A DNA stretch of 64,000 nt. Origin: Thalassovita mediterranea (lineage in GTDB: Bacteria; Pseudomonadota; Alphaproteobacteria; Caulobacterales; Hyphomonadaceae). Position 1 is the first letter of the stretch; the number at the start of each line of letters is the position of its first letter. Position numbers and translations under genes: made by a program. Positions 1 through 64,000 of the stretch are shown here, piece after piece. The notes under the pieces are model-generated. The model was not told the DNA's origin. It saw only the letters and a program-made list of their open reading frames with translations, and did no database searches. The DNA lies in assembly GCA_019448215.1 (NCBI GenBank), contig CP080408.1:3100001-3164000 (forward strand), read 5' to 3'.

Positions 1-313
1 AGTGCAGGCTGAACTCTGACACTTCCGACCAGCCGATCTTGCCAAGCGACTTGAACTCGCTCGATTCAAATCCGTCCCGGTCCAGCGTCAGCCAGCCATG
101 CCTGAACAACGCCGCACACACCCCGACCAGCGTCGTCATGGCAAAGAACACTGTCAGCCAGACGCTGATCTCTTCCGCCGGCCCATTGCCGGTCCAGTTG
201 GTAAAAGCCAGCATCGCCGCCAGCAACGCGCTGGCGCTCGCCAGCACAAGGTACTGCCGGTTCGTGGCGCGCAGGTGCACAGTCTCTGGAAGCGGTTTCA
301 GCATGGCGCCCAT
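1..313 (-). CDS. Putative two-helix membrane protein (partial, cut by left window edge)
   Basis: An open frame runs on the minus strand from an ATG at 313 to the window edge with no stop, giving 104 visible residues starting MGAMLKPLPE. Two hydrophobic segments are visible (about residues 21-37 and 50-68), followed by a cytosolic-looking piece (LTLDRDGFESSEF, then IGWSEVSEF) that resembles the start of a PH-like or DUF-type domain of small bacterial membrane proteins. It lies 27 nt downstream of the methyltransferase gene on the same strand and may be cotranscribed. The function is unknown and the C-terminus is not in the window. The two plus-strand and other-frame alternatives here lack any protein-like pattern. 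Confidence 0.6.
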   Translation of the reverse strand, partial: MGAMLKPLPETVHLRATNRQYLVLASASALLAAMLAFTNWTGNGPAEEISVWLTVFFAMTTLVGVCAALFRHGWLTLDRDGFESSEFKSLGKIGWSEVSEFSLH

Positions 314-340
314 ATCGCACTGATTCCGGCCCGCGCGCTA

Positions 341-1648
341 TCAGCGGGCCTTGCGCATCACTGCAAAGAAGAACCCGTCCGTGCCAGCTGTGCGCGGTGT
401 CAGCCGGACTGACTTGCCGTTCTTCGCGCCCGCTTTGACTTTTGCAGCGCCCTCATCGGTCAACAGGCCAGAGGCAATCGCCGCATCGGCTGCGCTTTCT
501 TCGGTAAACTCAGGGTGCTCAGCGAGGAAATCAGCGACGCGGTCCTCATCTTCCTCCATCAGGAAGGAGCACGTTGCATAGACGAGCCGCCCGCCCGGTT
601 TCACAAAGGCAGACGCCGCCGCGATGATCTCGGTCTGCTCCTCGATCCGCTTGGCGAGCTGCTTGTCCTTCAGCCGCCATTTCGCATCCGGCCGCCGGCG
701 CCAGGTGCCTGTCCCGGTGCACGGCGCATCGACAAAGACCACGTCCATCTGGCCTTTCAGCGCCTCCAGCGCCTCAGGCTCCTTCGGATGGACCAGCTGC
801 ACATTATGCGCACCAGACCGCTTCAGCCGCGGGATCAGCGCCGACAGCCTGCGCCCATCAATGTCATAGGCATGGACCTGCCCCTTGCCTTCCATCATCG
901 CGGCCATGGCCAGCGTCTTGCCGCCGCCGCCCGCGCAATAGTCCAGCACCTGCTCGCCCGGCTTTGCATTCGATGCCGCCGCCGCAATCTGCGAGCCCGC
1001 ATCCTGCACCTCGACCCAGCCTTTCGAATAGGCGGGGATGCTCTCCAGAGAGGCCTCGCGCTCTGAAGGATCACGCGCCGGAATATGATAAGCATTCTTC
1101 AGCAGCGGCGAACTTTCAGCATTGGCAGACCGCATCGGCCCGCCCGCCTTCTCGGCGTCCACTTTCAGCGTATTGACGCGGATATCGACATCGGCGCGCA
1201 CCGCCATGGCCTGCGCCTCGACCACTTTCTCCTCACCGAAGACGCGGTCCATCATCGGCTCCATCCAGTCAGGATAGTCGCCCGACACCCAGGGCTCAGC
1301 CGTTACATCTGGCGCCATGACAAGACGCTCGCGCTCTTCCAGCGTCAGCTTGGACGGCGCGTGCTCTTCATCCATGGCAGAGTCGATCTTCATGATGCCC
1401 CAGCCCCAGGCAAAGCTCAACGCGCCAAGCACCAGCGCGCGCGGCTCATCAGAGCCCATCGCATGCGCAATCGAGTTCTTCTTGCGCAGGGCATCCAGCA
1501 CCAGCCCCGACACCCAGGCCCGGTCCTTGGAGCCCGCATAACGCGCCCGCTTGCCCCAGTCGCGCGCAGCCGACTTCACGGGCTGGTGCCGGTTCAGCAC
1601 ATCACCCAGCACATCAATCGCCGCCGCTATCCGTCCACCGTCGCGCAT
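341..1648 (-). CDS. RsmB/NOP-family rRNA (cytosine-C5) methyltransferase
   Basis: Class I SAM-dependent methyltransferase of the NOL1/NOP2/sun family, expected to make m5C in rRNA. The N-terminus (RIAAAIDVLGDVLNRH onward) looks like the NusB-like RNA-binding part. The SAM-binding motif is LDYCAGGGGKTLAM. The two catalytic cysteines expected of the family are present in DAPCTGTGTWRR and YATCSFLMEEDED. I chose the ATG at 1648 (435 aa) over an upstream ATG at 1762. It follows a GAGAGG ribosome-binding site, the protein begins as family members do, and the longer form would run under the divergent gene that starts at 1725. The exact target base cannot be read from sequence. Confidence 0.88.
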   Translation of the reverse strand: MRDGGRIAAAIDVLGDVLNRHQPVKSAARDWGKRARYAGSKDRAWVSGLVLDALRKKNSIAHAMGSDEPRALVLGALSFAWGWGIMKIDSAMDEEHAPSKLTLEERERLVMAPDVTAEPWVSGDYPDWMEPMMDRVFGEEKVVEAQAMAVRADVDIRVNTLKVDAEKAGGPMRSANAESSPLLKNAYHIPARDPSEREASLESIPAYSKGWVEVQDAGSQIAAAASNAKPGEQVLDYCAGGGGKTLAMAAMMEGKGQVHAYDIDGRRLSALIPRLKRSGAHNVQLVHPKEPEALEALKGQMDVVFVDAPCTGTGTWRRRPDAKWRLKDKQLAKRIEEQTEIIAAASAFVKPGGRLVYATCSFLMEEDEDRVADFLAEHPEFTEESAADAAIASGLLTDEGAAKVKAGAKNGKSVRLTPRTAGTDGFFFAVMRKAR

Positions 1649-1724
1649 GGTTTTCAAAGCCTCTCTTGCGAAGTCGCCCGTCCTAGCGTCCAATCGCGGT
1701 CGAGGAAACAGCGGGGGGCACAAA

Positions 1725-2093
1725 GTGCAGGTCTGGTTTTTCGGTGCGGCGTCTCTCGTCAATGCGCTCGCGCTTTGCGTTCACGTCTTCGCAGGTGGCC
1801 GGCAGTTCGTGCGTCCACTTCTAGCAAGCTCACTAGAGCCAGAGATTAGGTGGATGGCCTATTTCATGTGGCATGTCGCGACCGTCGCGGTTGGCGCAAC
1901 TGCCATCCTGTTCGCCGTCGCGGCCGCCGGTTATGTCGGATACGGTCTTTTCGCGACCGGTTTCGCAGCTGCGATTGCGCTGCTTGCAATGGGCGTTGCT
2001 AGAAAGTCCGGGCTCGGCGCGCTGCGCTTTCCGATCATCATACTCAACAGTGTCGTGGTCGCCCTCGGGCTGGCCGGACTGCTCAGCGCATAG
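1725..2093 (+). CDS. Small multi-spanning membrane protein, 122 aa
   Basis: A GTG start at 1725 preceded by a run of six G (GCGGGGGGCACAAA) gives a protein with about four hydrophobic segments. The N-terminal part (ALCVHVFAGGRQFVRPLL, then MWHVATVAV) matches, from memory, a family of small uncharacterised membrane proteins with a conserved HVF-GG and a WH motif. A start at the ATG at 1854 would discard that conserved part, so the GTG is preferred. It is divergent from the methyltransferase (76-nt gap) and 13 nt upstream of the GNAT gene, probably cotranscribed with it. The function is unknown. Confidence 0.7.
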   Translation: MQVWFFGAASLVNALALCVHVFAGGRQFVRPLLASSLEPEIRWMAYFMWHVATVAVGATAILFAVAAAGYVGYGLFATGFAAAIALLAMGVARKSGLGALRFPIIILNSVVVALGLAGLLSA

Positions 2094-2106
2094 GAATGGC
2101 GAAGTC

Positions 2107-4181
<2,075 letters not shown>

Positions 4182-4359
4182 TTAATAGAGTCGCGGCCTT
4201 TCTGGAACCCCCTTTTGCAAGGAAAACTGAAACCGATCGGGGCCAAGACTTTCCGCTTGCTTCGATCAAACCTCAGCCCGGAGTTTGGCCCGCACGAAAA
4301 ACCCGTTACACCTTCGTGGTTTGACCCATCCGGACGGGTCGCAAGCGGAGGTTTCACCG

Positions 4360-6078
4360 ATGATCAGGACACTCATCAGCACAATAGGCATGGCAGCCCT
4401 CATTGCCGCCTGCTCCCAGCCCGCAAATGAGCCAGAGAGCGAATCCGCCGCCGCCCCGCAACCGGACGACGCCGCCACCGAAGCCGCAGCCGTCAGCACC
4501 GAGAACCTCTCTGAAATCGTCAGGGTGCTCGCCTCCGATGAGTTTGAAGGCCGCGCCCCCGGCACGCCAGGTGAAACAAAGACGGTCGAATACCTGATCG
4601 AGCAGTTCGAAGAAATCGGCCTGGAGCCTGGTGGACGCGATGGCGGCTGGACCGATCCTGTCACCTTGCTCCATTCGCGCGTCGTCGACCTTCGCACCCT
4701 CAATGTTGAGGCAGAGGACACGACGCTCGATATGCGTCAGGGCCGCGACATCGAAATCAGCTCCGCCAATCCGCGCGAGACGATTGAAATCACTGACGCG
4801 CCCATCGTCTTTGTCGGCTTCGGTGCCAGCGCGCCGGAGCGCGACTGGGACGATTATGGCGATATCGATCTCACCGGAAAGGTCGCCCTTTTCCTCGTCA
4901 ACGATCCTGATTTCGGCGTTGCAGAGGATGACCCGGTGGCTGGCCGCTTTGGTGGCAACCGGATGACCTATTATGGCCGCTGGGCCTACAAGTTCGAGGA
5001 GGCTGCCCGCCGCGGCGCTGCTGCTGCCCTCGTTATCCATGAGACAGAAGCCGCAGGCTATGGCTGGAACGTCGCCGCCTCCGGGCCGGGCGACAATTAC
5101 GCCGTCGCCAGCGACGGATCCGGCAAACCATCGGTCGACCTTCAGGGCTGGCTCCACCTCGACATGGCAAAGCAGTGGATGGAAGCGGCTGGTCAGGACC
5201 TCGACGCCCTTCGCGTCGCCGCCCGCAGCGAGGATTTCGAAGCCTTCGCGCTTGAGGGCCTCACCTTCAATGCAGACCTCGGCCTCGAGGTGGAGTGGAT
5301 CGAAAGCCAGAATGTCCTCGGCAAGATCACGGGCACAGAGCGCCCGGATGAGACCATCATGCTGTCTGGCCACTGGGACGCCTATGGCAAGGGCATCGCT
5401 GACGCGCAGGGCCGCACCGTCATGCCCGGCGCCAATGACGACGCGCTCGGCATGGCCGGCATCATGGAGATCGCCCGCATCCTGAAAGCCGGTGAACCGC
5501 TGGAGCGTACGGTCGTCGTCGCTGCTTGGACCGCTGAAGAAAGCGGCCTCCTCGGCTCGGAAGCCTATGCGCAGGATCCGATCTATCCGCTGGAAACGAC
5601 GGTCGCCAACTTCACGCTCGACATCCTCAACACGGCCGGTCCTGCAAAGGATGTCATTCAGGTCGGCGAAGGCCAGAGCGAGCTTGAAGAGATGATGGCC
5701 GAAGCCGCTGACGCACAGGGCCGCTATGTCTCGCCCGAAGGCCTGCCGCAGAACGGGCTCTTCTATCGCGCAGACCATTTCTCGCTCGCCCGGCGCGGCG
5801 TGCCGGTCATCCTTATCATGGGCATTGCAGGCGGGCCTGACCTCGTCGAGGGCGGGCGCGAAGCCGGCGCAGCGTGGGTCGCTGGTTATATCGCCAACCG
5901 CTACCACAACCAGAACGACGCCTGGGACCCCGACTGGGACCTTCGCGGCGCCGCTCAGGATGTTGAGCTTATCCTCGAGATGACCCGCCAGCTTGCAAAC
6001 TCCACGCAGTGGCCCGCGATCAAGGAAACCTCCGAGTTCGTGGACATCCGCAATGAGAGCGCTGCCGCGCGCAACTAG
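4360..6078 (+). CDS. M28-family zinc metallopeptidase, lipoprotein
   Basis: 572-residue exported aminopeptidase-type enzyme. The N-terminus is a lipoprotein signal with lipobox LIAAC, cleaved before the cysteine near residue 18. A PA-type insert is likely in the middle (FVGFGASAPERDWDDYG onward). The M28 metal-binding pattern is visible: SGHWDAYG, GANDDALG, AAWTAEESGLLG, NFTLDILNT and RYHNQND. I chose ATG 4360 because it follows GCGGAGG and creates the lipobox; an in-frame start at 4285 would bury the signal. Probably hydrolyses peptides in the periplasm or at the outer membrane. A hairpin terminator follows. Confidence 0.92.
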   Translation: MIRTLISTIGMAALIAACSQPANEPESESAAAPQPDDAATEAAAVSTENLSEIVRVLASDEFEGRAPGTPGETKTVEYLIEQFEEIGLEPGGRDGGWTDPVTLLHSRVVDLRTLNVEAEDTTLDMRQGRDIEISSANPRETIEITDAPIVFVGFGASAPERDWDDYGDIDLTGKVALFLVNDPDFGVAEDDPVAGRFGGNRMTYYGRWAYKFEEAARRGAAAALVIHETEAAGYGWNVAASGPGDNYAVASDGSGKPSVDLQGWLHLDMAKQWMEAAGQDLDALRVAARSEDFEAFALEGLTFNADLGLEVEWIESQNVLGKITGTERPDETIMLSGHWDAYGKGIADAQGRTVMPGANDDALGMAGIMEIARILKAGEPLERTVVVAAWTAEESGLLGSEAYAQDPIYPLETTVANFTLDILNTAGPAKDVIQVGEGQSELEEMMAEAADAQGRYVSPEGLPQNGLFYRADHFSLARRGVPVILIMGIAGGPDLVEGGREAGAAWVAGYIANRYHNQNDAWDPDWDLRGAAQDVELILEMTRQLANSTQWPAIKETSEFVDIRNESAAARN

Positions 6079-6097
6079 GACACCGTCGCCCCCCATC

Positions 6098-6125
6098 AAA
6101 GCCCCGGCCTGAAGGCTGGGGCTTT
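6098..6125 (+). terminator. Rho-independent terminator-like hairpin after the M28 peptidase gene
   Basis: AAAGCCCC...GGGGCTTT stem with an extended GGCC/GGCT part and a TGAA loop, 20 nt after the peptidase stop. The U tract is short (TTTA), so strength is uncertain. Confidence 0.6.
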
Positions 6126-6147
6126 ACCTTGCGTCGACTCGATGTGA

Positions 6148-6169
6148 GATAGTTTCAAACGAAACTATC
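6148..6169. promoter_or_regulatory. Perfect inverted repeat, candidate operator of the dioxygenase gene
   Basis: GATAGTTTC, spacer AAAC, GAAACTATC: two perfect 9-nt arms with a 4-nt spacer, ending 11 nt before the start codon and directly upstream of the AAGGGG ribosome-binding site. Such arms are typical of dimeric regulators (MarR- or TetR-type sites), but an mRNA hairpin is an alternative. A related core (GTTTCA, three variable bases, G, one variable base, AAC) lies upstream of the gene at 35435-36724. Confidence 0.55.
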
Positions 6170-6180
6170 AAGGGGACACA

Positions 6181-7377
6181 ATGACGACGCTCAAACCACT
6201 CGACCAGTACGACATCTCGCGCGATCGCGGCTTTCTCTGCCGCCATGATGCGGGCGCCGTCACCCTTCCGGCAGAGCTGCAGCCCGCCGTGGACGCGGCC
6301 ATGGCCCTCCCCCACTCCATCGTCACAGGCCGCGTGCGTGAGATCCTCGCCCGCCTGCCCGTCATCGACCTCACCAGCTTCTGCGAAACCGCCAGCGATG
6401 AGCAGATCCGCAAGGCCTTCGTGCACTACACTTTCATGATCCAGTCCTGGGTCTGGGGCGAGCGTGACGCGCCGGCCTCCCTGCCCGAATGCCTCGCAAA
6501 GCCTGCCTGGCAGCTCGCCGACGCGCTCGATTCCAAGCCGCTGCTGACCTATGCCACCTACGTCCTCGACAACTGGGCCAAGATTGACGCGGACGGGCCG
6601 GTGGACCTCTCCAACGTCTACATGATCCAGCCTTTCCTCTCCGGTGAGGACGAGGCCTGGTTCGTTCTTGTCCACGTCGCCATTGAGGCACGCGCAGGCG
6701 ACATGCTGGCCACCATCCCCGAAGTGATCGCTGCCTGCGAGGCCAATGACGCGCCCGCCGTCACTGCGGGCCTTGCGCGCATGTCGGAGGGCTGGGACGC
6801 CGTCAACGCCATCTTCGACCGCATGCCGGAGCGCTGCGATCCTTACATCTACTTCAATCGCGTGCGCCCCTACATCCATGGCTGGAAGGACAATCCCGCC
6901 CTTGGCGATGGCCTCATCTATGAGGGCGTTCCGGCCGGTGAGAACAAGCCCCAGGCCTTCCGCGGCCAGACCGGCTCACAATCCTCCATCGTGCCGACCA
7001 TGGACGCCTTCCTCTCCATCAGTCACGCCGACGACCCGCTGCGCCATTACCTCGAAGAGCTGCACGCCTATCGCCCGACGGGCCACCGCGCCTTCATCGA
7101 GGATGTGCGCGCTGCCTCCACGCTGCGGGGCTGGGTCAGCCAGCATGGCGACGCGGCCATCCGCCAGCTCTACAATGACAATGTCATGAAGCTTGCGCGC
7201 TTCCGCACCCGCCACCTCGAATATGCGGCGACCTATATCAACAAGCAGGCCGGCAACTCGCCCGGCAACGACACCGATGTCGGCACCGGCGGCACGCCCT
7301 TCATGAAATACCTGAAGAAGCACCGCGACGAAGCCGAAGCGCACCTGCTGGGCGTCGAAAGCGCACCCGTCAGCTAG
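6181..7377 (+). CDS. Indoleamine 2,3-dioxygenase-like haem protein
   Basis: 398-residue member of the IDO family, haem enzymes that open the indole ring of tryptophan to N-formylkynurenine. Family features seen: FRGQTGSQSSIVPTMDAF in the mid-protein, the proximal haem ligand region RTRHLEYAATYI (H345), and the C-terminal GTGGTPFMKYLKKH loop. The start ATG at 6181 follows AAGGGGACACA. No kynureninase, formamidase or other tryptophan-catabolic gene lies beside it, so the physiological substrate is not certain; bacterial IDO homologues can be weak on tryptophan. The perfect inverted repeat just upstream suggests its own regulator, which is not adjacent. Confidence 0.85.
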   Translation: MTTLKPLDQYDISRDRGFLCRHDAGAVTLPAELQPAVDAAMALPHSIVTGRVREILARLPVIDLTSFCETASDEQIRKAFVHYTFMIQSWVWGERDAPASLPECLAKPAWQLADALDSKPLLTYATYVLDNWAKIDADGPVDLSNVYMIQPFLSGEDEAWFVLVHVAIEARAGDMLATIPEVIAACEANDAPAVTAGLARMSEGWDAVNAIFDRMPERCDPYIYFNRVRPYIHGWKDNPALGDGLIYEGVPAGENKPQAFRGQTGSQSSIVPTMDAFLSISHADDPLRHYLEELHAYRPTGHRAFIEDVRAASTLRGWVSQHGDAAIRQLYNDNVMKLARFRTRHLEYAATYINKQAGNSPGNDTDVGTGGTPFMKYLKKHRDEAEAHLLGVESAPVS

Positions 7378-7393
7378 AGCAGGACCGCCGCCC

Positions 7394-7672
7394 CTACTCC
7401 ACCGGCTCCAGCGGCTTCGGCGCGCTCACCTTGCGCTCGACCTTCTTGCGGGATTTCGGCTTCGGCAGCAGGCGAAAGCGCGACTGGCACCAGGCAAAGC
7501 CAACGCCCACATCGATCAGCGCGTCGGCGCGCCCGCACGGGCACATGAACTCCCACACGCCCCAGATACGATAGGTCTCGCCCTCGACCAGCGGCACAGG
7601 CTCGCCCGTCACATGGTTCGGCGCAGCGTTCACGCACAGCACCAGATCGCCATCATTCACGTCATAGGACAT
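7394..7672 (-). CDS. Hypothetical protein, 92 aa
   Basis: Small protein beginning MSYDVNDGDLVLCVNAAPNH. It contains EGETYRIWGVWEF, a CPCG pair and a single later cysteine, and ends with a basic, Lys/Pro-rich tail. The first half resembles short phage- or gene-transfer-agent-associated proteins that start with a beta-strand DLVxCV motif, but I do not recognise a named family. It is convergent with the dioxygenase gene (16-nt gap) and 61 nt downstream of the amidase gene. The function is unknown. Confidence 0.55.
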   Translation of the reverse strand: MSYDVNDGDLVLCVNAAPNHVTGEPVPLVEGETYRIWGVWEFMCPCGRADALIDVGVGFAWCQSRFRLLPKPKSRKKVERKVSAPKPLEPVE

Positions 7673-7733
7673 GACGCCAGAATAGCACGAGACCCCGCAT
7701 CCCCGCTAGAGTTGGCCCGCCAGAGCCAGCCAA

Positions 7734-9167
7734 CTACCCCCAGAGCGGAGGCCGCACCGCCTGCCAGGGCCGCGCCTCTTCCAGCTGCGCCGCCAGCCGG
7801 AACAGCGTACCCTCATCGCCGTACCGCCCGGCAAACATCATCCCCACCGGCAGGCCATTGCCATCGAGCCCCATCGGCACGGACATGGCCGGCTGACCGG
7901 TAAAGTTCTGCGGCGGCGTGAACGGGAACACCTCGGCCTGGCGCTTGTCGACATCGCGCGGCGCCATGTTCACCGGGTCGATCTCGCCCACCCTCGGCAC
8001 AGGCTCGGCCAACACAGGCGACAGGATCACGTCATACGTCTCATGCAGCGACAGGATCTCCCGGCTCATACTGCGCAGCGTCGCCCAGCCTGCCATCGCC
8101 TGCGACCCCGTCAGCCCTTTTGAGCCGCGATAGTTGCGCCATGTCAGCGCCTCCATCTCACCGGCCTCCGGCTCCCGCCCCTTCGCCTCGATCAGCCCAT
8201 CCACCGTCGCTGCAAAGTTGCTACCCGAAACGGCCCGCTGCGCGAGGTAGAGCCGCCGGTAATCAACGCCCAACCCCCGCTCCTCGACATCATGGCCAAG
8301 CGCTTCGAGCAGCTTTGTCGTCTCCTCCAGCGCCGCACGGATTTCAGGGTGCACAGGCCGCCCGCTCGGCGTTTCGGAGTGGAAAGCCACGCGCAGCCGC
8401 CCGACAGGCGCGCCGACCTCCTCGGCATAGGGCCGCGTCTTGCCCGGATAGGCAAAGGGCGCCCCCGGTTCGGGATACCCCGTCGCATCGAGCAGCGCCG
8501 CGCTATCTCGCACACTGCGAGAGACGACATGCTCCACCGTCATGCCGATCGCGGCCGCATCATCATAGGACGAGTTCGGGTTGCGATCGCGCGTCGTCTT
8601 CATGCCAAAGAGGCCACAGCACGCCGCCGGAATGCGGATAGAGCCGAGCCCGTCACTCGCATGCGCCATGGGCAACACGCCCGCCGCCACGCTCGCCGCC
8701 GCTCCGCCGGACGATCCGCCCGTAATATAGTCGGTATTCCACGGGTTGCGGCAGGGCCCGTGAAACGCGCCCTCCGTCGTGCCGGTGATGCCGAACTCAG
8801 GCGTATTGGTCTTGCCGAACAGGTTCAGCCCCGCCTCGCGAAAGCGCCGGGTCAGCGCGCCATCCTCAGGCGCAATGTCATCGCCCAGAAAGCGGGACCC
8901 GCTCGTCTGCGGCCAGCCCTTCACCGGGCTCGCAATATCCTTGATCAGGAAAGGCACACCCCGGAACGGCCCCTCCGCCAGCCCGCTGCCAGACGCCGCC
9001 GCCCGCGCCTCGTCATAGGCCTTGTAGGTGATGGCATTGAGCTTTGGATTATACGCTTCGGCCCGGGCAATCGCCTCTTCCAGAACCTCCAGCGCACTCA
9101 CCTCACCAGAGCGCACCATCCCCGCCAGCGCCGTGGCATCAAGCTCTGCATAATTCTCGATGGTCAT
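7734..9167 (-). CDS. Amidase (amidase-signature family)
   Basis: 477-residue hydrolase of the amidase-signature superfamily, which cleaves carboxamides with a Ser-cisSer-Lys triad. The lysine is in PFLIKDIAS (K76), the cis-serine in the GGSSGG loop (about S153), and the nucleophile in [11 protein letters not shown] (S176). The canonical GGGS turn reads GLGS here, a conservative change. The C-terminal [14 protein letters not shown] is typical. The start MTIENYAEL has AGGAGG upstream (minus strand). The substrate is unknown; it is not a GatA, because no gatB or gatC is adjacent and the C-terminal region is unlike GatA. Confidence 0.9.
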
Positions 9168-9351
9168 TGGCTTTCCTCCTGATCACGCGCCGACCTTCAT
9201 GGGCAGACGCTGTTTTGAGAGGAAGCTTGGCGGAAGTGGGGGACGGCGGCAAGTGTGGGGTTGGTGACAGGCGGAACAACAAAGGTTGCGACTCTGGTCA
9301 ACATCGGTTGTTCTAAATCCTTGGTTTAAGGAACGAAGGCGCTTTAAGTCT

Positions 9352-12300
9352 ATGCAATATGTCCAACTCCAGCGCTCTTTTGGACGACCCGGCAAACAGG
9401 AAGATGATTACTCTTACCTTTTGTATTCCAAGCAGCACACGGGTGAGCATTCTTGGGAGGACCTGCTCAAACATTCGAAGGTTGTAGTTCTTGCCAGTGC
9501 CGGAAGTGGAAAGACTGAAGAGTTTAAAAGCAAGGCAGCGGAACTTCAGGCAAATGGATCATTGGGACTCTTTTTCGCTATAGAAGAACTCGCGGAAATA
9601 CCCTTCGAAGAGTGTTTGCGGCCTGAGCAAGAACGCCTATTCAACGAGTGGCGGTCAGAGGCCGACATCGGTTATTTTTTTCTCGACTCGGTTGATGAGG
9701 CGAAACTCAAGAACCCCAATAGCTTTGTTCGTGCGCTGCGAAAACTCGTCAGGGCTCTCGGCGACCACGCAGAGCGAGCACATGTCTATGTCTCGTGCCG
9801 TCCTTCAGATTGGAACAATCATACGGATTTACGAGCAGTTTCGGAGCTGTTTGAGACTGCTTGCGAACCTATGCCAGAACAGCAGCCAGCTCATCTAACC
9901 GATGATGACCGGGACCGATTACTCATTGAGCCTTTGCTCAAGACCGAAGACTACAATGGCATGGGCGACCAAATCATAAAGGATAACAAATCAGAGAAGA
10001 CAAAAGAGAGCGATCATCAGGGTACGCTGGTTGTCGCGCTTAATCCTCTCAACCAAACGCAACAAGAAATCTTAGCAAGAGCTGTGCTCGATGGTGACCC
10101 GGCGCAATTCCTGTCTGCGCTTCAGCTTCAGGGGTTGGACGCCTTCGCAAAACGTCCCGGCGACCTCTTGGAACTATGCCGCTTCTGGCAGAAATTCGGC
10201 AAGTTTGGCTCACTTCGCGAGATGACCGAGCACAATATTCGCGAACTTCTGAAAGAACGATCACACCGGTTAGATGGTGCCGCGCTTTCCGATGAAGATG
10301 CGTTGAACGGTAGCAAGCTTCTTGCATTGGCAATGGTGCTAACGAAGCGCTTTACGCTTGTTGCTCCTAATCATGACGGAGCCTCATTAGATAAGGACGT
10401 AGCTGACCCTGCCTTGGTGTTGACTGACTGGGCGCCGGCGCAAAGGGAAACTCTGTTGCGGCGTGGATTATTTGCTCCCGCATCGTTTGGCCGCGTGCGC
10501 TTTCAACACCGATCGACCTTCGAATTTCTCGCCGCATGGTCACTCCGTGACATGTTACGAGATGAACGAACCCGCGATAAAATAGAGCGATTGTTGTTTC
10601 CTACCGTTTTCGGCGTCACAACAATCACACCAGAACTTCGACCTATTGCTGCCTGGCTTGCGCATTGGGATGAGAAAATCAGAGAAAAGATTATCGAAGT
10701 TGAGCCCATTGAGCTCGTACGCTTTGGAGACCCTAAATCGTTGCCGCTTGAATCGCGCAAGAAGCTGCTCACTACTCTGTCAAAAAAACACGCTATCGGC
10801 GATGTAAGCAGTACAAATGTTGATGATCGAGCAGTATGGGCATTTTCGGCAACAGAGTTAGCCGATGCCATTCGACAAGCATGGAAAGCCAACCGGCATT
10901 GGGCTTTCAGAACCTTGCTGCTCGATATGATCACGCAGGCAAAAATTGCTAAACTTGCAGATATTGCGAGCGAAGCTGTTGAGCTTAAGGCGGATGGCAG
11001 AGCGCTTATTTTTGGAGGTGTGCATGCTCTGTTAGCGCTGAAAGAAACGTCCCGTCTCCAAAAGGTAGCGTCTGATTTGATTTGCGGAGAATTGACAGAC
11101 GATGACGACACAGCTGCCAGCCTTTGCCTGCTTCTCTATCCAAAATTCTTGTCCACTTCAGATATTGTCACTCTAATCAAGCGGGCGCAAACGCCTAAGA
11201 AGTTTACCACCAGGGGATATAGTTGGCGTATTGTCGAGCTCTTCCGACTTTGTCCTGACCCAGATATTGATGTCTTTTTGGAGGGCCTAAGCTCACTAGC
11301 GTTGATGCGACCTTTCAACGAGGGCTACGAGCGCATTTCAAAGCAATATGGTTATCTGGCTGATCACTTTGTAGAAATTGGCCAGCTGGCCTTGGATCGA
11401 CTGGACGACCCCAAACCATCTAGCGGACTGATAAACCTTTTGTTGGCGAGTGAGAGAAGTTCCGACCGCTCTTCTCTGAAATTGTTTCCAGAGTCTCTTC
11501 CACAAAGAATTAATAAGTTACCAGAGATTAAGAAGGCACTTGTATGGGCGGATGTTGAGGAAACCCGCAAGCGGAGGAGCGAGCAGGACTTAAACGAACA
11601 TCCCCATATCCGCGTACCTATGCTTGTCGGCAGACGGTACTGGAGTTTGGACCTAACCGATGAAGATTGGTTGCGAGCCACGACAACCGATCCGGCGCAC
11701 TCTGCTTACGTCCGCGATACTGCATTTCATTTTTGGCTTCACGTGCTCAGAGCAGGCAATTTATTGGAAGCCCGGAAAGATGAACTCAAGGTCGCAGCCC
11801 AAGGCAATTCTTTGAGAACTGAGTGGCTGAGGCAAGCACTAGCGCCAAAAAAGCAACCCGAATGGGAGAAAGAGGACGAAAGACGTCGCGCCGCCTTCGA
11901 ACGGAAAGAGAAAAAGCGGCTAGGTGAGTCCATAGCGTGGTGGCGTGCGCGAAAGAAAGAACTCGAAGCTCGTGCTCCGATAGCCAACTACTCTGAAGGA
12001 GTGAACAATGAATCGTGGTATTTCTTAGATCACTTATCGGCTTGGTTGGCGTTGAAAAGCAACTACCCCAAGACAAAAGCTCCTCGTACATGGCGAGCGC
12101 TAGAGCCTGTATTCGGAGAACGGCTGGCCAACTTATATTTCAATCACTTCAAGGCTTTGTGGCGCGCAATTCCTCCCAAGCGACCGACATGGCATAACAA
12201 TACTTGTACCACTTATACGGTGCCCGCTTATGCATTCGCTGGGATTGGGATGGAGGCAGATTGCAATCCTAATTGGGCTGCCGGTCTCACTGTCGAAGAA

Positions 12301-13692
12301 GCGAAGCAAGCTGCGCTGCACCTTACGCGCGCTGATGATGGCGCTCCTGATTGGATGCCTGCGCTTCTCTCAGCTCATCCGCAAACGCTTCTTCCCCAAC
12401 TTCGAAGCGAATTGAAGCGGGAATGGTGTTCTCATGCCGAGTGGCCGCATTCTTGGTTGAACTACTTCGCTAATGGGAAAGGTTCGCTCCCTCAGGAATT
12501 AGCTGATCTCGCTATCTCAGTGCTTGTCAATAATGCGCCAGGTAGGTCGGACCGGTGGAGCTATGGGCTCAGAATACTGCAGCGTATTTCTCTAACCCCG
12601 AACCAGTGGCGTCGATTTGAGAAAATTGCAGCAGCTCGAGCGAACGACCGAAGCGCATCTCCAGAAGAGCGTGCGCGACACCTAGCTATTCTTTGCCATC
12701 AAAATATCGACGCATGCGTTGGTGCAATTGAAACTACGCTTGCCGTAGGCACCCCTATAGAGGCGCAGACAGTTTTAGGTCTGCTATTCGATGGAAGGCA
12801 TAGCCGCAGCCTTGCAACCGACACACTAGCTGCAGCGCACGCCACAAGTCTCGAGAAGCTGGTGAGAATGGCCTTCAAATATGTGCGATTGGAAGACGAT
12901 TTACCGATTGAAAGATCTGGCTCAGTAAGCGGCCGTGATTTCGCGGAGGCAGCGCGGGGAACACTTTTCGACGCATTGTATGATAATGGATCACAAGCAG
13001 CATACGAAGCTATTCGGCGTTTCGCGGCAGAGAAATTAGTCGCCAGAGATGAGCATTGGTTCAAGATGCTGTCGAAGCGAATGCTTGAAGGTGTGGCGTC
13101 CCTTGTCGCTTGGTCAGAAGAAGAAGTAAGAGAATTCGCCGATGGCGCGGACTTACCCGCAAAAACCCCAAGCCAATTTTTCCAGCGTATTCGAGCGGCG
13201 GTTCTATCCGTTGTATCTGCGTTTGAAAGCGAAGACGCAACGTCCAAAAAAGTCCTTTTGCGAGCAGCAAAGGAGGACGAAGTTCGCGATTGGCTTATGG
13301 AACGACTAAATTTGCAAGCGAACGGACGTTATACTTGCTTTCGGGAGGCTCAAGTTCACAATGTTAAGCGTCCAGACGTGGTGGTTAGCGCAACGACTAT
13401 GGATAGCCAAGTCGCTATTGAATTGAAGCACTCTGACAAGGGTTGGACCTACAACGACTTATGCAAAGCAATCGATCAGCAGTTAGTCGGACGTTATCTG
13501 CTGCCTGAAAATCGGAGATCGGGTCTGCTGGTCGTTTCTAGGCACAAGAAGAAATTTTGGCGACACCCCTGCGACGGTCGACGAATGAATTTTAGCGACC
13601 TTATCTGTGAGCTAAAAGAGTACGCTAAAACGGTGCAGAGCGGACATGCAAGTACGATTTCGATCGATGTTGTTGGCATCGATTGTACATAA
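9352..13692 (+). CDS. Large STAND/NACHT-like NTPase with C-terminal PD-(D/E)XK nuclease-like domain; candidate defence protein
   Basis: 1446-residue protein. P-loop domain near the N-terminus: Walker A ASAGSGKT (residues 48-55), Walker B FFLDSVDE (109-116) and a sensor-like strand SCRPSDW (148-154), the pattern seen in NACHT/STAND ATPases. About 1000 residues of mostly helical, repeat-like sequence follow, with a highly charged stretch near residue 840-860. At the C-terminus, RPDVVV (D1342) and IELKH (E1357, K1359) form a PD-(D/E)XK nuclease signature, followed by DQQLVGRYL, common in such nucleases. Base composition is clearly lower in GC than both neighbours, so transfer is likely. No partner gene is adjacent. 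An in-frame TTG at 9286 exists; I prefer ATG 9352 because homologue-like sequence starts MQYVQLQRSF. The ribosome-binding site is weak. The defence role is an inference from architecture. Confidence 0.75.
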   Translation: MQYVQLQRSFGRPGKQEDDYSYLLYSKQHTGEHSWEDLLKHSKVVVLASAGSGKTEEFKSKAAELQANGSLGLFFAIEELAEIPFEECLRPEQERLFNEWRSEADIGYFFLDSVDEAKLKNPNSFVRALRKLVRALGDHAERAHVYVSCRPSDWNNHTDLRAVSELFETACEPMPEQQPAHLTDDDRDRLLIEPLLKTEDYNGMGDQIIKDNKSEKTKESDHQGTLVVALNPLNQTQQEILARAVLDGDPAQFLSALQLQGLDAFAKRPGDLLELCRFWQKFGKFGSLREMTEHNIRELLKERSHRLDGAALSDEDALNGSKLLALAMVLTKRFTLVAPNHDGASLDKDVADPALVLTDWAPAQRETLLRRGLFAPASFGRVRFQHRSTFEFLAAWSLRDMLRDERTRDKIERLLFPTVFGVTTITPELRPIAAWLAHWDEKIREKIIEVEPIELVRFGDPKSLPLESRKKLLTTLSKKHAIGDVSSTNVDDRAVWAFSATELADAIRQAWKANRHWAFRTLLLDMITQAKIAKLADIASEAVELKADGRALIFGGVHALLALKETSRLQKVASDLICGELTDDDDTAASLCLLLYPKFLSTSDIVTLIKRAQTPKKFTTRGYSWRIVELFRLCPDPDIDVFLEGLSSLALMRPFNEGYERISKQYGYLADHFVEIGQLALDRLDDPKPSSGLINLLLASERSSDRSSLKLFPESLPQRINKLPEIKKALVWADVEETRKRRSEQDLNEHPHIRVPMLVGRRYWSLDLTDEDWLRATTTDPAHSAYVRDTAFHFWLHVLRAGNLLEARKDELKVAAQGNSLRTEWLRQALAPKKQPEWEKEDERRRAAFERKEKKRLGESIAWWRARKKELEARAPIANYSEGVNNESWYFLDHLSAWLALKSNYPKTKAPRTWRALEPVFGERLANLYFNHFKALWRAIPPKRPTWHNNTCTTYTVPAYAFAGIGMEADCNPNWAAGLTVEEAKQAALHLTRADDGAPDWMPALLSAHPQTLLPQLRSELKREWCSHAEWPHSWLNYFANGKGSLPQELADLAISVLVNNAPGRSDRWSYGLRILQRISLTPNQWRRFEKIAAARANDRSASPEERARHLAILCHQNIDACVGAIETTLAVGTPIEAQTVLGLLFDGRHSRSLATDTLAAAHATSLEKLVRMAFKYVRLEDDLPIERSGSVSGRDFAEAARGTLFDALYDNGSQAAYEAIRRFAAEKLVARDEHWFKMLSKRMLEGVASLVAWSEEEVREFADGADLPAKTPSQFFQRIRAAVLSVVSAFESEDATSKKVLLRAAKEDEVRDWLMERLNLQANGRYTCFREAQVHNVKRPDVVVSATTMDSQVAIELKHSDKGWTYNDLCKAIDQQLVGRYLLPENRRSGLLVVSRHKKKFWRHPCDGRRMNFSDLICELKEYAKTVQSGHASTISIDVVGIDCT

Positions 13693-13748
13693 ATATTGTA
13701 CGCTCTACACTTTCCCACCGTATAGCGCCGCGCCCTATTCTTCCCGCC

Positions 13749-14429
13749 ATGCAGGATACATCCAGCTTTGTGGCGGCGGGTCTTCGGGCTTTGCGCGAAG
13801 AGATGGCCGACCTCGACTTCATGGCGGGCCTCTCATCTGGTGAGGGCGGGCTGGGCCGGCGGCTCTATGCGCAGCTGCGCGCCCGCCTCATCCTAATCGA
13901 GACATTGCTGCGCCGCCTCCTTGTCCTGATGGCGGCGTCCATTGAGGTTTCGATCAAGATGGCCGTCCCGCATCCTGAGCCTGTCGAAGGGCCGGAAGCG
14001 GCGCAGCCGCTATCCGGGACCTCGTGCAGCAATACCGCGCCCACTCAGCCGACACCCACACCCTCACACCCCAAACACCCCCGCAGGCGAGGCTTCCCCT
14101 ACCTCCCCCGTTTGAGAGAGTGCACCCCACCAGGGTCTGACCTTTTTGCCCTCCTCTCGGCCGAGCATTCGGGGCCACGTCCTGCCTTCCGCTCAAAAAC
14201 ACCGCTGGTGCACCGCTACTGCACCATCATGGGTGTACTCCGCCGCCCCGAACGCGCCGCCCGGCGCATGGCCTTTACGCTCGCGCGCCTTCGCACCGCC
14301 GGTGCCCCGCGCCCGCTCTGCCTCGCTCCGCTCAATCTGAAGCGCGCCAGTGAAGAGATCTCTCTCATCGCCGCCACCCTGCCCGAACGCGTCGCGCGGG
14401 CGCTTGTCGGCTGGTATGATACGGGCTAG
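13749..14429 (+). CDS. Hypothetical lineage-specific protein, 226 aa
   Basis: Begins MQDTSSFVAAGLRALREEMAD. The N-terminal third is helical and Leu/Arg-rich (YAQLRARLILIETLLRRLL). The middle is low-complexity, Pro/Thr-rich, and encodes PHPEPVEGPE from a widespread REP-type sequence. The C-terminal part (RRPERAARRMAFTLARLR, then LVGWYDTG) looks like a conserved small helical domain. GC content returns to the high local value, unlike the gene before it. Start ATG at 13749; the ribosome-binding site is weak. I do not recognise the family, and the middle section may be expanded by repeat insertion. Confidence 0.5.
   Translation: MQDTSSFVAAGLRALREEMADLDFMAGLSSGEGGLGRRLYAQLRARLILIETLLRRLLVLMAASIEVSIKMAVPHPEPVEGPEAAQPLSGTSCSNTAPTQPTPTPSHPKHPRRRGFPYLPRLRECTPPGSDLFALLSAEHSGPRPAFRSKTPLVHRYCTIMGVLRRPERAARRMAFTLARLRTAGAPRPLCLAPLNLKRASEEISLIAATLPERVARALVGWYDTG
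13974..13991 (+). repeat. REP-like dispersed element inside a coding sequence
   Basis: CCTGAGCCTGTCGAAGGG (reverse complement CCCTTCGACAGGCTCAGG) is a short dispersed repeat known from many alphaproteobacterial genomes. Here it is read in frame as PEPVEG. Only one copy was found in this window. Confidence 0.6.
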
Positions 14430-14533
14430 GCGCGCGGGGGCTTTTGGACGTTGGGCGGTCGCCGCCAGCTGCCTCCCCCCAGAATTTTGTATCTGCTTAC
14501 CTCTAATTTACCGCTTCATGTCATGACTGGCGG

Positions 14534-16393
14534 ATGGAGAGGGACCGAACCGATCTAGCGCCAGGCCTGTCGGAACTGCATGAGCGGTTCCGCCGGATTG
14601 CGCTGCGCGTTGGTCTGGTTGGCCTGCTTCTCGTCGGGGCGGCGTTTTTCGTCTCCGTGATTACCGGCGGCGTGAACGCAGAATCCTACCTCGAAGCCGG
14701 GATTTATACCGTCATCCTCTCGGCGATTGCGCTCTCTGCGCACCGCGATTTCAAGGTCCGCCTCTTCCTGCATGGCGGGCTGACGGTTCTCTTCCTCGCC
14801 TATTGGGCCTTTACCTATACCGAATTCCGGCTGGGCGATATTTCGGTCGATACGCTTTTGTATCCGATCTTCATTCCGGTTTTCATCGCCATCGGCCTCG
14901 ACTACCGCCTCCAGTTTGCCCTCGCTCCGGTGCACGGCGTCATGATGTGGCTGGTGACGCCGCTCTATATCGAAGTCGTCCCCTTCGGCGCGGAAACACT
15001 GGCCCAGCAGCAGGTGCTGACGGCCCTCATGGCCTGTTTTTGTGGGCTGCTCATTGTGCTTCTGGCCCTGGTCCAGATCTCCCGGCAGAAGACGGATGAG
15101 CGACTTGTCTCTGTAATCATTGAGAAAAATCGGCTCGCGACCACTGATCCGCTGACCGGCCTCCTCAACCGCCGCGCCTTTCTCGAAGCGCTGGAAAGGT
15201 CTGTCAGCCAGTATCCGGCCCTGACCCTCGCCTTTATCGATCTCAACAGCTTCAAACCGCTCAACGACCAGTTCGGCCACGCCGCTGGCGACGCGGTTCT
15301 GAAGGCGATTGCCGCCCGGCTCCAGCAGAGCGAAGCGGTCATTTCCGCTGCCCGGCCCGGCGGGGATGAATTCGCCGCCATTATCGATCCGAGCCTTTCG
15401 GCGGCTGAAACCGACAAGGCAATCGCCGATATCTACGCCTCCCTCACCCTCGATGTGAGCTGGCAGGACCGCCTCATCCATGTCGGCGTTTCCCTCGGCT
15501 ACGCCACGACGAGCGGCAAGGACGGCGACCTTCAGGCCTGCCTCAGCCGCGCCGATACGGCAATGAGGCGGGTTAAGGCTGCTGGCGGCGGCTTTGGCCG
15601 GTTCACGCCGGCAATCGACGCTGAAGCGATCTCTGCCTCGCGGCTCGCCATCTCATTTCCTCCAGCCCTCGCCGCGGGTCATATCCGCCCGGCCCTTCAG
15701 CCCGTTGCCGATGCGCGATCGAAGGAAATTGTCTGCCACGAACTCCTCGCCCGCTGGACCTCCTCAACTGGCTCGCGCCAACCGACGCCGAACGAGTTCA
15801 TTCCAGTGGCTGAAAAGCTCGGCCTGATGAATGAGCTTCTCTGGACGACGCTGGACTTTGCCATGCAGCATTGGCCGTCTGAAAGCCGCGCTGTCTCGAT
15901 CAATATTTCGCCTGGCCAGCTGCAGACAAATGATTTTGTCTCAAAGCTCTGCCGCGTTATCGACAGCCACAATTTCCTCACCAGCGACGTGACCCTGGAG
16001 ATCACCGAAAGTGTCGCGCTTCGTAATCTTGCCGCCAATGCTGAGGCGCTCCAGGAAGCAAGACGGGCCGGTATGAAAATCGCGCTCGATGATTTCGGGA
16101 CGGGCTATTCCTCCCTCTCCCTATTGAGCCGACTGCCGCTCGACATGATCAAGATCGACCAGAGCCTCGTTCATGCCGCGAGCCGCAATGGCGACTCTAC
16201 CGAAACAGCGATCCTGCGCGGCGCCCTCCGGCTCTCGCGTGAGCTCGGACTTGTCTCCTGCGTTGAGGGCGTGAGCTCCGAAGAGATCGCGCTCCAGATG
16301 AAGATTTTCGGGGCCGACCAGATCCAGGGATACTGGATCGGCAGGCCCCAGCTCGTCGCTCCGCGGCCGGATGATGTGAAACTGGCCTCGTAA
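14534..16393 (+). CDS. Membrane GGDEF-EAL cyclic-di-GMP signalling protein
   Basis: 619-residue protein with about six N-terminal membrane helices (residues 25-185), then GGDEF and EAL domains. The GGDEF active site is intact (RPGGDEF, GGDEF at 276-280) with FIDLNSFKPLNDQFGHAAGD before it. The EAL domain has ELLARW (E403), NISPGQL, LEITES, DDFGTGYSS, IKIDQSL, CVEGV and QGYWIGRP, so metal-binding and catalytic residues appear present; both synthase and phosphodiesterase activity are possible. The start ATG at 14534 follows GGCGG closely. It is divergent from nothing and convergent with the iron-uptake operon. The ligand of the membrane part is unknown. Confidence 0.93.
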   Translation: MERDRTDLAPGLSELHERFRRIALRVGLVGLLLVGAAFFVSVITGGVNAESYLEAGIYTVILSAIALSAHRDFKVRLFLHGGLTVLFLAYWAFTYTEFRLGDISVDTLLYPIFIPVFIAIGLDYRLQFALAPVHGVMMWLVTPLYIEVVPFGAETLAQQQVLTALMACFCGLLIVLLALVQISRQKTDERLVSVIIEKNRLATTDPLTGLLNRRAFLEALERSVSQYPALTLAFIDLNSFKPLNDQFGHAAGDAVLKAIAARLQQSEAVISAARPGGDEFAAIIDPSLSAAETDKAIADIYASLTLDVSWQDRLIHVGVSLGYATTSGKDGDLQACLSRADTAMRRVKAAGGGFGRFTPAIDAEAISASRLAISFPPALAAGHIRPALQPVADARSKEIVCHELLARWTSSTGSRQPTPNEFIPVAEKLGLMNELLWTTLDFAMQHWPSESRAVSINISPGQLQTNDFVSKLCRVIDSHNFLTSDVTLEITESVALRNLAANAEALQEARRAGMKIALDDFGTGYSSLSLLSRLPLDMIKIDQSLVHAASRNGDSTETAILRGALRLSRELGLVSCVEGVSSEEIALQMKIFGADQIQGYWIGRPQLVAPRPDDVKLAS

Positions 16394-16416
16394 AGTCCGG
16401 ACTTTCGCGTTCTTTC

Positions 16417-16614
16417 CTATTTCCGGACAATCACTGCCGCCGCGACGATCAGACCAAACCCTGATGCGATAGCGAAGATAAGGTCGGCGCTACCCTCGAA
16501 GAGAAGTGCGGCGACGAGTCCAGCCAGACTGACGGCGAAGATAATCGCTGGCAGAGCGAAGATCGCGCCGAGACGTTTTGCGGACAGTTTCACGCGGGGC
16601 TTGCTGGCGCTCAT
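16417..16614 (-). CDS. Small two-helix membrane protein of the iron-uptake operon, 65 aa
   Basis: Begins MSASKPRVKLSAKRLG and contains two hydrophobic helices (about residues 16-39 and 44-62). It starts inside the stop codon of the PepSY protein (4-nt ATGA overlap), so it is translationally coupled as the third gene of the operon. The function is unknown; such small proteins often end PepSY/receptor operons. Confidence 0.7.
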   Translation of the reverse strand: MSASKPRVKLSAKRLGAIFALPAIIFAVSLAGLVAALLFEGSADLIFAIASGFGLIVAAAVIVRK

Positions 16615-17747
16615 GCTTCCAGGGCCCCGTCATTATCTAACTGCCGCTCAACCCGCATCCGGCGATTGCCGCGGGCGAGCCAGAGATAGACGCCAGTTAC
16701 GAGCAGGAAGATGGTGAGCAGGTCGAGCACCGCCCAGACCAGCTTCAGCAGGAGACCGCCATAGTCGCCAAAATGCAGGGGCCGTGAAAGCGACAGCGCC
16801 TTTGCATACCAGGGCATCTCACGAAGTCCGGCGACCTCCCCCGTCCCAGCATGGATGAGGACGGGCGCGATGACATGTTCGCTGACTGGGGTCCTGCCGT
16901 GCAGGAAGACGGCGTAATGGGCCTTCGTCGAAAAGCCGCTTCCCGGGAAGGCGACGAACTGGAGCTCCATGTCCGGCGCTTCTTCGATGGCGGCGCTGAC
17001 GGCCGCATCTAGCGAGGCCCTCGAGGCCGAGGCGGTTACACCTTCATTCGACGCGACGAGGTCCGCCAGCTCCTGCGATTTCCACGTCTCGATGATCGGC
17101 TCTTCCAGCGTGTTAATGACGCCGGTCAGACCGACGACGAGCAACCAGGCCACTGCGACGATGCCAAGGAGGTTATGATAATCGAGCCATTTGAGCCGTT
17201 TCGACTGCTGGCGCCGGACGGTCCCGAATTCCAGCTTGCGCATGAAGGGGGCGTACAGCACCACGCCGGATACGACGGAAAGTGCAAAGAGTATCCCCAT
17301 AAACCCGAGGAGGAGCATGCCCGGCAGACCGAGAAACATGTCCGTGTGAAGCTGGAGAATAAACTCCATCACGCTTTCACCATTGTCGGCGGGCGGGACG
17401 AGATTGCCGCTGGTGAGATCAAAGGAAGCAAAGTGCATGGCGCTACCGGATGCGTCCGCACTTGGCCCGCTTGTGACATTCACGACCGGCCGGTCGATGT
17501 CGAAGCTCATGAAGATCGGAACTTCGCCCGGCCGGTTCTCCAGCGCCGTATCGAGGATTTCGTCGAGCGTCAGGTGTTCAGCTGTAGGGTCCGCCGGCGT
17601 CCAGCTGTCCGGGTTTAGCGCGCCGTCAATCTCATCATGGAAGATGAGCGGCAGGCCCGTGAGGCAGAGCATGAGCAGGAACAGGGTACACAGAAGGCTT
17701 GTCCACTTGTGGACCCAGCTCCATGCCTTGATCGTCTGCTTTCCCAT
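16611..17747 (-). CDS. PepSY-associated transmembrane protein (putative siderophore-iron reductase/utilisation)
   Basis: 378-residue integral membrane protein with four long helices: near residues 12-35 (WVHKWTSLLCTLFLLMLC), 135-165, 185-215 and 335-360. The start MGKQTIKAWSWVHKW is characteristic of the PepSY-TM / PiuB-like family, often encoded beside ferric siderophore receptors. Members are proposed to reduce or help release iron at the inner membrane. It lies between the receptor gene (17-nt gap) and the small membrane protein (4-nt overlap), so one transcript is likely. The exact activity is inferred. Confidence 0.85.
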   Translation of the reverse strand: MGKQTIKAWSWVHKWTSLLCTLFLLMLCLTGLPLIFHDEIDGALNPDSWTPADPTAEHLTLDEILDTALENRPGEVPIFMSFDIDRPVVNVTSGPSADASGSAMHFASFDLTSGNLVPPADNGESVMEFILQLHTDMFLGLPGMLLLGFMGILFALSVVSGVVLYAPFMRKLEFGTVRRQQSKRLKWLDYHNLLGIVAVAWLLVVGLTGVINTLEEPIIETWKSQELADLVASNEGVTASASRASLDAAVSAAIEEAPDMELQFVAFPGSGFSTKAHYAVFLHGRTPVSEHVIAPVLIHAGTGEVAGLREMPWYAKALSLSRPLHFGDYGGLLLKLVWAVLDLLTIFLLVTGVYLWLARGNRRMRVERQLDNDGALEA

Positions 17748-17764
17748 GCCCTGCCCTCTGGTGC

Positions 17765-19936
17765 CTAGAAGTCCACCGACGCCGACAGCATAAGCGTGCG
17801 GGGATTACCGAGGATAAGGTAATTGGCCCCCGGGAAGCCGCCTGCAGATGCCCAATAGGCCTCATCGGTCACATTCTCGATCCGTGCACGGAGCGTCACT
17901 GGCCGGGCTGCAAAGTCCATCGTATAGCGCGCACCGATATCGAGACGCGTCCACCCTTCGAGCTCCACCGAATTTGCGGTGTTCACATACTGATCGCCCG
18001 TATGGACGACCCGGCCATCAAGCGTGAGGCCCGGGAGCGCGGCGACGTCCCATTCAGCGTTCAGGTTGGCCTGGATTTCTGGAACACCGATCGGCGTGTT
18101 GCCTTCGTCTACACCGCCTTGAGTGCGAGAGAGTTCTGCGTCGATGAAAGTCGCCCCACCGATCACACGCAGGCCTTCGACAGGTTCGCCAAAGACGCTG
18201 AACTCAACGCCGGAATTCTCCTGCTCACCCGATGCAGTGAAGCGCTGATTGGCGACGATCGCGTTCGGACGGCTGAGCTGGAAGAGCGACACGGTCGCCC
18301 CGTAATTGCCCGCATCATATTTGGCGCCGAACTCGACCTGTTCGCCCGTGAACGGCTCAAGCACCTCACCCGCATTCAAGATTGGCGTCCCGCCACTTGT
18401 GGCTGGCGCGATCTGGCCGGGCTGAAGGCTCTCGGCATAGTTGCCATAGAAGGAAAGGTTCGGGCTAGCCTTCCAGACAAGACCAAGCGCAGGCGTTACT
18501 TTCTCATCCTCATAGCCGGAGAGGCGTGCACCGGTGTTGTAGTCGAACGTCGCTGTCTCGATCTTTTGCTGGCGCAGGCCGATCGTTGCGAGCAAGCGAT
18601 CATCAAAGAGCGACAGCGTGTCGGCGATCGCGAAGGACTGGTTGTCGACTTCTTCGGTCACGAGCGGGTCGTCGAGGTCGCCGCCAATGAAGAAATTCGG
18701 TGCCGGCGGCACGACATCGACAGGATTGTAGAGGTCGGTGGCGAAGCCCGCAAAGTTCGAGAAAGCGTAGGCGTTCTTCGATTCCGAGGAGATGGTCGAC
18801 GCCGAGACGACCAGTCGATGGCCGATTGGGCCCGTCTCGAACTCAGCGCGAAGACCGCCATCGAACGAGACGACATCATCCTCGCGCGTATTGTCGAAGC
18901 GATAGGCCGACAGGGAGCCGTCTGCAGCTGCGCTCGGATTGGCGAGCACGTTGGCTTCTTCGCCATTCCGTGCGCCGCCGCCGAGCCAGAGCGTAACATT
19001 GTCGGTGAGGTCGTATTCGCCGCGAGCAACGCCGAAGAGCTGTTCTTCGTCCGTATACGTCCAGGGCTGGGCGAAATTGCTGTCTGCGTCAGGCTCTTCC
19101 GGGATAGCGCCAAGCGGGGTCACCTGCGGGCGCGGCGCGTCAATGCGGTTGTCCTGATAGCCAAAGTCTGCCGAGAAGCGGAAGCGCTCGCCATCATAGT
19201 CCGTGCCGATGGAGGCAACGCCGAGCGAACGGTCCTGACCATCGATGGAGGTTTCGCCGTCACGCAGCACGCCGTTCACACGCACGCCCCACTCACCCAT
19301 AGGGCCAAAGCGCGTGCCGAGATCAACGGCGCCATAGGCCTGACCATTATTCTCATAGCCGACCGTCACACGGCGGATGCCTTCGTCTGGCGCTCGCTTT
19401 GGTACGAGGTTGATGGTGCCGCCAACACCGCTGCCACCCGGGGCCGCGCCATTGATGAAGGCGTTTGCCCCCCGGAACACTTCAACGCGCTCAAGCAGCT
19501 CTGCGGCCACGAACTGGCGCGGCAGGATGCCGTAGACACCGTTCAGGGTGACGTCGTCTGAATAGACCGGGAAGCCGCGGATGACGTAGACTTCCTGGAA
19601 GTTGCCGAAGCCCTTTGCGATGCGCACGACCGGGTCGTTCTGCAGCACGTCGCCGACACTGTCTGCCTGCTGCGCCGTCACCAGATCCGAGGTGTAAGCG
19701 GTGCCTGCAAAAGGCGCGTCGAGGAAGTCGAGATTGCCGAGAAGACCGGCGCGGCCACCGCGTGCGACCTGCCCACCCTCAAACGCCTCAAGCAGCTCAA
19801 CCTGCGAAGCTTCACCGGTGACAATCACCGTGTCGAGACGCGCTTCGTCTCCAACCTCATCCTGCGCCATTGCCGCTGGCACCAAGGCCAGGATGGACGC
19901 ACCTGCAACGAGCAATGTTCTATGTCTCTTTGGCAT
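17765..19936 (-). CDS. TonB-dependent siderophore receptor
   Basis: 723-residue outer-membrane receptor. A signal peptide ends AMAQ (about residue 24). A TonB-box-like strand DTVIVTG follows. The plug domain contains VIRGFPVYSDDVTLNGVYG and RVEVFRGANAFINGAAPGG, diagnostic of ferric-siderophore receptors. A 22-strand barrel region runs to the C-terminal aromatic PRTLMLSASVDF. Start ATG at 19936. It heads an operon with the PepSY protein, and a Fur-like box lies about 42 nt upstream. The siderophore is not predictable from sequence; no siderophore biosynthesis is nearby, so a xenosiderophore is likely. Confidence 0.94.
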   Translation of the reverse strand: MPKRHRTLLVAGASILALVPAAMAQDEVGDEARLDTVIVTGEASQVELLEAFEGGQVARGGRAGLLGNLDFLDAPFAGTAYTSDLVTAQQADSVGDVLQNDPVVRIAKGFGNFQEVYVIRGFPVYSDDVTLNGVYGILPRQFVAAELLERVEVFRGANAFINGAAPGGSGVGGTINLVPKRAPDEGIRRVTVGYENNGQAYGAVDLGTRFGPMGEWGVRVNGVLRDGETSIDGQDRSLGVASIGTDYDGERFRFSADFGYQDNRIDAPRPQVTPLGAIPEEPDADSNFAQPWTYTDEEQLFGVARGEYDLTDNVTLWLGGGARNGEEANVLANPSAAADGSLSAYRFDNTREDDVVSFDGGLRAEFETGPIGHRLVVSASTISSESKNAYAFSNFAGFATDLYNPVDVVPPAPNFFIGGDLDDPLVTEEVDNQSFAIADTLSLFDDRLLATIGLRQQKIETATFDYNTGARLSGYEDEKVTPALGLVWKASPNLSFYGNYAESLQPGQIAPATSGGTPILNAGEVLEPFTGEQVEFGAKYDAGNYGATVSLFQLSRPNAIVANQRFTASGEQENSGVEFSVFGEPVEGLRVIGGATFIDAELSRTQGGVDEGNTPIGVPEIQANLNAEWDVAALPGLTLDGRVVHTGDQYVNTANSVELEGWTRLDIGARYTMDFAARPVTLRARIENVTDEAYWASAGGFPGANYLILGNPRTLMLSASVDF

Positions 19937-19977
19937 CTGCCGGGACCCCTCAAAAATCTCAATATCGGGGCATGTAA

Positions 19978-19994
19978 ATGCAATTCATTCGCAT
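19978..19994. promoter_or_regulatory. Fur-box-like inverted repeat upstream of the siderophore receptor operon
   Basis: ATGCAATTCATTCGCAT reads on the minus strand as ATGCGAAT-G-AATTGCAT. The two 8-nt arms match at 6 of 8 positions around one central base, similar to alphaproteobacterial Fur sites of the TGCGAAT-ATTCGCA type. Its position before a siderophore receptor supports iron regulation. Confidence 0.55.
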
Positions 19995-20127
19995 CTCAAG
20001 GACTGTCCGCAGGTAAAGTTCAGCGCGTTCTTCTTTATTCTGGCGCGGAATATTCTGCTCAATTCGCTCCATCCTTTAACGCAGGCGCAACGTAGAATTG
20101 ATATGGTGGCGGCTGAAGGATGACTTG

Positions 20128-21804
20128 ATGCGCGCAGTGGTTTTCATTGTCACATTGATCCTGTCCGCGAGCTTTGCCGCGGCCAATGCGCAAAGCTGTG
20201 ACTTCCAGGCAAGCGTATACGAGAATGCTGATCCTGCCGTCAGTGTTGGCGATATAGCCACACGCTCAAGCGACTTTGTCCCGGTAGAAGCCAGAAATGG
20301 CGGGCTTTTCGAAGGCCGCAGTTCAACGGGCGTCCTCTGGCTCAAGTTTGCGCATGAGGCGCAAGGCACTTGCGATACGCCGCAATGGCTGCAGCTCAAA
20401 TACCCCTATCTGAAAGATGTGACACTGCACGCCGCGTCAGCCTATCCCGATGGCCGCGAAGCGATGACCGAAATCGCGCCCCTCCCCTTGCAGTATCCAG
20501 TGTGGGCATTGCCGGTGCCAGAAGATGTCGCCAGCACCGACTACTATGTGCGCATTGCTTATCCGGACTTCCTGATCCTGCCGTTCGAGATCGCCAGCCC
20601 CGCACGCATCATTGGCGAAGTGGCTGTTTTCGGCGTCATCAGCGTCGCGCTAATCGTGCTTTTCCTGGCGCTCGCATTCCAGACTCTGGCGCTCGGCCGC
20701 GTGCTCGACCGGTCGGACACAGCAGCCTTTATCGGCTTTTCTGTCAGTTCAGCCTTCTACGTGTTCATTTCAAGCGGCTTGATGGGCAGCCTTTTCCGCG
20801 ATTTGATGCTCGATACGCGGCATCTGCTACTGACGTCGCAAGCCGTTCTGCTCTGGACCGCGGTCGTCTTTCTTCGCGCGAATATCAGACCGATTGCCAC
20901 GCCGCTTATCGACGGCATTTTTCGTGTCCTGCAGTTTGCGGCATTGCCGACACTGCTTGCACCATTCCTTGGCGATGGTGTCGCGTCGCTGGCATTCCTT
21001 TTTGCGTTCATCGCCGCGCCGCTCATCATTCTCGGCTTGCTCGGCGCGCTCACCTATCAGCGCCAGGGACGGGCCGCTGGGCTGCTCATTGGCTGGTGTC
21101 CGACAATCCTCGCTACGGTCTGGATCTATGGTCGCCTGATCGACATCACGCCGTATCTGCCAATCAACCACCATCTCGTCGGGCTTGGACTTTTCCTGAC
21201 GGCGCTAAGATTCAACGCTGTTCTTGCCTTCAAGTATCGCGGAGAGGCGCGCGCGGCGCGCACGGATATGCTGACAGGCCTGCCAAATCGTCGTGCGATG
21301 ACAGAATGTGCGAGACGTTTCGACAGCGGCAATCTCGAGCTGAGCGCGCTTGCCCTCATGGACCTTCGAAAGTTCAAGTCTGTGAACGACACATATGGAC
21401 ATGCGGCCGGCGACCATCTCCTGACCGAGATCAGCCGCAGGATTTTGGCGGTCCTGCCCAAACAGGCTGATTTCTTCAGGATTGGCGGGGATGAGTTCAT
21501 CATCCTGATGCGCGGTGGCTTCAGGCGGGCCGAGGTCGAAAACCTGCTCACCAAGGTCAGCGACCTGGTCAGCCAGCCGGTCAGTTATGCAGGCACCAGC
21601 TGTCAGGTCGCGGCGAATATCGGCGCGATCATGGGGCCGATACCGGACGAGGTAAGCTTTTCAACGCTGATGGGGGCGGCCGACAAGCTTGCCTATATGG
21701 CCAAGCAGCCGCACACGGCCGACATCCTGATTGAGACCTGGACCCACGCCGACGAGCTCACCCATGATGAAATGCCGGGCGCGATGCGGACCCGGCCGAC
21801 CTGA
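20128..21804 (+). CDS. 7TM-DISM-type membrane protein with GGDEF domain (diguanylate cyclase)
   Basis: 558-residue sensor. A signal peptide (MRAVVFIVTLILSASFAAA) is followed by a periplasmic domain of about 150 residues with WLKFAHEA and TDYYVRIAYPDF patterns, typical of the 7TMR-DISMED2 sensing domain. Seven membrane helices follow (about residues 170-365), then a GGDEF domain with an intact RIGGDEF (GGDEF at 453-457) and LMDLRKFKSVNDTYGHAAGD. No EAL domain, so it should make cyclic di-GMP. Start ATG at 20128 after GAAGGA. It is divergent from the receptor operon and convergent with the lipoprotein gene (7-nt gap). Confidence 0.9.
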   Translation: MRAVVFIVTLILSASFAAANAQSCDFQASVYENADPAVSVGDIATRSSDFVPVEARNGGLFEGRSSTGVLWLKFAHEAQGTCDTPQWLQLKYPYLKDVTLHAASAYPDGREAMTEIAPLPLQYPVWALPVPEDVASTDYYVRIAYPDFLILPFEIASPARIIGEVAVFGVISVALIVLFLALAFQTLALGRVLDRSDTAAFIGFSVSSAFYVFISSGLMGSLFRDLMLDTRHLLLTSQAVLLWTAVVFLRANIRPIATPLIDGIFRVLQFAALPTLLAPFLGDGVASLAFLFAFIAAPLIILGLLGALTYQRQGRAAGLLIGWCPTILATVWIYGRLIDITPYLPINHHLVGLGLFLTALRFNAVLAFKYRGEARAARTDMLTGLPNRRAMTECARRFDSGNLELSALALMDLRKFKSVNDTYGHAAGDHLLTEISRRILAVLPKQADFFRIGGDEFIILMRGGFRRAEVENLLTKVSDLVSQPVSYAGTSCQVAANIGAIMGPIPDEVSFSTLMGAADKLAYMAKQPHTADILIETWTHADELTHDEMPGAMRTRPT

Positions 21805-21811
21805 TCTTCCG

Positions 21812-22210
21812 TCAGTCGACGCAGAGCGCGGCGCCAGCCGTCCCATTCTCGATCGTCTGATAGCAGCCAAAGATGCTGTCATTCATGGTGCACTGGCCTG
21901 TGGCGGCCGTACCGGCTTCAGCAAACTCGCTGGTGTTGCGGCACTCACCCATACAGTCGGCGCTGTCAGAACAGAGCGCTCCGCCATCCGCGAAGGTCTG
22001 GATGCAATTCTCCCAGCCGAGCATGCCGGCCCGCTGGACCGTGCCGCCTGCCGCTTCGCAGCGCGCGCGCTCTGCAGGGGTAGCGACTTCGCCTTCGAAC
22101 GTGATGCGCTCATAGGGTACGCCCGGATTGGCGTCGTCTGGAGCGGTCTCGCCGGGCACAGCGCAGGCAGCAAGAAGGAGAAGGCTGGCGGAGAGAAGAT
22201 ACGGGCGCAT
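21812..22210 (-). CDS. Cysteine-rich lipoprotein, 132 aa
   Basis: Begins MRPYLLSASLLLLAACAV, with lipobox LAAC and the modified cysteine at residue 16. The mature part has eight more cysteines (for example RCEAAGG, WENC, CSDSADCMGEC), suggesting a compact disulfide-bonded periplasmic domain. It lies downstream of yacG on the same strand (56-nt gap) and convergent with the GGDEF gene. I do not recognise the family; the function is unknown. Confidence 0.75.
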   Translation of the reverse strand: MRPYLLSASLLLLAACAVPGETAPDDANPGVPYERITFEGEVATPAERARCEAAGGTVQRAGMLGWENCIQTFADGGALCSDSADCMGECRNTSEFAEAGTAATGQCTMNDSIFGCYQTIENGTAGAALCVD

Positions 22211-22266
22211 GGCGAGGGCTTTCGGTTTGAGGCAAGGCTCACCCTGCCACCAAAACGGCGTGGCCG

Positions 22267-22452
22267 CTACTCGTCGCGCTCTTCCTTGTAGCTCGGCGTT
22301 TCCTCGGCCTGATCAGCAGGCCGTCCGGGGATGGCATAGCCGCCTTTCAGCCAGCGCGACAGGTCCACATCGGCGCATCGTTTGGAACAGAAGGGCCGGA
22401 ATTTCGGATCGGCTGACCGGCTTTCACAGATCGGGCAGGTCGATTTGCTCAT
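22267..22452 (-). CDS. yacG: DNA gyrase inhibitor YacG (zinc protein)
   Basis: 61-residue protein starting MSKSTCPIC with the C-x2-C ... C-x3-C zinc site (CPIC, then FCSKRCADVDLSRWL), the hallmark of YacG, which binds GyrB and inhibits gyrase in Escherichia coli. Its start overlaps the end of the RNase gene by 4 nt, a common alphaproteobacterial arrangement. An acidic tail ends the protein. Confidence 0.92.
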   Translation of the reverse strand: MSKSTCPICESRSADPKFRPFCSKRCADVDLSRWLKGGYAIPGRPADQAEETPSYKEERDE

Positions 22453-23504
22453 TCTTTTCTCACCACGGATTTCTCGCCCTTGCCGCTGGCGATCTTCACC
22501 CGGCCTGAAAAGGCCTCACGCAGCAGGTCGTCGCATTGCTTTCGACGCGCAATATAGGCCTGCAGCGCGCGGGCCGACAGGGTGAGCCTGTAGAAGCCGG
22601 TGCGATTGGCAGCCGTTTCGCGGGCAGCGGCCCTGAAGAGGGCGAGGAGTTCGGTCTCCGGTGTCGGCTGTCCCTGCGCATCGAGAAGCCGGTCCTCCAG
22701 CGGCGCATGTGTCCAGGCGAGCTTCGCCTGTAAGAGGCCGAAGGGCGATGGTTTCAGCACGTCGATCTGGCGGGCGGAGCAGGCGGCGAAGCTCTCCTGC
22801 AGGCCTGCGCGCAGCTTGTCGGCTGTCGATGCCGTTATGGGGCCGACGCAGTCAAGCACGACAAGCCCGCCAAGGTTGCGCAGGGAGAGCTGGCGCGCGG
22901 CTTCCTGCATGGCCTCGCGGTTGACGCTGAAGGCGCGGGCGCCGGCGCTGCCCTTCGAGATGCGCCCTGCGGTGTCGATATCGATGGCGGTGAGGGCGCG
23001 TGTGCGCTCTATCCCGAGATTGCCGCCGCCGGGCAAGGGGCACCAGCTGGCGAGCGCTTCATCGAAGGCGCTGTCGATCTCGTCATAGTCAGATGTGGTT
23101 ACTGCGGTCTCGACGGTTGCGGCCTCAGAGATGGAGGTGCGCCAGCGATCGATTGCGGGGATGGTGTCGGTGGGCACGGACTTTCTGAGTTTGCCACGAG
23201 CGAGCTTGTCCCGGCGTGCTTCCATGACGATCTCGACCGGCGCGCTCGCGCCTTCGGTCAGCTTGCCGGTATCGTTCGTGCGCACGAAGATTTCTTCGCC
23301 AGAGAAAGCTTCGAAGAATGCCCCGCCCTGCTCTGGCGCGCGGCGGCGGAGGCGGGCATCGACCACGTCGCCAAGCCGCAGGCCGCCTGCCCCGCCGCCC
23401 CAGCGCTCAACAAAGAGACGGAACGGCTTGCCTGAGCTATCGAACGCCGCGGCGCGGACCTCTCCCGGCGTGCGATGCACGAGGATCCGCGGCGGCTGGC
23501 TCAT
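22449..23504 (-). CDS. Ribonuclease E/G family protein (short form)
   Basis: 351-residue RNase E/G-type protein, endoribonuclease of RNA processing and decay. An S1-like N-terminal region is followed by the catalytic DNase-I-like part: ALTAIDIDTAG and GGLVVLDCVGP hold the two aspartates expected to bind magnesium. It is much shorter than RNase G (about 490 aa). The zinc-link CPxCxGxG and the dimerisation region are absent, as in other short alphaproteobacterial members. Overlaps rlmE upstream (4 nt) and yacG downstream (4 nt). A separate full-length RNase E is expected elsewhere in the genome. Confidence 0.85.
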   Translation of the reverse strand: MSQPPRILVHRTPGEVRAAAFDSSGKPFRLFVERWGGGAGGLRLGDVVDARLRRRAPEQGGAFFEAFSGEEIFVRTNDTGKLTEGASAPVEIVMEARRDKLARGKLRKSVPTDTIPAIDRWRTSISEAATVETAVTTSDYDEIDSAFDEALASWCPLPGGGNLGIERTRALTAIDIDTAGRISKGSAGARAFSVNREAMQEAARQLSLRNLGGLVVLDCVGPITASTADKLRAGLQESFAACSARQIDVLKPSPFGLLQAKLAWTHAPLEDRLLDAQGQPTPETELLALFRAAARETAANRTGFYRLTLSARALQAYIARRKQCDDLLREAFSGRVKIASGKGEKSVVRKE

Positions 23505-24214
23505 GAGCGGCCGCGATATCCGAGCGCAACGACGAACAGTTCTGGCGAGCCGGCCCGGCTGGCGGGCGGCTTGATGTGTTTGACGCTTTTAAACATGCGC
23601 TTGAGGTCATTCATCATGTCAGGCGTCGCCCCGCCCTGGAAAACCTTACTGCAGAAATTGCCGCCCGGGGTCAGATGCTCACTGGCAAACCAGAGCGCCA
23701 TTTCAGCAAGCGCCGCGGTGCGCAGGCTGTCTGTCTGCTTGTGGCCGGTCGTGTTCGCTGCCATGTCAGAGAGGACGAGGTCTGGCGGGCCGGATAGCCC
23801 TTCCATCATCTTCTCGACATCCTCGCCCTCATTGATATCGCCCTGGATGATGTGGGCGCCCGGAATGGGGTCGACGGCCAGAAGGTCGATGCCGACGATT
23901 TCCTTCACGCTGCTGCGCAGGCAGACCTGGATCCAGCCCCCCGGCGCGCAGCCGAGGTCAACAACGCGCTTTGCGCCTCGCAGAATGTTCGTCTTCTCAT
24001 CGATTTCGAGCAGCTTGTAGGCTGCGCGCGCGCGGTAATTGTCCTTCTTCGCACGCTGGACATATGGGTCCGATAGCTGGCGTTCGATCCAGCGCTTGGA
24101 GCTTTCGTCCTTGGCATTGTGCGCGATGATCTTGCGCTCAGCCATACGGCGACCGGATGTCTGTTGCTTTTCCTTGGGCGGCCCTTTCCAGCGCCGCTTT
24201 TCGTCATCGCTCAT
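23501..24214 (-). CDS. rlmE: 23S rRNA (uridine-2'-O)-methyltransferase RlmE/FtsJ
   Basis: 237-residue Rossmann methyltransferase that in other bacteria methylates U2552 of 23S rRNA. The K-D-K-E catalytic tetrad is visible: YRARAAYKLLEID, LVLSDMAANTTG, NFCSKVFQGG and SPELFVVALGYRG. The SAM motif is VVDLGCAPGGWIQV. Start MSDDEKRRW. The ATG overlaps the end of the ppx gene by 4 nt, so translation is coupled in the ppx-rlmE-RNase-yacG operon. Confidence 0.95.
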   Translation of the reverse strand: MSDDEKRRWKGPPKEKQQTSGRRMAERKIIAHNAKDESSKRWIERQLSDPYVQRAKKDNYRARAAYKLLEIDEKTNILRGAKRVVDLGCAPGGWIQVCLRSSVKEIVGIDLLAVDPIPGAHIIQGDINEGEDVEKMMEGLSGPPDLVLSDMAANTTGHKQTDSLRTAALAEMALWFASEHLTPGGNFCSKVFQGGATPDMMNDLKRMFKSVKHIKPPASRAGSPELFVVALGYRGRS

Positions 24215-25335
24215 GACTTTGCCTCCGCTGCAGCCTTGTTGCCGCTATTCTGTTGTGCCTTGCGTTTGCGTCCGCCGCGCGAGCGCTTGCGTTTGGGACC
24301 CTTCATCATCGACAGGAGGAGGCCTTCGCGAAGCCCTCTGTCTGCCACCCGCATACGCGCATGTGGCGCGAGCGACCAGACCGCATCCATCAAAGCGCAG
24401 CCTGCCAGCATGAGCCCTGCCCGGTCATGGCCGATGGTCGGGAACTTCGCCCGGCCTTCGGGACCGGCTGTGATGAGTGCATCCATGGTGGAATAGCAGC
24501 CATCATGGTCCATCCACTGCCCGTCCACGAGGTCGCGGCGGTATTTCTCCAGCCCGAAGTGGACCCCGGCGACGCAAGTGACCGTGCCCGATGTGCCGAT
24601 GATGTGGGACGTCTCGTCCGCGAGCATTTTGCGAATATCGTGTTTCTCGGCCCATTTCTCGACATAGGACTTTGCCCGCTCCAGCATAGCTGGATAGGCC
24701 TCCTCTTCTGTTTCGAGATGAGCAAACGCCTCTGTCAGAGTGACCACGCCGAGCGGCACGCTGGTCCACGCCTTGATGGGCGGCTTTTTCAGCATGCCGT
24801 ACAGACCGCTATCGCGCGCCACGGCAGCGTCGACCAGCGAAAGCTCTGTCGACCCGCCGCCAATATCGAGAACGAGGACCGATTTTGCGTCCTCATCGAT
24901 GAGGTTGTGACAGCCGATCAGGGCGAGGCGCGCTTCTTCCTGTGGGCCAATGATCTTGAAGGTGAGGCCCGTGCGCTCGCGGATTTCCTTGATGAAATCC
25001 GCGCCATTCTCGGCCTTGCGGCAGGCTTCGGTTGCGATGCAGCGTACATGCCCGACGCGCTTTGCCTTCAGCTTTTTCGAGATGGCACCAAGCGCATCGA
25101 AGGCCCGGTCCATCGCAACGTCAGATAGACGGCCCGATTGCTCGAGCCCCTCGCCCAGACGGGCGATCTGCGAGTGGGAATCGACCACGTTGAAGCCCTT
25201 GCGCGTCGGCGCAGCGACCAGCAGCCTGCAATTGTTAGTGCCGAGGTCCACCGCCGCATAAAGCGGTGGCCGCCGGTCATTGCGCGCGGGCCGGCGGTTA
25301 CGCCTCTGCCCACCGCGCGATTTTTTTTCAGCCAT
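24211..25335 (-). CDS. Ppx/GppA-family phosphatase (exopolyphosphatase-like)
   Basis: 374-residue ASKHA-fold protein. The phosphate-binding motifs are AAVDLGTNNCRLLV near residue 29 and VLVLDIGGGSTELSLVD near 150. Members hydrolyse polyphosphate or pppGpp. A basic Arg/Lys-rich N-terminal extension (about 24 residues) and a basic C-terminal tail flank the domain. The family's long C-terminal HD-like domain is missing, as in many alphaproteobacteria. First gene of a four-gene operon, divergent from the hspQ-like gene (51-nt gap). Confidence 0.88.
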   Translation of the reverse strand: MAEKKSRGGQRRNRRPARNDRRPPLYAAVDLGTNNCRLLVAAPTRKGFNVVDSHSQIARLGEGLEQSGRLSDVAMDRAFDALGAISKKLKAKRVGHVRCIATEACRKAENGADFIKEIRERTGLTFKIIGPQEEARLALIGCHNLIDEDAKSVLVLDIGGGSTELSLVDAAVARDSGLYGMLKKPPIKAWTSVPLGVVTLTEAFAHLETEEEAYPAMLERAKSYVEKWAEKHDIRKMLADETSHIIGTSGTVTCVAGVHFGLEKYRRDLVDGQWMDHDGCYSTMDALITAGPEGRAKFPTIGHDRAGLMLAGCALMDAVWSLAPHARMRVADRGLREGLLLSMMKGPKRKRSRGGRKRKAQQNSGNKAAAEAKS

Positions 25336-25386
25336 GTGAGGCCCAAATCTTGTCGGTTAAGAGCCGCAATATCACATTGAAGTGCA

Positions 25387-25875
25387 ATGAGCCAACGACC
25401 CAACATATTCTCGCGACTTGCCGCTTTGTTCAGCGCCCGTAAGCCAGTTGAGCCGGAATACGAAGCTCAGGTCGCACATGTGGATCCCATGACCGAAGCA
25501 TCACAGACAGACGAAACCTATGGCGAGGATGGCCATCAGCCTTTCGCCATCGACCGCAGACAGGCGAAATTCCAGATCGGTGAGGTTGTAAAACACCGCA
25601 TGTTCGGATTCCGCGGTGTGATCTTCGACGTCGATCCGGTCTTCGCAAATTCTGATGAATGGTACGAAGCCATCCCTGAGCATCTGCGCCCGTCAAAGGA
25701 CCAACCCTATTATCACCTCTTCGCAGAGAACGATAAGACGCACTACGTGGCCTATGTCTCAGAGGGCAATCTTCTCATCGATGACAGCGACACGCCCGTC
25801 AGCCATCCGGACATTCCATTCGTCCTGGACCGAACGGCTGACGGTTATGCCCTGAAGCGCGAGCAGGCAAACTAG
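25387..25875 (+). CDS. HspQ/YccV-family protein (hemimethylated-DNA-binding-protein fold)
   Basis: 162-residue protein. The C-terminal two thirds carry the YccV/HspQ domain: FQIGEVVKHRMFGFRGVIFD, DEWYEAIPEHLRP, QPYYHLFAEN and YVSEGNLL. In Escherichia coli HspQ is a heat-shock specificity factor for Lon. This protein has an N-terminal extension of about 55 residues (starting MSQRPNIFSRLAALF) not found in the 105-residue E. coli protein. Divergent from ppx. No heat-shock promoter could be assigned with confidence in the short gap. Confidence 0.85.
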   Translation: MSQRPNIFSRLAALFSARKPVEPEYEAQVAHVDPMTEASQTDETYGEDGHQPFAIDRRQAKFQIGEVVKHRMFGFRGVIFDVDPVFANSDEWYEAIPEHLRPSKDQPYYHLFAENDKTHYVAYVSEGNLLIDDSDTPVSHPDIPFVLDRTADGYALKREQAN

Positions 25876-25888
25876 AGCGTCTGCTCGC

Positions 25889-26536
25889 TTAGTCCGGCTT
25901 CACCATTTCAGGAGCGGCTTTCGCGAAAGCCTCAACCTCTTGGCAGGCCGCATCCACTTCGACCAGTCGCGGAAACTGGCTGAGGTCAGTATCGTAGCGG
26001 CGCGCATTCGCCATTTGCGGCACGAGGCAGATATCAGCCAGCGTTGGCTTATCGCTGAACAGGAAGGCATTGGCCTTGTGAGGCTCAGCCATTTCTTCCA
26101 GCGCCGTGAAACCCCGGATAATCCAGTCGCGGTACCACTCACCGACGCCCGCATCGTCCTGCCCCAGCTCTTTGCGAAGCTTGATCAGCACTGACAAATT
26201 GTTGATGGGGTGGATGTCGCAGGCGATGATGTCGGCGAAGGCGCGCACCTGAAGGCGGGCCCAGCTGTCAGCCGGGAAGAATGATGGCTCAGGATAGGTT
26301 TCATCCAGCCACTCAAGTATCGCCATGGACTGGCCCGAGCGGCGGCCATCGACCTCCAGCGTCGGCACGCGCATCTGCGGGTTGAGCGCGCGGTAGCCAT
26401 CCTGAAACTGCTCATCCGCGCCCGGGGCGATGTTCACCGACTGGGAGGTATAGTCGAGGCCTTTCAGGTTCAGCGCGATCCGCAGCCTGTAAGCTGCGGA
26501 TGAGCGCCAGTAGTCATAGAGTTTCAGCTCACTCAT
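25889..26536 (-). CDS. maiA: Maleylacetoacetate isomerase (zeta-class glutathione transferase)
   Basis: 215-residue GST-fold enzyme that converts maleylacetoacetate to fumarylacetoacetate with glutathione. The zeta-class signature YDYWRSSAAYRLRIALNLKG lies at residues 7-26, with the SSAAYR glutathione loop. Its start codon overlaps the stop of the fumarylacetoacetate hydrolase gene by 4 nt, which places it in the tyrosine/homogentisate pathway. Homogentisate dioxygenase is not in this window. Confidence 0.93.
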   Translation of the reverse strand: MSELKLYDYWRSSAAYRLRIALNLKGLDYTSQSVNIAPGADEQFQDGYRALNPQMRVPTLEVDGRRSGQSMAILEWLDETYPEPSFFPADSWARLQVRAFADIIACDIHPINNLSVLIKLRKELGQDDAGVGEWYRDWIIRGFTALEEMAEPHKANAFLFSDKPTLADICLVPQMANARRYDTDLSQFPRLVEVDAACQEVEAFAKAAPEMVKPD

Positions 26537-27540
26537 GCCTTCACCACATCCTGCTCAATGGCGCCGAAGACGGTGTGCCCGGCCTTGTCCTTCACTTCGA
26601 TGCGGATGTTGTCGCCAACATCCATGAAGCTGGTCGCGGGCTTGCCGTCACGGATCGTCTCGATCATGCGGATCTCGGCGATGCAGGAATAGCCAAGGCC
26701 GCCATCGGCGACGGGCTTGCCAGCGCCGCCATCGGAATCACGGTTAGAGATTGTGCCGGAGCCGATGATCGTGCCAGCACAGAGCGGGCGGGTCTTTGCT
26801 GCGTGGGCGACCAGCGTGCCGAAGTCGAAAGTCATGTCGACATCGCATTCAGGCTTGCCGAACGGCTTGCCATTATAGGTCGAAAGCATGGGCAGGTGCA
26901 GCTTGCCATCCTTCCAGGCGTCGCCCAGCTCATCAGGCGTCACGGCAACCGGCGAAAAAGCGCTGGACGGTTTGGACTGGAAGAAGCCGAAGCCCTTGGC
27001 AAGCTCATTCGGGATGAGGCCGCGCAGGCTGACATCATTACAGATCATGATGAGCTTCACCTGATCGAGCGCCGCTTTGGCGTCGATGCCCATCGGAACG
27101 TCGCCGGTCACGACGCAGACCTCTGCCTCAAAGTCGAGGCCCCAGGCCTTGTCGCCAAGCGGGATGTTGTCGCGCGGACCAAGGAAGCTGTCAGAGCCAC
27201 CCTGATACATGAGCGGGTCTGAGTAGAAGCTTTCCGGCACTTCTGCGCCGCGCGCTTTTCTGACTAGCTCCACATGGTTGATGTAGGCAGAGCCGTCGGC
27301 CCACTGATAGGCGCGTGGCAGCGGCGATTCGCAGTCATGCTCATGAAAGCGCTTGGTCGGGACGGAGCCGACTTCGACGTCATTGGCGAGGGCGGCCAGT
27401 TTCGGCGCCACAAGGTCCCAATCATCGAGCGCGGCTTGCAGCGTCGGCGCGATATGCGTCGCTTCGGCATAGCGGGTGAGATCTTTCGAGACGACGACCA
27501 GCTGGCCGTCGCGTCCCTGTTTGAGGCTGGCGAGTTTCAT
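26533..27540 (-). CDS. Fumarylacetoacetate hydrolase family protein (probable fumarylacetoacetase)
   Basis: 335-residue FAH-fold enzyme, expected to split fumarylacetoacetate to fumarate and acetoacetate. Family features: DFEAEVCVVTGDVP with the metal-binding acidic residues, NDVSLRGLIPNELAKGFGF and GTIIGSGTISNRD. I chose ATG 27540 (MKLASLKQGRDG) because AGGAAAGGA lies just upstream and the family begins with this sequence; an upstream in-frame start at 27663 would overlap phhA. Together with maiA and divergent phhA it forms a phenylalanine/tyrosine catabolic locus. Confidence 0.92.
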   Translation of the reverse strand: MKLASLKQGRDGQLVVVSKDLTRYAEATHIAPTLQAALDDWDLVAPKLAALANDVEVGSVPTKRFHEHDCESPLPRAYQWADGSAYINHVELVRKARGAEVPESFYSDPLMYQGGSDSFLGPRDNIPLGDKAWGLDFEAEVCVVTGDVPMGIDAKAALDQVKLIMICNDVSLRGLIPNELAKGFGFFQSKPSSAFSPVAVTPDELGDAWKDGKLHLPMLSTYNGKPFGKPECDVDMTFDFGTLVAHAAKTRPLCAGTIIGSGTISNRDSDGGAGKPVADGGLGYSCIAEIRMIETIRDGKPATSFMDVGDNIRIEVKDKAGHTVFGAIEQDVVKA

Positions 27541-27617
27541 ATGCGGCGTTCCTTTCCTCTGCGGTCGTTGTGCCAGTGCGAAGACCAGCTTTCCATTTCT
27601 TTCAGCGTTTAGTGCGC

Positions 27618-27623
27618 TATAAT
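27618..27623 (+). promoter_or_regulatory. TATAAT -10 element of phhA; predicted leaderless transcript
   Basis: A perfect TATAAT lies 6 nt before the phhA start codon, so transcription would begin at or next to the ATG. No ribosome-binding site is present between them. A good -35 is not obvious (ATTTCT at 17-nt spacing). Confidence 0.5.
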
Positions 27624-27629
27624 AGTTGC

Positions 27630-28511
27630 ATGAGCAACCATTCCGAAAAACCCGCCAACGCAAGAGACGACTGGACCATTGATCAGGGCTGGTCGGATTA
27701 TACGGCCGATGAGCATGCTGTCTGGGACCTCTTGTACAAGCGGCAGATGGACGTGCTGCCGGGCCGTGCGGCGCCTGAATTCCTCGAAGGCCTGAAGGCG
27801 CTGGACCTCGGCAAGGGCGGCATTCCCGAATTTGAAGCCATGTCGGACGAGCTTGAAGCCCTGACTGGCTGGCGCGTGGTGGCTGTCCCCGGCCTCGTGC
27901 CGGACGAGGTATTCTTCGACCATCTCGCCAATCGCCGCTTTCCGGCAGGCCAGTTCATCCGCAAACGCAATGAACTCGATTACCTGCAGGAGCCGGACGT
28001 CTTTCACGATGTCTTTGGCCATGTGCCGATGCTGACCAATCCGGTCTTCGCCGACTATATGGAAGCCTATGGCAAGGGCGGTCTGCGCAGCCTCGACTTT
28101 GCGGCCCTCAAGAACCTCGCAGCGCTCTACTGGTACACCGTGGAGTTCGGGCTGATCCAGACCGATGAAGGCCTTCGCATCTATGGCGCGGGGATTGTGT
28201 CATCGAAAACCGAGAGCATCTTCGCGCTGGAAGACCCCTCTCCCAACCGGATCGGGTTTGACCTCGAACGCCTGATGAAGACTGACTACCGGATCGATGA
28301 TTTCCAGCAGACCTATTTCGTCATCGACAGCTATGAGCAGCTTTTCGATGCCACGGTGAAGACAGATTTTGCGCCCATCTATGACCGGATGCAGGGGAAG
28401 TTCGCACTGAAGCCTGAAGATGTCGTCGCAGATGACGATGTGATCACGCGAGGCAGCCAGGCTTATGCGAAGGCGGGCGGGCGGCTCGCCCCAGTGGATG
28501 GCGGCAAGTGA
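27630..28511 (+). CDS. phhA: Phenylalanine-4-hydroxylase
   Basis: 293-residue iron- and tetrahydrobiopterin-dependent enzyme that makes tyrosine from phenylalanine. The iron ligands are visible: HDVFGHVPML (H126 and H131) and YWYTVEFGL (E172). The length matches the bacterial single-domain enzyme. I chose ATG 27630 (MSNHSEKPA); there is no Shine-Dalgarno sequence, but a TATAAT lies 6 nt upstream, which suggests leaderless translation. It is divergent from the FAH-maiA pair (89-nt gap) and overlaps the SFPD-repeat gene by 4 nt. A pterin recycling enzyme (phhB) is not adjacent. Confidence 0.95.
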   Translation: MSNHSEKPANARDDWTIDQGWSDYTADEHAVWDLLYKRQMDVLPGRAAPEFLEGLKALDLGKGGIPEFEAMSDELEALTGWRVVAVPGLVPDEVFFDHLANRRFPAGQFIRKRNELDYLQEPDVFHDVFGHVPMLTNPVFADYMEAYGKGGLRSLDFAALKNLAALYWYTVEFGLIQTDEGLRIYGAGIVSSKTESIFALEDPSPNRIGFDLERLMKTDYRIDDFQQTYFVIDSYEQLFDATVKTDFAPIYDRMQGKFALKPEDVVADDDVITRGSQAYAKAGGRLAPVDGGK

Positions 28512-28828
28512 GACGCGCGCTGGCGCTATTGGCCCTTGCGGCCTCTGGCGCCTTGGCCGCTGCCGCAGATGACGTCGTTGGAACGGACTGCCAGTTCGAA
28601 GGCACGCCGCTGCATGGCAAGGTTCAGGTCGTCACCAGCTTTCCGGACATCAAGGTGAAGGTGGTAAACAGCTTCCCTGACCTGAAGGTGAAGCTGGTTG
28701 AGAGCTTTCCCGATGATTGCGGCGAGTGGCAGATGGTCGACAGTTTTCCCGACTTCACCATCCAGTATGTCGAGAGCTTTCCCGACATCGAGATTGAAAT
28801 GGTGACCTCGTTTCCGGGTGTCTCTTAA
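28508..28828 (+). CDS. Secreted SFPD-repeat protein, probable 7(1)-knot (Septknot-type) domain
   Basis: 106-residue protein starting at a GTG that overlaps the phhA stop (GTGA), so it is translationally coupled. A signal peptide (MRRALALLALAASGALAAA) is followed by six near-identical units with a core V-x-SFPD at residues 44, 55, 66, 79, 90 and 101 (the last is SFPG), spaced 11, 11, 13, 11 and 11. Two cysteines (C28, C71) could form a disulfide. From memory this repeat pattern matches the 7(1) septoil knot family, short all-beta proteins predicted or shown to be deeply knotted; that assignment needs a profile search. No function is known. Its 3' end overlaps the astB 3' end by 4 nt. Confidence 0.75.
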   Translation: MRRALALLALAASGALAAAADDVVGTDCQFEGTPLHGKVQVVTSFPDIKVKVVNSFPDLKVKLVESFPDDCGEWQMVDSFPDFTIQYVESFPDIEIEMVTSFPGVS

Positions 28829-30147
28829 GCGAGTTCTGACAGGCCGAGACAGTCAAGCAGCGCTTCTCGGGCCGTCTGGCACTCAATAGCGAAAGCAGTG
28901 TCAGCAAGGTCTGCGGCGACCAGTTTATCGCGGTAGGTCCTGGCGACGATGTCCTGCAGCTGGTCGATCTTGTCTTCGTCCAGCAGGACGCCCTGATTGC
29001 AGGCGGCAAGCTCTTCATCGGTCATCACGACGCGCAGGCGCAGGCAGGCAGGCCCGCCGCCATTGCGCATGGACTGGCGCACATCGACATACTGGACCCG
29101 GCCGATCGGGCCATTGCCTTCAACCATCTTCTCGCAGAAGGCGCGCGTCGATTCGGTTTCCTGCGTCTCAAGCGGCGCCAGGAGGACGAGACGGTCCTCG
29201 CCCGGCCATTTCAGAAGCTGCGAGTTGAACAGGTAGGATGTGATCGCGTCGCCGATCGGCACCTCGGCCTCAGGCACCATGACAGTCTTCAGCTCGAACA
29301 GGCCCTCACCCGCCTTGCGGATAGCGCTGAGGACAGCATCTGTCTCCTCAAAAGCGAGCTCATGATAGAAGAGCGTATCGAGTGAGCCGACGCAGACCAC
29401 ATCATTGTGGAAGGCGCCTGCATCGATGGCGGCGCGGGCCTGACGGGCAAAGATGCTGCGCTCTGGTGCCAGTGTATGCGCGCGGGCTATGCTTTCGGTG
29501 GCGAGCCTTGTCTGACGGGCCGGGAAGCCAACCGTGCTCTCGCCAGCCTCGCGGCCATAGACGAACACTTCAACGCCGGGCGCGCCATGATCGGCGCAAA
29601 GGCGGATATGATTGGCAGCGCCCTCATCGGCAAAGTCGGCATGGGCGGGCAGCGCGGCATGGATGCCGAACCGGTCCGTGTCGCCGAAGATGGAGATCAG
29701 CGTCGCGGTGGTGTCCGGATGCTCGATGGAGCGGTGCAACATGGTCGACAGGTTGGCGCTGGTGAGGTGCAGGCGTCCGTCGCTGGCATCAGCTGACGGC
29801 GACACGGTCGCTGCATTGGCCGCCCACATGGACGACGCGCTATAGGCGGCCTTGAGGATCTTTGGATGGGTGCGGGCCGCCGCCTCGATGATGTCAGCGT
29901 CGCTACCGGTGAAGCCGGCGGAAACGAGCAGGTCGAAGTTCGGGCGCGGCAGCGGCGGCAGGATGCCCTGTTTCAGACCAGCGCGAACCAGAAGGCGCAT
30001 CTTCTCAAGGCCCTGAATGGCGGCTTCGCGTGGATTGGAGACGTCGCCTTCATTGCGGGCGCTGGCGAGGTTGCCCTCCGACATGCCGCCATAATTGTGG
30101 CTCGGCCCGATCAGGCCGTCGAAATTGACTTCGTGTGCTGTGCTCAT
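28825..30147 (-). CDS. astB: N-succinylarginine dihydrolase
   Basis: 440-residue enzyme of the arginine succinyltransferase (AST) pathway, hydrolysing N2-succinylarginine to succinylornithine, CO2 and ammonia. Diagnostic sequence: EVNFDGLIGPSHNYGGMSEGN at the N-terminus, FHNDVVCVGS with the catalytic histidine, and GGPACLRLRVVM with the nucleophilic cysteine near the C-terminus. I chose ATG 30147 by similarity to family N-termini; a GTG at 30162 with a closer purine-rich site is possible. It is separated from astD by a gene on the other strand. Confidence 0.95.
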   Translation of the reverse strand: MSTAHEVNFDGLIGPSHNYGGMSEGNLASARNEGDVSNPREAAIQGLEKMRLLVRAGLKQGILPPLPRPNFDLLVSAGFTGSDADIIEAAARTHPKILKAAYSASSMWAANAATVSPSADASDGRLHLTSANLSTMLHRSIEHPDTTATLISIFGDTDRFGIHAALPAHADFADEGAANHIRLCADHGAPGVEVFVYGREAGESTVGFPARQTRLATESIARAHTLAPERSIFARQARAAIDAGAFHNDVVCVGSLDTLFYHELAFEETDAVLSAIRKAGEGLFELKTVMVPEAEVPIGDAITSYLFNSQLLKWPGEDRLVLLAPLETQETESTRAFCEKMVEGNGPIGRVQYVDVRQSMRNGGGPACLRLRVVMTDEELAACNQGVLLDEDKIDQLQDIVARTYRDKLVAADLADTAFAIECQTAREALLDCLGLSELA

Positions 30148-30254
30148 AAGGGCCGGATACACTGCCCTGCCGCATGATGGAAGCCGCTCATGGACACAGC
30201 GTCCTTGCCGCGCGCATTATCGCTGACATCTATCCCTCACGAGGAAACGCCACC

Positions 30255-30791
30255 ATGAAGCTGACCCCAACGCTCGCTGCCGCCGTCTTTTTTGTCCCTG
30301 GCATGACCGCCCAGGCACAGACGTTGCCTGATGCTTTCACGCCCGGTCCCGTGATCGAGGAGTTTGGGCCGTCTGCGACGGTCGAAGATGCCCTGCCCCT
30401 CGCCAAAGACGTCGAACTGAAAGTCGCTTTCGACATTGCCGATACCGAAGAGCGCGGTGCGGTGAACCGTCAGTTCGAGACGGTTGCTCGCTTTCTCAAT
30501 ATGCATGCGCGGGCTGGTGTAGACCGGAATGCGATCAAACCCGCCATCGTGGTTCATGGGGGCGCGGCTCAATACCTCGTCCAGCCCAGCCCGACCGAAG
30601 ATGCCACCGACACGACCCGTCTCGTCATCGCCTTGCTAGACGCGGGCGTGCCGATCTTTCTCTGCGGACAGACGGCGGCCGCACGGGGGCTCACCAGGGA
30701 TGACCTCCTTCCCGGTGTCGAGCTCTCGCTGTCGGCTATGACCGCACATGCGCAGCTCGCGCAGGACGGCTATTCGCTTAATCCGTTCTAA
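30255..30791 (+). CDS. Exported DsrE-family protein
   Basis: 178-residue protein with an N-terminal signal peptide (MKLTPTLAAAVFFVPG, ending near AQA). The rest has the DsrE/DsrF-like pattern: ARFLNMHARAGV, PAIVVHGGAAQYL, IALLDAGVPIFLCGQTAAARG with a single cysteine, and the C-terminal GYSLNPF. Exported relatives are proposed to act in sulfur or redox chemistry; the role here is unknown. Start ATG at 30255 with GAGGAAAC upstream. It sits on the plus strand between astD and astB, and its stop is 3 nt from the astD stop. Confidence 0.85.
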   Translation: MKLTPTLAAAVFFVPGMTAQAQTLPDAFTPGPVIEEFGPSATVEDALPLAKDVELKVAFDIADTEERGAVNRQFETVARFLNMHARAGVDRNAIKPAIVVHGGAAQYLVQPSPTEDATDTTRLVIALLDAGVPIFLCGQTAAARGLTRDDLLPGVELSLSAMTAHAQLAQDGYSLNPF

Positions 30792-30794
30792 GAA

Positions 30795-32249
30795 TTAGCC
30801 CGGAAACCCTTGTGCCTTCAGGCGTGTGGCCTGATCGGCGGTCTGGCTTGCCTGTGGCCAGGCGCAATAGTCAGCCGCGTAATAGGCGCCGGGGCGGAAA
30901 TTGCCTGACAGGCCGGGGCCGCCAAAGGGCATGTTGCCAGAGGCGCCCGCGGTCGGCCGGTTCCGATTCAGGATACCGGCGCGCATCTCATTGTGAGCAC
31001 GCAGCCAGAGCGCATCATCGTCGCTGACAAGCCCGCCGGACAGGCCGAAGCGGGTGTCGTTCGCGTGTGCAATGGCGGCGTCGAAATCCTTCACGCGGTG
31101 GATCTGGATGAGCGGGCCGAATAGCTCTTCATCCGGCACGTTGCTCGCATCGGTGACGTCGATGACGCCAGCCGAGACGAACCCGCCGCCGCGGTCCATG
31201 CGCTTCAGACGGCGTAGCGATTTACCGCCCGCCTTGGACAGCATGGTCTGAAAGTCGACGGCGGCCTGCGCAGCGTCTTCGGACACGAGCGGCCCCATGA
31301 AGATGTCATCTTCGTCCCATGCGCCGATCTTGAGGCCGCGCGCGCGCTCCACGATGGCGTCGATCACCGACTTGCCGAAGGCGTTGTCAGGCACATAGAC
31401 GCGGCGGGCGCAGGTGCAGCGCTGGCCGGTCGTCAGGAACGCCGACTGGGCGGCGATGTCGCCAGCCGCTTCGGCGTCTGCCGGATCCCACACGATGAGC
31501 GGATTATTGCCGCCCATTTCGAGCGCGAGGATGATGTCTGGACGGCCCGCGAAGTGGCGGTGGAAGGCGGTGCCAGTCTTGGCGGACCCTGTAAACAGCA
31601 CGCCGTTCACGTCTGCATCGAGCAGCGCCGCGCCCGTATCGCGTCCGCCATTCACGACGTTGAGAACGCCTTCAGGAAGGCCCGCCGCCTCGAAGCAGTC
31701 GACTATGATCTTCGCGACGGAAGGCGCGAGTTCTGATGGCTTGAAGACGCAGGTGTTGCCTGCGAGCAGCGCCGGAACGATATGGCCGTTCGGCAGGTGG
31801 CCGGGGAAATTGAACGGCCCGAATACGGCCATGACGCCATGCGGGCGATGGGTCAGGTGCGCGCCGCCGAAGGCAGTGTCCTGGCTGCGGCCACCGGCGC
31901 GTTCCACCTGCGCCTGAATGGAAACAGCGATCTTGCCCTTCATCGCGCCGGCTTCGGCTACCGATTCCCAGCGGGCCTTGCCCATGTCTTCGCTGATGGC
32001 TTTTGAGATGTCGTCGGTGCGCTTTTCGACCTCTGCCGCATAGGCTTCGAGGATGCGGGTGCGGGTGTCCTGCGGGACATGGCGCCACGCGCGCCCCGCG
32101 TACTGCGCGGCCTCTACCGCGTCATTGACCTGCGCCGTGCTTGCCGCCTGGCCTTCCCAGCTTGTCTCCCCTGTCGCCGGAGAGGTCTTCTCGAACCAGT
32201 CTCCGTCGCCAGTGTGCCACTTGCCGTTAATGTACGTGCCTTTCGCCAT
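30795..32249 (-). CDS. astD: N-succinylglutamate 5-semialdehyde dehydrogenase
   Basis: 484-residue NAD-dependent aldehyde dehydrogenase of the AST pathway. The N-terminus MAKGTYINGKWHTGDG and the active-site segment TTGQRCTCARRVYVP (catalytic cysteine about C278) are typical of AstD; LEMGGNNPLIVWD holds the general-base glutamate. It follows astA by 9 nt on the same strand. Oxidises succinylglutamate semialdehyde to succinylglutamate. Confidence 0.95.
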   Translation of the reverse strand: MAKGTYINGKWHTGDGDWFEKTSPATGETSWEGQAASTAQVNDAVEAAQYAGRAWRHVPQDTRTRILEAYAAEVEKRTDDISKAISEDMGKARWESVAEAGAMKGKIAVSIQAQVERAGGRSQDTAFGGAHLTHRPHGVMAVFGPFNFPGHLPNGHIVPALLAGNTCVFKPSELAPSVAKIIVDCFEAAGLPEGVLNVVNGGRDTGAALLDADVNGVLFTGSAKTGTAFHRHFAGRPDIILALEMGGNNPLIVWDPADAEAAGDIAAQSAFLTTGQRCTCARRVYVPDNAFGKSVIDAIVERARGLKIGAWDEDDIFMGPLVSEDAAQAAVDFQTMLSKAGGKSLRRLKRMDRGGGFVSAGVIDVTDASNVPDEELFGPLIQIHRVKDFDAAIAHANDTRFGLSGGLVSDDDALWLRAHNEMRAGILNRNRPTAGASGNMPFGGPGLSGNFRPGAYYAADYCAWPQASQTADQATRLKAQGFPG

Positions 32250-32258
32250 AGCGCTTGC

Positions 32259-33281
32259 CTAGCTCCTTAGCCAAAGTCTTGCTGTGCTGCCTGATTGCAG
32301 CTTCAGGCGGTCCAGAACCGCCTTCGATGTCACGAACTCATTCTCGCCGCGACTTTCCCCTTCGATGAGGCTGACCCGGATATCGTTGAAGTGGTCATTC
32401 GATACAATACCGCTCTCACCGCTCGCCTCACCTTCGATGAGGGTCACGATGCGGCTCTCGCGGATGGTGCGGATGAGTTTACGTGGCGCGGCGACCAGTG
32501 GGCCACCATCGAAGATATCCACCGTCCGCTCAAACCGGAAACCTTCCCATTCGAGCAGCTTGAGCGCGCCGACACCGTCGGAGTGACAGCGGCCAATAAC
32601 TTCACGTGCCTCTGGCGGCAGAAGGTCCACATAGATCGGATATTTCGGCATCAGGTCGAGGATGAACTGATTGTCCGAGACGGCAGACAGAATGTCGGCC
32701 TCACTGAAGCTCATGCGGAAGAAGTGCTGGCCGATCGCATCCCAGAATGGGGTCTCGCCCTTGGCGTCGACCACACCGCGCAGTTCTGCCAGCACCATGT
32801 CGCCGAAGCGTTCAGGATAGGAGGCCATGAGGAGATAGCGCGACTGGGCTGCCAGCCGCCCTGCCCCGCCGCCGCGATGGGCAGACCGCAGAAACAGCGT
32901 GCCGACCTCGGTGAAGCCGACAAACTCATTGGTCAGAATCAGCGCGTCCATATTGTGACGCCGGTCAGCGGCCTGGCTTGCCTGCGCGAGCGTGATCACG
33001 CGATAGTTGAAAAAGGGCTGGTCGATACCCGTCCCTGCCTTCACAGCGCTGCACCCACCAATTTCGCCGGTCTCATGATTGACCATCATCATGAGATACT
33101 TGCCGTATTGCGGCTGATCGATTTCGCCCGCGAAGGACTTCTCGGATTTCTCCAGCCGTTCGCGGATAATGCCTTCATGCACAGGCAGGCTGGTAAAGCC
33201 CGGTCCCGATTCTTCAGCCAGCGTCATCAGCGCGTCGAAATCGTCCCGCCGCGCTGGCCGCATGACGTATGGGGCTGTCAT
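32259..33281 (-). CDS. astA: Arginine N-succinyltransferase
   Basis: 340-residue acyltransferase, first enzyme of the AST pathway: arginine + succinyl-CoA to N2-succinylarginine. Starts MTAPYVMRPARRDDFDAL; contains SGPGFTSLPVHEGIIRERL, GGCSAVKAGTGIDQPFFNYR and the GHRGGGAGRLAAQSRYL-like region (seen as SAHRGGGAGRLAAQSRYL). Its start codon overlaps the stop of the M20 gene by 4 nt. Confidence 0.95.
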   Translation of the reverse strand: MTAPYVMRPARRDDFDALMTLAEESGPGFTSLPVHEGIIRERLEKSEKSFAGEIDQPQYGKYLMMMVNHETGEIGGCSAVKAGTGIDQPFFNYRVITLAQASQAADRRHNMDALILTNEFVGFTEVGTLFLRSAHRGGGAGRLAAQSRYLLMASYPERFGDMVLAELRGVVDAKGETPFWDAIGQHFFRMSFSEADILSAVSDNQFILDLMPKYPIYVDLLPPEAREVIGRCHSDGVGALKLLEWEGFRFERTVDIFDGGPLVAAPRKLIRTIRESRIVTLIEGEASGESGIVSNDHFNDIRVSLIEGESRGENEFVTSKAVLDRLKLQSGSTARLWLRS

Positions 33282-34534
33282 TCCATCAGCGCCTTTATCT
33301 TCGCCGCATCGATGCGGCCATCAGCAAACCTGTTGAGGAGCAGCGCCGAAAGCTGAGCCCGCTCCACCAGGCTGGACATGACGACATATTCCTCGCTGGA
33401 ATGGATGCGCCCGCCCATGACGCCAAGCGTATCGACGTTCGGGACGCCTGCCGCGAAGATATTATTGCCTTCGCAGACGCCGCCCGTGTCCTCAAAGGTC
33501 AGCTCCAGTCCAAGCGCCGACCCGGTTTGCGCGACCGCATCAAAGAGAGCCTGCTGCGCATCATTACGCGGCTTTGGAGGACGGTAGAAACCACCATGCA
33601 GATGGCCTGTAATGCCGTCGCGAGCTGTCGCTTCCCGGAAGATCCGCTCGACCTCCCAGGTTGCCCACTGCGCTGCATCAGCGTCCGGTGCCCGCGCGCC
33701 GAAGCGCACAATAGCAAGGTCCGGCACGATATTGACCGCGCCGCCGCCATCGATTGCGCCGACATTGAAAGAAACGCCTTCGCGCCGCCCGTTGAGGGCT
33801 TCAAGATCGACAACGGCGTGCGCTGCCGCTTCAAGTGCGCTGCGGCCGTCTTCCTTGGAGCGGCCAGCATGGGCAGAGCGCCCGTGCAGGACGATGTCGA
33901 AAACGGCAGACCCCTTGCGCCCACCCGACATGGCCCCCGTTTCCATGCACGGCTCATATGTCATGCCGACCAGAGCGCCGGACGACGCCGCCTCTTTCAG
34001 GGCGCCAGCGCTTGCGAAATTACCAATCTCTTCGTCTGGCGAAATCACGATCTGGTAGCCGAGCTTGTCCTTTAGCGGACCCGCCTCAAACGCCTGCAGT
34101 GCGCCAAGCATGACGGACAATCCGCCCTTCATATCGGCGAGGCCGGGGCCATTCTTGCGGCCCTCACCAAGGTCCTTGATCTCGGTGAACGTGCCCGGCG
34201 GGAAAACCGTGTCGTAGTGCCCGCTCATCACGACCTGCACAGGGGCCTTTGGCCGCGAGGTCACGCGGAGAATCGGACCTGTCTCGAAGTCGACAGCTTC
34301 GCCCCTCTCATCCACCTTTTCAAAAGGCTGGGATTTTTCCAGCTTCACCTCTGCATCGAGCGCGGAAAAGGCATCAGCCAGCTTCGGCGCCAGCGTCTTC
34401 AACCCGCCTGCATTCCAGCTTCCGGTGTTGATCGCCGCCCAGTCGAGCATGCGGGACGCCATCTCGTTTTCGGCCGCCGCAATTCGTTCGCAGACGGCTT
34501 CGTCTTCAGAATTTTTCTTGCCTAGATCAGTCAT
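33278..34534 (-). CDS. M20-family metallopeptidase in the arginine succinyltransferase operon
   Basis: 418-residue di-zinc hydrolase of the M20 (glutamate carboxypeptidase/deacylase) family. Metal and catalytic residues: SGHYDTVFP, GPGLADMKGG, SPDEEIGN and the late IHSSEEYV. It is the first gene of the operon M20-astA-astD. No AstE (succinylglutamate desuccinylase) gene is in the window; the M20 fold removes N-acyl groups from amino acids, so it could replace AstE. That is an inference from position. I chose ATG 34534 (MTDLGKKNSED); an ATG at 34549 (MKPRSM) is equally possible, as no ribosome-binding site decides. Confidence 0.85.
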   Translation of the reverse strand: MTDLGKKNSEDEAVCERIAAAENEMASRMLDWAAINTGSWNAGGLKTLAPKLADAFSALDAEVKLEKSQPFEKVDERGEAVDFETGPILRVTSRPKAPVQVVMSGHYDTVFPPGTFTEIKDLGEGRKNGPGLADMKGGLSVMLGALQAFEAGPLKDKLGYQIVISPDEEIGNFASAGALKEAASSGALVGMTYEPCMETGAMSGGRKGSAVFDIVLHGRSAHAGRSKEDGRSALEAAAHAVVDLEALNGRREGVSFNVGAIDGGGAVNIVPDLAIVRFGARAPDADAAQWATWEVERIFREATARDGITGHLHGGFYRPPKPRNDAQQALFDAVAQTGSALGLELTFEDTGGVCEGNNIFAAGVPNVDTLGVMGGRIHSSEEYVVMSSLVERAQLSALLLNRFADGRIDAAKIKALME

Positions 34535-34678
34535 GCTTCTTGGTTTCATGGGACGTGAAGAACTGCAAGCCCGTCGCTGGCAGCTTTTGCGGCGTTTGCG
34601 CGCGAGGTGGCCCTCACGGTTAACAATCGAGACAGCAGCGTCTAGGAGAAGCGCTTGCAATGCTCAGGAGACAAGACT

Positions 34679-35428
34679 GTGAGACGACTTTTTGGGTTCG
34701 CCGCCCTTGCCGGCCTTTCCCTCGCCCCCGCCGCTGCAGCAGATGACGGCTGGACAGGTGAAGGCTCTTTCTCGGCCGGGTACACGACCGGTAATACCGA
34801 GACGGCTGATCTTGGGCTCGGCGTAAAGCTGAACCGGGAACTCGGCTTCTGGACCTATAGCGGCGAAGCCTCGGTCGAATATGGCGAAACCGACTCTGTC
34901 GAAACCCGCAACCGTATCTTCCTTGCCGGCGAAGTGGACCGCCAGCTCGGCGACAAGCTCTTCGCTTTTGCCCGCACCTCCTATGAGAAGGACGAATTCT
35001 CCGGTTTCGATTCGCGCGTGTTTGTAGGCGGCGGCCTCGGCTACCAGGTCATCGAGAACGAGGCGACGAACTGGTCGGTTCAGGGTGGTCCCGGTATCAA
35101 GATTGACGAAGTTCAGGCCACCACGACTGTTCGCAATGGCGTGCCGGTCATCGTTCCAGCCTCGACTGAGCAGTCGCTGTCCGTCGTCGGGCGCTCTGAA
35201 TTCTCGCACAAATTCAATGAGGCGGTGAGCTTCTCGAACAATTCCGACGTGATCTATGCGAGCGAGTCGACGCAATTCGTGAACGTCACCGCGCTGACCG
35301 CCGCACTGACAGATGCCTTCTCGGCGCGCTTTTCATTCGATGTGCGCCATGACACGAATCCGCCGCCTGGATTTGAGGCGACGGATACGGTCACGCGCGC
35401 ATCGCTGGTTTATGCGTTCGGCGGATAG
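34679..35428 (+). CDS. DUF481/YdiY-type outer-membrane protein
   Basis: 249-residue exported beta-barrel protein. GTG start at 34679 with AGGAG 8 nt upstream; an ATG at 34655 lacks such a site. A signal peptide (FAALAGLSLAPAAA) is followed by GWTGEGSFSAGYTTGNTET, diagnostic of DUF481 (salt-induced outer-membrane protein family), then regular amphipathic strands to a terminal ASLVYAFGG. The function is poorly known. Divergent from the M20-ast operon and convergent with the PLP enzyme gene. Confidence 0.85.
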   Translation: MRRLFGFAALAGLSLAPAAAADDGWTGEGSFSAGYTTGNTETADLGLGVKLNRELGFWTYSGEASVEYGETDSVETRNRIFLAGEVDRQLGDKLFAFARTSYEKDEFSGFDSRVFVGGGLGYQVIENEATNWSVQGGPGIKIDEVQATTTVRNGVPVIVPASTEQSLSVVGRSEFSHKFNEAVSFSNNSDVIYASESTQFVNVTALTAALTDAFSARFSFDVRHDTNPPPGFEATDTVTRASLVYAFGG

Positions 35429-35434
35429 GGCCGC

Positions 35435-36724
35435 CTAGACTTTCTCCAGGGCCTGTTCGAGGTCGACCAGAAGATCTTCTGGTGCCTCGACGCCCACCGA
35501 GAAGCGGATCAGGCCGTCGGTGAAACCGATCCGCTTGCGGATCTCTTCATCGACGCCTGAATGCGTCGTCGACCCCGGGTGGCACATCAGGCTTTCCGTA
35601 CCGCCAAGGCTAACTGCCAGCTTCACGAGCTGCAGGTTGTCGAGGAGCCGGAAAGCCGCTTCCTTGCCGCCTTTTACATCGAACGAGAAGGTTGAACCGG
35701 CCGCCTCGCACTGTTCGTCGAACACCTTGCGCTGCGGGTCACCTTCTTCGAGGAAGGCTGGGTACATCACCTTCCCGATCTTCGGATGGTCGCGAAGGAA
35801 TTCGGCGCAGATGCGGGCATTGTCGAACGCCTTTTCCATACGCATGCGCACCGTCTCCAGCGAGCGGGTCAGCAGCCAGCAAGTGTGGGCATCCAGCGTC
35901 GTGCCGAGATAGTTACGGACGCGGCGGATCTTGGCGATCACGGCTTCGCTGCCGATCGCTGCGCCGCCGACCAGATCGGAGTGACCGCCGATATATTTGG
36001 TGAGCGAGTAGAGCGCGATATCAGCGCCATGCTTGATCGGCAGGTGGCCAATCGGGCCCATCATCGTGTTGTCACACATGATGATCGGGCGATGCCCAGT
36101 TTCCTTCTCGATCGTGTCAGCGACGCGCTTGCAGGCCGCGATATCAACCAGCGCATTGGTCGGGTTGGCCGGCGATTCGGTGAAGATGACGCTCAGCGGG
36201 CCGGTCTTGGCTGCCTCGCGCGCCCGCTCAAGGATCTTTTCCTCACTGGCCCAGGCATCCATCTCGAACGGCGTCACGCCAAAGTCCGGCATGAAGCTGC
36301 GCATGAAGACCTCGGTACCGCCATAGAGTGGGCTGGAGTGAAGGATGGTGGTCCCTGCCCCGGCGCAGGCGAGCAGCGCCGTCGTGATCGCGCCCATGCC
36401 TGATGAGAAGACCAGTGCCATCTCACCGGCATCATAAAGCGTGAGACGGTCTTCGAGCACTTCCATGTTCGGATTGTTGAAGCGCGTATAGATGAGGTCG
36501 GCTTCTTCCGGGTCATCTGCGAGGCGCTTGCCAGCCAGCTGGCGGAACAGCGCTTCGCCATCGCGGGCCGATTTGAAGGCGAAGGTCGACGTCATGAAGA
36601 TTGGCGGCTTGATCGAGTTCTCCGACATGGCCGGATCAAAGCCGTAGCCCATGACGAGGGATTCCGGTTTCAGCTTGTGCTCACCAATCTTGCGCTTGCG
36701 ATAATGTTTGTCTGGCTTGCTCAT
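35435..36724 (-). CDS. Cystathionine gamma-synthase/methionine gamma-lyase family PLP enzyme
   Basis: 429-residue fold-type I pyridoxal-phosphate enzyme of trans-sulfuration or methionine degradation. The cofactor lysine is in YSLTKYIGGHSDLVGG (about K243). Other family signatures: YTRFNNPNMEVLEDRL, FSSGMGAITTALLA, HPGSTTHSGV and GLIRFSVGVE. The N-terminus (about 25 residues, MSKPDKHYRKRKIGEHKL) is longer than in classical MetB and resembles a subgroup annotated only at family level, so substrate and direction are not set. An imperfect inverted repeat lies upstream. Confidence 0.9.
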   Translation of the reverse strand: MSKPDKHYRKRKIGEHKLKPESLVMGYGFDPAMSENSIKPPIFMTSTFAFKSARDGEALFRQLAGKRLADDPEEADLIYTRFNNPNMEVLEDRLTLYDAGEMALVFSSGMGAITTALLACAGAGTTILHSSPLYGGTEVFMRSFMPDFGVTPFEMDAWASEEKILERAREAAKTGPLSVIFTESPANPTNALVDIAACKRVADTIEKETGHRPIIMCDNTMMGPIGHLPIKHGADIALYSLTKYIGGHSDLVGGAAIGSEAVIAKIRRVRNYLGTTLDAHTCWLLTRSLETVRMRMEKAFDNARICAEFLRDHPKIGKVMYPAFLEEGDPQRKVFDEQCEAAGSTFSFDVKGGKEAAFRLLDNLQLVKLAVSLGGTESLMCHPGSTTHSGVDEEIRKRIGFTDGLIRFSVGVEAPEDLLVDLEQALEKV

Positions 36725-36746
36725 CAGAGGTGTCCTTTGAATTGAT

Positions 36747-36764
36747 TGGTTGCAACTGAAACCA
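36747..36764. promoter_or_regulatory. Imperfect inverted repeat upstream of the PLP enzyme gene
   Basis: TGGTTGCAACTGAAACCA, arms matching at 7 of 9 positions. On the minus strand its core GTTTCAGTTGCAAC shares GTTTCA, then G and AAC at the same spacing, with the perfect repeat upstream of the dioxygenase gene at 6148-6169. Possible site for a shared regulator. Confidence 0.4.
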
Positions 36765-36805
36765 TTTAGCGGCCGGGTTCAAGCATTCCCCTGTGAGCCG
36801 AAATG

Positions 36806-36836
36806 AAAAACCCCGGCGCCTTTGCAAGCGCCGGGG
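36806..36836 (-). terminator. Rho-independent terminator of the TPR gene
   Basis: CCCCGGCGC stem with perfect 9-nt complement GCGCCGGGG and an 8-nt loop, followed on the minus strand by TTTTT. Lies 27 nt after the TPR gene stop. Confidence 0.85.
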
Positions 36837-36863
36837 TCGATGTCTTCTGGATTTGGCTGGCGC

Positions 36864-38255
36864 CTAGCTGCCGCTGATCCGCTGGAATTCGGCGCGGGCC
36901 TCAGCGAGGCGCTCATCGACCGTTGAACAGGCTTCAGGCGCATTGCCTTCACCCAGAACGGCGAGCTGCTCACAGCGACGCTTTTCGTTCTCGGTGTCCT
37001 GCACGAGGCTCTGGGCTTCGAAGCGGACAAGCGCAGCTTCGGTCTGCTCTTCAGAGCGCATGAAATCGAGCCAACCGCGGCCACCACGATTGTTGGCGTT
37101 GGAGAAGGCTTCACGAGCGCCAGCACGGTCGCCGCGCTCATAACGTGATTGACCGATCAGGACCCAGGCAAGACCGCGATCCTGAACGCCGCCGGTATTC
37201 AGCGCGCGGGTCAGTGCTTCTTCGGCTTCTGCCCATTCCTGAAGCTCAGCATAGGAGCGGCCGAGGCGCTCATACATCGCGCCGCTATTGTTCATGCGGG
37301 CTGCTTCCTCAATCACCGGAATGGCGCGGTCGAACTCACGTGCCACCTGATAGAGGTTGGCGAGAAGTTCCATCCGCTCATACGTCTTGGAAACGCGGCC
37401 GGCATTCATTTCCTTCTCGAGGACCTGAGCGGCCTGATAAGGCGCGTTGAACCGGTTGTAGAAGTTCACGATGCGCATGATCTCGTCCTCTTTGGTGAGG
37501 ATACCGCCGAGATACATGGCTTTCTGGACTTCGAACGCCTTGCGCTCCTGCTCACCAGCGAAATAGTCGCCAGCGATCGCGTCCCACAGACGACGCTCAT
37601 TCGGGTTACGGGCGAGAAGCGTCTCAAGAAGCTCCGCCTTCTTCGCGCGCTGGCCGGTCTCGTCATAGAGGAAGATCAGGAAGTCATAGACCTGACGCTC
37701 TGCGTTCGGACCATCAGTGCGGAAGACTTCTTCGGCCCAACGAAGCGCTTCCTGATTGCGGCCGAGCTTCTGGTTGACCACAGCAAGCTGCCACTTGCCG
37801 TCGCGGTCTGGCGTACCGCCAGCCTGGGTCCACTTCTGAGAGTATTCCAGCGCCTTTTCCAGATTGTTCTGGCTCAGATAGATCTGGAAGATGTTGTAAT
37901 AGGTGTTCTTGCGCTCGCTGGCGGGAATGTAGCCCTGGTTGATAGCCTGTTCGAGATCGCGAACGGCGCCTGCATAGTCGCCTGCTTCGATCTTGATCGC
38001 GGCACCCAGCTTCAGAATCGCGCCCTGCTCATAGCAGTTCAGCTCCTGATTACGCAGCTGGTTCAACGCACTGAGAGCGGCCTGCGGATTATCATTCTGC
38101 AAAAGCTCGGTTTCGGCTTTCAGGTAAAGCTCGCCAGTCGTCGAGCTGAATTCGGTGGCTTCGCAATTAGCGCCCTGGGCCATTGCGGCGCCGGCGCCCA
38201 TGACAGACATCGCGCCAACAATGACTGCGCTTTTCAGTACGGTCTTGAATCCCAT
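36864..38255 (-). CDS. Exported tetratricopeptide-repeat protein of the TonB locus
   Basis: 463-residue periplasmic protein. The signal peptide ends GAAMAQG. The rest is made of TPR-like helix pairs (for example YAGAVRDLEQAINQGYIP, NLEKALEYSQKW, EEALTRALNTGG, then RYERGDRAGAREAF). In TonB2-type systems of other proteobacteria a periplasmic TPR protein is encoded with tonB and exbBD and assists energy transfer; the same role is likely. It is 200 nt downstream of the second tonB on the same strand and ends at a terminator. Confidence 0.88.
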   Translation of the reverse strand: MGFKTVLKSAVIVGAMSVMGAGAAMAQGANCEATEFSSTTGELYLKAETELLQNDNPQAALSALNQLRNQELNCYEQGAILKLGAAIKIEAGDYAGAVRDLEQAINQGYIPASERKNTYYNIFQIYLSQNNLEKALEYSQKWTQAGGTPDRDGKWQLAVVNQKLGRNQEALRWAEEVFRTDGPNAERQVYDFLIFLYDETGQRAKKAELLETLLARNPNERRLWDAIAGDYFAGEQERKAFEVQKAMYLGGILTKEDEIMRIVNFYNRFNAPYQAAQVLEKEMNAGRVSKTYERMELLANLYQVAREFDRAIPVIEEAARMNNSGAMYERLGRSYAELQEWAEAEEALTRALNTGGVQDRGLAWVLIGQSRYERGDRAGAREAFSNANNRGGRGWLDFMRSEEQTEAALVRFEAQSLVQDTENEKRRCEQLAVLGEGNAPEACSTVDERLAEARAEFQRISGS

Positions 38256-38455
38256 GGTGTCTCACTCCTTTTCGCCGATAGCGGCGGAAACTCTCTCATG
38301 CACTTCGCCTACAGGCTTGAACGTGCATCTGCCTGAATTTGATCCGCCGGCGATATATCTGTTTTATCGGCAGTTAGCGTCACTTCGCTTTGTTTTAAGA
38401 TATGCTTGCTCAGGCCCGCCACGTCAACGCTTCAGCGGCGCGCCAGCGCACTCGT

Positions 38456-39079
38456 TCAGTCTTCAATGCCAAATTCGAGCGGATAGACAACGCCAGTTCG
38501 CGTCACAGGCGTACCTTTTACGATTTTTGGCACGAATCTGACCTGTTTCACGGCACGCTCAGCCTCGCGGCGAAAGCCGTCATGACTGCAGATAGCGTCC
38601 ACGTTGAATGGCCGCCCCTGTGGATCGACGCTCAAGTGTACCTCGCAGCTACCTTCGATGCCGCGTGCCTCCATCGGGGCCGGATAGACGACACTCGGCG
38701 GCTGAATTGGCCGTATGTCACGCTCATTGATTGCCACTGGCGAGATGACCAGCCGATCCAACAGGCTTCCAGTATCGAGACGCGTGTCGACCGGCGTGAA
38801 CGCCACCGGGGTCAATGAGACGTCACCGGCGGACGCCTTGAAAGGCGGCACTGGCGGCGGCGGCGTGGCAAGGTCGAGTTGTTCTGGCCGTGGGGTAACC
38901 TGCGGCTTGCTCGGTGGGTCGTCGGGCATTGTGAGGACGACGATCTCGCGCGCGGCTTCGGGCTCTGGCGGGATAAATTCGCTACTGATCATTGATTTCA
39001 TGAATGAAAACAGACCGATGACGATGGCTGCAGCAATTGGCAGACCAACGATCGGCCGCAAGAGGGAATTCTGAAACAT
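38456..39079 (-). CDS. TonB-family energy transducer (second copy)
   Basis: 207-residue protein. One N-terminal membrane helix (LPIAAAIVIGLFSFM) is followed by a Pro-rich linker (LATPPPPVPPF) and a TonB C-terminal domain (GIEGSCEVHLSVDPQGRP, then REAERAVKQVRFVPKIV). It is closely related in layout to the tonB at 39445-40071 but is transcribed as a separate unit after that operon's terminator. Start ATG at 39079 with GGGAGA upstream. Both cysteines of the TonB domain (EGSCEV and AICS) are conserved between the two copies. Confidence 0.93.
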   Translation of the reverse strand: MFQNSLLRPIVGLPIAAAIVIGLFSFMKSMISSEFIPPEPEAAREIVVLTMPDDPPSKPQVTPRPEQLDLATPPPPVPPFKASAGDVSLTPVAFTPVDTRLDTGSLLDRLVISPVAINERDIRPIQPPSVVYPAPMEARGIEGSCEVHLSVDPQGRPFNVDAICSHDGFRREAERAVKQVRFVPKIVKGTPVTRTGVVYPLEFGIED

Positions 39080-39444
39080 GGCATTCTCCCTTATATGTGT
39101 AATGTTATACTATTCCTTTTAAGCAATCCTGTCAACGTCAGGCGGCGCTAGATTGATGGAAGCCCTGTTGCGGCGAGGCACCGGCGCGTCGTTAAGTAAT
39201 TTCGTTGTGCTTGGGTGAAGGGCAGGCTCGCCGTCACTTGCCCGCCTCAGCACGAGCTTACCCGTTCGCACTGCCTGAGCGAGTGAGTGTTTGCGGGAAT
39301 TGACGCGCTTCACAGCTTTGATGGAAGGGCTGCTGACAGGCTCCATGCCCCTCGCCAGACGAGCGCCGTGATTTCCCCTGCCCCAAACGCAAAAAAGCCC
39401 GGCCATTGCGGCCGGGCTTTTGTGATTTGTACTTTCGCTCGGGC
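39080..39444. other. Intergenic region between the two tonB genes
   Basis: 365 nt without a convincing gene. It holds a strong bidirectional hairpin terminator (39393-39421), the promoter region of the second tonB, and a half-palindrome TGTTATA-C-TATTCCT (39104-39118) resembling half of a Zur-type site. A minus-strand open frame of 95 codons (39119-39406) has no protein-like pattern and runs into the terminator. Confidence 0.6.
39393..39421. terminator. Bidirectional-looking terminator after the tonB operon
   Basis: AAAAGCCCGGCC, loop ATTGC, GGCCGGGCTTTT: perfect 12-nt stem with A/U tracts on both sides. Lies 24 nt after the stop of the first tonB. Confidence 0.9.
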
Positions 39445-40071
39445 TTAGCCGTCCAGTTGGAACTGGAGCGGATAGACCACATTGCGACGCTCTGCAGGCT
39501 GACCGCGAACGATCTTCGGCGCGAATTCGACGCGCTGAACCGCACGCTCTGCTTCACGCTTGAAGACGCTATCGCTGCAGTTGGCCTGCACGTTGTAAGG
39601 ACGGCCACGTGTGTCCACATCGAAACGGACGTCGCAGGTACCTTCGATGCCCCGCTCAGCTGCGCGCTGAGGATAGGTTGGCACCGGCGGACGGATCGGC
39701 TGGGCGTCACGGTCCGAGATGGCAACCGGGTCGATCGCAAGCGAGTCGAGACGGTCGACATTGAGCTCCGTTGGCGCAGCACCCTGGATGCTAGGCGTCG
39801 GAAGATCGATGTCAGAACGCGAAGCCGACATTTTCGGTGGTGGCGGCGGCTTGTCCGCGGAATCGAGCCGCTGCGGCTTGTTCCGGGCGCGTGTCCGCAC
39901 CTCCTGGCTGTCGTCTGCAGGCGTGATACGCTCAAGGACGCGCTGCTCGGCATTTTCCGGCTGCTCATAGTCCTGGTTGATCATCTTGTACATGAACGTG
40001 AAGAGCGCGAACACCACGATCGCCGCGAGCGGAATACCAATAATCAGTCGGATAATTGGATTAGAAAACAT
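39445..40071 (-). CDS. TonB-family energy transducer (operon copy)
   Basis: 208-residue protein. N-terminal membrane helix (LAAIVVFALFTFMY), periplasmic linker with KPPPPPKM, and a TonB C-terminal domain (GIEGTCDVRFDVDTRGRP, then EAERAVQRVEFAPKIV). Last gene of the DUF3450-ExbB-ExbB-ExbD-ExbD-TonB operon, 9 nt after the second exbD. Transfers proton-motive energy to outer-membrane receptors such as the siderophore receptor at 17765-19936, though the partner receptor is not known. Confidence 0.94.
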   Translation of the reverse strand: MFSNPIIRLIIGIPLAAIVVFALFTFMYKMINQDYEQPENAEQRVLERITPADDSQEVRTRARNKPQRLDSADKPPPPPKMSASRSDIDLPTPSIQGAAPTELNVDRLDSLAIDPVAISDRDAQPIRPPVPTYPQRAAERGIEGTCDVRFDVDTRGRPYNVQANCSDSVFKREAERAVQRVEFAPKIVRGQPAERRNVVYPLQFQLDG

Positions 40072-40080
40072 GCGTTTCTC

Positions 40081-40497
40081 CTATTCTCGCTCGACGGAAA
40101 CCGGCACTGCGGTCAAACCATCTTCGTTGTTGATGATCTCCAGCAACGAGATCAGAACACCCGCGTCAGAATCCTGGTCCGCCTGGACGACGAGGCGCCC
40201 TTTCGGATTGTCTTCGCGAAGTTCGCGAATACGGAAACCGACTTCCTGAAGCGTCACGACTTCCTTGTCGATGTAGATATCGCTCTCTTCATCGATCGCG
40301 ATCAGGATACCGAGAGGGTTTTGCCGCTCGGTATTGTCCACTTCGGTCCTGCTGATTTCGACACCAGGCTCCTTGATGAACTGTGCGGTCACAATGAAGA
40401 AGATGAGGAGGATGAACACCACGTCAAGCATGGGCGTGAGGTTTACATCATCTTCAGCAGACGAATCGGACGCCAAAATACGTTTTCTACGTGCCAT
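40081..40497 (-). CDS. ExbD/TolR-family protein (second of two)
   Basis: 138-residue protein. A single membrane helix follows the conserved DDVNLTPMLDVVFILLIFF, whose aspartate is the proton-relay residue. The periplasmic domain continues VTLQEVGFRIRELRED and RLVVQADQDSD. Forms the ExbB-ExbD motor. Encoded 11 nt after the other exbD; having two different ExbD proteins in one operon is a known feature of TonB systems of this kind. Confidence 0.94.
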   Translation of the reverse strand: MARRKRILASDSSAEDDVNLTPMLDVVFILLIFFIVTAQFIKEPGVEISRTEVDNTERQNPLGILIAIDEESDIYIDKEVVTLQEVGFRIRELREDNPKGRLVVQADQDSDAGVLISLLEIINNEDGLTAVPVSVERE

Positions 40498-40508
40498 ATT
40501 CTGGTCTC

Positions 40509-40916
40509 CTAACTTTCACTCTGAACGATGTTCACCCGGGTCATCTGGGCATTGTACGCCTCGTCACGGATCTTCACGATCGTGCCGGTGCGAGCCTGAG
40601 GATGGGCCTGGATGATGAGCGCGCTCTCAGGGTTTTCTGCCCGCAGACGCTCCATGTTCGCCCGAACACCACCGATATCCGTCAGACGGCCATTCACGGT
40701 GATGAGGTTGTCCTCACCGACGTAAATGAGAATTGCGGACTGGTCCGGGTTGCTTTCGGCTTGTGACGGCGGCGGCGGTGGCTCAAGGCCAAGCGCCTCC
40801 TCCTGGATGAAGGTCGATGTCACAATGAAGAAGATGAGAAGGATGAAGACCACATCCAGCATCGGCGTAAGATCGACGCTTGCCTCATCGGCCTGTTTCG
40901 ATTGTCTGCCTCGCAT
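40509..40916 (-). CDS. ExbD/TolR-family protein (first of two)
   Basis: 135-residue protein starting MRGRQSKQADEASVDLTPML, with the helix VVFILLIFFIVTSTFI and the conserved aspartate. The periplasmic part has LEPPPPPSQ, then GGVRANMERLRAEN and ALIIQAHPQA. Its start overlaps the ExbB stop by 1 nt (TAATG), a sign of coupled translation. Confidence 0.94.
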   Translation of the reverse strand: MRGRQSKQADEASVDLTPMLDVVFILLIFFIVTSTFIQEEALGLEPPPPPSQAESNPDQSAILIYVGEDNLITVNGRLTDIGGVRANMERLRAENPESALIIQAHPQARTGTIVKIRDEAYNAQMTRVNIVQSES

Positions 40917-41431
40917 TATGCAATCTCCATTTCGTCTTCTACGCCCTGCACCAGGCGATTGACCTTACGGTCCATGCCGGAGGTGAACAGGATACCGGAG
41001 ATGGATGCGACCATCCCTGCCATGGTCGGAATCGTCGCTTGCGACACACCGCCAGACATGGATTTGGCATCAGCACCGTCGGTGATTGCCATCACATCGA
41101 ACACCGCGACCATGCCGGTCACTGTACCCAGAAGACCGAGCAGTGGAGCGAGAGCCACCATTGCCTTGGTCATCTGGACGTTCGCTTCAGCTTTCATCCG
41201 GACTTCCGAGATCAGCTTGTCGCGAACCCAGTGTGCCAGCACTGACTTGCGGTCCGACCGGGCGTTCCACTCTTCGATCGCTTCACGAGCGACCGATTTG
41301 TGGGCCAGGCGGAAGTAGAACAGCCGTTCCAGAATAAGCGCCCACATGATGAACGTCGCCACCATGATGACAAGCAGGACGGGCCCGCCACGCGCCAGAA
41401 ATTCTTCAAGCTGGTTAAGTCCTAGTCCCAT
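40916..41431 (-). CDS. ExbB/TolQ-family proton channel protein (short)
   Basis: 171-residue inner-membrane protein with three helices: VLLVIMVATFIMWALIL, then ALAPLLGLLGTVTGMVAVF and TIPTMAGMVASISGILF. The conserved MotA/TolQ/ExbB motif with APLLGLLGTVTGM is intact. Corresponds to ExbB2 of TonB2 systems; the longer ExbB-like protein precedes it by 30 nt. Confidence 0.94.
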   Translation of the reverse strand: MGLGLNQLEEFLARGGPVLLVIMVATFIMWALILERLFYFRLAHKSVAREAIEEWNARSDRKSVLAHWVRDKLISEVRMKAEANVQMTKAMVALAPLLGLLGTVTGMVAVFDVMAITDGADAKSMSGGVSQATIPTMAGMVASISGILFTSGMDRKVNRLVQGVEDEMEIA

Positions 41432-41461
41432 AGGGGTACCTCCCGAAGGAGGTGACGGCTG

Positions 41462-42868
41462 TTAAGCCGTCACCGTGTTGGACTCTGCACGCTCAGCAAC
41501 GGGGCCTGCGGCTTGCTCATCGAGGATCTGCTGGTTGCCACGTGCCATGGAGGACGCGATGGCGTGGAGCAGAAGCAGCGGGATAGCTGCGACGAGACCA
41601 AGAACCGTCGTCATGAGAGCAACCGAGATACCGCCTGCCATCAGCTTCGGATCGCCGGCACCGAAGTTGGTGATGGCGGTAAAGGTGATGATCATACCGA
41701 TAACCGTACCGAGAAGGCCGAGAAGCGGTGCAACAGCGGCAAGAACCTTAACGACGTCGTTGAAGCGCTCGATTTTCGGCGATTCGCGGAGGATCTGCTC
41801 GTCAAGCTTCAGCTCGAGGGACTCAAGATCCTGATGCTTGTTCTGCTCGTAAGCCTCGAAGACGCGGGCCAGCGGGTTGCCGGTACCTGCCTTGCGGGTC
41901 TTGGCGGTGCGGCGCATCGCGGAACCCATGAGGAAGAGCGTGACGATCTTGAAGATCGCGAACACAGCGCCGATCGCCAGAAGGGTCAGGATCACGTAAC
42001 CAACCGTACCACCTTGCTGGATGCGCTGTTCGAAGGTCGGCATTTCGCCGGCAACTGCGAACAGGTCACCCTTGGATGGGTCAACCGGGGTGATCACGGT
42101 TTCGCCTGGCTCAGAGTTGATCAGGCTGCGCATTGCGGATGCGAAGTTACCGCCTGGCTGTGCCTTGAGCACGCGCAGGTAAGGCTCATCGGTGTCTTCC
42201 GTGATGACCTCGACGAAGCGGACATCGTCGGTCGTTGCAGCGGTGAAGATACCGACACGCATCAGCTCGACGTCTGCAATTTCGCCTTCTGGGCCAGCGC
42301 CAGCAACGGACGTCGTGAAGGTCTTGACCTCAGACTGGGCGATCATTTCCTGCAGCATGGCTTTAGGAAGGGCGTCCAGGTCTTCGCGGGTCGGAAGCGA
42401 ACGGGCTTCGGAAACTTCAGCGAGTTTCTCGGCACGGCCACCATACTCGTAGTTGGAGAGCGATTCACGAATGATCGGCATCGTCTCACCAGCGGCGGTA
42501 CGGAACTGACCAAGCAGTTCGCCGAAGTCACCAGCCTGGGTTTCAAGCTCGGCGGACAGTTCGGAAAGCTGACGCTCGTTTTCGTCGAATTCTGCCGAAA
42601 GGGCGCGGCCGCGAGCCTCGGCTGCCTGAAGCTGCGAACGAGCTTCGGACATACGGGACTGCTGCTCAGCCGTTTCCTGACGGAATTCCTGCAGACGGCG
42701 CTGGTCTTCAGCCGACATCTGCTGGGAGTCCTGCTGGACGCGGCGCAGAATGTCGCTGAGCGACACATTGCTGTTCTGCGCGACGGCAGGGGCGGTAATC
42801 GTAAATGCAGAACCTGCAACAAGCGCTGCCGCGCCAAGGGTCTGCAGAGACTTCTTGAAGTTTTTCAT
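41462..42868 (-). CDS. TtpC-like MotA/TolQ/ExbB protein with periplasmic coiled coil
   Basis: 468-residue protein. A signal peptide (ending PAVAQ) precedes a long coiled-coil region (about residues 38-115: QDSQQMSAEDQRRLQEFRQ onward) and a periplasmic domain, then the ExbB part in the C-terminal third: VGYVILTLLAIGAVFAIF, APLLGLLGTVIGMIITF and a final helix near AAIPLLLLHAI. This layout matches TtpC, the extra component of TonB2 systems in Vibrio. Follows the DUF3450 gene by 26 nt. Confidence 0.92.
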   Translation of the reverse strand: MKNFKKSLQTLGAAALVAGSAFTITAPAVAQNSNVSLSDILRRVQQDSQQMSAEDQRRLQEFRQETAEQQSRMSEARSQLQAAEARGRALSAEFDENERQLSELSAELETQAGDFGELLGQFRTAAGETMPIIRESLSNYEYGGRAEKLAEVSEARSLPTREDLDALPKAMLQEMIAQSEVKTFTTSVAGAGPEGEIADVELMRVGIFTAATTDDVRFVEVITEDTDEPYLRVLKAQPGGNFASAMRSLINSEPGETVITPVDPSKGDLFAVAGEMPTFEQRIQQGGTVGYVILTLLAIGAVFAIFKIVTLFLMGSAMRRTAKTRKAGTGNPLARVFEAYEQNKHQDLESLELKLDEQILRESPKIERFNDVVKVLAAVAPLLGLLGTVIGMIITFTAITNFGAGDPKLMAGGISVALMTTVLGLVAAIPLLLLHAIASSMARGNQQILDEQAAGPVAERAESNTVTA

Positions 42869-42894
42869 CTCAAATTCCTCTGGATCGGTGGCGC

Positions 42895-43674
42895 TTAGAC
42901 TTCGACATCAAGCTTGGAAGCCGGTGCGTAAAGAACGCTCGGCGTCGTGGTGCCTTTTGCGACCTTGATCGCGGTGGCGATGTCTTCCTTGAAGCGGTTC
43001 TCGACCGGCACCCACTGCTGCTCATTGCGGTCCCAGCGGGCTGCATAGCGGCGGTCAGGCGACATGTAGACGAGTGCGACGCGGCCATAGAGGAACATGT
43101 CGACCATCACGGTATTGCCGTTGATGTCGAGTTCCTGCGGCCAGGTGTCGATCGTACGGCCATATTCCATCTCGGACTTATAAGCCTCGATGATCAGGCG
43201 GTATTGTTCGACGATCGGGACCTGTGCGTTTTCCATCGCTGCACGAAGGGTAGCGATGCGCTCCATGCGCTCTTCGGTGCGGAATGGAAGGTCCGCCTGA
43301 ACGAAGGCCTCGAGGTCTGCGATCATGTCCAGAAGCATTGGCGTCGTCTGTGCGGTGATCTCGTCAACGCGGCCAAGCTGCTCGGTAAGCGATTCAAGCT
43401 CGCGGCGCTGGCTTTCTACGACTTTCTCCTGCTGGCGCGCATAAAGCTGCGCTGCCTGCGTGCGCTGGAGAAGGGTGCGGAATTCGCTCACCAGGTCGGA
43501 CCGTTGATCGTCGAGCTGGTTGATCTGCTCCTGCACCTGCTCGGCTCTGCGGGTTGCCTGTTCGCCGGTGTCAAGCGCCTGGCGCAACTGGCTTTGCGCC
43601 ACTGCTGGCATTGCCAGCCCGGCGATAAGAGCCGCCGCGATAACACCCCGCGCCGGTGTCAGTACTTCTTTCAT
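42895..43674 (-). CDS. DUF3450-family periplasmic coiled-coil protein
   Basis: 259-residue exported protein. Signal peptide (LIAGLAMPAVAQ), then a coiled coil of about 80 residues (RRAEQVQEQINQLDDQRSDL onward), then a globular part with the family pattern PFRTEERMERIATLR, TIDTWPQELD, VDMFLYGRVALVYMSPD and RWDRNEQQWVPV. DUF3450 proteins are encoded at the head of TonB2-type operons; a structural or coupling role is assumed. First gene of the operon, GAGAGG upstream of the ATG. Confidence 0.92.
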   Translation of the reverse strand: MKEVLTPARGVIAAALIAGLAMPAVAQSQLRQALDTGEQATRRAEQVQEQINQLDDQRSDLVSEFRTLLQRTQAAQLYARQQEKVVESQRRELESLTEQLGRVDEITAQTTPMLLDMIADLEAFVQADLPFRTEERMERIATLRAAMENAQVPIVEQYRLIIEAYKSEMEYGRTIDTWPQELDINGNTVMVDMFLYGRVALVYMSPDRRYAARWDRNEQQWVPVENRFKEDIATAIKVAKGTTTPSVLYAPASKLDVEV

Positions 43675-44141
43675 GAGGTTTGCCTCTCACTCTCCGAATG
43701 GTCATGCAGTCCAATGCTGCACGGTGAAATTCCGAAACGGCCTGCACCCCCTGAACGGTGGGCCGCTACTCTATGCTCAACCCGGAAACACACACATTCC
43801 GGCAGTTCGGAGGCGGACATCTCGAGGACACCCGGCACCTCCCCATTTTCTCGGAGCGCTCTTTCGCGCTCTTCTTTTACAGACTTGATCCGGCAATACC
43901 GTCGGTATTCAAGCGCCATTCGTCATGACGGTAGCAACACGTCCGACGTGGATCAATGGGTCTTGCTTGCCGTTAAAACGCTAAGCGGATCAAATCGCAA
44001 GCACAATCCCGTATCGCAGTAGGTACACGGGCCCATTTGCGCTTGTCGCGGGTAATTTGAGGAGAATTTCTCGCCTGAGAGGCGCATAGGCGCCTGCTGA
44101 TTGGGCAAACGCGGGACCTTATCGGTCAATCAAGAGAGAGT
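43675..44141. other. Intergenic region upstream of the TonB operon
   Basis: 467 nt with no convincing gene. It must hold the promoter of the minus-strand TonB operon; I could not assign -35/-10 elements. A minus-strand open frame of 82 codons (43671-43919) overlaps the ribosome-binding site of the DUF3450 gene and has no protein-like pattern. No clear Fur box was found by eye, and no RNA structure stands out. Confidence 0.5.
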
Positions 44142-44215
44142 GGCTGGGGTACCAGGATTCGAACCTGGGAATGTCGATACCAAAAACCGATGCCTTACCA
44201 CTTGGCGATACCCCA
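44142..44215 (-). tRNA. tRNA-Gln (anticodon TTG)
   Basis: Complete cloverleaf on the minus strand: acceptor TGGGGTA pairs with TACCCCA, encoded CCA (TGG at 44142-44144), T-loop GGTTCGAATCC, anticodon loop with TTG. 74 nt including CCA. Confidence 0.95.
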
Positions 44216-44362
44216 ACATCTCAGGAAGGCCGGGTCATACTCAAACTGTATGACGGTTGCAACACCCCTCTTCAGACAATGACAGTCAAAGCGATTGCAG
44301 CAGGTTAAAGCGCCCCGTCTTGTCAGTATTTGGCCTCTATTATATAGCGGCGCGCTCCAGAT

Positions 44363-44439
44363 CGGAACATAGCTCAGCCTGGTAGAGCACCGTCTTCGGG
44401 AGGCGGGGGTCGGAGGTTCGAATCCTCCTGTTCCGACCA
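44363..44439 (+). tRNA. tRNA-Pro (anticodon CGG)
   Basis: Acceptor CGGAACA pairs with TGTTCCG, CCA is encoded, anticodon loop TTCGGGA, T-loop GGTTCGAATCC. 77 nt including CCA. Divergent from tRNA-Gln. Confidence 0.95.
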
Positions 44440-44557
44440 TTCTGGCTCTCGCGCCGTGATCGAGCCAATAAAATAAGCCTCTCACATCTGCTCTTTACTT
44501 TTATTCGATAAGGGTCATATCGTTAACCGATAATACTGGGTTTGGAGTTTATTCATC

Positions 44558-46342
44558 TTGAAGACGTTTTTCACAGCCTTCGGCGGCGCCATCGTCGGCA
44601 CTATTCTTGGTGCGGTGCTGCTGGCCTTCATCGCGGCCGCCATGATTGGCGGCTTTGTCAATTCTCAGCTGTCCTCTTTCCAGAGCGATGGAAGCGCATC
44701 CGGAAACACGGTCCTGACACTGGACCTGCGCGATGAGATCGCTGATCAGCCCGCGACTCAGGGGCTTGGCGCAATTTTCGGCCAGAAGGGCTTCGTCAAC
44801 GTTCTCACCCGGCTTGATGCTGCGCGCACCGATGAAAACGTCAAAGGCGTCTTTATCCGTGCGAGCGAATACTCGGTCGGTTCGTCCCGCGCCGAGGAGC
44901 TGCGCGACGCGATCCATCGCCTCCGCGACGCAGGCAAGTTTGTCATTGTCTCCTCCCAAGGCACTTATGCCGGTGGCCCGTCCGCGCTGCGCGCAGTTGC
45001 TGCGGCTGACGAGATCTGGGTGCAGCCGGGCGGCGACTATCTGCCGGGCGGCATCGTCTTCGAAACCCTGTTCTTCAAGGACCTGCTCGACCGCCTGAAC
45101 GTGACGGCCGAGATCGAACAGTTCTACGAGTACAAGAATGCGCCGAACGTCTACAAGCAGACCGGCTATACAGAACCGCACCGCGAAGCGATGACCGCTC
45201 TTGCCGAGTCGCTCTGGAGCGTTTCGCTGCAAGACATCGCCGAGGATCGCGGCATCAGCATGACCGCGCTCAGCGATGCACTGACCTCTGGCCCGCTGAG
45301 CCCACAGGCCATGATCGACGCAGGCATCGCAGACCAGCTTGGCTGGCCTGAAGACGCAATGGAAGCGGCCAAGACGCGCGCAGGCGAAGATGCCAAGATG
45401 CTCGACATCCTCGAGTATACGCCGAAATCTGCACCGCTCGGCTCCAAGATGATCGCGGTTGTTGGCGGTGAAGGCCCAATCGTTACGGGCGGCGCGTCAG
45501 GCGACCTTATCAATGCGGGCTCTGCTTTCGCGTCCGACATGATTGCCAGCGCGATTCTCGAGGCTGGCCGCGATGACGATGTGTCCGCCATCGTCTTCCG
45601 CGTCGACAGCCCGGGTGGCTCACCGACCGCCTCCGACCAGATCTGGAATGCGATCGAGACCATCCAGCGCGAAACCGAAAAGCCGGTCATCGTCTCCATG
45701 GGCTCAGTTGCCGCGTCGGGTGGCTATTATGTCTCCACTGGCGCTGACTGGATCATGGCGAGCCGTTCGACCATCACCGGTTCTATCGGTATCTTCGGCG
45801 GCAAGCTCGCCCTGGCCGAGGGCCTTCGCCAGATCGGCGTCAATGCAGAGACCGTCTCTGTTGGCGGCCCGTTCGCAGGCGCCCTCTCCACGCTTGAGGG
45901 TTTCACCGACGAGCAACGCGGCATGCTGACGGCCTGGCTTGGACGCGGCTATGACCGCTTCATCGGCCTTGTCGCAGAAGGCCGTGACATGAGCGTTGAG
46001 CAAGTCGACGACATTGCCCGTGGCCGCGTCTGGTCTGGCGCTGACGCACTCGAGATCGGCCTTGTCGATGAGATTGGCGGCCTGATGGACGCCATCGCAA
46101 AGGCACGTGAGCTTGCAGGCGTCGAGGAAGACACCGAGACCCGCGTGAAGTTCTATCCTGTGCCGCAGGGTGGCATCCCCGGCCTCGGCCCGATGAGTGA
46201 AGCGTCAGCAAGTGATCTGCAGACCCTCGCCCGCCTCAGCGCTGTCCTGGAGGACGAGCGCGTGCAGATGCTGATCGAACAGGGCAGCATGATGCAGGAT
46301 GCGCCGGTCCAGGCCCGCGGGCCCATGATGATCGAACGCTAG
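44558..46342 (+). CDS. sppA: Signal peptide peptidase SppA, 67K type
   Basis: 594-residue inner-membrane serine protease that degrades cleaved signal peptides. One N-terminal helix (LGAVLLAFIAAAMIGGF), then two tandem ClpP-like domains. The catalytic lysine is in the first half (YEYKNAPNVYK, K193) and the serine in the second (MGSVAASGGYY, S387), as in the long E. coli-type enzyme. A TTG start at 44558 is chosen: GGAG lies 10 nt upstream, and the next Met would remove the membrane helix. Confidence 0.92.
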   Translation: MKTFFTAFGGAIVGTILGAVLLAFIAAAMIGGFVNSQLSSFQSDGSASGNTVLTLDLRDEIADQPATQGLGAIFGQKGFVNVLTRLDAARTDENVKGVFIRASEYSVGSSRAEELRDAIHRLRDAGKFVIVSSQGTYAGGPSALRAVAAADEIWVQPGGDYLPGGIVFETLFFKDLLDRLNVTAEIEQFYEYKNAPNVYKQTGYTEPHREAMTALAESLWSVSLQDIAEDRGISMTALSDALTSGPLSPQAMIDAGIADQLGWPEDAMEAAKTRAGEDAKMLDILEYTPKSAPLGSKMIAVVGGEGPIVTGGASGDLINAGSAFASDMIASAILEAGRDDDVSAIVFRVDSPGGSPTASDQIWNAIETIQRETEKPVIVSMGSVAASGGYYVSTGADWIMASRSTITGSIGIFGGKLALAEGLRQIGVNAETVSVGGPFAGALSTLEGFTDEQRGMLTAWLGRGYDRFIGLVAEGRDMSVEQVDDIARGRVWSGADALEIGLVDEIGGLMDAIAKARELAGVEEDTETRVKFYPVPQGGIPGLGPMSEASASDLQTLARLSAVLEDERVQMLIEQGSMMQDAPVQARGPMMIER

Positions 46343-46366
46343 GCAGGCATTTCCTGCTCAACACGA

Positions 46367-46396
46367 CAAGCGGGTGGGCCTGCGCCCGCCCGCTTG
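46367..46396 (+). terminator. Hairpin after sppA, possible terminator
   Basis: CAAGCGGGTGGGC, loop CTGC, GCCCGCCCGCTTG: a near-perfect 13-nt stem with one mismatch, 24 nt after the sppA stop. No U tract follows, so termination is uncertain. Confidence 0.45.
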
Positions 46397-46452
46397 ATCG
46401 TTGGGAGGGGGCCGTCTAACCCCCGTCATAGTCAAACGGGATTGATGGACAG

Positions 46453-46797
46453 ATGAGCGATAGTTCCACCAGCAATGAGCGTCGGCACACGGCAGAAACC
46501 GCCGAAACCATGGCGGATGTACGCTATGAAATTGACCGGCTGGACCGGATCCTCGTTGGCCTTCTGCAGGAACGCCAGTCCTTCATGGACGCAGCCGCCC
46601 GAATCAAGGGCTCACGATCCATCGTGCATGACCGCGCCCGTATTGAAGACGTTGTGGCAAAGGTTCTGGCCGAATCAAAGCGCCAAGGCCTCTCGCCCGC
46701 GATCGCAGAGCCAGTCTGGCGTACACTGATCGACCGTTGCATTGCCTATGAGTTTGAGGCTTTTGACGCTCTCAAACCGGGTCTCGACAAGGCGTGA
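46453..46797 (+). CDS. Chorismate mutase (AroQ type)
   Basis: 114-residue all-helical protein. The AroQ pattern is seen: DVRYEIDRLDRILVGLLQER near residues 22-41, then DAAARIKGS, DRARIEDVVAKVL and a terminal helix VWRTLIDRCIAYEFEAF. Makes prephenate from chorismate for phenylalanine and tyrosine. A weak ribosome-binding site precedes the ATG at 46453. Its last 52 nt overlap the convergent Hpt gene. Confidence 0.88.
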   Translation: MSDSSTSNERRHTAETAETMADVRYEIDRLDRILVGLLQERQSFMDAAARIKGSRSIVHDRARIEDVVAKVLAESKRQGLSPAIAEPVWRTLIDRCIAYEFEAFDALKPGLDKA

Positions 46798-47129
46798 GAC
46801 ACGCGGCTGCACGCTTCCAGCGTGCGGGCGAGCTGATCCTTCACATCATTCAATAGAAGCGCCGCGCCTGCCGGGCTTGGCGGATTGTTCCTGCCTGCCT
46901 GCTCGGCGGCCTGACAGGCAGCGGCCAGATCCTCCGCGCCAATACTGAGGGCTGCGCCTTTCAGTGTATGGGCCGCGTCTGCCCATTGGCTCGCATCAGC
47001 GCGCGGGTCCAGCATGCGGGACCAGATCTGAGCCTGCTGCTGGAAGATACCAATGACTTCATCGGCAAGATCAGCATCGCCTCCAGTCATGGACAGAAGG
47101 TGCTCTATGTTGATCGGCGTGTCGGCCAT
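46746..47129 (-). CDS. Hpt-domain histidine phosphotransfer protein
   Basis: 127-residue protein of phosphorelay signalling. The phosphorylated histidine lies in DAAHTLKGAALSIGA (H54), the conserved HPt motif. I chose ATG 47129 (MADTPINIEHLL) with GGAAG upstream; the upstream in-frame start at 47168 lacks such a site. The C-terminal 17 codons overlap the chorismate mutase gene antisense. No histidine kinase or receiver is adjacent. Confidence 0.85.
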   Translation of the reverse strand: MADTPINIEHLLSMTGGDADLADEVIGIFQQQAQIWSRMLDPRADASQWADAAHTLKGAALSIGAEDLAAACQAAEQAGRNNPPSPAGAALLLNDVKDQLARTLEACSRVSHALSRPGLRASKASNS

Positions 47130-47286
47130 GTCTGGTCTTCCAGTCCTGATGCGGTGCTTGACCAGCAAAGTGGCATGACATCCCTTATCCGGCGGTTAAA
47201 CGCGACCTCCCCTTCCGCCGACAGTTGCGATTGCAAATGATGACAGGAACGGCTATTCTTTAGTCTCTAGGTGGTAGGGAAATTCC

Positions 47287-47430
47287 ATGATCGCGCTTCT
47301 TGTGACGCTCCGCGACTTTTTCGTCGCTATCCTGATCAGCTGGCTTGGCCTTGCAGCAGAGCCTGCAGACAAGCAGGTCCAGCAGGAACCAACACAGCCG
47401 CAGATGGCTTCGCTGGCGGTCTTCCGCTAG
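47287..47430 (+). CDS. Small membrane protein, 47 aa
   Basis: A short open frame with a good ribosome-binding region (AGGGAAATT, 5-12 nt upstream of ATG 47287). It encodes a hydrophobic N-terminal half (LVTLRDFFVAILISWLGLA) and a polar tail (EPADKQVQQEPTQPQM) ending VFR. One membrane helix is likely. It is followed by a hairpin terminator. No family recognised; too short for strong coding statistics. Confidence 0.55.
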   Translation: MIALLVTLRDFFVAILISWLGLAAEPADKQVQQEPTQPQMASLAVFR

Positions 47431-47481
47431 CCGAAAGGGCCTTTCGGGCCCGCTCAAGCACACCTCGTTTCCAAACGAAAC

Positions 47482-47511
47482 AAGGCGCGAGACTTTCGTC
47501 CCGCGCCTTTT
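47482..47511. terminator. Terminator between the small membrane protein gene and acs
   Basis: AAGGCGCG, an inner GAC/GTC extension with TTTC loop, CGCGCCTT followed by TT. Placed to serve the plus-strand small ORF and the minus-strand acs gene, which ends 28 nt away. Confidence 0.7.
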
Positions 47512-47538
47512 CTGATTCGCGCTCTCTCGGGGCCTCGG

Positions 47539-49488
<1,950 letters not shown>

Positions 49489-49609
49489 TGGCGGCGCTGG
49501 CTCCCTTGGTTCTGTTACTGATGGGCGCTGCGCGATGCGCGCCCTTATCTGACCGGGTAAACATGAGCGCTCAGGGCTGCAATGTGAACCCCGTCCCCAT
49601 CGTCAATCA

Positions 49610-49663
49610 CCGGCCTGCCTGTCTCACCTGCAAAACACCTCGCAGCAAGAATAGGCAGGCCGG
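49610..49663. repeat. Perfect 11-nt inverted repeat with 32-nt spacer
   Basis: CCGGCCTGCCT at 49610-49620 and AGGCAGGCCGG at 49653-49663, in the 199-nt gap between the start of acs and the end of copB. No U tract follows on either strand. It could be an mRNA structure or the copB terminator. Confidence 0.5.
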
Positions 49664-49687
49664 CAATTATGAGAGCGCGATGAGGCG

Positions 49688-50488
49688 CTAGTACCAGGCG
49701 CGAATGCCGATGAGGAATGCGGTGGCGTCCGCCTCCCCGCCAGCGGCTTCGATGTAGTCCGCCGTGTCGCCAAAGCTGCGCTGGTACTCAACACCGATAT
49801 AGGGCGCGAACTCCCGCTTGATCTCATAGCGAAGACGAAGCCCCGCGCTCAGCGAGACAAGGCCAGCACCGGTTTCAAGTTCAGGAATGTCCTGCGCGGA
49901 AAACTCCATCTCGGCGCGCGGTTGCAGGATGAGCCGCTGGGTCAGCAAAAGTTCATACTCAGTTTCAATGCGCGAGGTGAGATCCCCATCGGCGGACAGG
50001 AAGGCGGCTGCATCAACCTCGAACAGGTAAGGCGCGAGGCCCTGAACGCCCGCGACAGCATGGGTGCGGCCGAGAGGTTCAAAGTCCTGCCTGACGCCGA
50101 GCTGGAGATCGAAGTAAGAAGAGATCGCACGCGACCAGAGCGCCTGAACCTCAGCCTCTTCGAGCTCCCCTTCGTCTGGCAGATATTCAAGCTCGGTCTT
50201 GAACCAGAGCTTGTTGATATCCCCGCCAATCCAGGCATTCCCGTCGAGCAGCAGGACATCTTCATCATCAAAGGACTGAAGCTCGAAGCGCTCTGCCTGC
50301 AGATAGCTTGTGCGAAGGTCGCCATGACTGGACAGCACCTGATCGCGGGCCTCGGCCATTTCCGCCTCGCCCCAGATCTCATCCGCCTGCCCCCAGGGCT
50401 TCTGCGTTTCCTGTGACAGAGCCACGGGCGCCACAAATAGCGCCGCCATTCCTGCGAGCGCTGCACTCCTGATCATCGACTGTCTCAT
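49688..50488 (-). CDS. copB: CopB-type outer-membrane copper resistance protein
   Basis: 266-residue protein with a signal peptide (MAALFVAPVALSQE). The mature part is a beta-barrel of the CopB/PcoB family: WIGGDINKLWFKTELEY, ALWSRAISSYFDLQLGVRQDF, RIETEYELLLTQRLILQP and the C-terminal AFLIGIRAWY. It lacks the long Met/His-rich N-terminus of some CopB proteins. Overlaps copA by 4 nt, so they are translated together. Confidence 0.93.
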   Translation of the reverse strand: MRQSMIRSAALAGMAALFVAPVALSQETQKPWGQADEIWGEAEMAEARDQVLSSHGDLRTSYLQAERFELQSFDDEDVLLLDGNAWIGGDINKLWFKTELEYLPDEGELEEAEVQALWSRAISSYFDLQLGVRQDFEPLGRTHAVAGVQGLAPYLFEVDAAAFLSADGDLTSRIETEYELLLTQRLILQPRAEMEFSAQDIPELETGAGLVSLSAGLRLRYEIKREFAPYIGVEYQRSFGDTADYIEAAGGEADATAFLIGIRAWY

Positions 50489-52590
50489 TGGTGACCTCCG
50501 TGATCCTTGTGCTGGCTCATATCATGGCCCTCATGCTGCATGCCTGAATGGCCATCATGGTTCATGGCCCCGTGATCCATTTTGCTGTGGCCCATGTTCC
50601 CGTGGTCCATCCCCTCATGGTTCATGCTGCCATGATCCATCTCGCCGTGCTGGCTATGGTCCATGCCTTCATGCTCGGCATGTCCCTGATGGCTGTCGGC
50701 AGGCGCGGCGGCCGCATCATCCGCCGCAGGGATGACCGAAACGACATTCATCATGCCGGCATGCATGTGGAACAGGAGGTGGCAGTGGAATGCCCAGTCG
50801 CCGACATGTTCTGACGAGACATCAAAAGCGACCTTGTCACCGGGCTTCACGATGACGGTGTGCTTGCGCGGACGATGATTGCCGCCGCCATTCTCCAGTT
50901 CGAAGAACATGCCGTGCAGATGAATCGGATGGGGCATCATCGTGTCGTTCACCAGCATGAACCGGACCCGCTCCCCTTCATTCAGGCGGATAGATTCGGT
51001 GACTTCGGAGAACTTCACACCATCGAACGACCACATGTAGCGGTGCATGTTCGAGGTCAGGTGGATTTCAAGCTCACGCTCTGGCGGACGCGTGTCATAG
51101 TTAGGCTCCAGCGAGCGCAGGTCCGCATATGTCAGCACGCGGTGAGGGACGTCCTCAAGGCCAATGCCCGGCTCATCGAGGCGGCTGACCGGCATCATCG
51201 CCAGACCGGCGACGCCCGGCCCATCGGCGTGATTGTGAGCCTGCATCCCCCCCTCCATGGACGACATATCGTGGCCTGAGTGATCCATCCCAGACATGTC
51301 ATGACCAGAGTGGTCCATGCCCGACATATCGCCATGGGTCGAATGATCCATCTTGGACATGTCGTGTCCTTCATGGTTCATGCCGCCCATATCATGCCCC
51401 TCATGGGACATGGCCGCTGCCTCACCCTGTCCGGCTTTCATGCCGGACATGTCGTGCCCCCCATGGCTGCCATGGTCCATCGCCATGTCTTTCATGGTGA
51501 GCGTCGGCACAGGGCGCAGCGCTGGCGCCTCTGCCCGCATGCCGGCACGCGGCCCGAGTGTCGCGACCGCCTGACCTGAGCGGTCGATCGATTCAGCAAC
51601 GAAGGCGTAGGCCTTGGCATCCTGCGGCTCTACTATGACGTCATAGGTTTCAGCGACGCCAATCTGGAACTCGTCTGTCTCGACAGGCCGCACATTGAGT
51701 CCGTCAGCAGCAACGACCGTCATCGGCAGGCCCGGTAGACGGACATTGAAGATCGACATGGCCGACGCATTGATGATGCGAAGACGCACCCGCTCGCCGG
51801 GCTCGAAGACGCCATTCCAGTTGTCGAAGGTCGAGTGCCCGTTGATGAGATAGGTATAGGTCGCCCCAGTGACGTCCGCAATGTCGCGCGGGCTCATCCG
51901 CATGCTGCCCCACATGGCGCGGTCTGCCAGCGCGTCGCCAAAGCCCTCGTCACCGGCGTCCTCAGCAAAGTCGCCAAGCGTGCGCTGGTTGAAATTATAG
52001 GTCTCCGCCGAGGCTTTCAGCTTCTCGAATATCCGGTGCGGATGCTCAAAGCTCCAGTCCGACAGGACCATGACGTATTCGCGGTCATAGGTGACAGGGT
52101 CAGCGCCAGCCGGGTCGATGATCAGCGGGCCATAATGGCCCTGCTGTTCCTGGAGCCCGGAATGCGAGTGATACCAATAGGTGCCTGACTGCGGCACGGC
52201 GAATTTGTACTGGAAGGTCTCGCCGGGCTTGATGCCCGGGAAGGAAACGCCCGGCACGCCGTCCATGTAAAACGGCACAAGAAGCCCATGCCAGTGGATG
52301 CTCGTATCAGCTTTCAGGCGGTTGGTGACGTTGAGTGTCACCTCTTCGCCTTCGCGGAACCGGATCAGCGGCGCAGGCAGCGTTCCATTGACGCCAACCG
52401 CGTGACCCATCTTGCCGCCGATATTGACGGCGAACTCGCCGACATCGAGATCGAAATTATTGCCCGTGAGCGTGGTGATGCCTGTATTGCCGTGCACGGC
52501 GCTGCGGGCCCATGCCGGCAGCAGGCTGGCACTGCCAATCGCAGCGCTGGAGCCGAGCGCGGCGCCTAGAAATGATCGTCTGTTGAACAT
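50485..52590 (-). CDS. copA: CopA-type periplasmic multicopper oxidase with Met/His-rich inserts
   Basis: 701-residue copper-resistance oxidase. Twin-arginine-type signal (MFNRRSFLGAALGSSAA). The four copper-ligand motifs are seen: SIHWHGLLVPF, YWYHSHSGLQ, HPIHLHGMFFE and WAFHCHLLFHMH. A Met/His-rich insert (about residues 363-450) repeats MDHSGHDMSGM-type units, and a second such tail fills the last 70 residues; both should bind many copper ions. The tail is unusually long. Start ATG at 52590; a His-rich exported protein is encoded upstream. Confidence 0.95.
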   Translation of the reverse strand: MFNRRSFLGAALGSSAAIGSASLLPAWARSAVHGNTGITTLTGNNFDLDVGEFAVNIGGKMGHAVGVNGTLPAPLIRFREGEEVTLNVTNRLKADTSIHWHGLLVPFYMDGVPGVSFPGIKPGETFQYKFAVPQSGTYWYHSHSGLQEQQGHYGPLIIDPAGADPVTYDREYVMVLSDWSFEHPHRIFEKLKASAETYNFNQRTLGDFAEDAGDEGFGDALADRAMWGSMRMSPRDIADVTGATYTYLINGHSTFDNWNGVFEPGERVRLRIINASAMSIFNVRLPGLPMTVVAADGLNVRPVETDEFQIGVAETYDVIVEPQDAKAYAFVAESIDRSGQAVATLGPRAGMRAEAPALRPVPTLTMKDMAMDHGSHGGHDMSGMKAGQGEAAAMSHEGHDMGGMNHEGHDMSKMDHSTHGDMSGMDHSGHDMSGMDHSGHDMSSMEGGMQAHNHADGPGVAGLAMMPVSRLDEPGIGLEDVPHRVLTYADLRSLEPNYDTRPPERELEIHLTSNMHRYMWSFDGVKFSEVTESIRLNEGERVRFMLVNDTMMPHPIHLHGMFFELENGGGNHRPRKHTVIVKPGDKVAFDVSSEHVGDWAFHCHLLFHMHAGMMNVVSVIPAADDAAAAPADSHQGHAEHEGMDHSQHGEMDHGSMNHEGMDHGNMGHSKMDHGAMNHDGHSGMQHEGHDMSQHKDHGGHQ

Positions 52591-52668
52591 TGTAAAATCG
52601 GTCTTTCATCTTGTTCTTGAACGGGAAACGGGCGGCACGCGAGGGGTGCCGCATCTGCCGTGCAAGGA

Positions 52669-53097
52669 TCAGATGAGAAGGCTGATTTTCTGGTGCGTGA
52701 GCGTATCTGGGCGGATAGGGGGCTCGTCACCGGGCGGCCACACAGCCCGTTCGGGGACGTCTTTCTCCGCATCGAACTGCAAGGCCGCGGGAATGACGAA
52801 GACAGGCGCCGGAAGCTTTTCGAATACCGGTGTCAGGTCGGGTGCGATCGAGATGCGGTTCAGCAGCGAGCGGGCACAACCCTCACAATCCTCGCTGCCA
52901 TGATCATGCGCCGGGGCCGGTTGCTCGGACGCCATATGATGGGCATGGTCATGCTGGTGATGCTCCATGGTCGGCATGGCGGGCGCGGGCTCAGCAGGCG
53001 TCGATGCACCAGCCGAGAAGACTGCGCAGCCGATCAGACCTGCACTCACGAAGAGCGCGAGCACGCTGAGGCCGAGGAGACGAAGCGACGTAACCAT
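52669..53097 (-). CDS. Exported His-rich protein of the copper operon
   Basis: 142-residue protein. An N-terminal hydrophobic helix (LLGLSVLALFVSAGLIG) is followed by a His/Met-rich stretch (MEHHQHDHAHHM, then HDHGSEDCEGC) and a C-terminal domain (DLTPVFEKLPAPVFVIPAAL). It probably binds copper in the periplasm or at the membrane. It is 78 nt upstream of copA on the same strand. Start ATG at 53097; the ribosome-binding site is weak, and a TTG at 53133 would give a longer form. Confidence 0.72.
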   Translation of the reverse strand: MVTSLRLLGLSVLALFVSAGLIGCAVFSAGASTPAEPAPAMPTMEHHQHDHAHHMASEQPAPAHDHGSEDCEGCARSLLNRISIAPDLTPVFEKLPAPVFVIPAALQFDAEKDVPERAVWPPGDEPPIRPDTLTHQKISLLI

Positions 53098-53179
53098 TGA
53101 GACTAAAAATAAGGGAGTTTGGTCCAGAAGCAACGTGGCAATCCATCAGGGGGCCACTGAAGCATGCTGGAAATCCGCC

Positions 53180-53255
53180 TGGCACGGGCACTAGGACTTG
53201 AACCCAGGACCTGCGGTTTTGGAGACCGCCGCTCTACCAGCTGAGCTATACCCGC
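53180..53255 (-). tRNA. tRNA-Trp (anticodon CCA)
   Basis: Minus-strand cloverleaf: acceptor GCGGGTA with TGCCCGT (G-U at both ends allowed), anticodon loop CTCCAAA, T-loop GGTTCAAGTCC, encoded CCA at 53180-53182. 76 nt. Confidence 0.93.
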
Positions 53256-53328
53256 TCAGGCGAAGCGGTGTAATGCCTGATCAGGCGATGAGTTGCAACA
53301 GCCCAGATGGGCTGTCCTGCAAAAGGCC

Positions 53329-54078
53329 TCAGACGCTCCAGGGCCACTTGTCCCAACCGAGCAGCCTGCGAGTCTCCTGCGCATCGAATTTATAGGCATC
53401 CTCGAGAAAGGCTCTGTCGGCGGGCGAAAGGCTTTCATCGTCGCTGGCGCTATTGTGGCGCGGCTCCGGCTCGAAGGCAAAGCGATCAACGCCAAGGAAG
53501 TCCGTCACCTTGTCGAGCGTCTCCTGAGGGGATTTGGAGAGGTATTCGCTGCGCAGAAAAAGAAGCTGGTCATCGCGGAAGAGGCGCTGAAGGTTGCGGA
53601 CCTGATGGGCGTAATAGCCGCGTGCGAGCTGACTGCGCTCGCGGTCCTGTTTTGGCAGGCTCCGGCGCGCACGCTCCCGCTCAGTGCGGATGGCGTCAGA
53701 GAAGCTCGCGCCTTCACGCTGCAGACGTTTGTCCATGCGAAAGTGCGACCAGGCGCGCTCAACCGGGTCGCGCAGGAGGGTGATTACCTTGATCTCGGGA
53801 TTGTAGCGCCAGAGCCGCTCCAGTGAGCCGGTCCACCATGTGAGGATCGGCGTCGCCTCGCCGAGCCTTGCGCCTTCTGCCTGACGCTGCCATTCAAACT
53901 GACGGTGATAGATGGCGTAGTCGATGAAAGGAATGTGCGTCGGCGGGCGCTTGTCGAAGAAGTGAACCTCCTTCTTCTTCGCCATGGCGATACCCGGGTG
54001 CTGGCGCAGATAGGCATCAAGCGACGTGGTGCCGCCCTTCTGAACGCCGGCAATCATGAAATCGATACGCTTTGGCAT
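53329..54078 (-). CDS. Sulfotransferase-family protein
   Basis: 249-residue PAPS-dependent sulfotransferase. The 5'-phosphosulfate loop is IAGVQKGGTTSLDAYLRQ (residues 9-26) and the 3'-phosphate-binding motif LLRDPVERAWSHF. Similar to carbohydrate or glycan sulfotransferases of the heparan type in bacteria; the acceptor is unknown. It lies between tRNA-Trp and tuf on the same strand, probably as its own unit after the tuf terminator. Confidence 0.9.
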   Translation of the reverse strand: MPKRIDFMIAGVQKGGTTSLDAYLRQHPGIAMAKKKEVHFFDKRPPTHIPFIDYAIYHRQFEWQRQAEGARLGEATPILTWWTGSLERLWRYNPEIKVITLLRDPVERAWSHFRMDKRLQREGASFSDAIRTERERARRSLPKQDRERSQLARGYYAHQVRNLQRLFRDDQLLFLRSEYLSKSPQETLDKVTDFLGVDRFAFEPEPRHNSASDDESLSPADRAFLEDAYKFDAQETRRLLGWDKWPWSV

Positions 54079-54115
54079 GCTCCCGTGTTGGCAAAAGCTG
54101 CCGTGATCAGCAACG

Positions 54116-54147
54116 AAAAAAAGGGCCGCCTCTTACGAGACGGCCCT
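54116..54147 (-). terminator. Rho-independent terminator of tuf
   Basis: AGGGCCG...CGGCCCT stem with an inner CTC/GAG pair, followed on the minus strand by at least five U. Lies about 40 nt after the tuf stop. Confidence 0.85.
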
Positions 54148-54185
54148 CTTGTCTGCTTTTCAGCCTGTTGAGAGGCTGAACGGTC

Positions 54186-55376
<1,191 letters not shown>

Positions 55377-55574
55377 AACACGGCCTCCTCTAGCTACTGT
55401 CCGGCCCGCCGGACGGGGGGTGATGCTTCCTTTTGCCAGCGGGCCTTTGATTCCCGTTGAAGCGGGCGACATACACATGCGCGCGCGCGCTTTCAAGCAC
55501 CCATGACAATTCAAGCGCAGGAGCCGGGCTTTGGTCTTGACAGCCAGCGGCTCAGGCAGTCTCCCTTCCCCCAT

Positions 55575-56279
55575 ATGAGCCAGACAACAGCTTTCCACAC
55601 ATTCGGCACGCCAGAGACGCTCCACGTGGACGCAGCGCACTGGATCGAGACCCGCCTCGCCGACGCACTTGCCCGCCGCGGCAAGGCCAGCCTCATCTGT
55701 TCGGGCGGCTCCACGCCGGGGCCGGTCTACCGAGAGCTGTCGCAGATTGACCTCGACTGGTCGAAAGTTAGCGTCGGCCTCGCTGATGAGCGCTGGGTCG
55801 ATGCGTCCGATGAAGCCTCGAACGAGAGACTGGTCCGCGAGACACTGGTCCAGAACAAGGCGGCCGAAGCAGCGTTCATACCAATGAAGACCGCTGCCGC
55901 CTCACCCTTCGACGCTGTCGAGGAGGTGGACGCGCTCTATCGCCCGATCACCTCGCCCGTCGATGTGATGGTGCTGGGCATGGGCGCCGACGGCCACACG
56001 CTCTCCTGGTTTGCAGACGCCAAAGGCCTCGACGAAGCCATGTCGCCGGATACCACCCGGAACGTGGCCGCCATCGAAGCCGAGAAGTCGAAGACCACCG
56101 GCGACCACACGCTGCGCATGACGCTGACCCTGCCGGTTGTCGCCCGCGCGCGCTACATCCTGCTCCTGATGAGCGGCGACAAGAAACGCACCGTGTTCGA
56201 GCGCCGCAACAGCGCCCACCCCGTCACACAGATGCGCAAAGCCGCAGGCGACGCGCTGACTATTTTTTCCTGCTCCTGA
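55575..56279 (+). CDS. pgl: 6-phosphogluconolactonase
   Basis: 234-residue enzyme of the pentose phosphate and Entner-Doudoroff pathways. Family motifs: [24 protein letters not shown] and [16 protein letters not shown] 55575 ([10 protein letters not shown]) is chosen because it matches the family N-terminus; neither it nor the in-frame 55503 start has a strong ribosome-binding site. It precedes pgi by 14 nt, likely a two-gene operon; the glucose-6-phosphate dehydrogenase gene is not in the window. Confidence 0.9.
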
Positions 56280-56293
56280 CCCAAGGCTAACCA

Positions 56294-57841
56294 ATGACAC
56301 TGCATGACCATGCCGATCGGCTGCGTGCCCTGCCCTTCCGCACCATACTGAGCGTCCGGGCTGCCACCAAACCCCTCTCGGCGGCTGGCTGGAACGTCGA
56401 CCTGTCGCGTCACTATCTCGACACAGACGCAAACGCGGCGCTGTTCGCCTTTGCAGAGGACATGAAGCTGAAGACCGCTATCGATCAGCTGTTCGATGGC
56501 GAAATGGTCAATCCATCCGAAGGGCGCGCCGCGCTTCACTGGGCACTGCGGGCGAAGGAGCCGGAAAACGAAACGGTCCGCGACGTTCGCCAGAGCGTCG
56601 TCGATGCAGAAACACTCGCGCAGGAAATTGCCTGGTCCAGCCGCAAGGGCGCGACCGGCGAGCGCTTCAAGGCCGTCGTGCATATCGGCATTGGCGGTTC
56701 TGACTTTGGCCCGCGCCTCATCGCAGATGCTTTCGAGGACCGCCGCCGCGAGGACATCGAGCTGCGCTATTGCGCCAATCTCGACCCGCTGGACCTCGAC
56801 CTCGCCTTGAAGGGTCTCGACCCGGCGCAGACGCTGATCGTGGGCGTTTCCAAATCCTTCGGCACGGAAGAAACACTGTATAATCTCAGCCGCGCCCGCG
56901 ACTGGGTAAAGGCTTCAATTCCAAAGGGTTGGAGCAAACACTTCGCGCTCATCACAGCGAATCGCGGCCGCGCCGTCGAATGGCTGGATGGCGCAGACGG
57001 CCTCATCCTCAACCTGCCCGAAACGATCGGCGGGCGCTTCTCCATCTGGTCGGCAGGGTCGCTGGCCTGCTCCATCGCGCTGCAGTCAGATGTCATGGAA
57101 GACTTCCGCGCTGGCGCCGAAGCCATGGACCAGCATGTTGCCACCGCTGATATCGCAGACAATCTCGCGATCCGTCTCGCCCTGCTCGACTATTGGAACG
57201 CGACAATACTCGGCTTTGGCGCACGCGCGCTGCTCGCCTATTCGCGCCGCCTGAGGCTTCTGCCGGCCTACCTTCAGCAGCTTGAAATGGAATCGAACGG
57301 CAAGTCGGTGCGCCCCGACGGGCGACCCGTCTCAGGCCCGACGGCGCCCCTCCTCTGGGGCGGCGAAGGCACGATCGGCCAGCACTCCTACCATCAGTGG
57401 CTGCATCAGAGCCCATCCATGGTCCCCGCAGAGTTCATCCTCGCCCCTGGCGAGACGTCCGATTCGGATGGTGTTACGGGCCTCACGGCCCATGCGCTCG
57501 CGCAGGCAGAGGTTCTGGCGAATGGGCGGTCACTTGCGGATGTGCAGGCAGATGAGCCAGACCTGCCACTGGAAATCGCTGCACAGAAAGTTCACGCAGG
57601 CGGGCGTCCATCCACGATCCTGCATGCGCCGCGTCTCACCCCGTACCGCCTCGGCAGTCTGATCGCTCTGTTCGAGCACCGCACCTATCTTGCGGGCAAG
57701 CTCTGGGGCCTCAACAGCTTTGACCAATGGGGCGTAGAGCGCGGCAAGACCATGGCCGGACGGCTGAAGCCTGCCTTGCGCGGTGAGCGCCAGGCAAGCG
57801 ACGCCATCACCGCAAAGCTGATCGCCGCGATCCGTTCCTAA
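56294..57841 (+). CDS. pgi: Glucose-6-phosphate isomerase
   Basis: 515-residue enzyme interconverting glucose-6-phosphate and fructose-6-phosphate. Signatures: IGIGGSDFGPRLIADAF, GVSKSFGTEETL, YLQQLEMESNGKSV and NSFDQWGVERGKTMA. Second gene of the pgl-pgi pair and convergent with nusG. It is shorter than the 550-residue E. coli enzyme, as is common in alphaproteobacteria. Confidence 0.96.
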   Translation: MTLHDHADRLRALPFRTILSVRAATKPLSAAGWNVDLSRHYLDTDANAALFAFAEDMKLKTAIDQLFDGEMVNPSEGRAALHWALRAKEPENETVRDVRQSVVDAETLAQEIAWSSRKGATGERFKAVVHIGIGGSDFGPRLIADAFEDRRREDIELRYCANLDPLDLDLALKGLDPAQTLIVGVSKSFGTEETLYNLSRARDWVKASIPKGWSKHFALITANRGRAVEWLDGADGLILNLPETIGGRFSIWSAGSLACSIALQSDVMEDFRAGAEAMDQHVATADIADNLAIRLALLDYWNATILGFGARALLAYSRRLRLLPAYLQQLEMESNGKSVRPDGRPVSGPTAPLLWGGEGTIGQHSYHQWLHQSPSMVPAEFILAPGETSDSDGVTGLTAHALAQAEVLANGRSLADVQADEPDLPLEIAAQKVHAGGRPSTILHAPRLTPYRLGSLIALFEHRTYLAGKLWGLNSFDQWGVERGKTMAGRLKPALRGERQASDAITAKLIAAIRS

Positions 57842-57865
57842 GTTCTGGTTGTACGGAAAAATCCG

Positions 57866-58411
57866 TTAGCTGATCTTGTCGACCTGCGAGTATTCGAGAT
57901 CGACAGGCGTTGCGCGCCCAAAGATCGAGACCGACACTTTCAGGCGGCCAGCTGCTTCGTCGACTTCTTCCACGCCGCCTTCGAAGCCCTGGAACGCGCC
58001 TTCGTTGACGCGGACCTGCTCGCCAATCTCGAACGAGATTTGCGGACGTGGACGTTCAGCTGCTGGCTCGTCTGCCGTGCCAAGGATACGGTCAACTTCG
58101 CGCTGCGGCACTGGCAGCGGGCGTTTGCCGCCTTCAGCACCGAGGAAGCCTGAAACTTTCGGCGTGTCACGAACAAGGTGATAGACGTCGTCGGTCAGGT
58201 TTGCCTTCAGCAGGACGTAGCCCGGGAAGTAACGCTTCTCGACAGTCTTCTTCTTGCCGCGAACGACTTCAACGACTTCTTCAGTCGGAACTTCAATCTC
58301 TTCGATCAGCTCGGACAGGTTCTTGAGGTTCGCCTGATCGCGAATGGTCTGGGCGACCTTCTTCTCAAAGTTCGAGTAAGCGTGAACGATATACCATTTG
58401 GCCTCGGCCAT
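57866..58411 (-). CDS. nusG: Transcription termination/antitermination factor NusG
   Basis: 181-residue protein. N-terminal NGN domain (AKWYIVHAYSNFEKKVAQTI) and a C-terminal KOW domain (FEIGEQVRVNEGAFQGFEGG). Binds RNA polymerase and Rho. 24 nt downstream of secE as usual. The ribosomal genes rplK, rplA, rplJ and rplL that normally follow are absent here; pgi is convergent instead. Confidence 0.97.
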   Translation of the reverse strand: MAEAKWYIVHAYSNFEKKVAQTIRDQANLKNLSELIEEIEVPTEEVVEVVRGKKKTVEKRYFPGYVLLKANLTDDVYHLVRDTPKVSGFLGAEGGKRPLPVPQREVDRILGTADEPAAERPRPQISFEIGEQVRVNEGAFQGFEGGVEEVDEAAGRLKVSVSIFGRATPVDLEYSQVDKIS

Positions 58412-58435
58412 GGGCGGGGCACTCCTTGAAATTTG

Positions 58436-58651
58436 TTAGGCGCCAAGACCGGTGATCAGACGGATCACGATACCGATTACGAAATCGGCGCTGAACAGGA
58501 AAAGTGCCACGAGGATCGACATGATCACGACCATGATGGTCGCCTGCACCGTTTCCTGCGGCGAAGTCCATGTCACCTTGCGGCCTTCCGCCTCGACCTG
58601 GCGAGCGAAGGTCACAGGGTCCACGCTTTTTTTCTTGTCCTTATCGGCCAT
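58436..58651 (-). CDS. secE: Preprotein translocase subunit SecE
   Basis: 71-residue inner-membrane subunit of the SecYEG channel. Starts MADKDKKKSVDPVTFARQ; the conserved amphipathic stretch KVTWTSPQETVQATIMVVIM precedes the single membrane helix. Start ATG at 58651 (the longer frame from 58741 is not homologue-like). Upstream is a perfect 7-nt palindrome. tRNA-Trp, often beside secE, is 5 kb away here. Confidence 0.95.
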   Translation of the reverse strand: MADKDKKKSVDPVTFARQVEAEGRKVTWTSPQETVQATIMVVIMSILVALFLFSADFVIGIVIRLITGLGA

Positions 58652-58681
58652 CAAATACGTCCTGAAAGTCCGGGGAATTGT

Positions 58682-58697
58682 TACGGTCTCGACCGTA
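58682..58697. promoter_or_regulatory. Perfect palindrome upstream of secE
   Basis: TACGGTC-TC-GACCGTA, 31 nt before the secE start codon. The arms are perfect. It may be an operator or an RNA hairpin in the leader; no T tract follows. Confidence 0.35.
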
Positions 58698-58789
58698 TCG
58701 ATGCACCGCCATACTCTTCCTTGCGCTGATTGTGAAGGCATGTGGGTGCAGGAAGTTCTGCAGGCAAGGTCGTAGCGCCTGCTGAGGCG

Positions 58790-59668
58790 CTATTTCCCCT
58801 GCCAGTTGCTCACGCTCAGGCCCGCACAATCTGTCCGCATTGCGAACAATCCACCTGCAAAAGGCTGGGTATCCATCTGGAAGCCGGTCAGCCCCGTACG
58901 CGCTGTCGTGATGTAGAGCGTCCTGAGGTCGCTATCACCGAAGCAGAGGCCCGTCGGGCGCACCGTAGCGAGGGATACGACGCTGTCGACCGCCCCGTCT
59001 GGCCGGTACCTGACAATACGCGCGCCGTCCCACTCCGCGTTCCAGACAAATCCTTCAGCATCGACGGCGCATCCATCCGGATACCCTGCCCCCGCACTGG
59101 TCGTCGCAAAGACACGGCGGCCTTCAAGAGCCCCATCTTCGCGGACGTCAAACGCCAGTATCTCCTGCTCGGTGGTGTCCGCCGTGTAAAACACCCGCCC
59201 GTCCGGCGAAAAACACCCCGTGGAGGGAATGATCACGGGGCGCACATCCAGTTTTTCCAGTTCCCGGTCACCGCGTAGCCTGTACCAGACAGATCTTGCC
59301 TGCTTCTCGGCGCTGTCCATGACGGCAAACCAGAAGCTGCCATCGGGCCCGCAACCGCCGCAATTGATGCGAAGGTCAGCGACATCGCCGTCGAGCTTCG
59401 CAATCTGCCGATAGTCTTCGGTTTCGATATCGAAGAGGCCGACTTCCAGCCCGCCAGCCATAAGCAACTGGCCGCCCGCCAGGGCGAGCGCGCTTGCCTT
59501 TAGCGGCAGGTCATAGCGCCGCGTATTGCCGGTTTTCGGCTTGAAACGGTGAAGCTTCGCGCGGTTTGGGTCGACCCAAAAAAGGAGGCCTTCACTGGCG
59601 CTCCAGACCGGGCTCTGACCGAGCAGACAACTTGTGGGGGCAACGCATTGCGGATCAGCTGGCTTCAT
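58790..59668 (-). CDS. SMP-30/gluconolactonase-fold protein lacking usual metal ligands
   Basis: 292-residue six-bladed propeller protein. The pattern LLGQSPVWSASEGLLFWVD at the N-terminus, then CGPDGSFWFAVMD, then PDGCAVDAEGFVWNAEWDG shows the SMP-30 family. In characterised members a glutamate (E18 in human SMP30), an asparagine (N154) and an aspartate (D204) bind the metal. By alignment from memory these are glutamine (Q18), a Ser/Thr near 149-150, and aspartate here. Lactonase activity is therefore doubtful. Start ATG at 59668; a weak purine site is adjacent. Function unknown. Confidence 0.78.
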   Translation of the reverse strand: MKPADPQCVAPTSCLLGQSPVWSASEGLLFWVDPNRAKLHRFKPKTGNTRRYDLPLKASALALAGGQLLMAGGLEVGLFDIETEDYRQIAKLDGDVADLRINCGGCGPDGSFWFAVMDSAEKQARSVWYRLRGDRELEKLDVRPVIIPSTGCFSPDGRVFYTADTTEQEILAFDVREDGALEGRRVFATTSAGAGYPDGCAVDAEGFVWNAEWDGARIVRYRPDGAVDSVVSLATVRPTGLCFGDSDLRTLYITTARTGLTGFQMDTQPFAGGLFAMRTDCAGLSVSNWQGK

Positions 59669-59730
59669 GCCTCGGCTGTAGCTGCGTTTGCGCGGATGCA
59701 AAAGCCACTCGCCTGATTTCTGTAACGCGC

Positions 59731-59763
59731 AAAAGAAAAGCGGCGCCGATTGAGGCACCGCTT
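59731..59763 (-). terminator. Rho-independent terminator of the DUF1328 gene
   Basis: AAGCGG-C-GCC, loop GATTGA, GGC-A-CCGCTT with an A-rich run on the left (U-rich on the minus-strand transcript). Lies about 30 nt after the DUF1328 stop. Confidence 0.7.
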
Positions 59764-59791
59764 TCCGGTAATTTCTGGTCTGTTTGACCGT

Positions 59792-59965
59792 CTACATCAC
59801 ACTTCGACCGCGGACTGCGCGAGCGATAAAGCTGATCACCAGCAGTGCGAGGAAAACGAAGAACAGGATCTGCGCGATACCTGCCGAAGCACCGGCGATG
59901 CCACCGAAACCGAAGACTGCGGCGATGATAGCCAGTACGAAGAATGTAAGTGCCCAACCAAGCAT
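59792..59965 (-). CDS. DUF1328 (YtjA-like) small membrane protein, 57 aa
   Basis: Begins [20 protein letters not shown] and ends RAVRGRSVM; two glycine-rich helices, diagnostic of DUF1328. Such proteins are common stress-associated membrane proteins of unknown function. AGGAGAT precedes the ATG at 59965. A sequence matching the EcfG promoter is located 49 nt upstream of the start, suggesting control by the general stress sigma factor. Confidence 0.93.
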
Positions 59966-60013
59966 GATTGATCTCCTTAGTTACGTGTTACGGCCCGATG
60001 CCGTTGATGAGAA

Positions 60014-60039
60014 AACGGGCATAGGGCCAAACCGGTTCC
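60014..60039 (-). promoter_or_regulatory. EcfG-type promoter of the DUF1328 gene
   Basis: On the minus strand GGAAC (60039-60035), 17 nt, CGTT (60017-60014): exact match to the alphaproteobacterial general stress sigma EcfG consensus GGAAC-N16/17-CGTT. It points to the DUF1328 gene. Confidence 0.75.
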
Positions 60040-60052
60040 GGAAATTAATTTT

Positions 60053-60078
60053 GGAACTCTGTGAAGGAGGAGGTCGTT
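60053..60078 (+). promoter_or_regulatory. EcfG-type promoter of the entericidin-like gene
   Basis: GGAAC (60053-60057), 17 nt, CGTT (60075-60078). Back-to-back with the minus-strand site, giving divergent stress promoters in one 145-nt gap. Confidence 0.75.
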
Positions 60079-60110
60079 TCTGCTTGTCCGCGACTAGAAA
60101 GGATACAGTC

Positions 60111-60254
60111 ATGAAAAAGAACCCAATCATGATCGCAGGAATCAGCCTGATGGCGCTTCTGGCGGCAGGCTGCAACACGGTCGAAGGCGCTGGCGAAGAC
60201 GTCGAGGCGACTGGCGAGGCGATTGAAGATACAGCCAACGACGCTGGCGCCTAG
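60111..60254 (+). CDS. Entericidin-like lipoprotein, 47 aa
   Basis: Begins MKKNPIMIAGISLMALLAAGC; lipobox LAAGC with the lipidated cysteine at residue 21. The mature part is short and acidic (EGAGEDVEATGEAIEDTAND). This matches entericidin A/B-type lipoproteins, which are stress-induced in other proteobacteria. GAAAGGA precedes the ATG, an EcfG-type promoter lies upstream and a strong terminator downstream. Confidence 0.9.
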   Translation: MKKNPIMIAGISLMALLAAGCNTVEGAGEDVEATGEAIEDTANDAGA

Positions 60255-60278
60255 CACGGCGCACAATCAAGCAAATTT

Positions 60279-60312
60279 AAAGCCCGGCCAAAATTGTTGG
60301 CCGGGCTTTTTC
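60279..60312 (+). terminator. Rho-independent terminator of the entericidin-like gene
   Basis: AAAGCCCGGCCAA, short AT-rich loop, TTGGCCGGGCTTT followed by TT: 12-13 perfect pairs. Lies 24 nt after the stop codon; A tract on the other side makes it bidirectional-looking. Confidence 0.92.
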
Positions 60313-60341
60313 AATGGTTCGGTTAAAAAGCTGAATTTCGG

Positions 60342-60608
60342 TCACGCAGTTTCTGCGATCTTCGTCTCAGCCGGAATGTAGGAAAGAAGATAGACCGTCG
60401 GTCGGATCGTGGCTCTCACTGCTTTCCGCTTGCCGGTCCTGAGGCATGACCAGAAAGCGACGCAGGCCACGCCAATCATTGAGCAGACAACATCCAGCCT
60501 GGATATGCCGCCCAGACGGCGGAAAACATATGCGACATCACCGAGTGGGCCGATCGCCGGATCATAAGGCACGGCAGGGTCTGAATTCTGGAGGATTGTC
60601 TTTTGCAT
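60342..60608 (-). CDS. Hypothetical protein, 88 aa, with an EcfG-like promoter
   Basis: Begins MQKTILQNSDPAVPYDPAIG; one hydrophobic segment (DVVCSMIGVACVAFWSCL) and a basic stretch RTGKRKAVRATIR. No family recognised. A GGAAC-N16-CGTA sequence (60641-60617 on the minus strand) ends 8 nt before the ATG at 60608, so any transcript would be nearly leaderless. No ribosome-binding site is seen. Moderate support only. Confidence 0.45.
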   Translation of the reverse strand: MQKTILQNSDPAVPYDPAIGPLGDVAYVFRRLGGISRLDVVCSMIGVACVAFWSCLRTGKRKAVRATIRPTVYLLSYIPAETKIAETA

Positions 60609-60616
60609 GCTGACTT

Positions 60617-60641
60617 TACGCTGCTGACACGGCGCAGTTCC
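60617..60641 (-). promoter_or_regulatory. EcfG-like promoter (one mismatch) of the 88-aa gene
   Basis: Minus strand GGAAC (60641-60637), 16 nt, CGTA (60620-60617); one mismatch to CGTT. Adjacent and divergent to the site at 60648. Confidence 0.5.
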
Positions 60642-60647
60642 CACGCT

Positions 60648-60672
60648 GGAACGAATTTCTCCAGCTGGCGTT
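60648..60672 (+). promoter_or_regulatory. EcfG-type promoter of the DUF7218-DAGK-phosphoesterase operon
   Basis: GGAAC (60648-60652), 16 nt, CGTT (60669-60672), 38 nt upstream of the DUF7218 start codon. Confidence 0.72.
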
Positions 60673-60709
60673 CGAAATTCAAGCACTTAACAATGACTTC
60701 GAGGGCATC

Positions 60710-60976
60710 ATGGCCAAGAACCACGGACCGACCGTCAAGGACGATGAGACTTACGAAGCGCTCAGAGATGAGGGCTATTCGAAATCGACTGCAGCACGTA
60801 TCGCCAATGCTAAAGCCAACCCTGATCAGGCCCCGTCCGAAAAGGGCGGCAAGTCGCCAGCCTATGAAGACTGGACGAAGGAAGAGCTTTATGATCGCGC
60901 GCAGGAACTCGATATTGAAGGTCGATCGGACATGGACAAGGACGAGCTGATCAAAGCCCTTCGGGAGAGCCGATGA
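60710..60976 (+). CDS. DUF7218/Rho-N-like small protein, 88 aa
   Basis: Begins MAKNHGPTVKDDETYEALRDE and has YSKSTAARIANAKAN, then a C-terminal Rho-N-like segment (WTKEELYDRAQELDIEGRSD, then DELIKALRE). This matches a family often called Rho termination factor N-terminal-domain proteins. Its role is unknown, but members are frequent in stress regulons. It overlaps the next gene by 4 nt (ATGA) and follows an EcfG-type promoter. Confidence 0.88.
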   Translation: MAKNHGPTVKDDETYEALRDEGYSKSTAARIANAKANPDQAPSEKGGKSPAYEDWTKEELYDRAQELDIEGRSDMDKDELIKALRESR

Positions 60977-61827
60977 GCAAAATTTGTGCGCTGGTCAATC
61001 CGCACTCCGGGAGCGTACCCGAGGACGGTGCAGCAGAACTTCGCAATGCGCTCGAAGAGATGGGCCACGAGGCCGAAATCATCGAGATCGAAATCGATCA
61101 GCTCGTCGACCAGATCAAAAAGGCTATCGCCGACGCGCCGGACATTCTGATTGTCTGGAGCGGTGACGGTACGATTGCCTGCGCTTTCGAACATGCGGGG
61201 CCTGACGGTCCTCTCATCCTGCCCTTGCCGGGCGGCACGATGAATCTGTTCCACAAGCAGATACATGGCGGCGTCTGTGAATGGCAGGAATGCCTTGAGC
61301 GCGCGCTCGGCAGTGGCAAGGAGATTGACGTCCCTGCCGGCAAGGCGGGCGAGCGAACCTTTTATGTCGCTGCGATGGTTGGCAATCTCACAGATCTGAC
61401 GGGCCCACGCGAGGCCATTCGCAAAGGTCATCTGCTCGAAGCGCTTGAAACGCTGAGCGGCAGCGACGTTCTCGATCTTCGAACAAACATGACGTTCGAC
61501 GTGGAGAAGTCAGACGGTAAGTCAGTGCATGGTTTTGCGACGGCGGTGTCTGTGTTCGTTGGCACCCAGCAGGACGAGATGCTGGAGTTCGCCTACATTG
61601 ATCCGGACAACCCGCTTGAACTCGCAGCGGCTGGCTTCGGTGCCCTTTTCGACGATTGGCGCAACGCGACAGGTGTGACGTCAGAGCATATTCGTTCCGG
61701 TAAACTCGAGCATGAGCGCGGTCTCGACCTGCGCGTAACGCTGGATGGGGAGCCTGTGCGCCTTACATCGGGCACTAGGTTTACAAGGATCGCAAAAGCG
61801 GGGCGGGCCCTCAGCGCCAATTTGTAA
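60973..61827 (+). CDS. Diacylglycerol-kinase-catalytic-domain protein
   Basis: 284-residue lipid-kinase-like protein. N-terminal CALVNPHSGS, the ATP-binding motif VWSGDGTIACAFEHAG, and LPGGTMNLFHKQIHG match the DAGK catalytic domain (GGDGT-N style; the usual GGDGT is SGDGT here). Likely phosphorylates a lipid or a lipid-linked compound; substrate unknown. Coupled by overlaps to DUF7218 (4 nt) and the phosphoesterase (1 nt, TAATG). Confidence 0.85.
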   Translation: MSKICALVNPHSGSVPEDGAAELRNALEEMGHEAEIIEIEIDQLVDQIKKAIADAPDILIVWSGDGTIACAFEHAGPDGPLILPLPGGTMNLFHKQIHGGVCEWQECLERALGSGKEIDVPAGKAGERTFYVAAMVGNLTDLTGPREAIRKGHLLEALETLSGSDVLDLRTNMTFDVEKSDGKSVHGFATAVSVFVGTQQDEMLEFAYIDPDNPLELAAAGFGALFDDWRNATGVTSEHIRSGKLEHERGLDLRVTLDGEPVRLTSGTRFTRIAKAGRALSANL

Positions 61828-62633
61828 TGTCAAAGATTATTCAGGTCGCAGATATACATTTCGGGACAGAGAACCCGCGCGCCATCGATGCTTTCAAGGC
61901 GACGGTCGACGCACTCGAACCCGACGCAATTGCCGTTTGCGGGGATCTGACCCAGCGCGGCAAACGCGAAGAGTTTGAAGCCGCGCGCGACTGGCTCGAC
62001 ACGTTCTCCATTCCGAAGCTGGTTGTCGCGGGCAATCACGACACGCCCCTGCTCAACATCTATGAGCGCGTCGTCTCTCCTTTCGAGAGACATGACCGCT
62101 TCTTCGACGAATTCAGTGAGCCAGTGCACCTAGACAATGCTGTGCTGACAGGCATCAACACGGCACGCGGCTGGCAGACCCGCAAGAACTGGGCGGAAGG
62201 GTCGGTCAATCTCGACGACCTTGATGGCGCTATCTCAGCAGGCGAGGAAAAGGCCGGAAAGACAGCGTTCCTGATCTGCCACCACCCTTTCCTGTCGCCG
62301 CCTGATGCTCCGATGCGCACCTCTACCCGGCGCGGCAGGCGTGCAAGCAGGCGCCTTGCAAAAAGCGGCTTCCGCTACCTGCTGACAGGCCACGTCCACG
62401 TGCCATCCGTGACGGTGGTGGATCATGAAGACGATGCGTACATAGCTGTCTCAGCAGGCACGCTTTCAACGCGCCTGCGGGCAAACCCGGCGAGCTTCAA
62501 CCTGATCGACATTTCGGGCGAAGATTGCGCAGTAACGATCTTCAATCTTCACGGTGACCGGTTCGTCCCGCTGAAGCCGCATATCCTGACACCGGATTTT
62601 GAACTCAAGGAAACCCACCTGAACGCGGATTAG
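61827..62633 (+). CDS. Calcineurin-like metallophosphoesterase
   Basis: 268-residue di-metal phosphoesterase. The five motifs are present: VADIHFG, CGDLTQRG, AGNHDTPL, ICHHPFLSPPD and LTGHVHVP. Similar to Icc-type (cyclic-nucleotide) phosphodiesterases and to other cytosolic members. Starts in the stop codon of the DAGK gene, so the two enzymes are made together; a joint role in lipid or nucleotide turnover is a guess. Its end overlaps the kinase gene end by 4 nt. Confidence 0.92.
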   Translation: MSKIIQVADIHFGTENPRAIDAFKATVDALEPDAIAVCGDLTQRGKREEFEAARDWLDTFSIPKLVVAGNHDTPLLNIYERVVSPFERHDRFFDEFSEPVHLDNAVLTGINTARGWQTRKNWAEGSVNLDDLDGAISAGEEKAGKTAFLICHHPFLSPPDAPMRTSTRRGRRASRRLAKSGFRYLLTGHVHVPSVTVVDHEDDAYIAVSAGTLSTRLRANPASFNLIDISGEDCAVTIFNLHGDRFVPLKPHILTPDFELKETHLNAD

Positions 62634-64000
62634 AACTCGGTGGTTTTCATCACCCGTTCTGTCGCAGGCATCCTCAGCTCAACCGTATAGCCTTTTCCGG
62701 GCTCTGAATGAGAGGTCATTTCGGCGCGCAGCTGCTTGGCGAACGCCGTCATCAGCCTTGAGCCAAGACCCGTGGACTTTGGCGCGTCCTCCTGTTCGAC
62801 AGCACCCTTGCCGTCATCGATGACTGACAGGACAATGTCCTCGCCATCTTCCTGAAGCTTCACCAGGATGATCCCGCCCTTGTCGTCGAACGCGTATTTC
62901 ATTGCGTTCGTCACGGCTTCGAGAAGGAATAGCGCGATCGGAATGGCGTCATCTGCCGGCCGGTCGATGTCCGCGATATCCTGTTTGATCGTCACATGGA
63001 TCTCATCCATGCCGAGCGCACCCGCCAGATGGGACAGCAGCGCGTCCAGGAAGGGCTGCATGTGTACCGTTTCCAGCCGCTCATGCTGGTACAGCGTCTG
63101 GTGAACAATGGAGAGCGCATCGATCCTGTGGCGCGCCGCTGAGATGACACTGCGCGCCGACGGGTCAGACACCTGACGCCGCTGCAGGTTCAGGAAACTC
63201 GCCACGATCTGGAGATTATTCTTCACGCGGTGGTGAATCTCCTTCACCGCGGAATCGCGCGTCGCGATCGCAGAGCGCAATGAGCTGTCGCGTTCTGCAA
63301 TCCTGTTCGCCATCCGGTCAAAAGTGCGCGCGAAGGACTGTATCTCATCCGGCGCATTGTCGAACTCATTGCCGATCCGAAAATTATAATGGCCCTCGCC
63401 ATATATCAGCGCCAGCCTGCGCAGCCTCGCGAGCCATTTCAGGACCAGCGCGTCAACCGCCAGCCACGCCGCAATCAGCGCGAGCGTGAAGGAGAGGAGC
63501 GGGATACCGATCGACTCCAGCGGCTGCAGCGTAAACTCGCTGAACAGGCCCGGCGATGGGCTGGAGATGATTGCATAGATCCGGTTGTCCACGATGGCGC
63601 GAACCACGACATCGATCGCTCCCTCGTCGCCCTGGCGGTAGACAAAGAGTTCGCCATCATCATCGCCGGTCGCGCTTCTGATCCAGGATGGATCGACATT
63701 CGCAATCCGCGCGCTGCCAAAAACCTGACCGCCGCTATCCGATAGCGCCATTTCGATATCATCAGGCAGATTGGTCAGACGGATTGTGCGGATAAGTTCG
63801 TCCGTCCGCAGCGGAAACGCGATTGCGCCGCGAAACTCACCGTCGGGCCCCTCTACCCGCCGCAGAACCGAGAAGAGCCACGCCTGGCTTTGCGGACCGA
63901 AGAAAGCATCCGTACGGACTTTCATTTCGCCCTGACGAAGAAGTTCGAATGCTTCAGGCTGAGCGATCGGCGTGCCAGCTTCCTGCAGCGCCGAACACTG
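62630..64000 (-). CDS. Sensor histidine kinase, HisKA_2/HWE-like (partial, cut by right edge)
   Basis: The frame stays open to the window edge, so the true start is outside; 456 codons are visible. The visible N-terminal part looks like a Cache-type periplasmic sensor domain (AWLFSVLRRVEGPDGEFRG). It is followed by a membrane helix (IPLLSFTLALIAAWLAVDAL), a HAMP-like segment, then the phosphorylated-histidine box EIHHRVKNNLQIVASFL of the HisKA_2 type, an N box (LLEAVTNAMKYAF) and an ATP-binding glycine loop (STGLGSRLM). Such kinases often feed the PhyR-EcfG general stress pathway. Confidence 0.9.
   Translation of the reverse strand, partial: QCSALQEAGTPIAQPEAFELLRQGEMKVRTDAFFGPQSQAWLFSVLRRVEGPDGEFRGAIAFPLRTDELIRTIRLTNLPDDIEMALSDSGGQVFGSARIANVDPSWIRSATGDDDGELFVYRQGDEGAIDVVVRAIVDNRIYAIISSPSPGLFSEFTLQPLESIGIPLLSFTLALIAAWLAVDALVLKWLARLRRLALIYGEGHYNFRIGNEFDNAPDEIQSFARTFDRMANRIAERDSSLRSAIATRDSAVKEIHHRVKNNLQIVASFLNLQRRQVSDPSARSVISAARHRIDALSIVHQTLYQHERLETVHMQPFLDALLSHLAGALGMDEIHVTIKQDIADIDRPADDAIPIALFLLEAVTNAMKYAFDDKGGIILVKLQEDGEDIVLSVIDDGKGAVEQEDAPKSTGLGSRLMTAFAKQLRAEMTSHSEPGKGYTVELRMPATERVMKTTEF

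Follow-up and report, generated by a model that had tools for sequence, protein, structure and literature searches.

In canonical Avs proteins the effector is located at the N-terminus. The published arrangement of bacterial NACHT proteins, as given in the available portion of PMC12169576, comprises an N-terminal effector, a central NACHT module and a C-terminal sensor, and an effector-first order is also described for the STAND proteins of P4-like satellites in the available portion of PMC9122126. Two clade 6 bacterial NACHT proteins, bNACHT25 and bNACHT32, combine a NACHT module and a PD-(D/E)XK DNase in one polypeptide; the DNase of bNACHT25 is N-terminal and breaks down cellular DNA once phage is sensed (PMC12169576, same portion). 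HyoA (NF058534, NACHT domain-containing antiphage protein HyoA) and EruA (NF058535) are both listed by name as antiphage families in the June 2026 NCBIfam. Open-access literature searches found no paper on HyoA, gave for EruA an E. coli regulator that is unrelated and texts in which the letters mean something else, and returned no paper on NACHT proteins with a C-terminal nuclease. The available text on DefensePredictor reports NACHT and PD-(D/E)XK systems in E. coli, none of which could be linked to HyoA from that text.

The gene considered here is an intact open reading frame on the + strand of the window (the whole 64-kb stretch of DNA that was analysed), with an ATG at 9352, a stop codon ending at 13692 and a product of 1446 residues. 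An alternative TTG start is present upstream at 9286, but is unlikely because the start of a relative (P0002) lines up with the ATG. The protein matches the HyoA model end to end (residues 6–1446 on profile positions 1–1428 of 1430; 975.4 bits, E 5.2e-293; NCBIfam release 20.0), and shares with HyoA its length, the NACHT-first and nuclease-last order, and the catalytic residues, both the N-terminal NACHT module and the C-terminal PD-(D/E)XK domain having intact sites. Unlike curated members, it scores below the equivalog cut-off of 1200 bits, and we therefore regard it as a subclade member of HyoA type, not as a curated HyoA equivalog. The original prediction had presented this single-gene STAND-like NTPase with a C-terminal nuclease as a candidate undescribed system; the composition is borne out by conserved motifs, fold models and the HyoA match, but since NF058534 covers the architecture at full length, with EruA as a related model, the system is not undescribed.

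A FastTree phylogeny was built from 106 sequences, with two EruA-like proteins as the root; among the 104 others, the window protein belongs to a clade of 28 members (support 1.0). Twelve members of this clade were scored, of which three exceed the HyoA cut-off (L008, L016 and L017) and nine do not; the cut-off is thus no clade border there. A survey of the class gave HyoA matches in 14 of 385 genomes, eight of them over the cut-off, with the window protein at 975 bits and the other five at 114 bits or less. Among 20 named genomes chosen for holding a relative, scores ran from 1748 down to 949, and 16 were over the cut-off; one of the four below it reflects a split reading frame. An E. coli relative over the HyoA cut-off, WP_205854001.1, aligns co-linearly to the window protein, with 23% identity. 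On the basis of these sequence comparisons we place the window protein in a divergent branch of the HyoA family, as a HyoA-type relative. EruA is less close: similarity to the window protein is only partial (174.1 bits, best over residues 220–873) and does not reach the EruA equivalog cut-off of 1000 bits, although the one EruA protein that we inspected (P0062, itself over that cut-off) likewise has a P-loop near its N-terminus and a D...ExK motif near its C-terminus.

The order of domains separates the window protein from the effector-first systems. Its P-loop, at residues 48–55, is preceded by only ~47 residues, which leaves no space for an N-terminal effector domain, and its nuclease motif lies at the other end, at residues 1332–1382. 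This reversal with respect to Avs and bNACHT proteins, pointed out in the original prediction, holds against the published order (PMC12169576, available portion), in which bNACHT25 and bNACHT32 have an N-terminal nuclease, a central NACHT module and a C-terminal sensor. The NTPase-first, nuclease-last order is common to the aligned HyoA relatives (101-row alignment, below). Avs4 is among the structural matches of residues 1–480, but no PADLOC model matches the window protein, and we rejected an identity as canonical Avs on the grounds of this missing match and of the effector-NTPase-sensor order, which the protein does not have. More broadly, the 2023 PADLOC-DB yielded no family for the window protein at E 1 and none for any of 31 relatives at E 0.01, so that a divergent branch of an NCBI-labelled antiphage family nonetheless lies outside that library. 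Neither Pfam nor PHROGs gave a significant match for the window protein.

Residues 1–480 (9352..10791, + strand) form a NACHT module with helical and winged extensions. The best matches of the predicted structure of this part are NLR/NACHT proteins, including NLRC4, NOD2 and NLRP3, and together with the alignment it supports an NLR-like NACHT fold with both Walker motifs. By sequence, the Pfam NACHT family is found at E 0.01 in only 2 of 31 relatives and not in the window protein, a PDB sequence search with the window protein gave no significant match, and a profile built from the 31 relatives had no hit among PDB chains at E 1. Conservation was assessed in an alignment of 101 rows (the window protein, nine database proteins and 91 locus ORFs, a few of the loci being near-duplicates), with rows gapped at a column left out of its count; two long locus matches were kept out, namely the window's own ORF (L001) and a distant one (L015). 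The Walker A motif ASAGSGKT (residues 48–55, 9493..9516, +) and the Walker B motif FFLDSVDE (residues 109–116, 9676..9699, +) are located where they had been predicted and are near-invariant, G53, K54, D112, D115 and E116 each being found in 98/98 rows. Because one of the two peptide patterns used to retrieve the loci was the Walker B strand, the conservation of Walker B in this set is partly built in. The SCRPSDW strand (residues 148–154, 9793..9813, +), originally proposed as a sensor strand, is present as well, although R150 is its only invariant residue (99/99 rows); this arginine may occupy a sensor-1-like position.

The C-terminal domain (residues 1308–1446, 13273..13689, +) is of the PD-(D/E)XK nuclease type. 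Its catalytic set, E1332, D1342 and E1357-x-K1359 (13345..13428, +), is supported by both the alignment and the structure model, in which D1342 precedes one strand and E1357-x-K1359 is positioned inside the next. Conservation of E1332 (100/100 rows), D1342 (100/100), E1357 (100/101) and K1359 (100/101) agrees with the assignment of the latter three in the original prediction, and this figure is unbiased, the nuclease residues having been part of no retrieval pattern. A further motif, Q1377-x4-Y1382 (13480..13497, +), is retained in 100/100 rows and is placed by the model in the helix that follows the ExK strand. A pattern-free set leads to the same picture: a protein database search in which 7998 candidates were scored gave 63 proteins at E ≤0.001, including the window protein, and in 31 pattern-free proteins of these (22–52% identity to the window protein) G53, K54, D112, D115, E116, E1332, D1342, E1357, K1359 and Q1377 are all invariant. 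The predicted structure of the C-terminus is nuclease-like; it matches restriction-type nucleases, albeit more weakly than the N-terminus matches NLRs, and its matches include restriction endonucleases, Can2, McrC, HamA, Shedu and NucC.

Between these two modules lies a middle region (residues 481–1307, 10792..13272, +) with the lowest conservation of the protein. Mean identity per 100-residue block is 18–28% over residues 501–1300, compared with 30–41% over residues 1–500 and 35% over residues 1301–1400, the least conserved stretch being residues ~500–1200. The region is presumed to be a helical repeat sensor; HEAT_2 was found by Pfam in one of 31 family members.

The genomic setting provides evidence of a different kind. 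A segment of ~4.4 kb (9266..13706) has no counterpart in the four congeners that share both flanks (L129–L132), and contains the HyoA-type gene as its sole ORF with ~85 bp upstream. By blastn, homology in the left flank stops at 9253–9265, and in the right flank restarts at 13707–13708 in three of the four and at 13855 in L132. The G+C content of the insert is 50.1%, versus 60.8% in the rest of the window, and is lower than in all 239 sampled segments of the same size. Only one copy of the gene is present in its own genome. Scans for promoters (0 sites, 3.2 expected by chance) and terminators (5, 6.0 by chance) did not exceed chance and are uninformative; an Rfam search found no RNA gene in 9100–13900. 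The flanking genes, both named by eye, encode an amidase-like protein (7734–9167) on the left and a GGDEF-EAL-like protein (14534–16393) on the right. Six congeners have an amidase at least 78% identical, and in four of these (G001, G003, G005 and G006, not G004 or G020) both flanks occur together. At this site G001 holds Hachiman (HamA, E 2.2e-80; HamB, E 8.5e-188), G006 holds Gabija (GajA, E 1.8e-209; GajB, E 1.5e-125), and G003 and G005 each hold a type IIG restriction-modification protein (E 0) with a shared block of other genes; none of the four has the site empty. G+C content is 48%, versus 62%, in the Hachiman and Gabija inserts, whereas the G003 insert, at 60%, is not AT-rich. The HyoA-type gene thus arrived as a horizontal single-gene insertion at a site that other defence systems also occupy, and the site is a hotspot at which closely related species exchange single-gene NLR-like, Hachiman, Gabija and restriction-modification systems for one another. 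Apart from the family label, nothing speaks more strongly for a defence role than this hotspot. The gene does not lie in a fixed core synteny: the site cargo differs, and a match is found in only 1 of 29 congeneric genomes, its own, the other 28 having none.

Taken together, the full-length HyoA match, the conservation of motifs, the NLR- and nuclease-like models, the defence-used site, the patchy distribution and the gene neighbours of an E. coli relative over the HyoA cut-off indicate that the gene is almost certainly a defence gene, as originally proposed. We consider it probable (about 0.78) that the protein is a HyoA-type antiphage protein that acts as a one-gene NLR-like ATP switch and activates its C-terminal nuclease in the course of infection. 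The NLR fold and the NACHT module with its intact Walker motifs speak for an oligomer switched by nucleotide; the rapidly diverging middle is likely to be the sensor, and the C-terminal nuclease would be the effector. By analogy with NLR and Avs proteins, the resting state may be an ADP-held monomer or small oligomer. Contact of a phage product with the middle region would cause the NACHT module to exchange or hydrolyse ATP and then to oligomerise, as its fold and Walker motifs suggest; the PD-(D/E)XK domains would thereby be brought together or freed to cut DNA, which would stop the phage and probably the cell.

A different use of the same two activities is that of an ATP-driven restriction-like nuclease which, in the manner of McrBC, itself recognises modified or foreign DNA, with the NACHT module serving as motor or assembly ring. 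We regard this as unlikely: NLR proteins are a far better match to the NTPase part than McrB-type rings are, Pfam found no DNA-recognition domain in the window protein or in 31 relatives, and the long variable middle is better suited to a protein sensor. It is less probable still that the gene is selfish cargo or serves the upkeep of a mobile element, for instance by excluding rival plasmids. Its location in a horizontal insert would fit such a role, as would the occurrence of relatives on plasmids (61 of 72,556 records, in ten of which 80% or more of the query matches at a single place), but the insert carries the HyoA-type ORF only, with no mobility gene, and the other occupants of the site are phage-defence systems. 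A housekeeping function as a DNA-repair or regulatory NTPase-nuclease was rejected as very improbable, for although the PD-(D/E)XK fold also serves repair (archaeal repair nucleases are among the C-terminal structural matches), the gene is patchily present, missing from 28 of 29 congeneric genomes, and lies in a recent AT-rich insert, and profile searches of Pfam, PADLOC, NCBIfam and PHROGs gave no match to a housekeeping family.

With the HyoA-type switch as the preferred reading, the window gene is placed as a divergent member of a known family, of note for its unusual layout and a useful hotspot context. The layout is at odds with the statement, in the available portion of PMC12169576, that STAND NTPases have N-terminal effectors. 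Tentatively, and at somewhat less than even odds, HyoA- and EruA-type proteins may represent a separate, back-to-front class of NLR-like proteins, with the NTPase N-terminal, the sensor in the middle and the nuclease at the far end of the arm, the subclade of the window protein being a subtype with its own trigger. If so, activation would not proceed by the usual clustering of N-terminal effectors above a NACHT ring; the nucleases would instead be located on outer arms and would pair up from one arm or ring to the next.

Relatives of the gene are widespread. A scan of species genomes gave 297, of which 80 were kept, and by record title they derive from Pseudomonadota, Bacteroidota, Planctomycetota, Verrucomicrobiota, Cyanobacteria and others; two phage records (both Acinetobacter contigs) and three viral contigs also hold one. 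The neighbourhoods of 20 named loci were analysed, of which 17 were kept (L069, L083 and L093 were dropped with their controls), and 135 neighbouring ORFs, called by a simple length rule, were set against 136 ORFs from matched control regions on the same contig, no closer than 100 kb. PADLOC at E 1e-10 matched 122 families near the relatives and 104 in the control regions. Among the matches listed, those near relatives include IetA/IetS (2), type IIG/DrmMI-like (2), AriA/Old-like (2), and one each of a type IV REase, type III and type II methyltransferases and AbiEi, and those in control regions include one Gabija pair, mad3-like (5) and C3a156 (2). The neighbours of the 17 relatives point to a defence context, which is suggestive only, this being a tally of families among the matches listed and not a per-protein count. 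A DNA-level search of 5426 E. coli genomes with an enterobacterial relative, an insensitive test, matched a 93-base patch only, in three genomes; the protein under one such patch, WP_205854001.1, scores 1419.5 bits against HyoA, above the cut-off, and its gene is flanked by a DEAD/DEAH helicase gene and a SIR2 gene.

The defence hotspot lies between an amidase-like gene and a GGDEF-EAL-like gene, and defence systems are found in between. It spans 9266–13706 in the window; in the four syntenic congener loci, where the cargo is Hachiman, Gabija or type IIG restriction-modification, it corresponds to 4148–7372 (L129), 4019–7382 (L130), 3787–11523 (L131) and the interval between 4040 and 11563 (L132). 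In the window and these four congeners the right border is formed by a conserved ORF (13749–14429 in the window, beginning MQDTSSF), for which the only match was a weak one to a thiamine-kinase profile (22 bits vs a cut-off of 206). Both type IIG carriers share an extra gene block between the flanks (3863–7653 in L131 and 7657–11483 in L132), comprising glycosyltransferase, deacetylase, methyltransferase and ferritin-like genes (named by eye), which is absent from the window.

The back-to-front layout, with the NTPase N-terminal and the nuclease C-terminal, may extend to EruA, since a D...ExK motif is also present at the end of the EruA protein P0062 (1337 aa; 1033 bits, above the EruA cut-off). 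The E. coli HyoA-type gene, annotated solely as a NACHT domain-containing protein, is found next to genes for a DEAD/DEAH helicase and for SIR2 (L160 2516–8713, NZ_CP148583.1). On several Burkholderia glumae plasmids among records H5 and H9–H20 the relative looks interrupted, because an annotated insertion-sequence transposase lies within the matched stretch.
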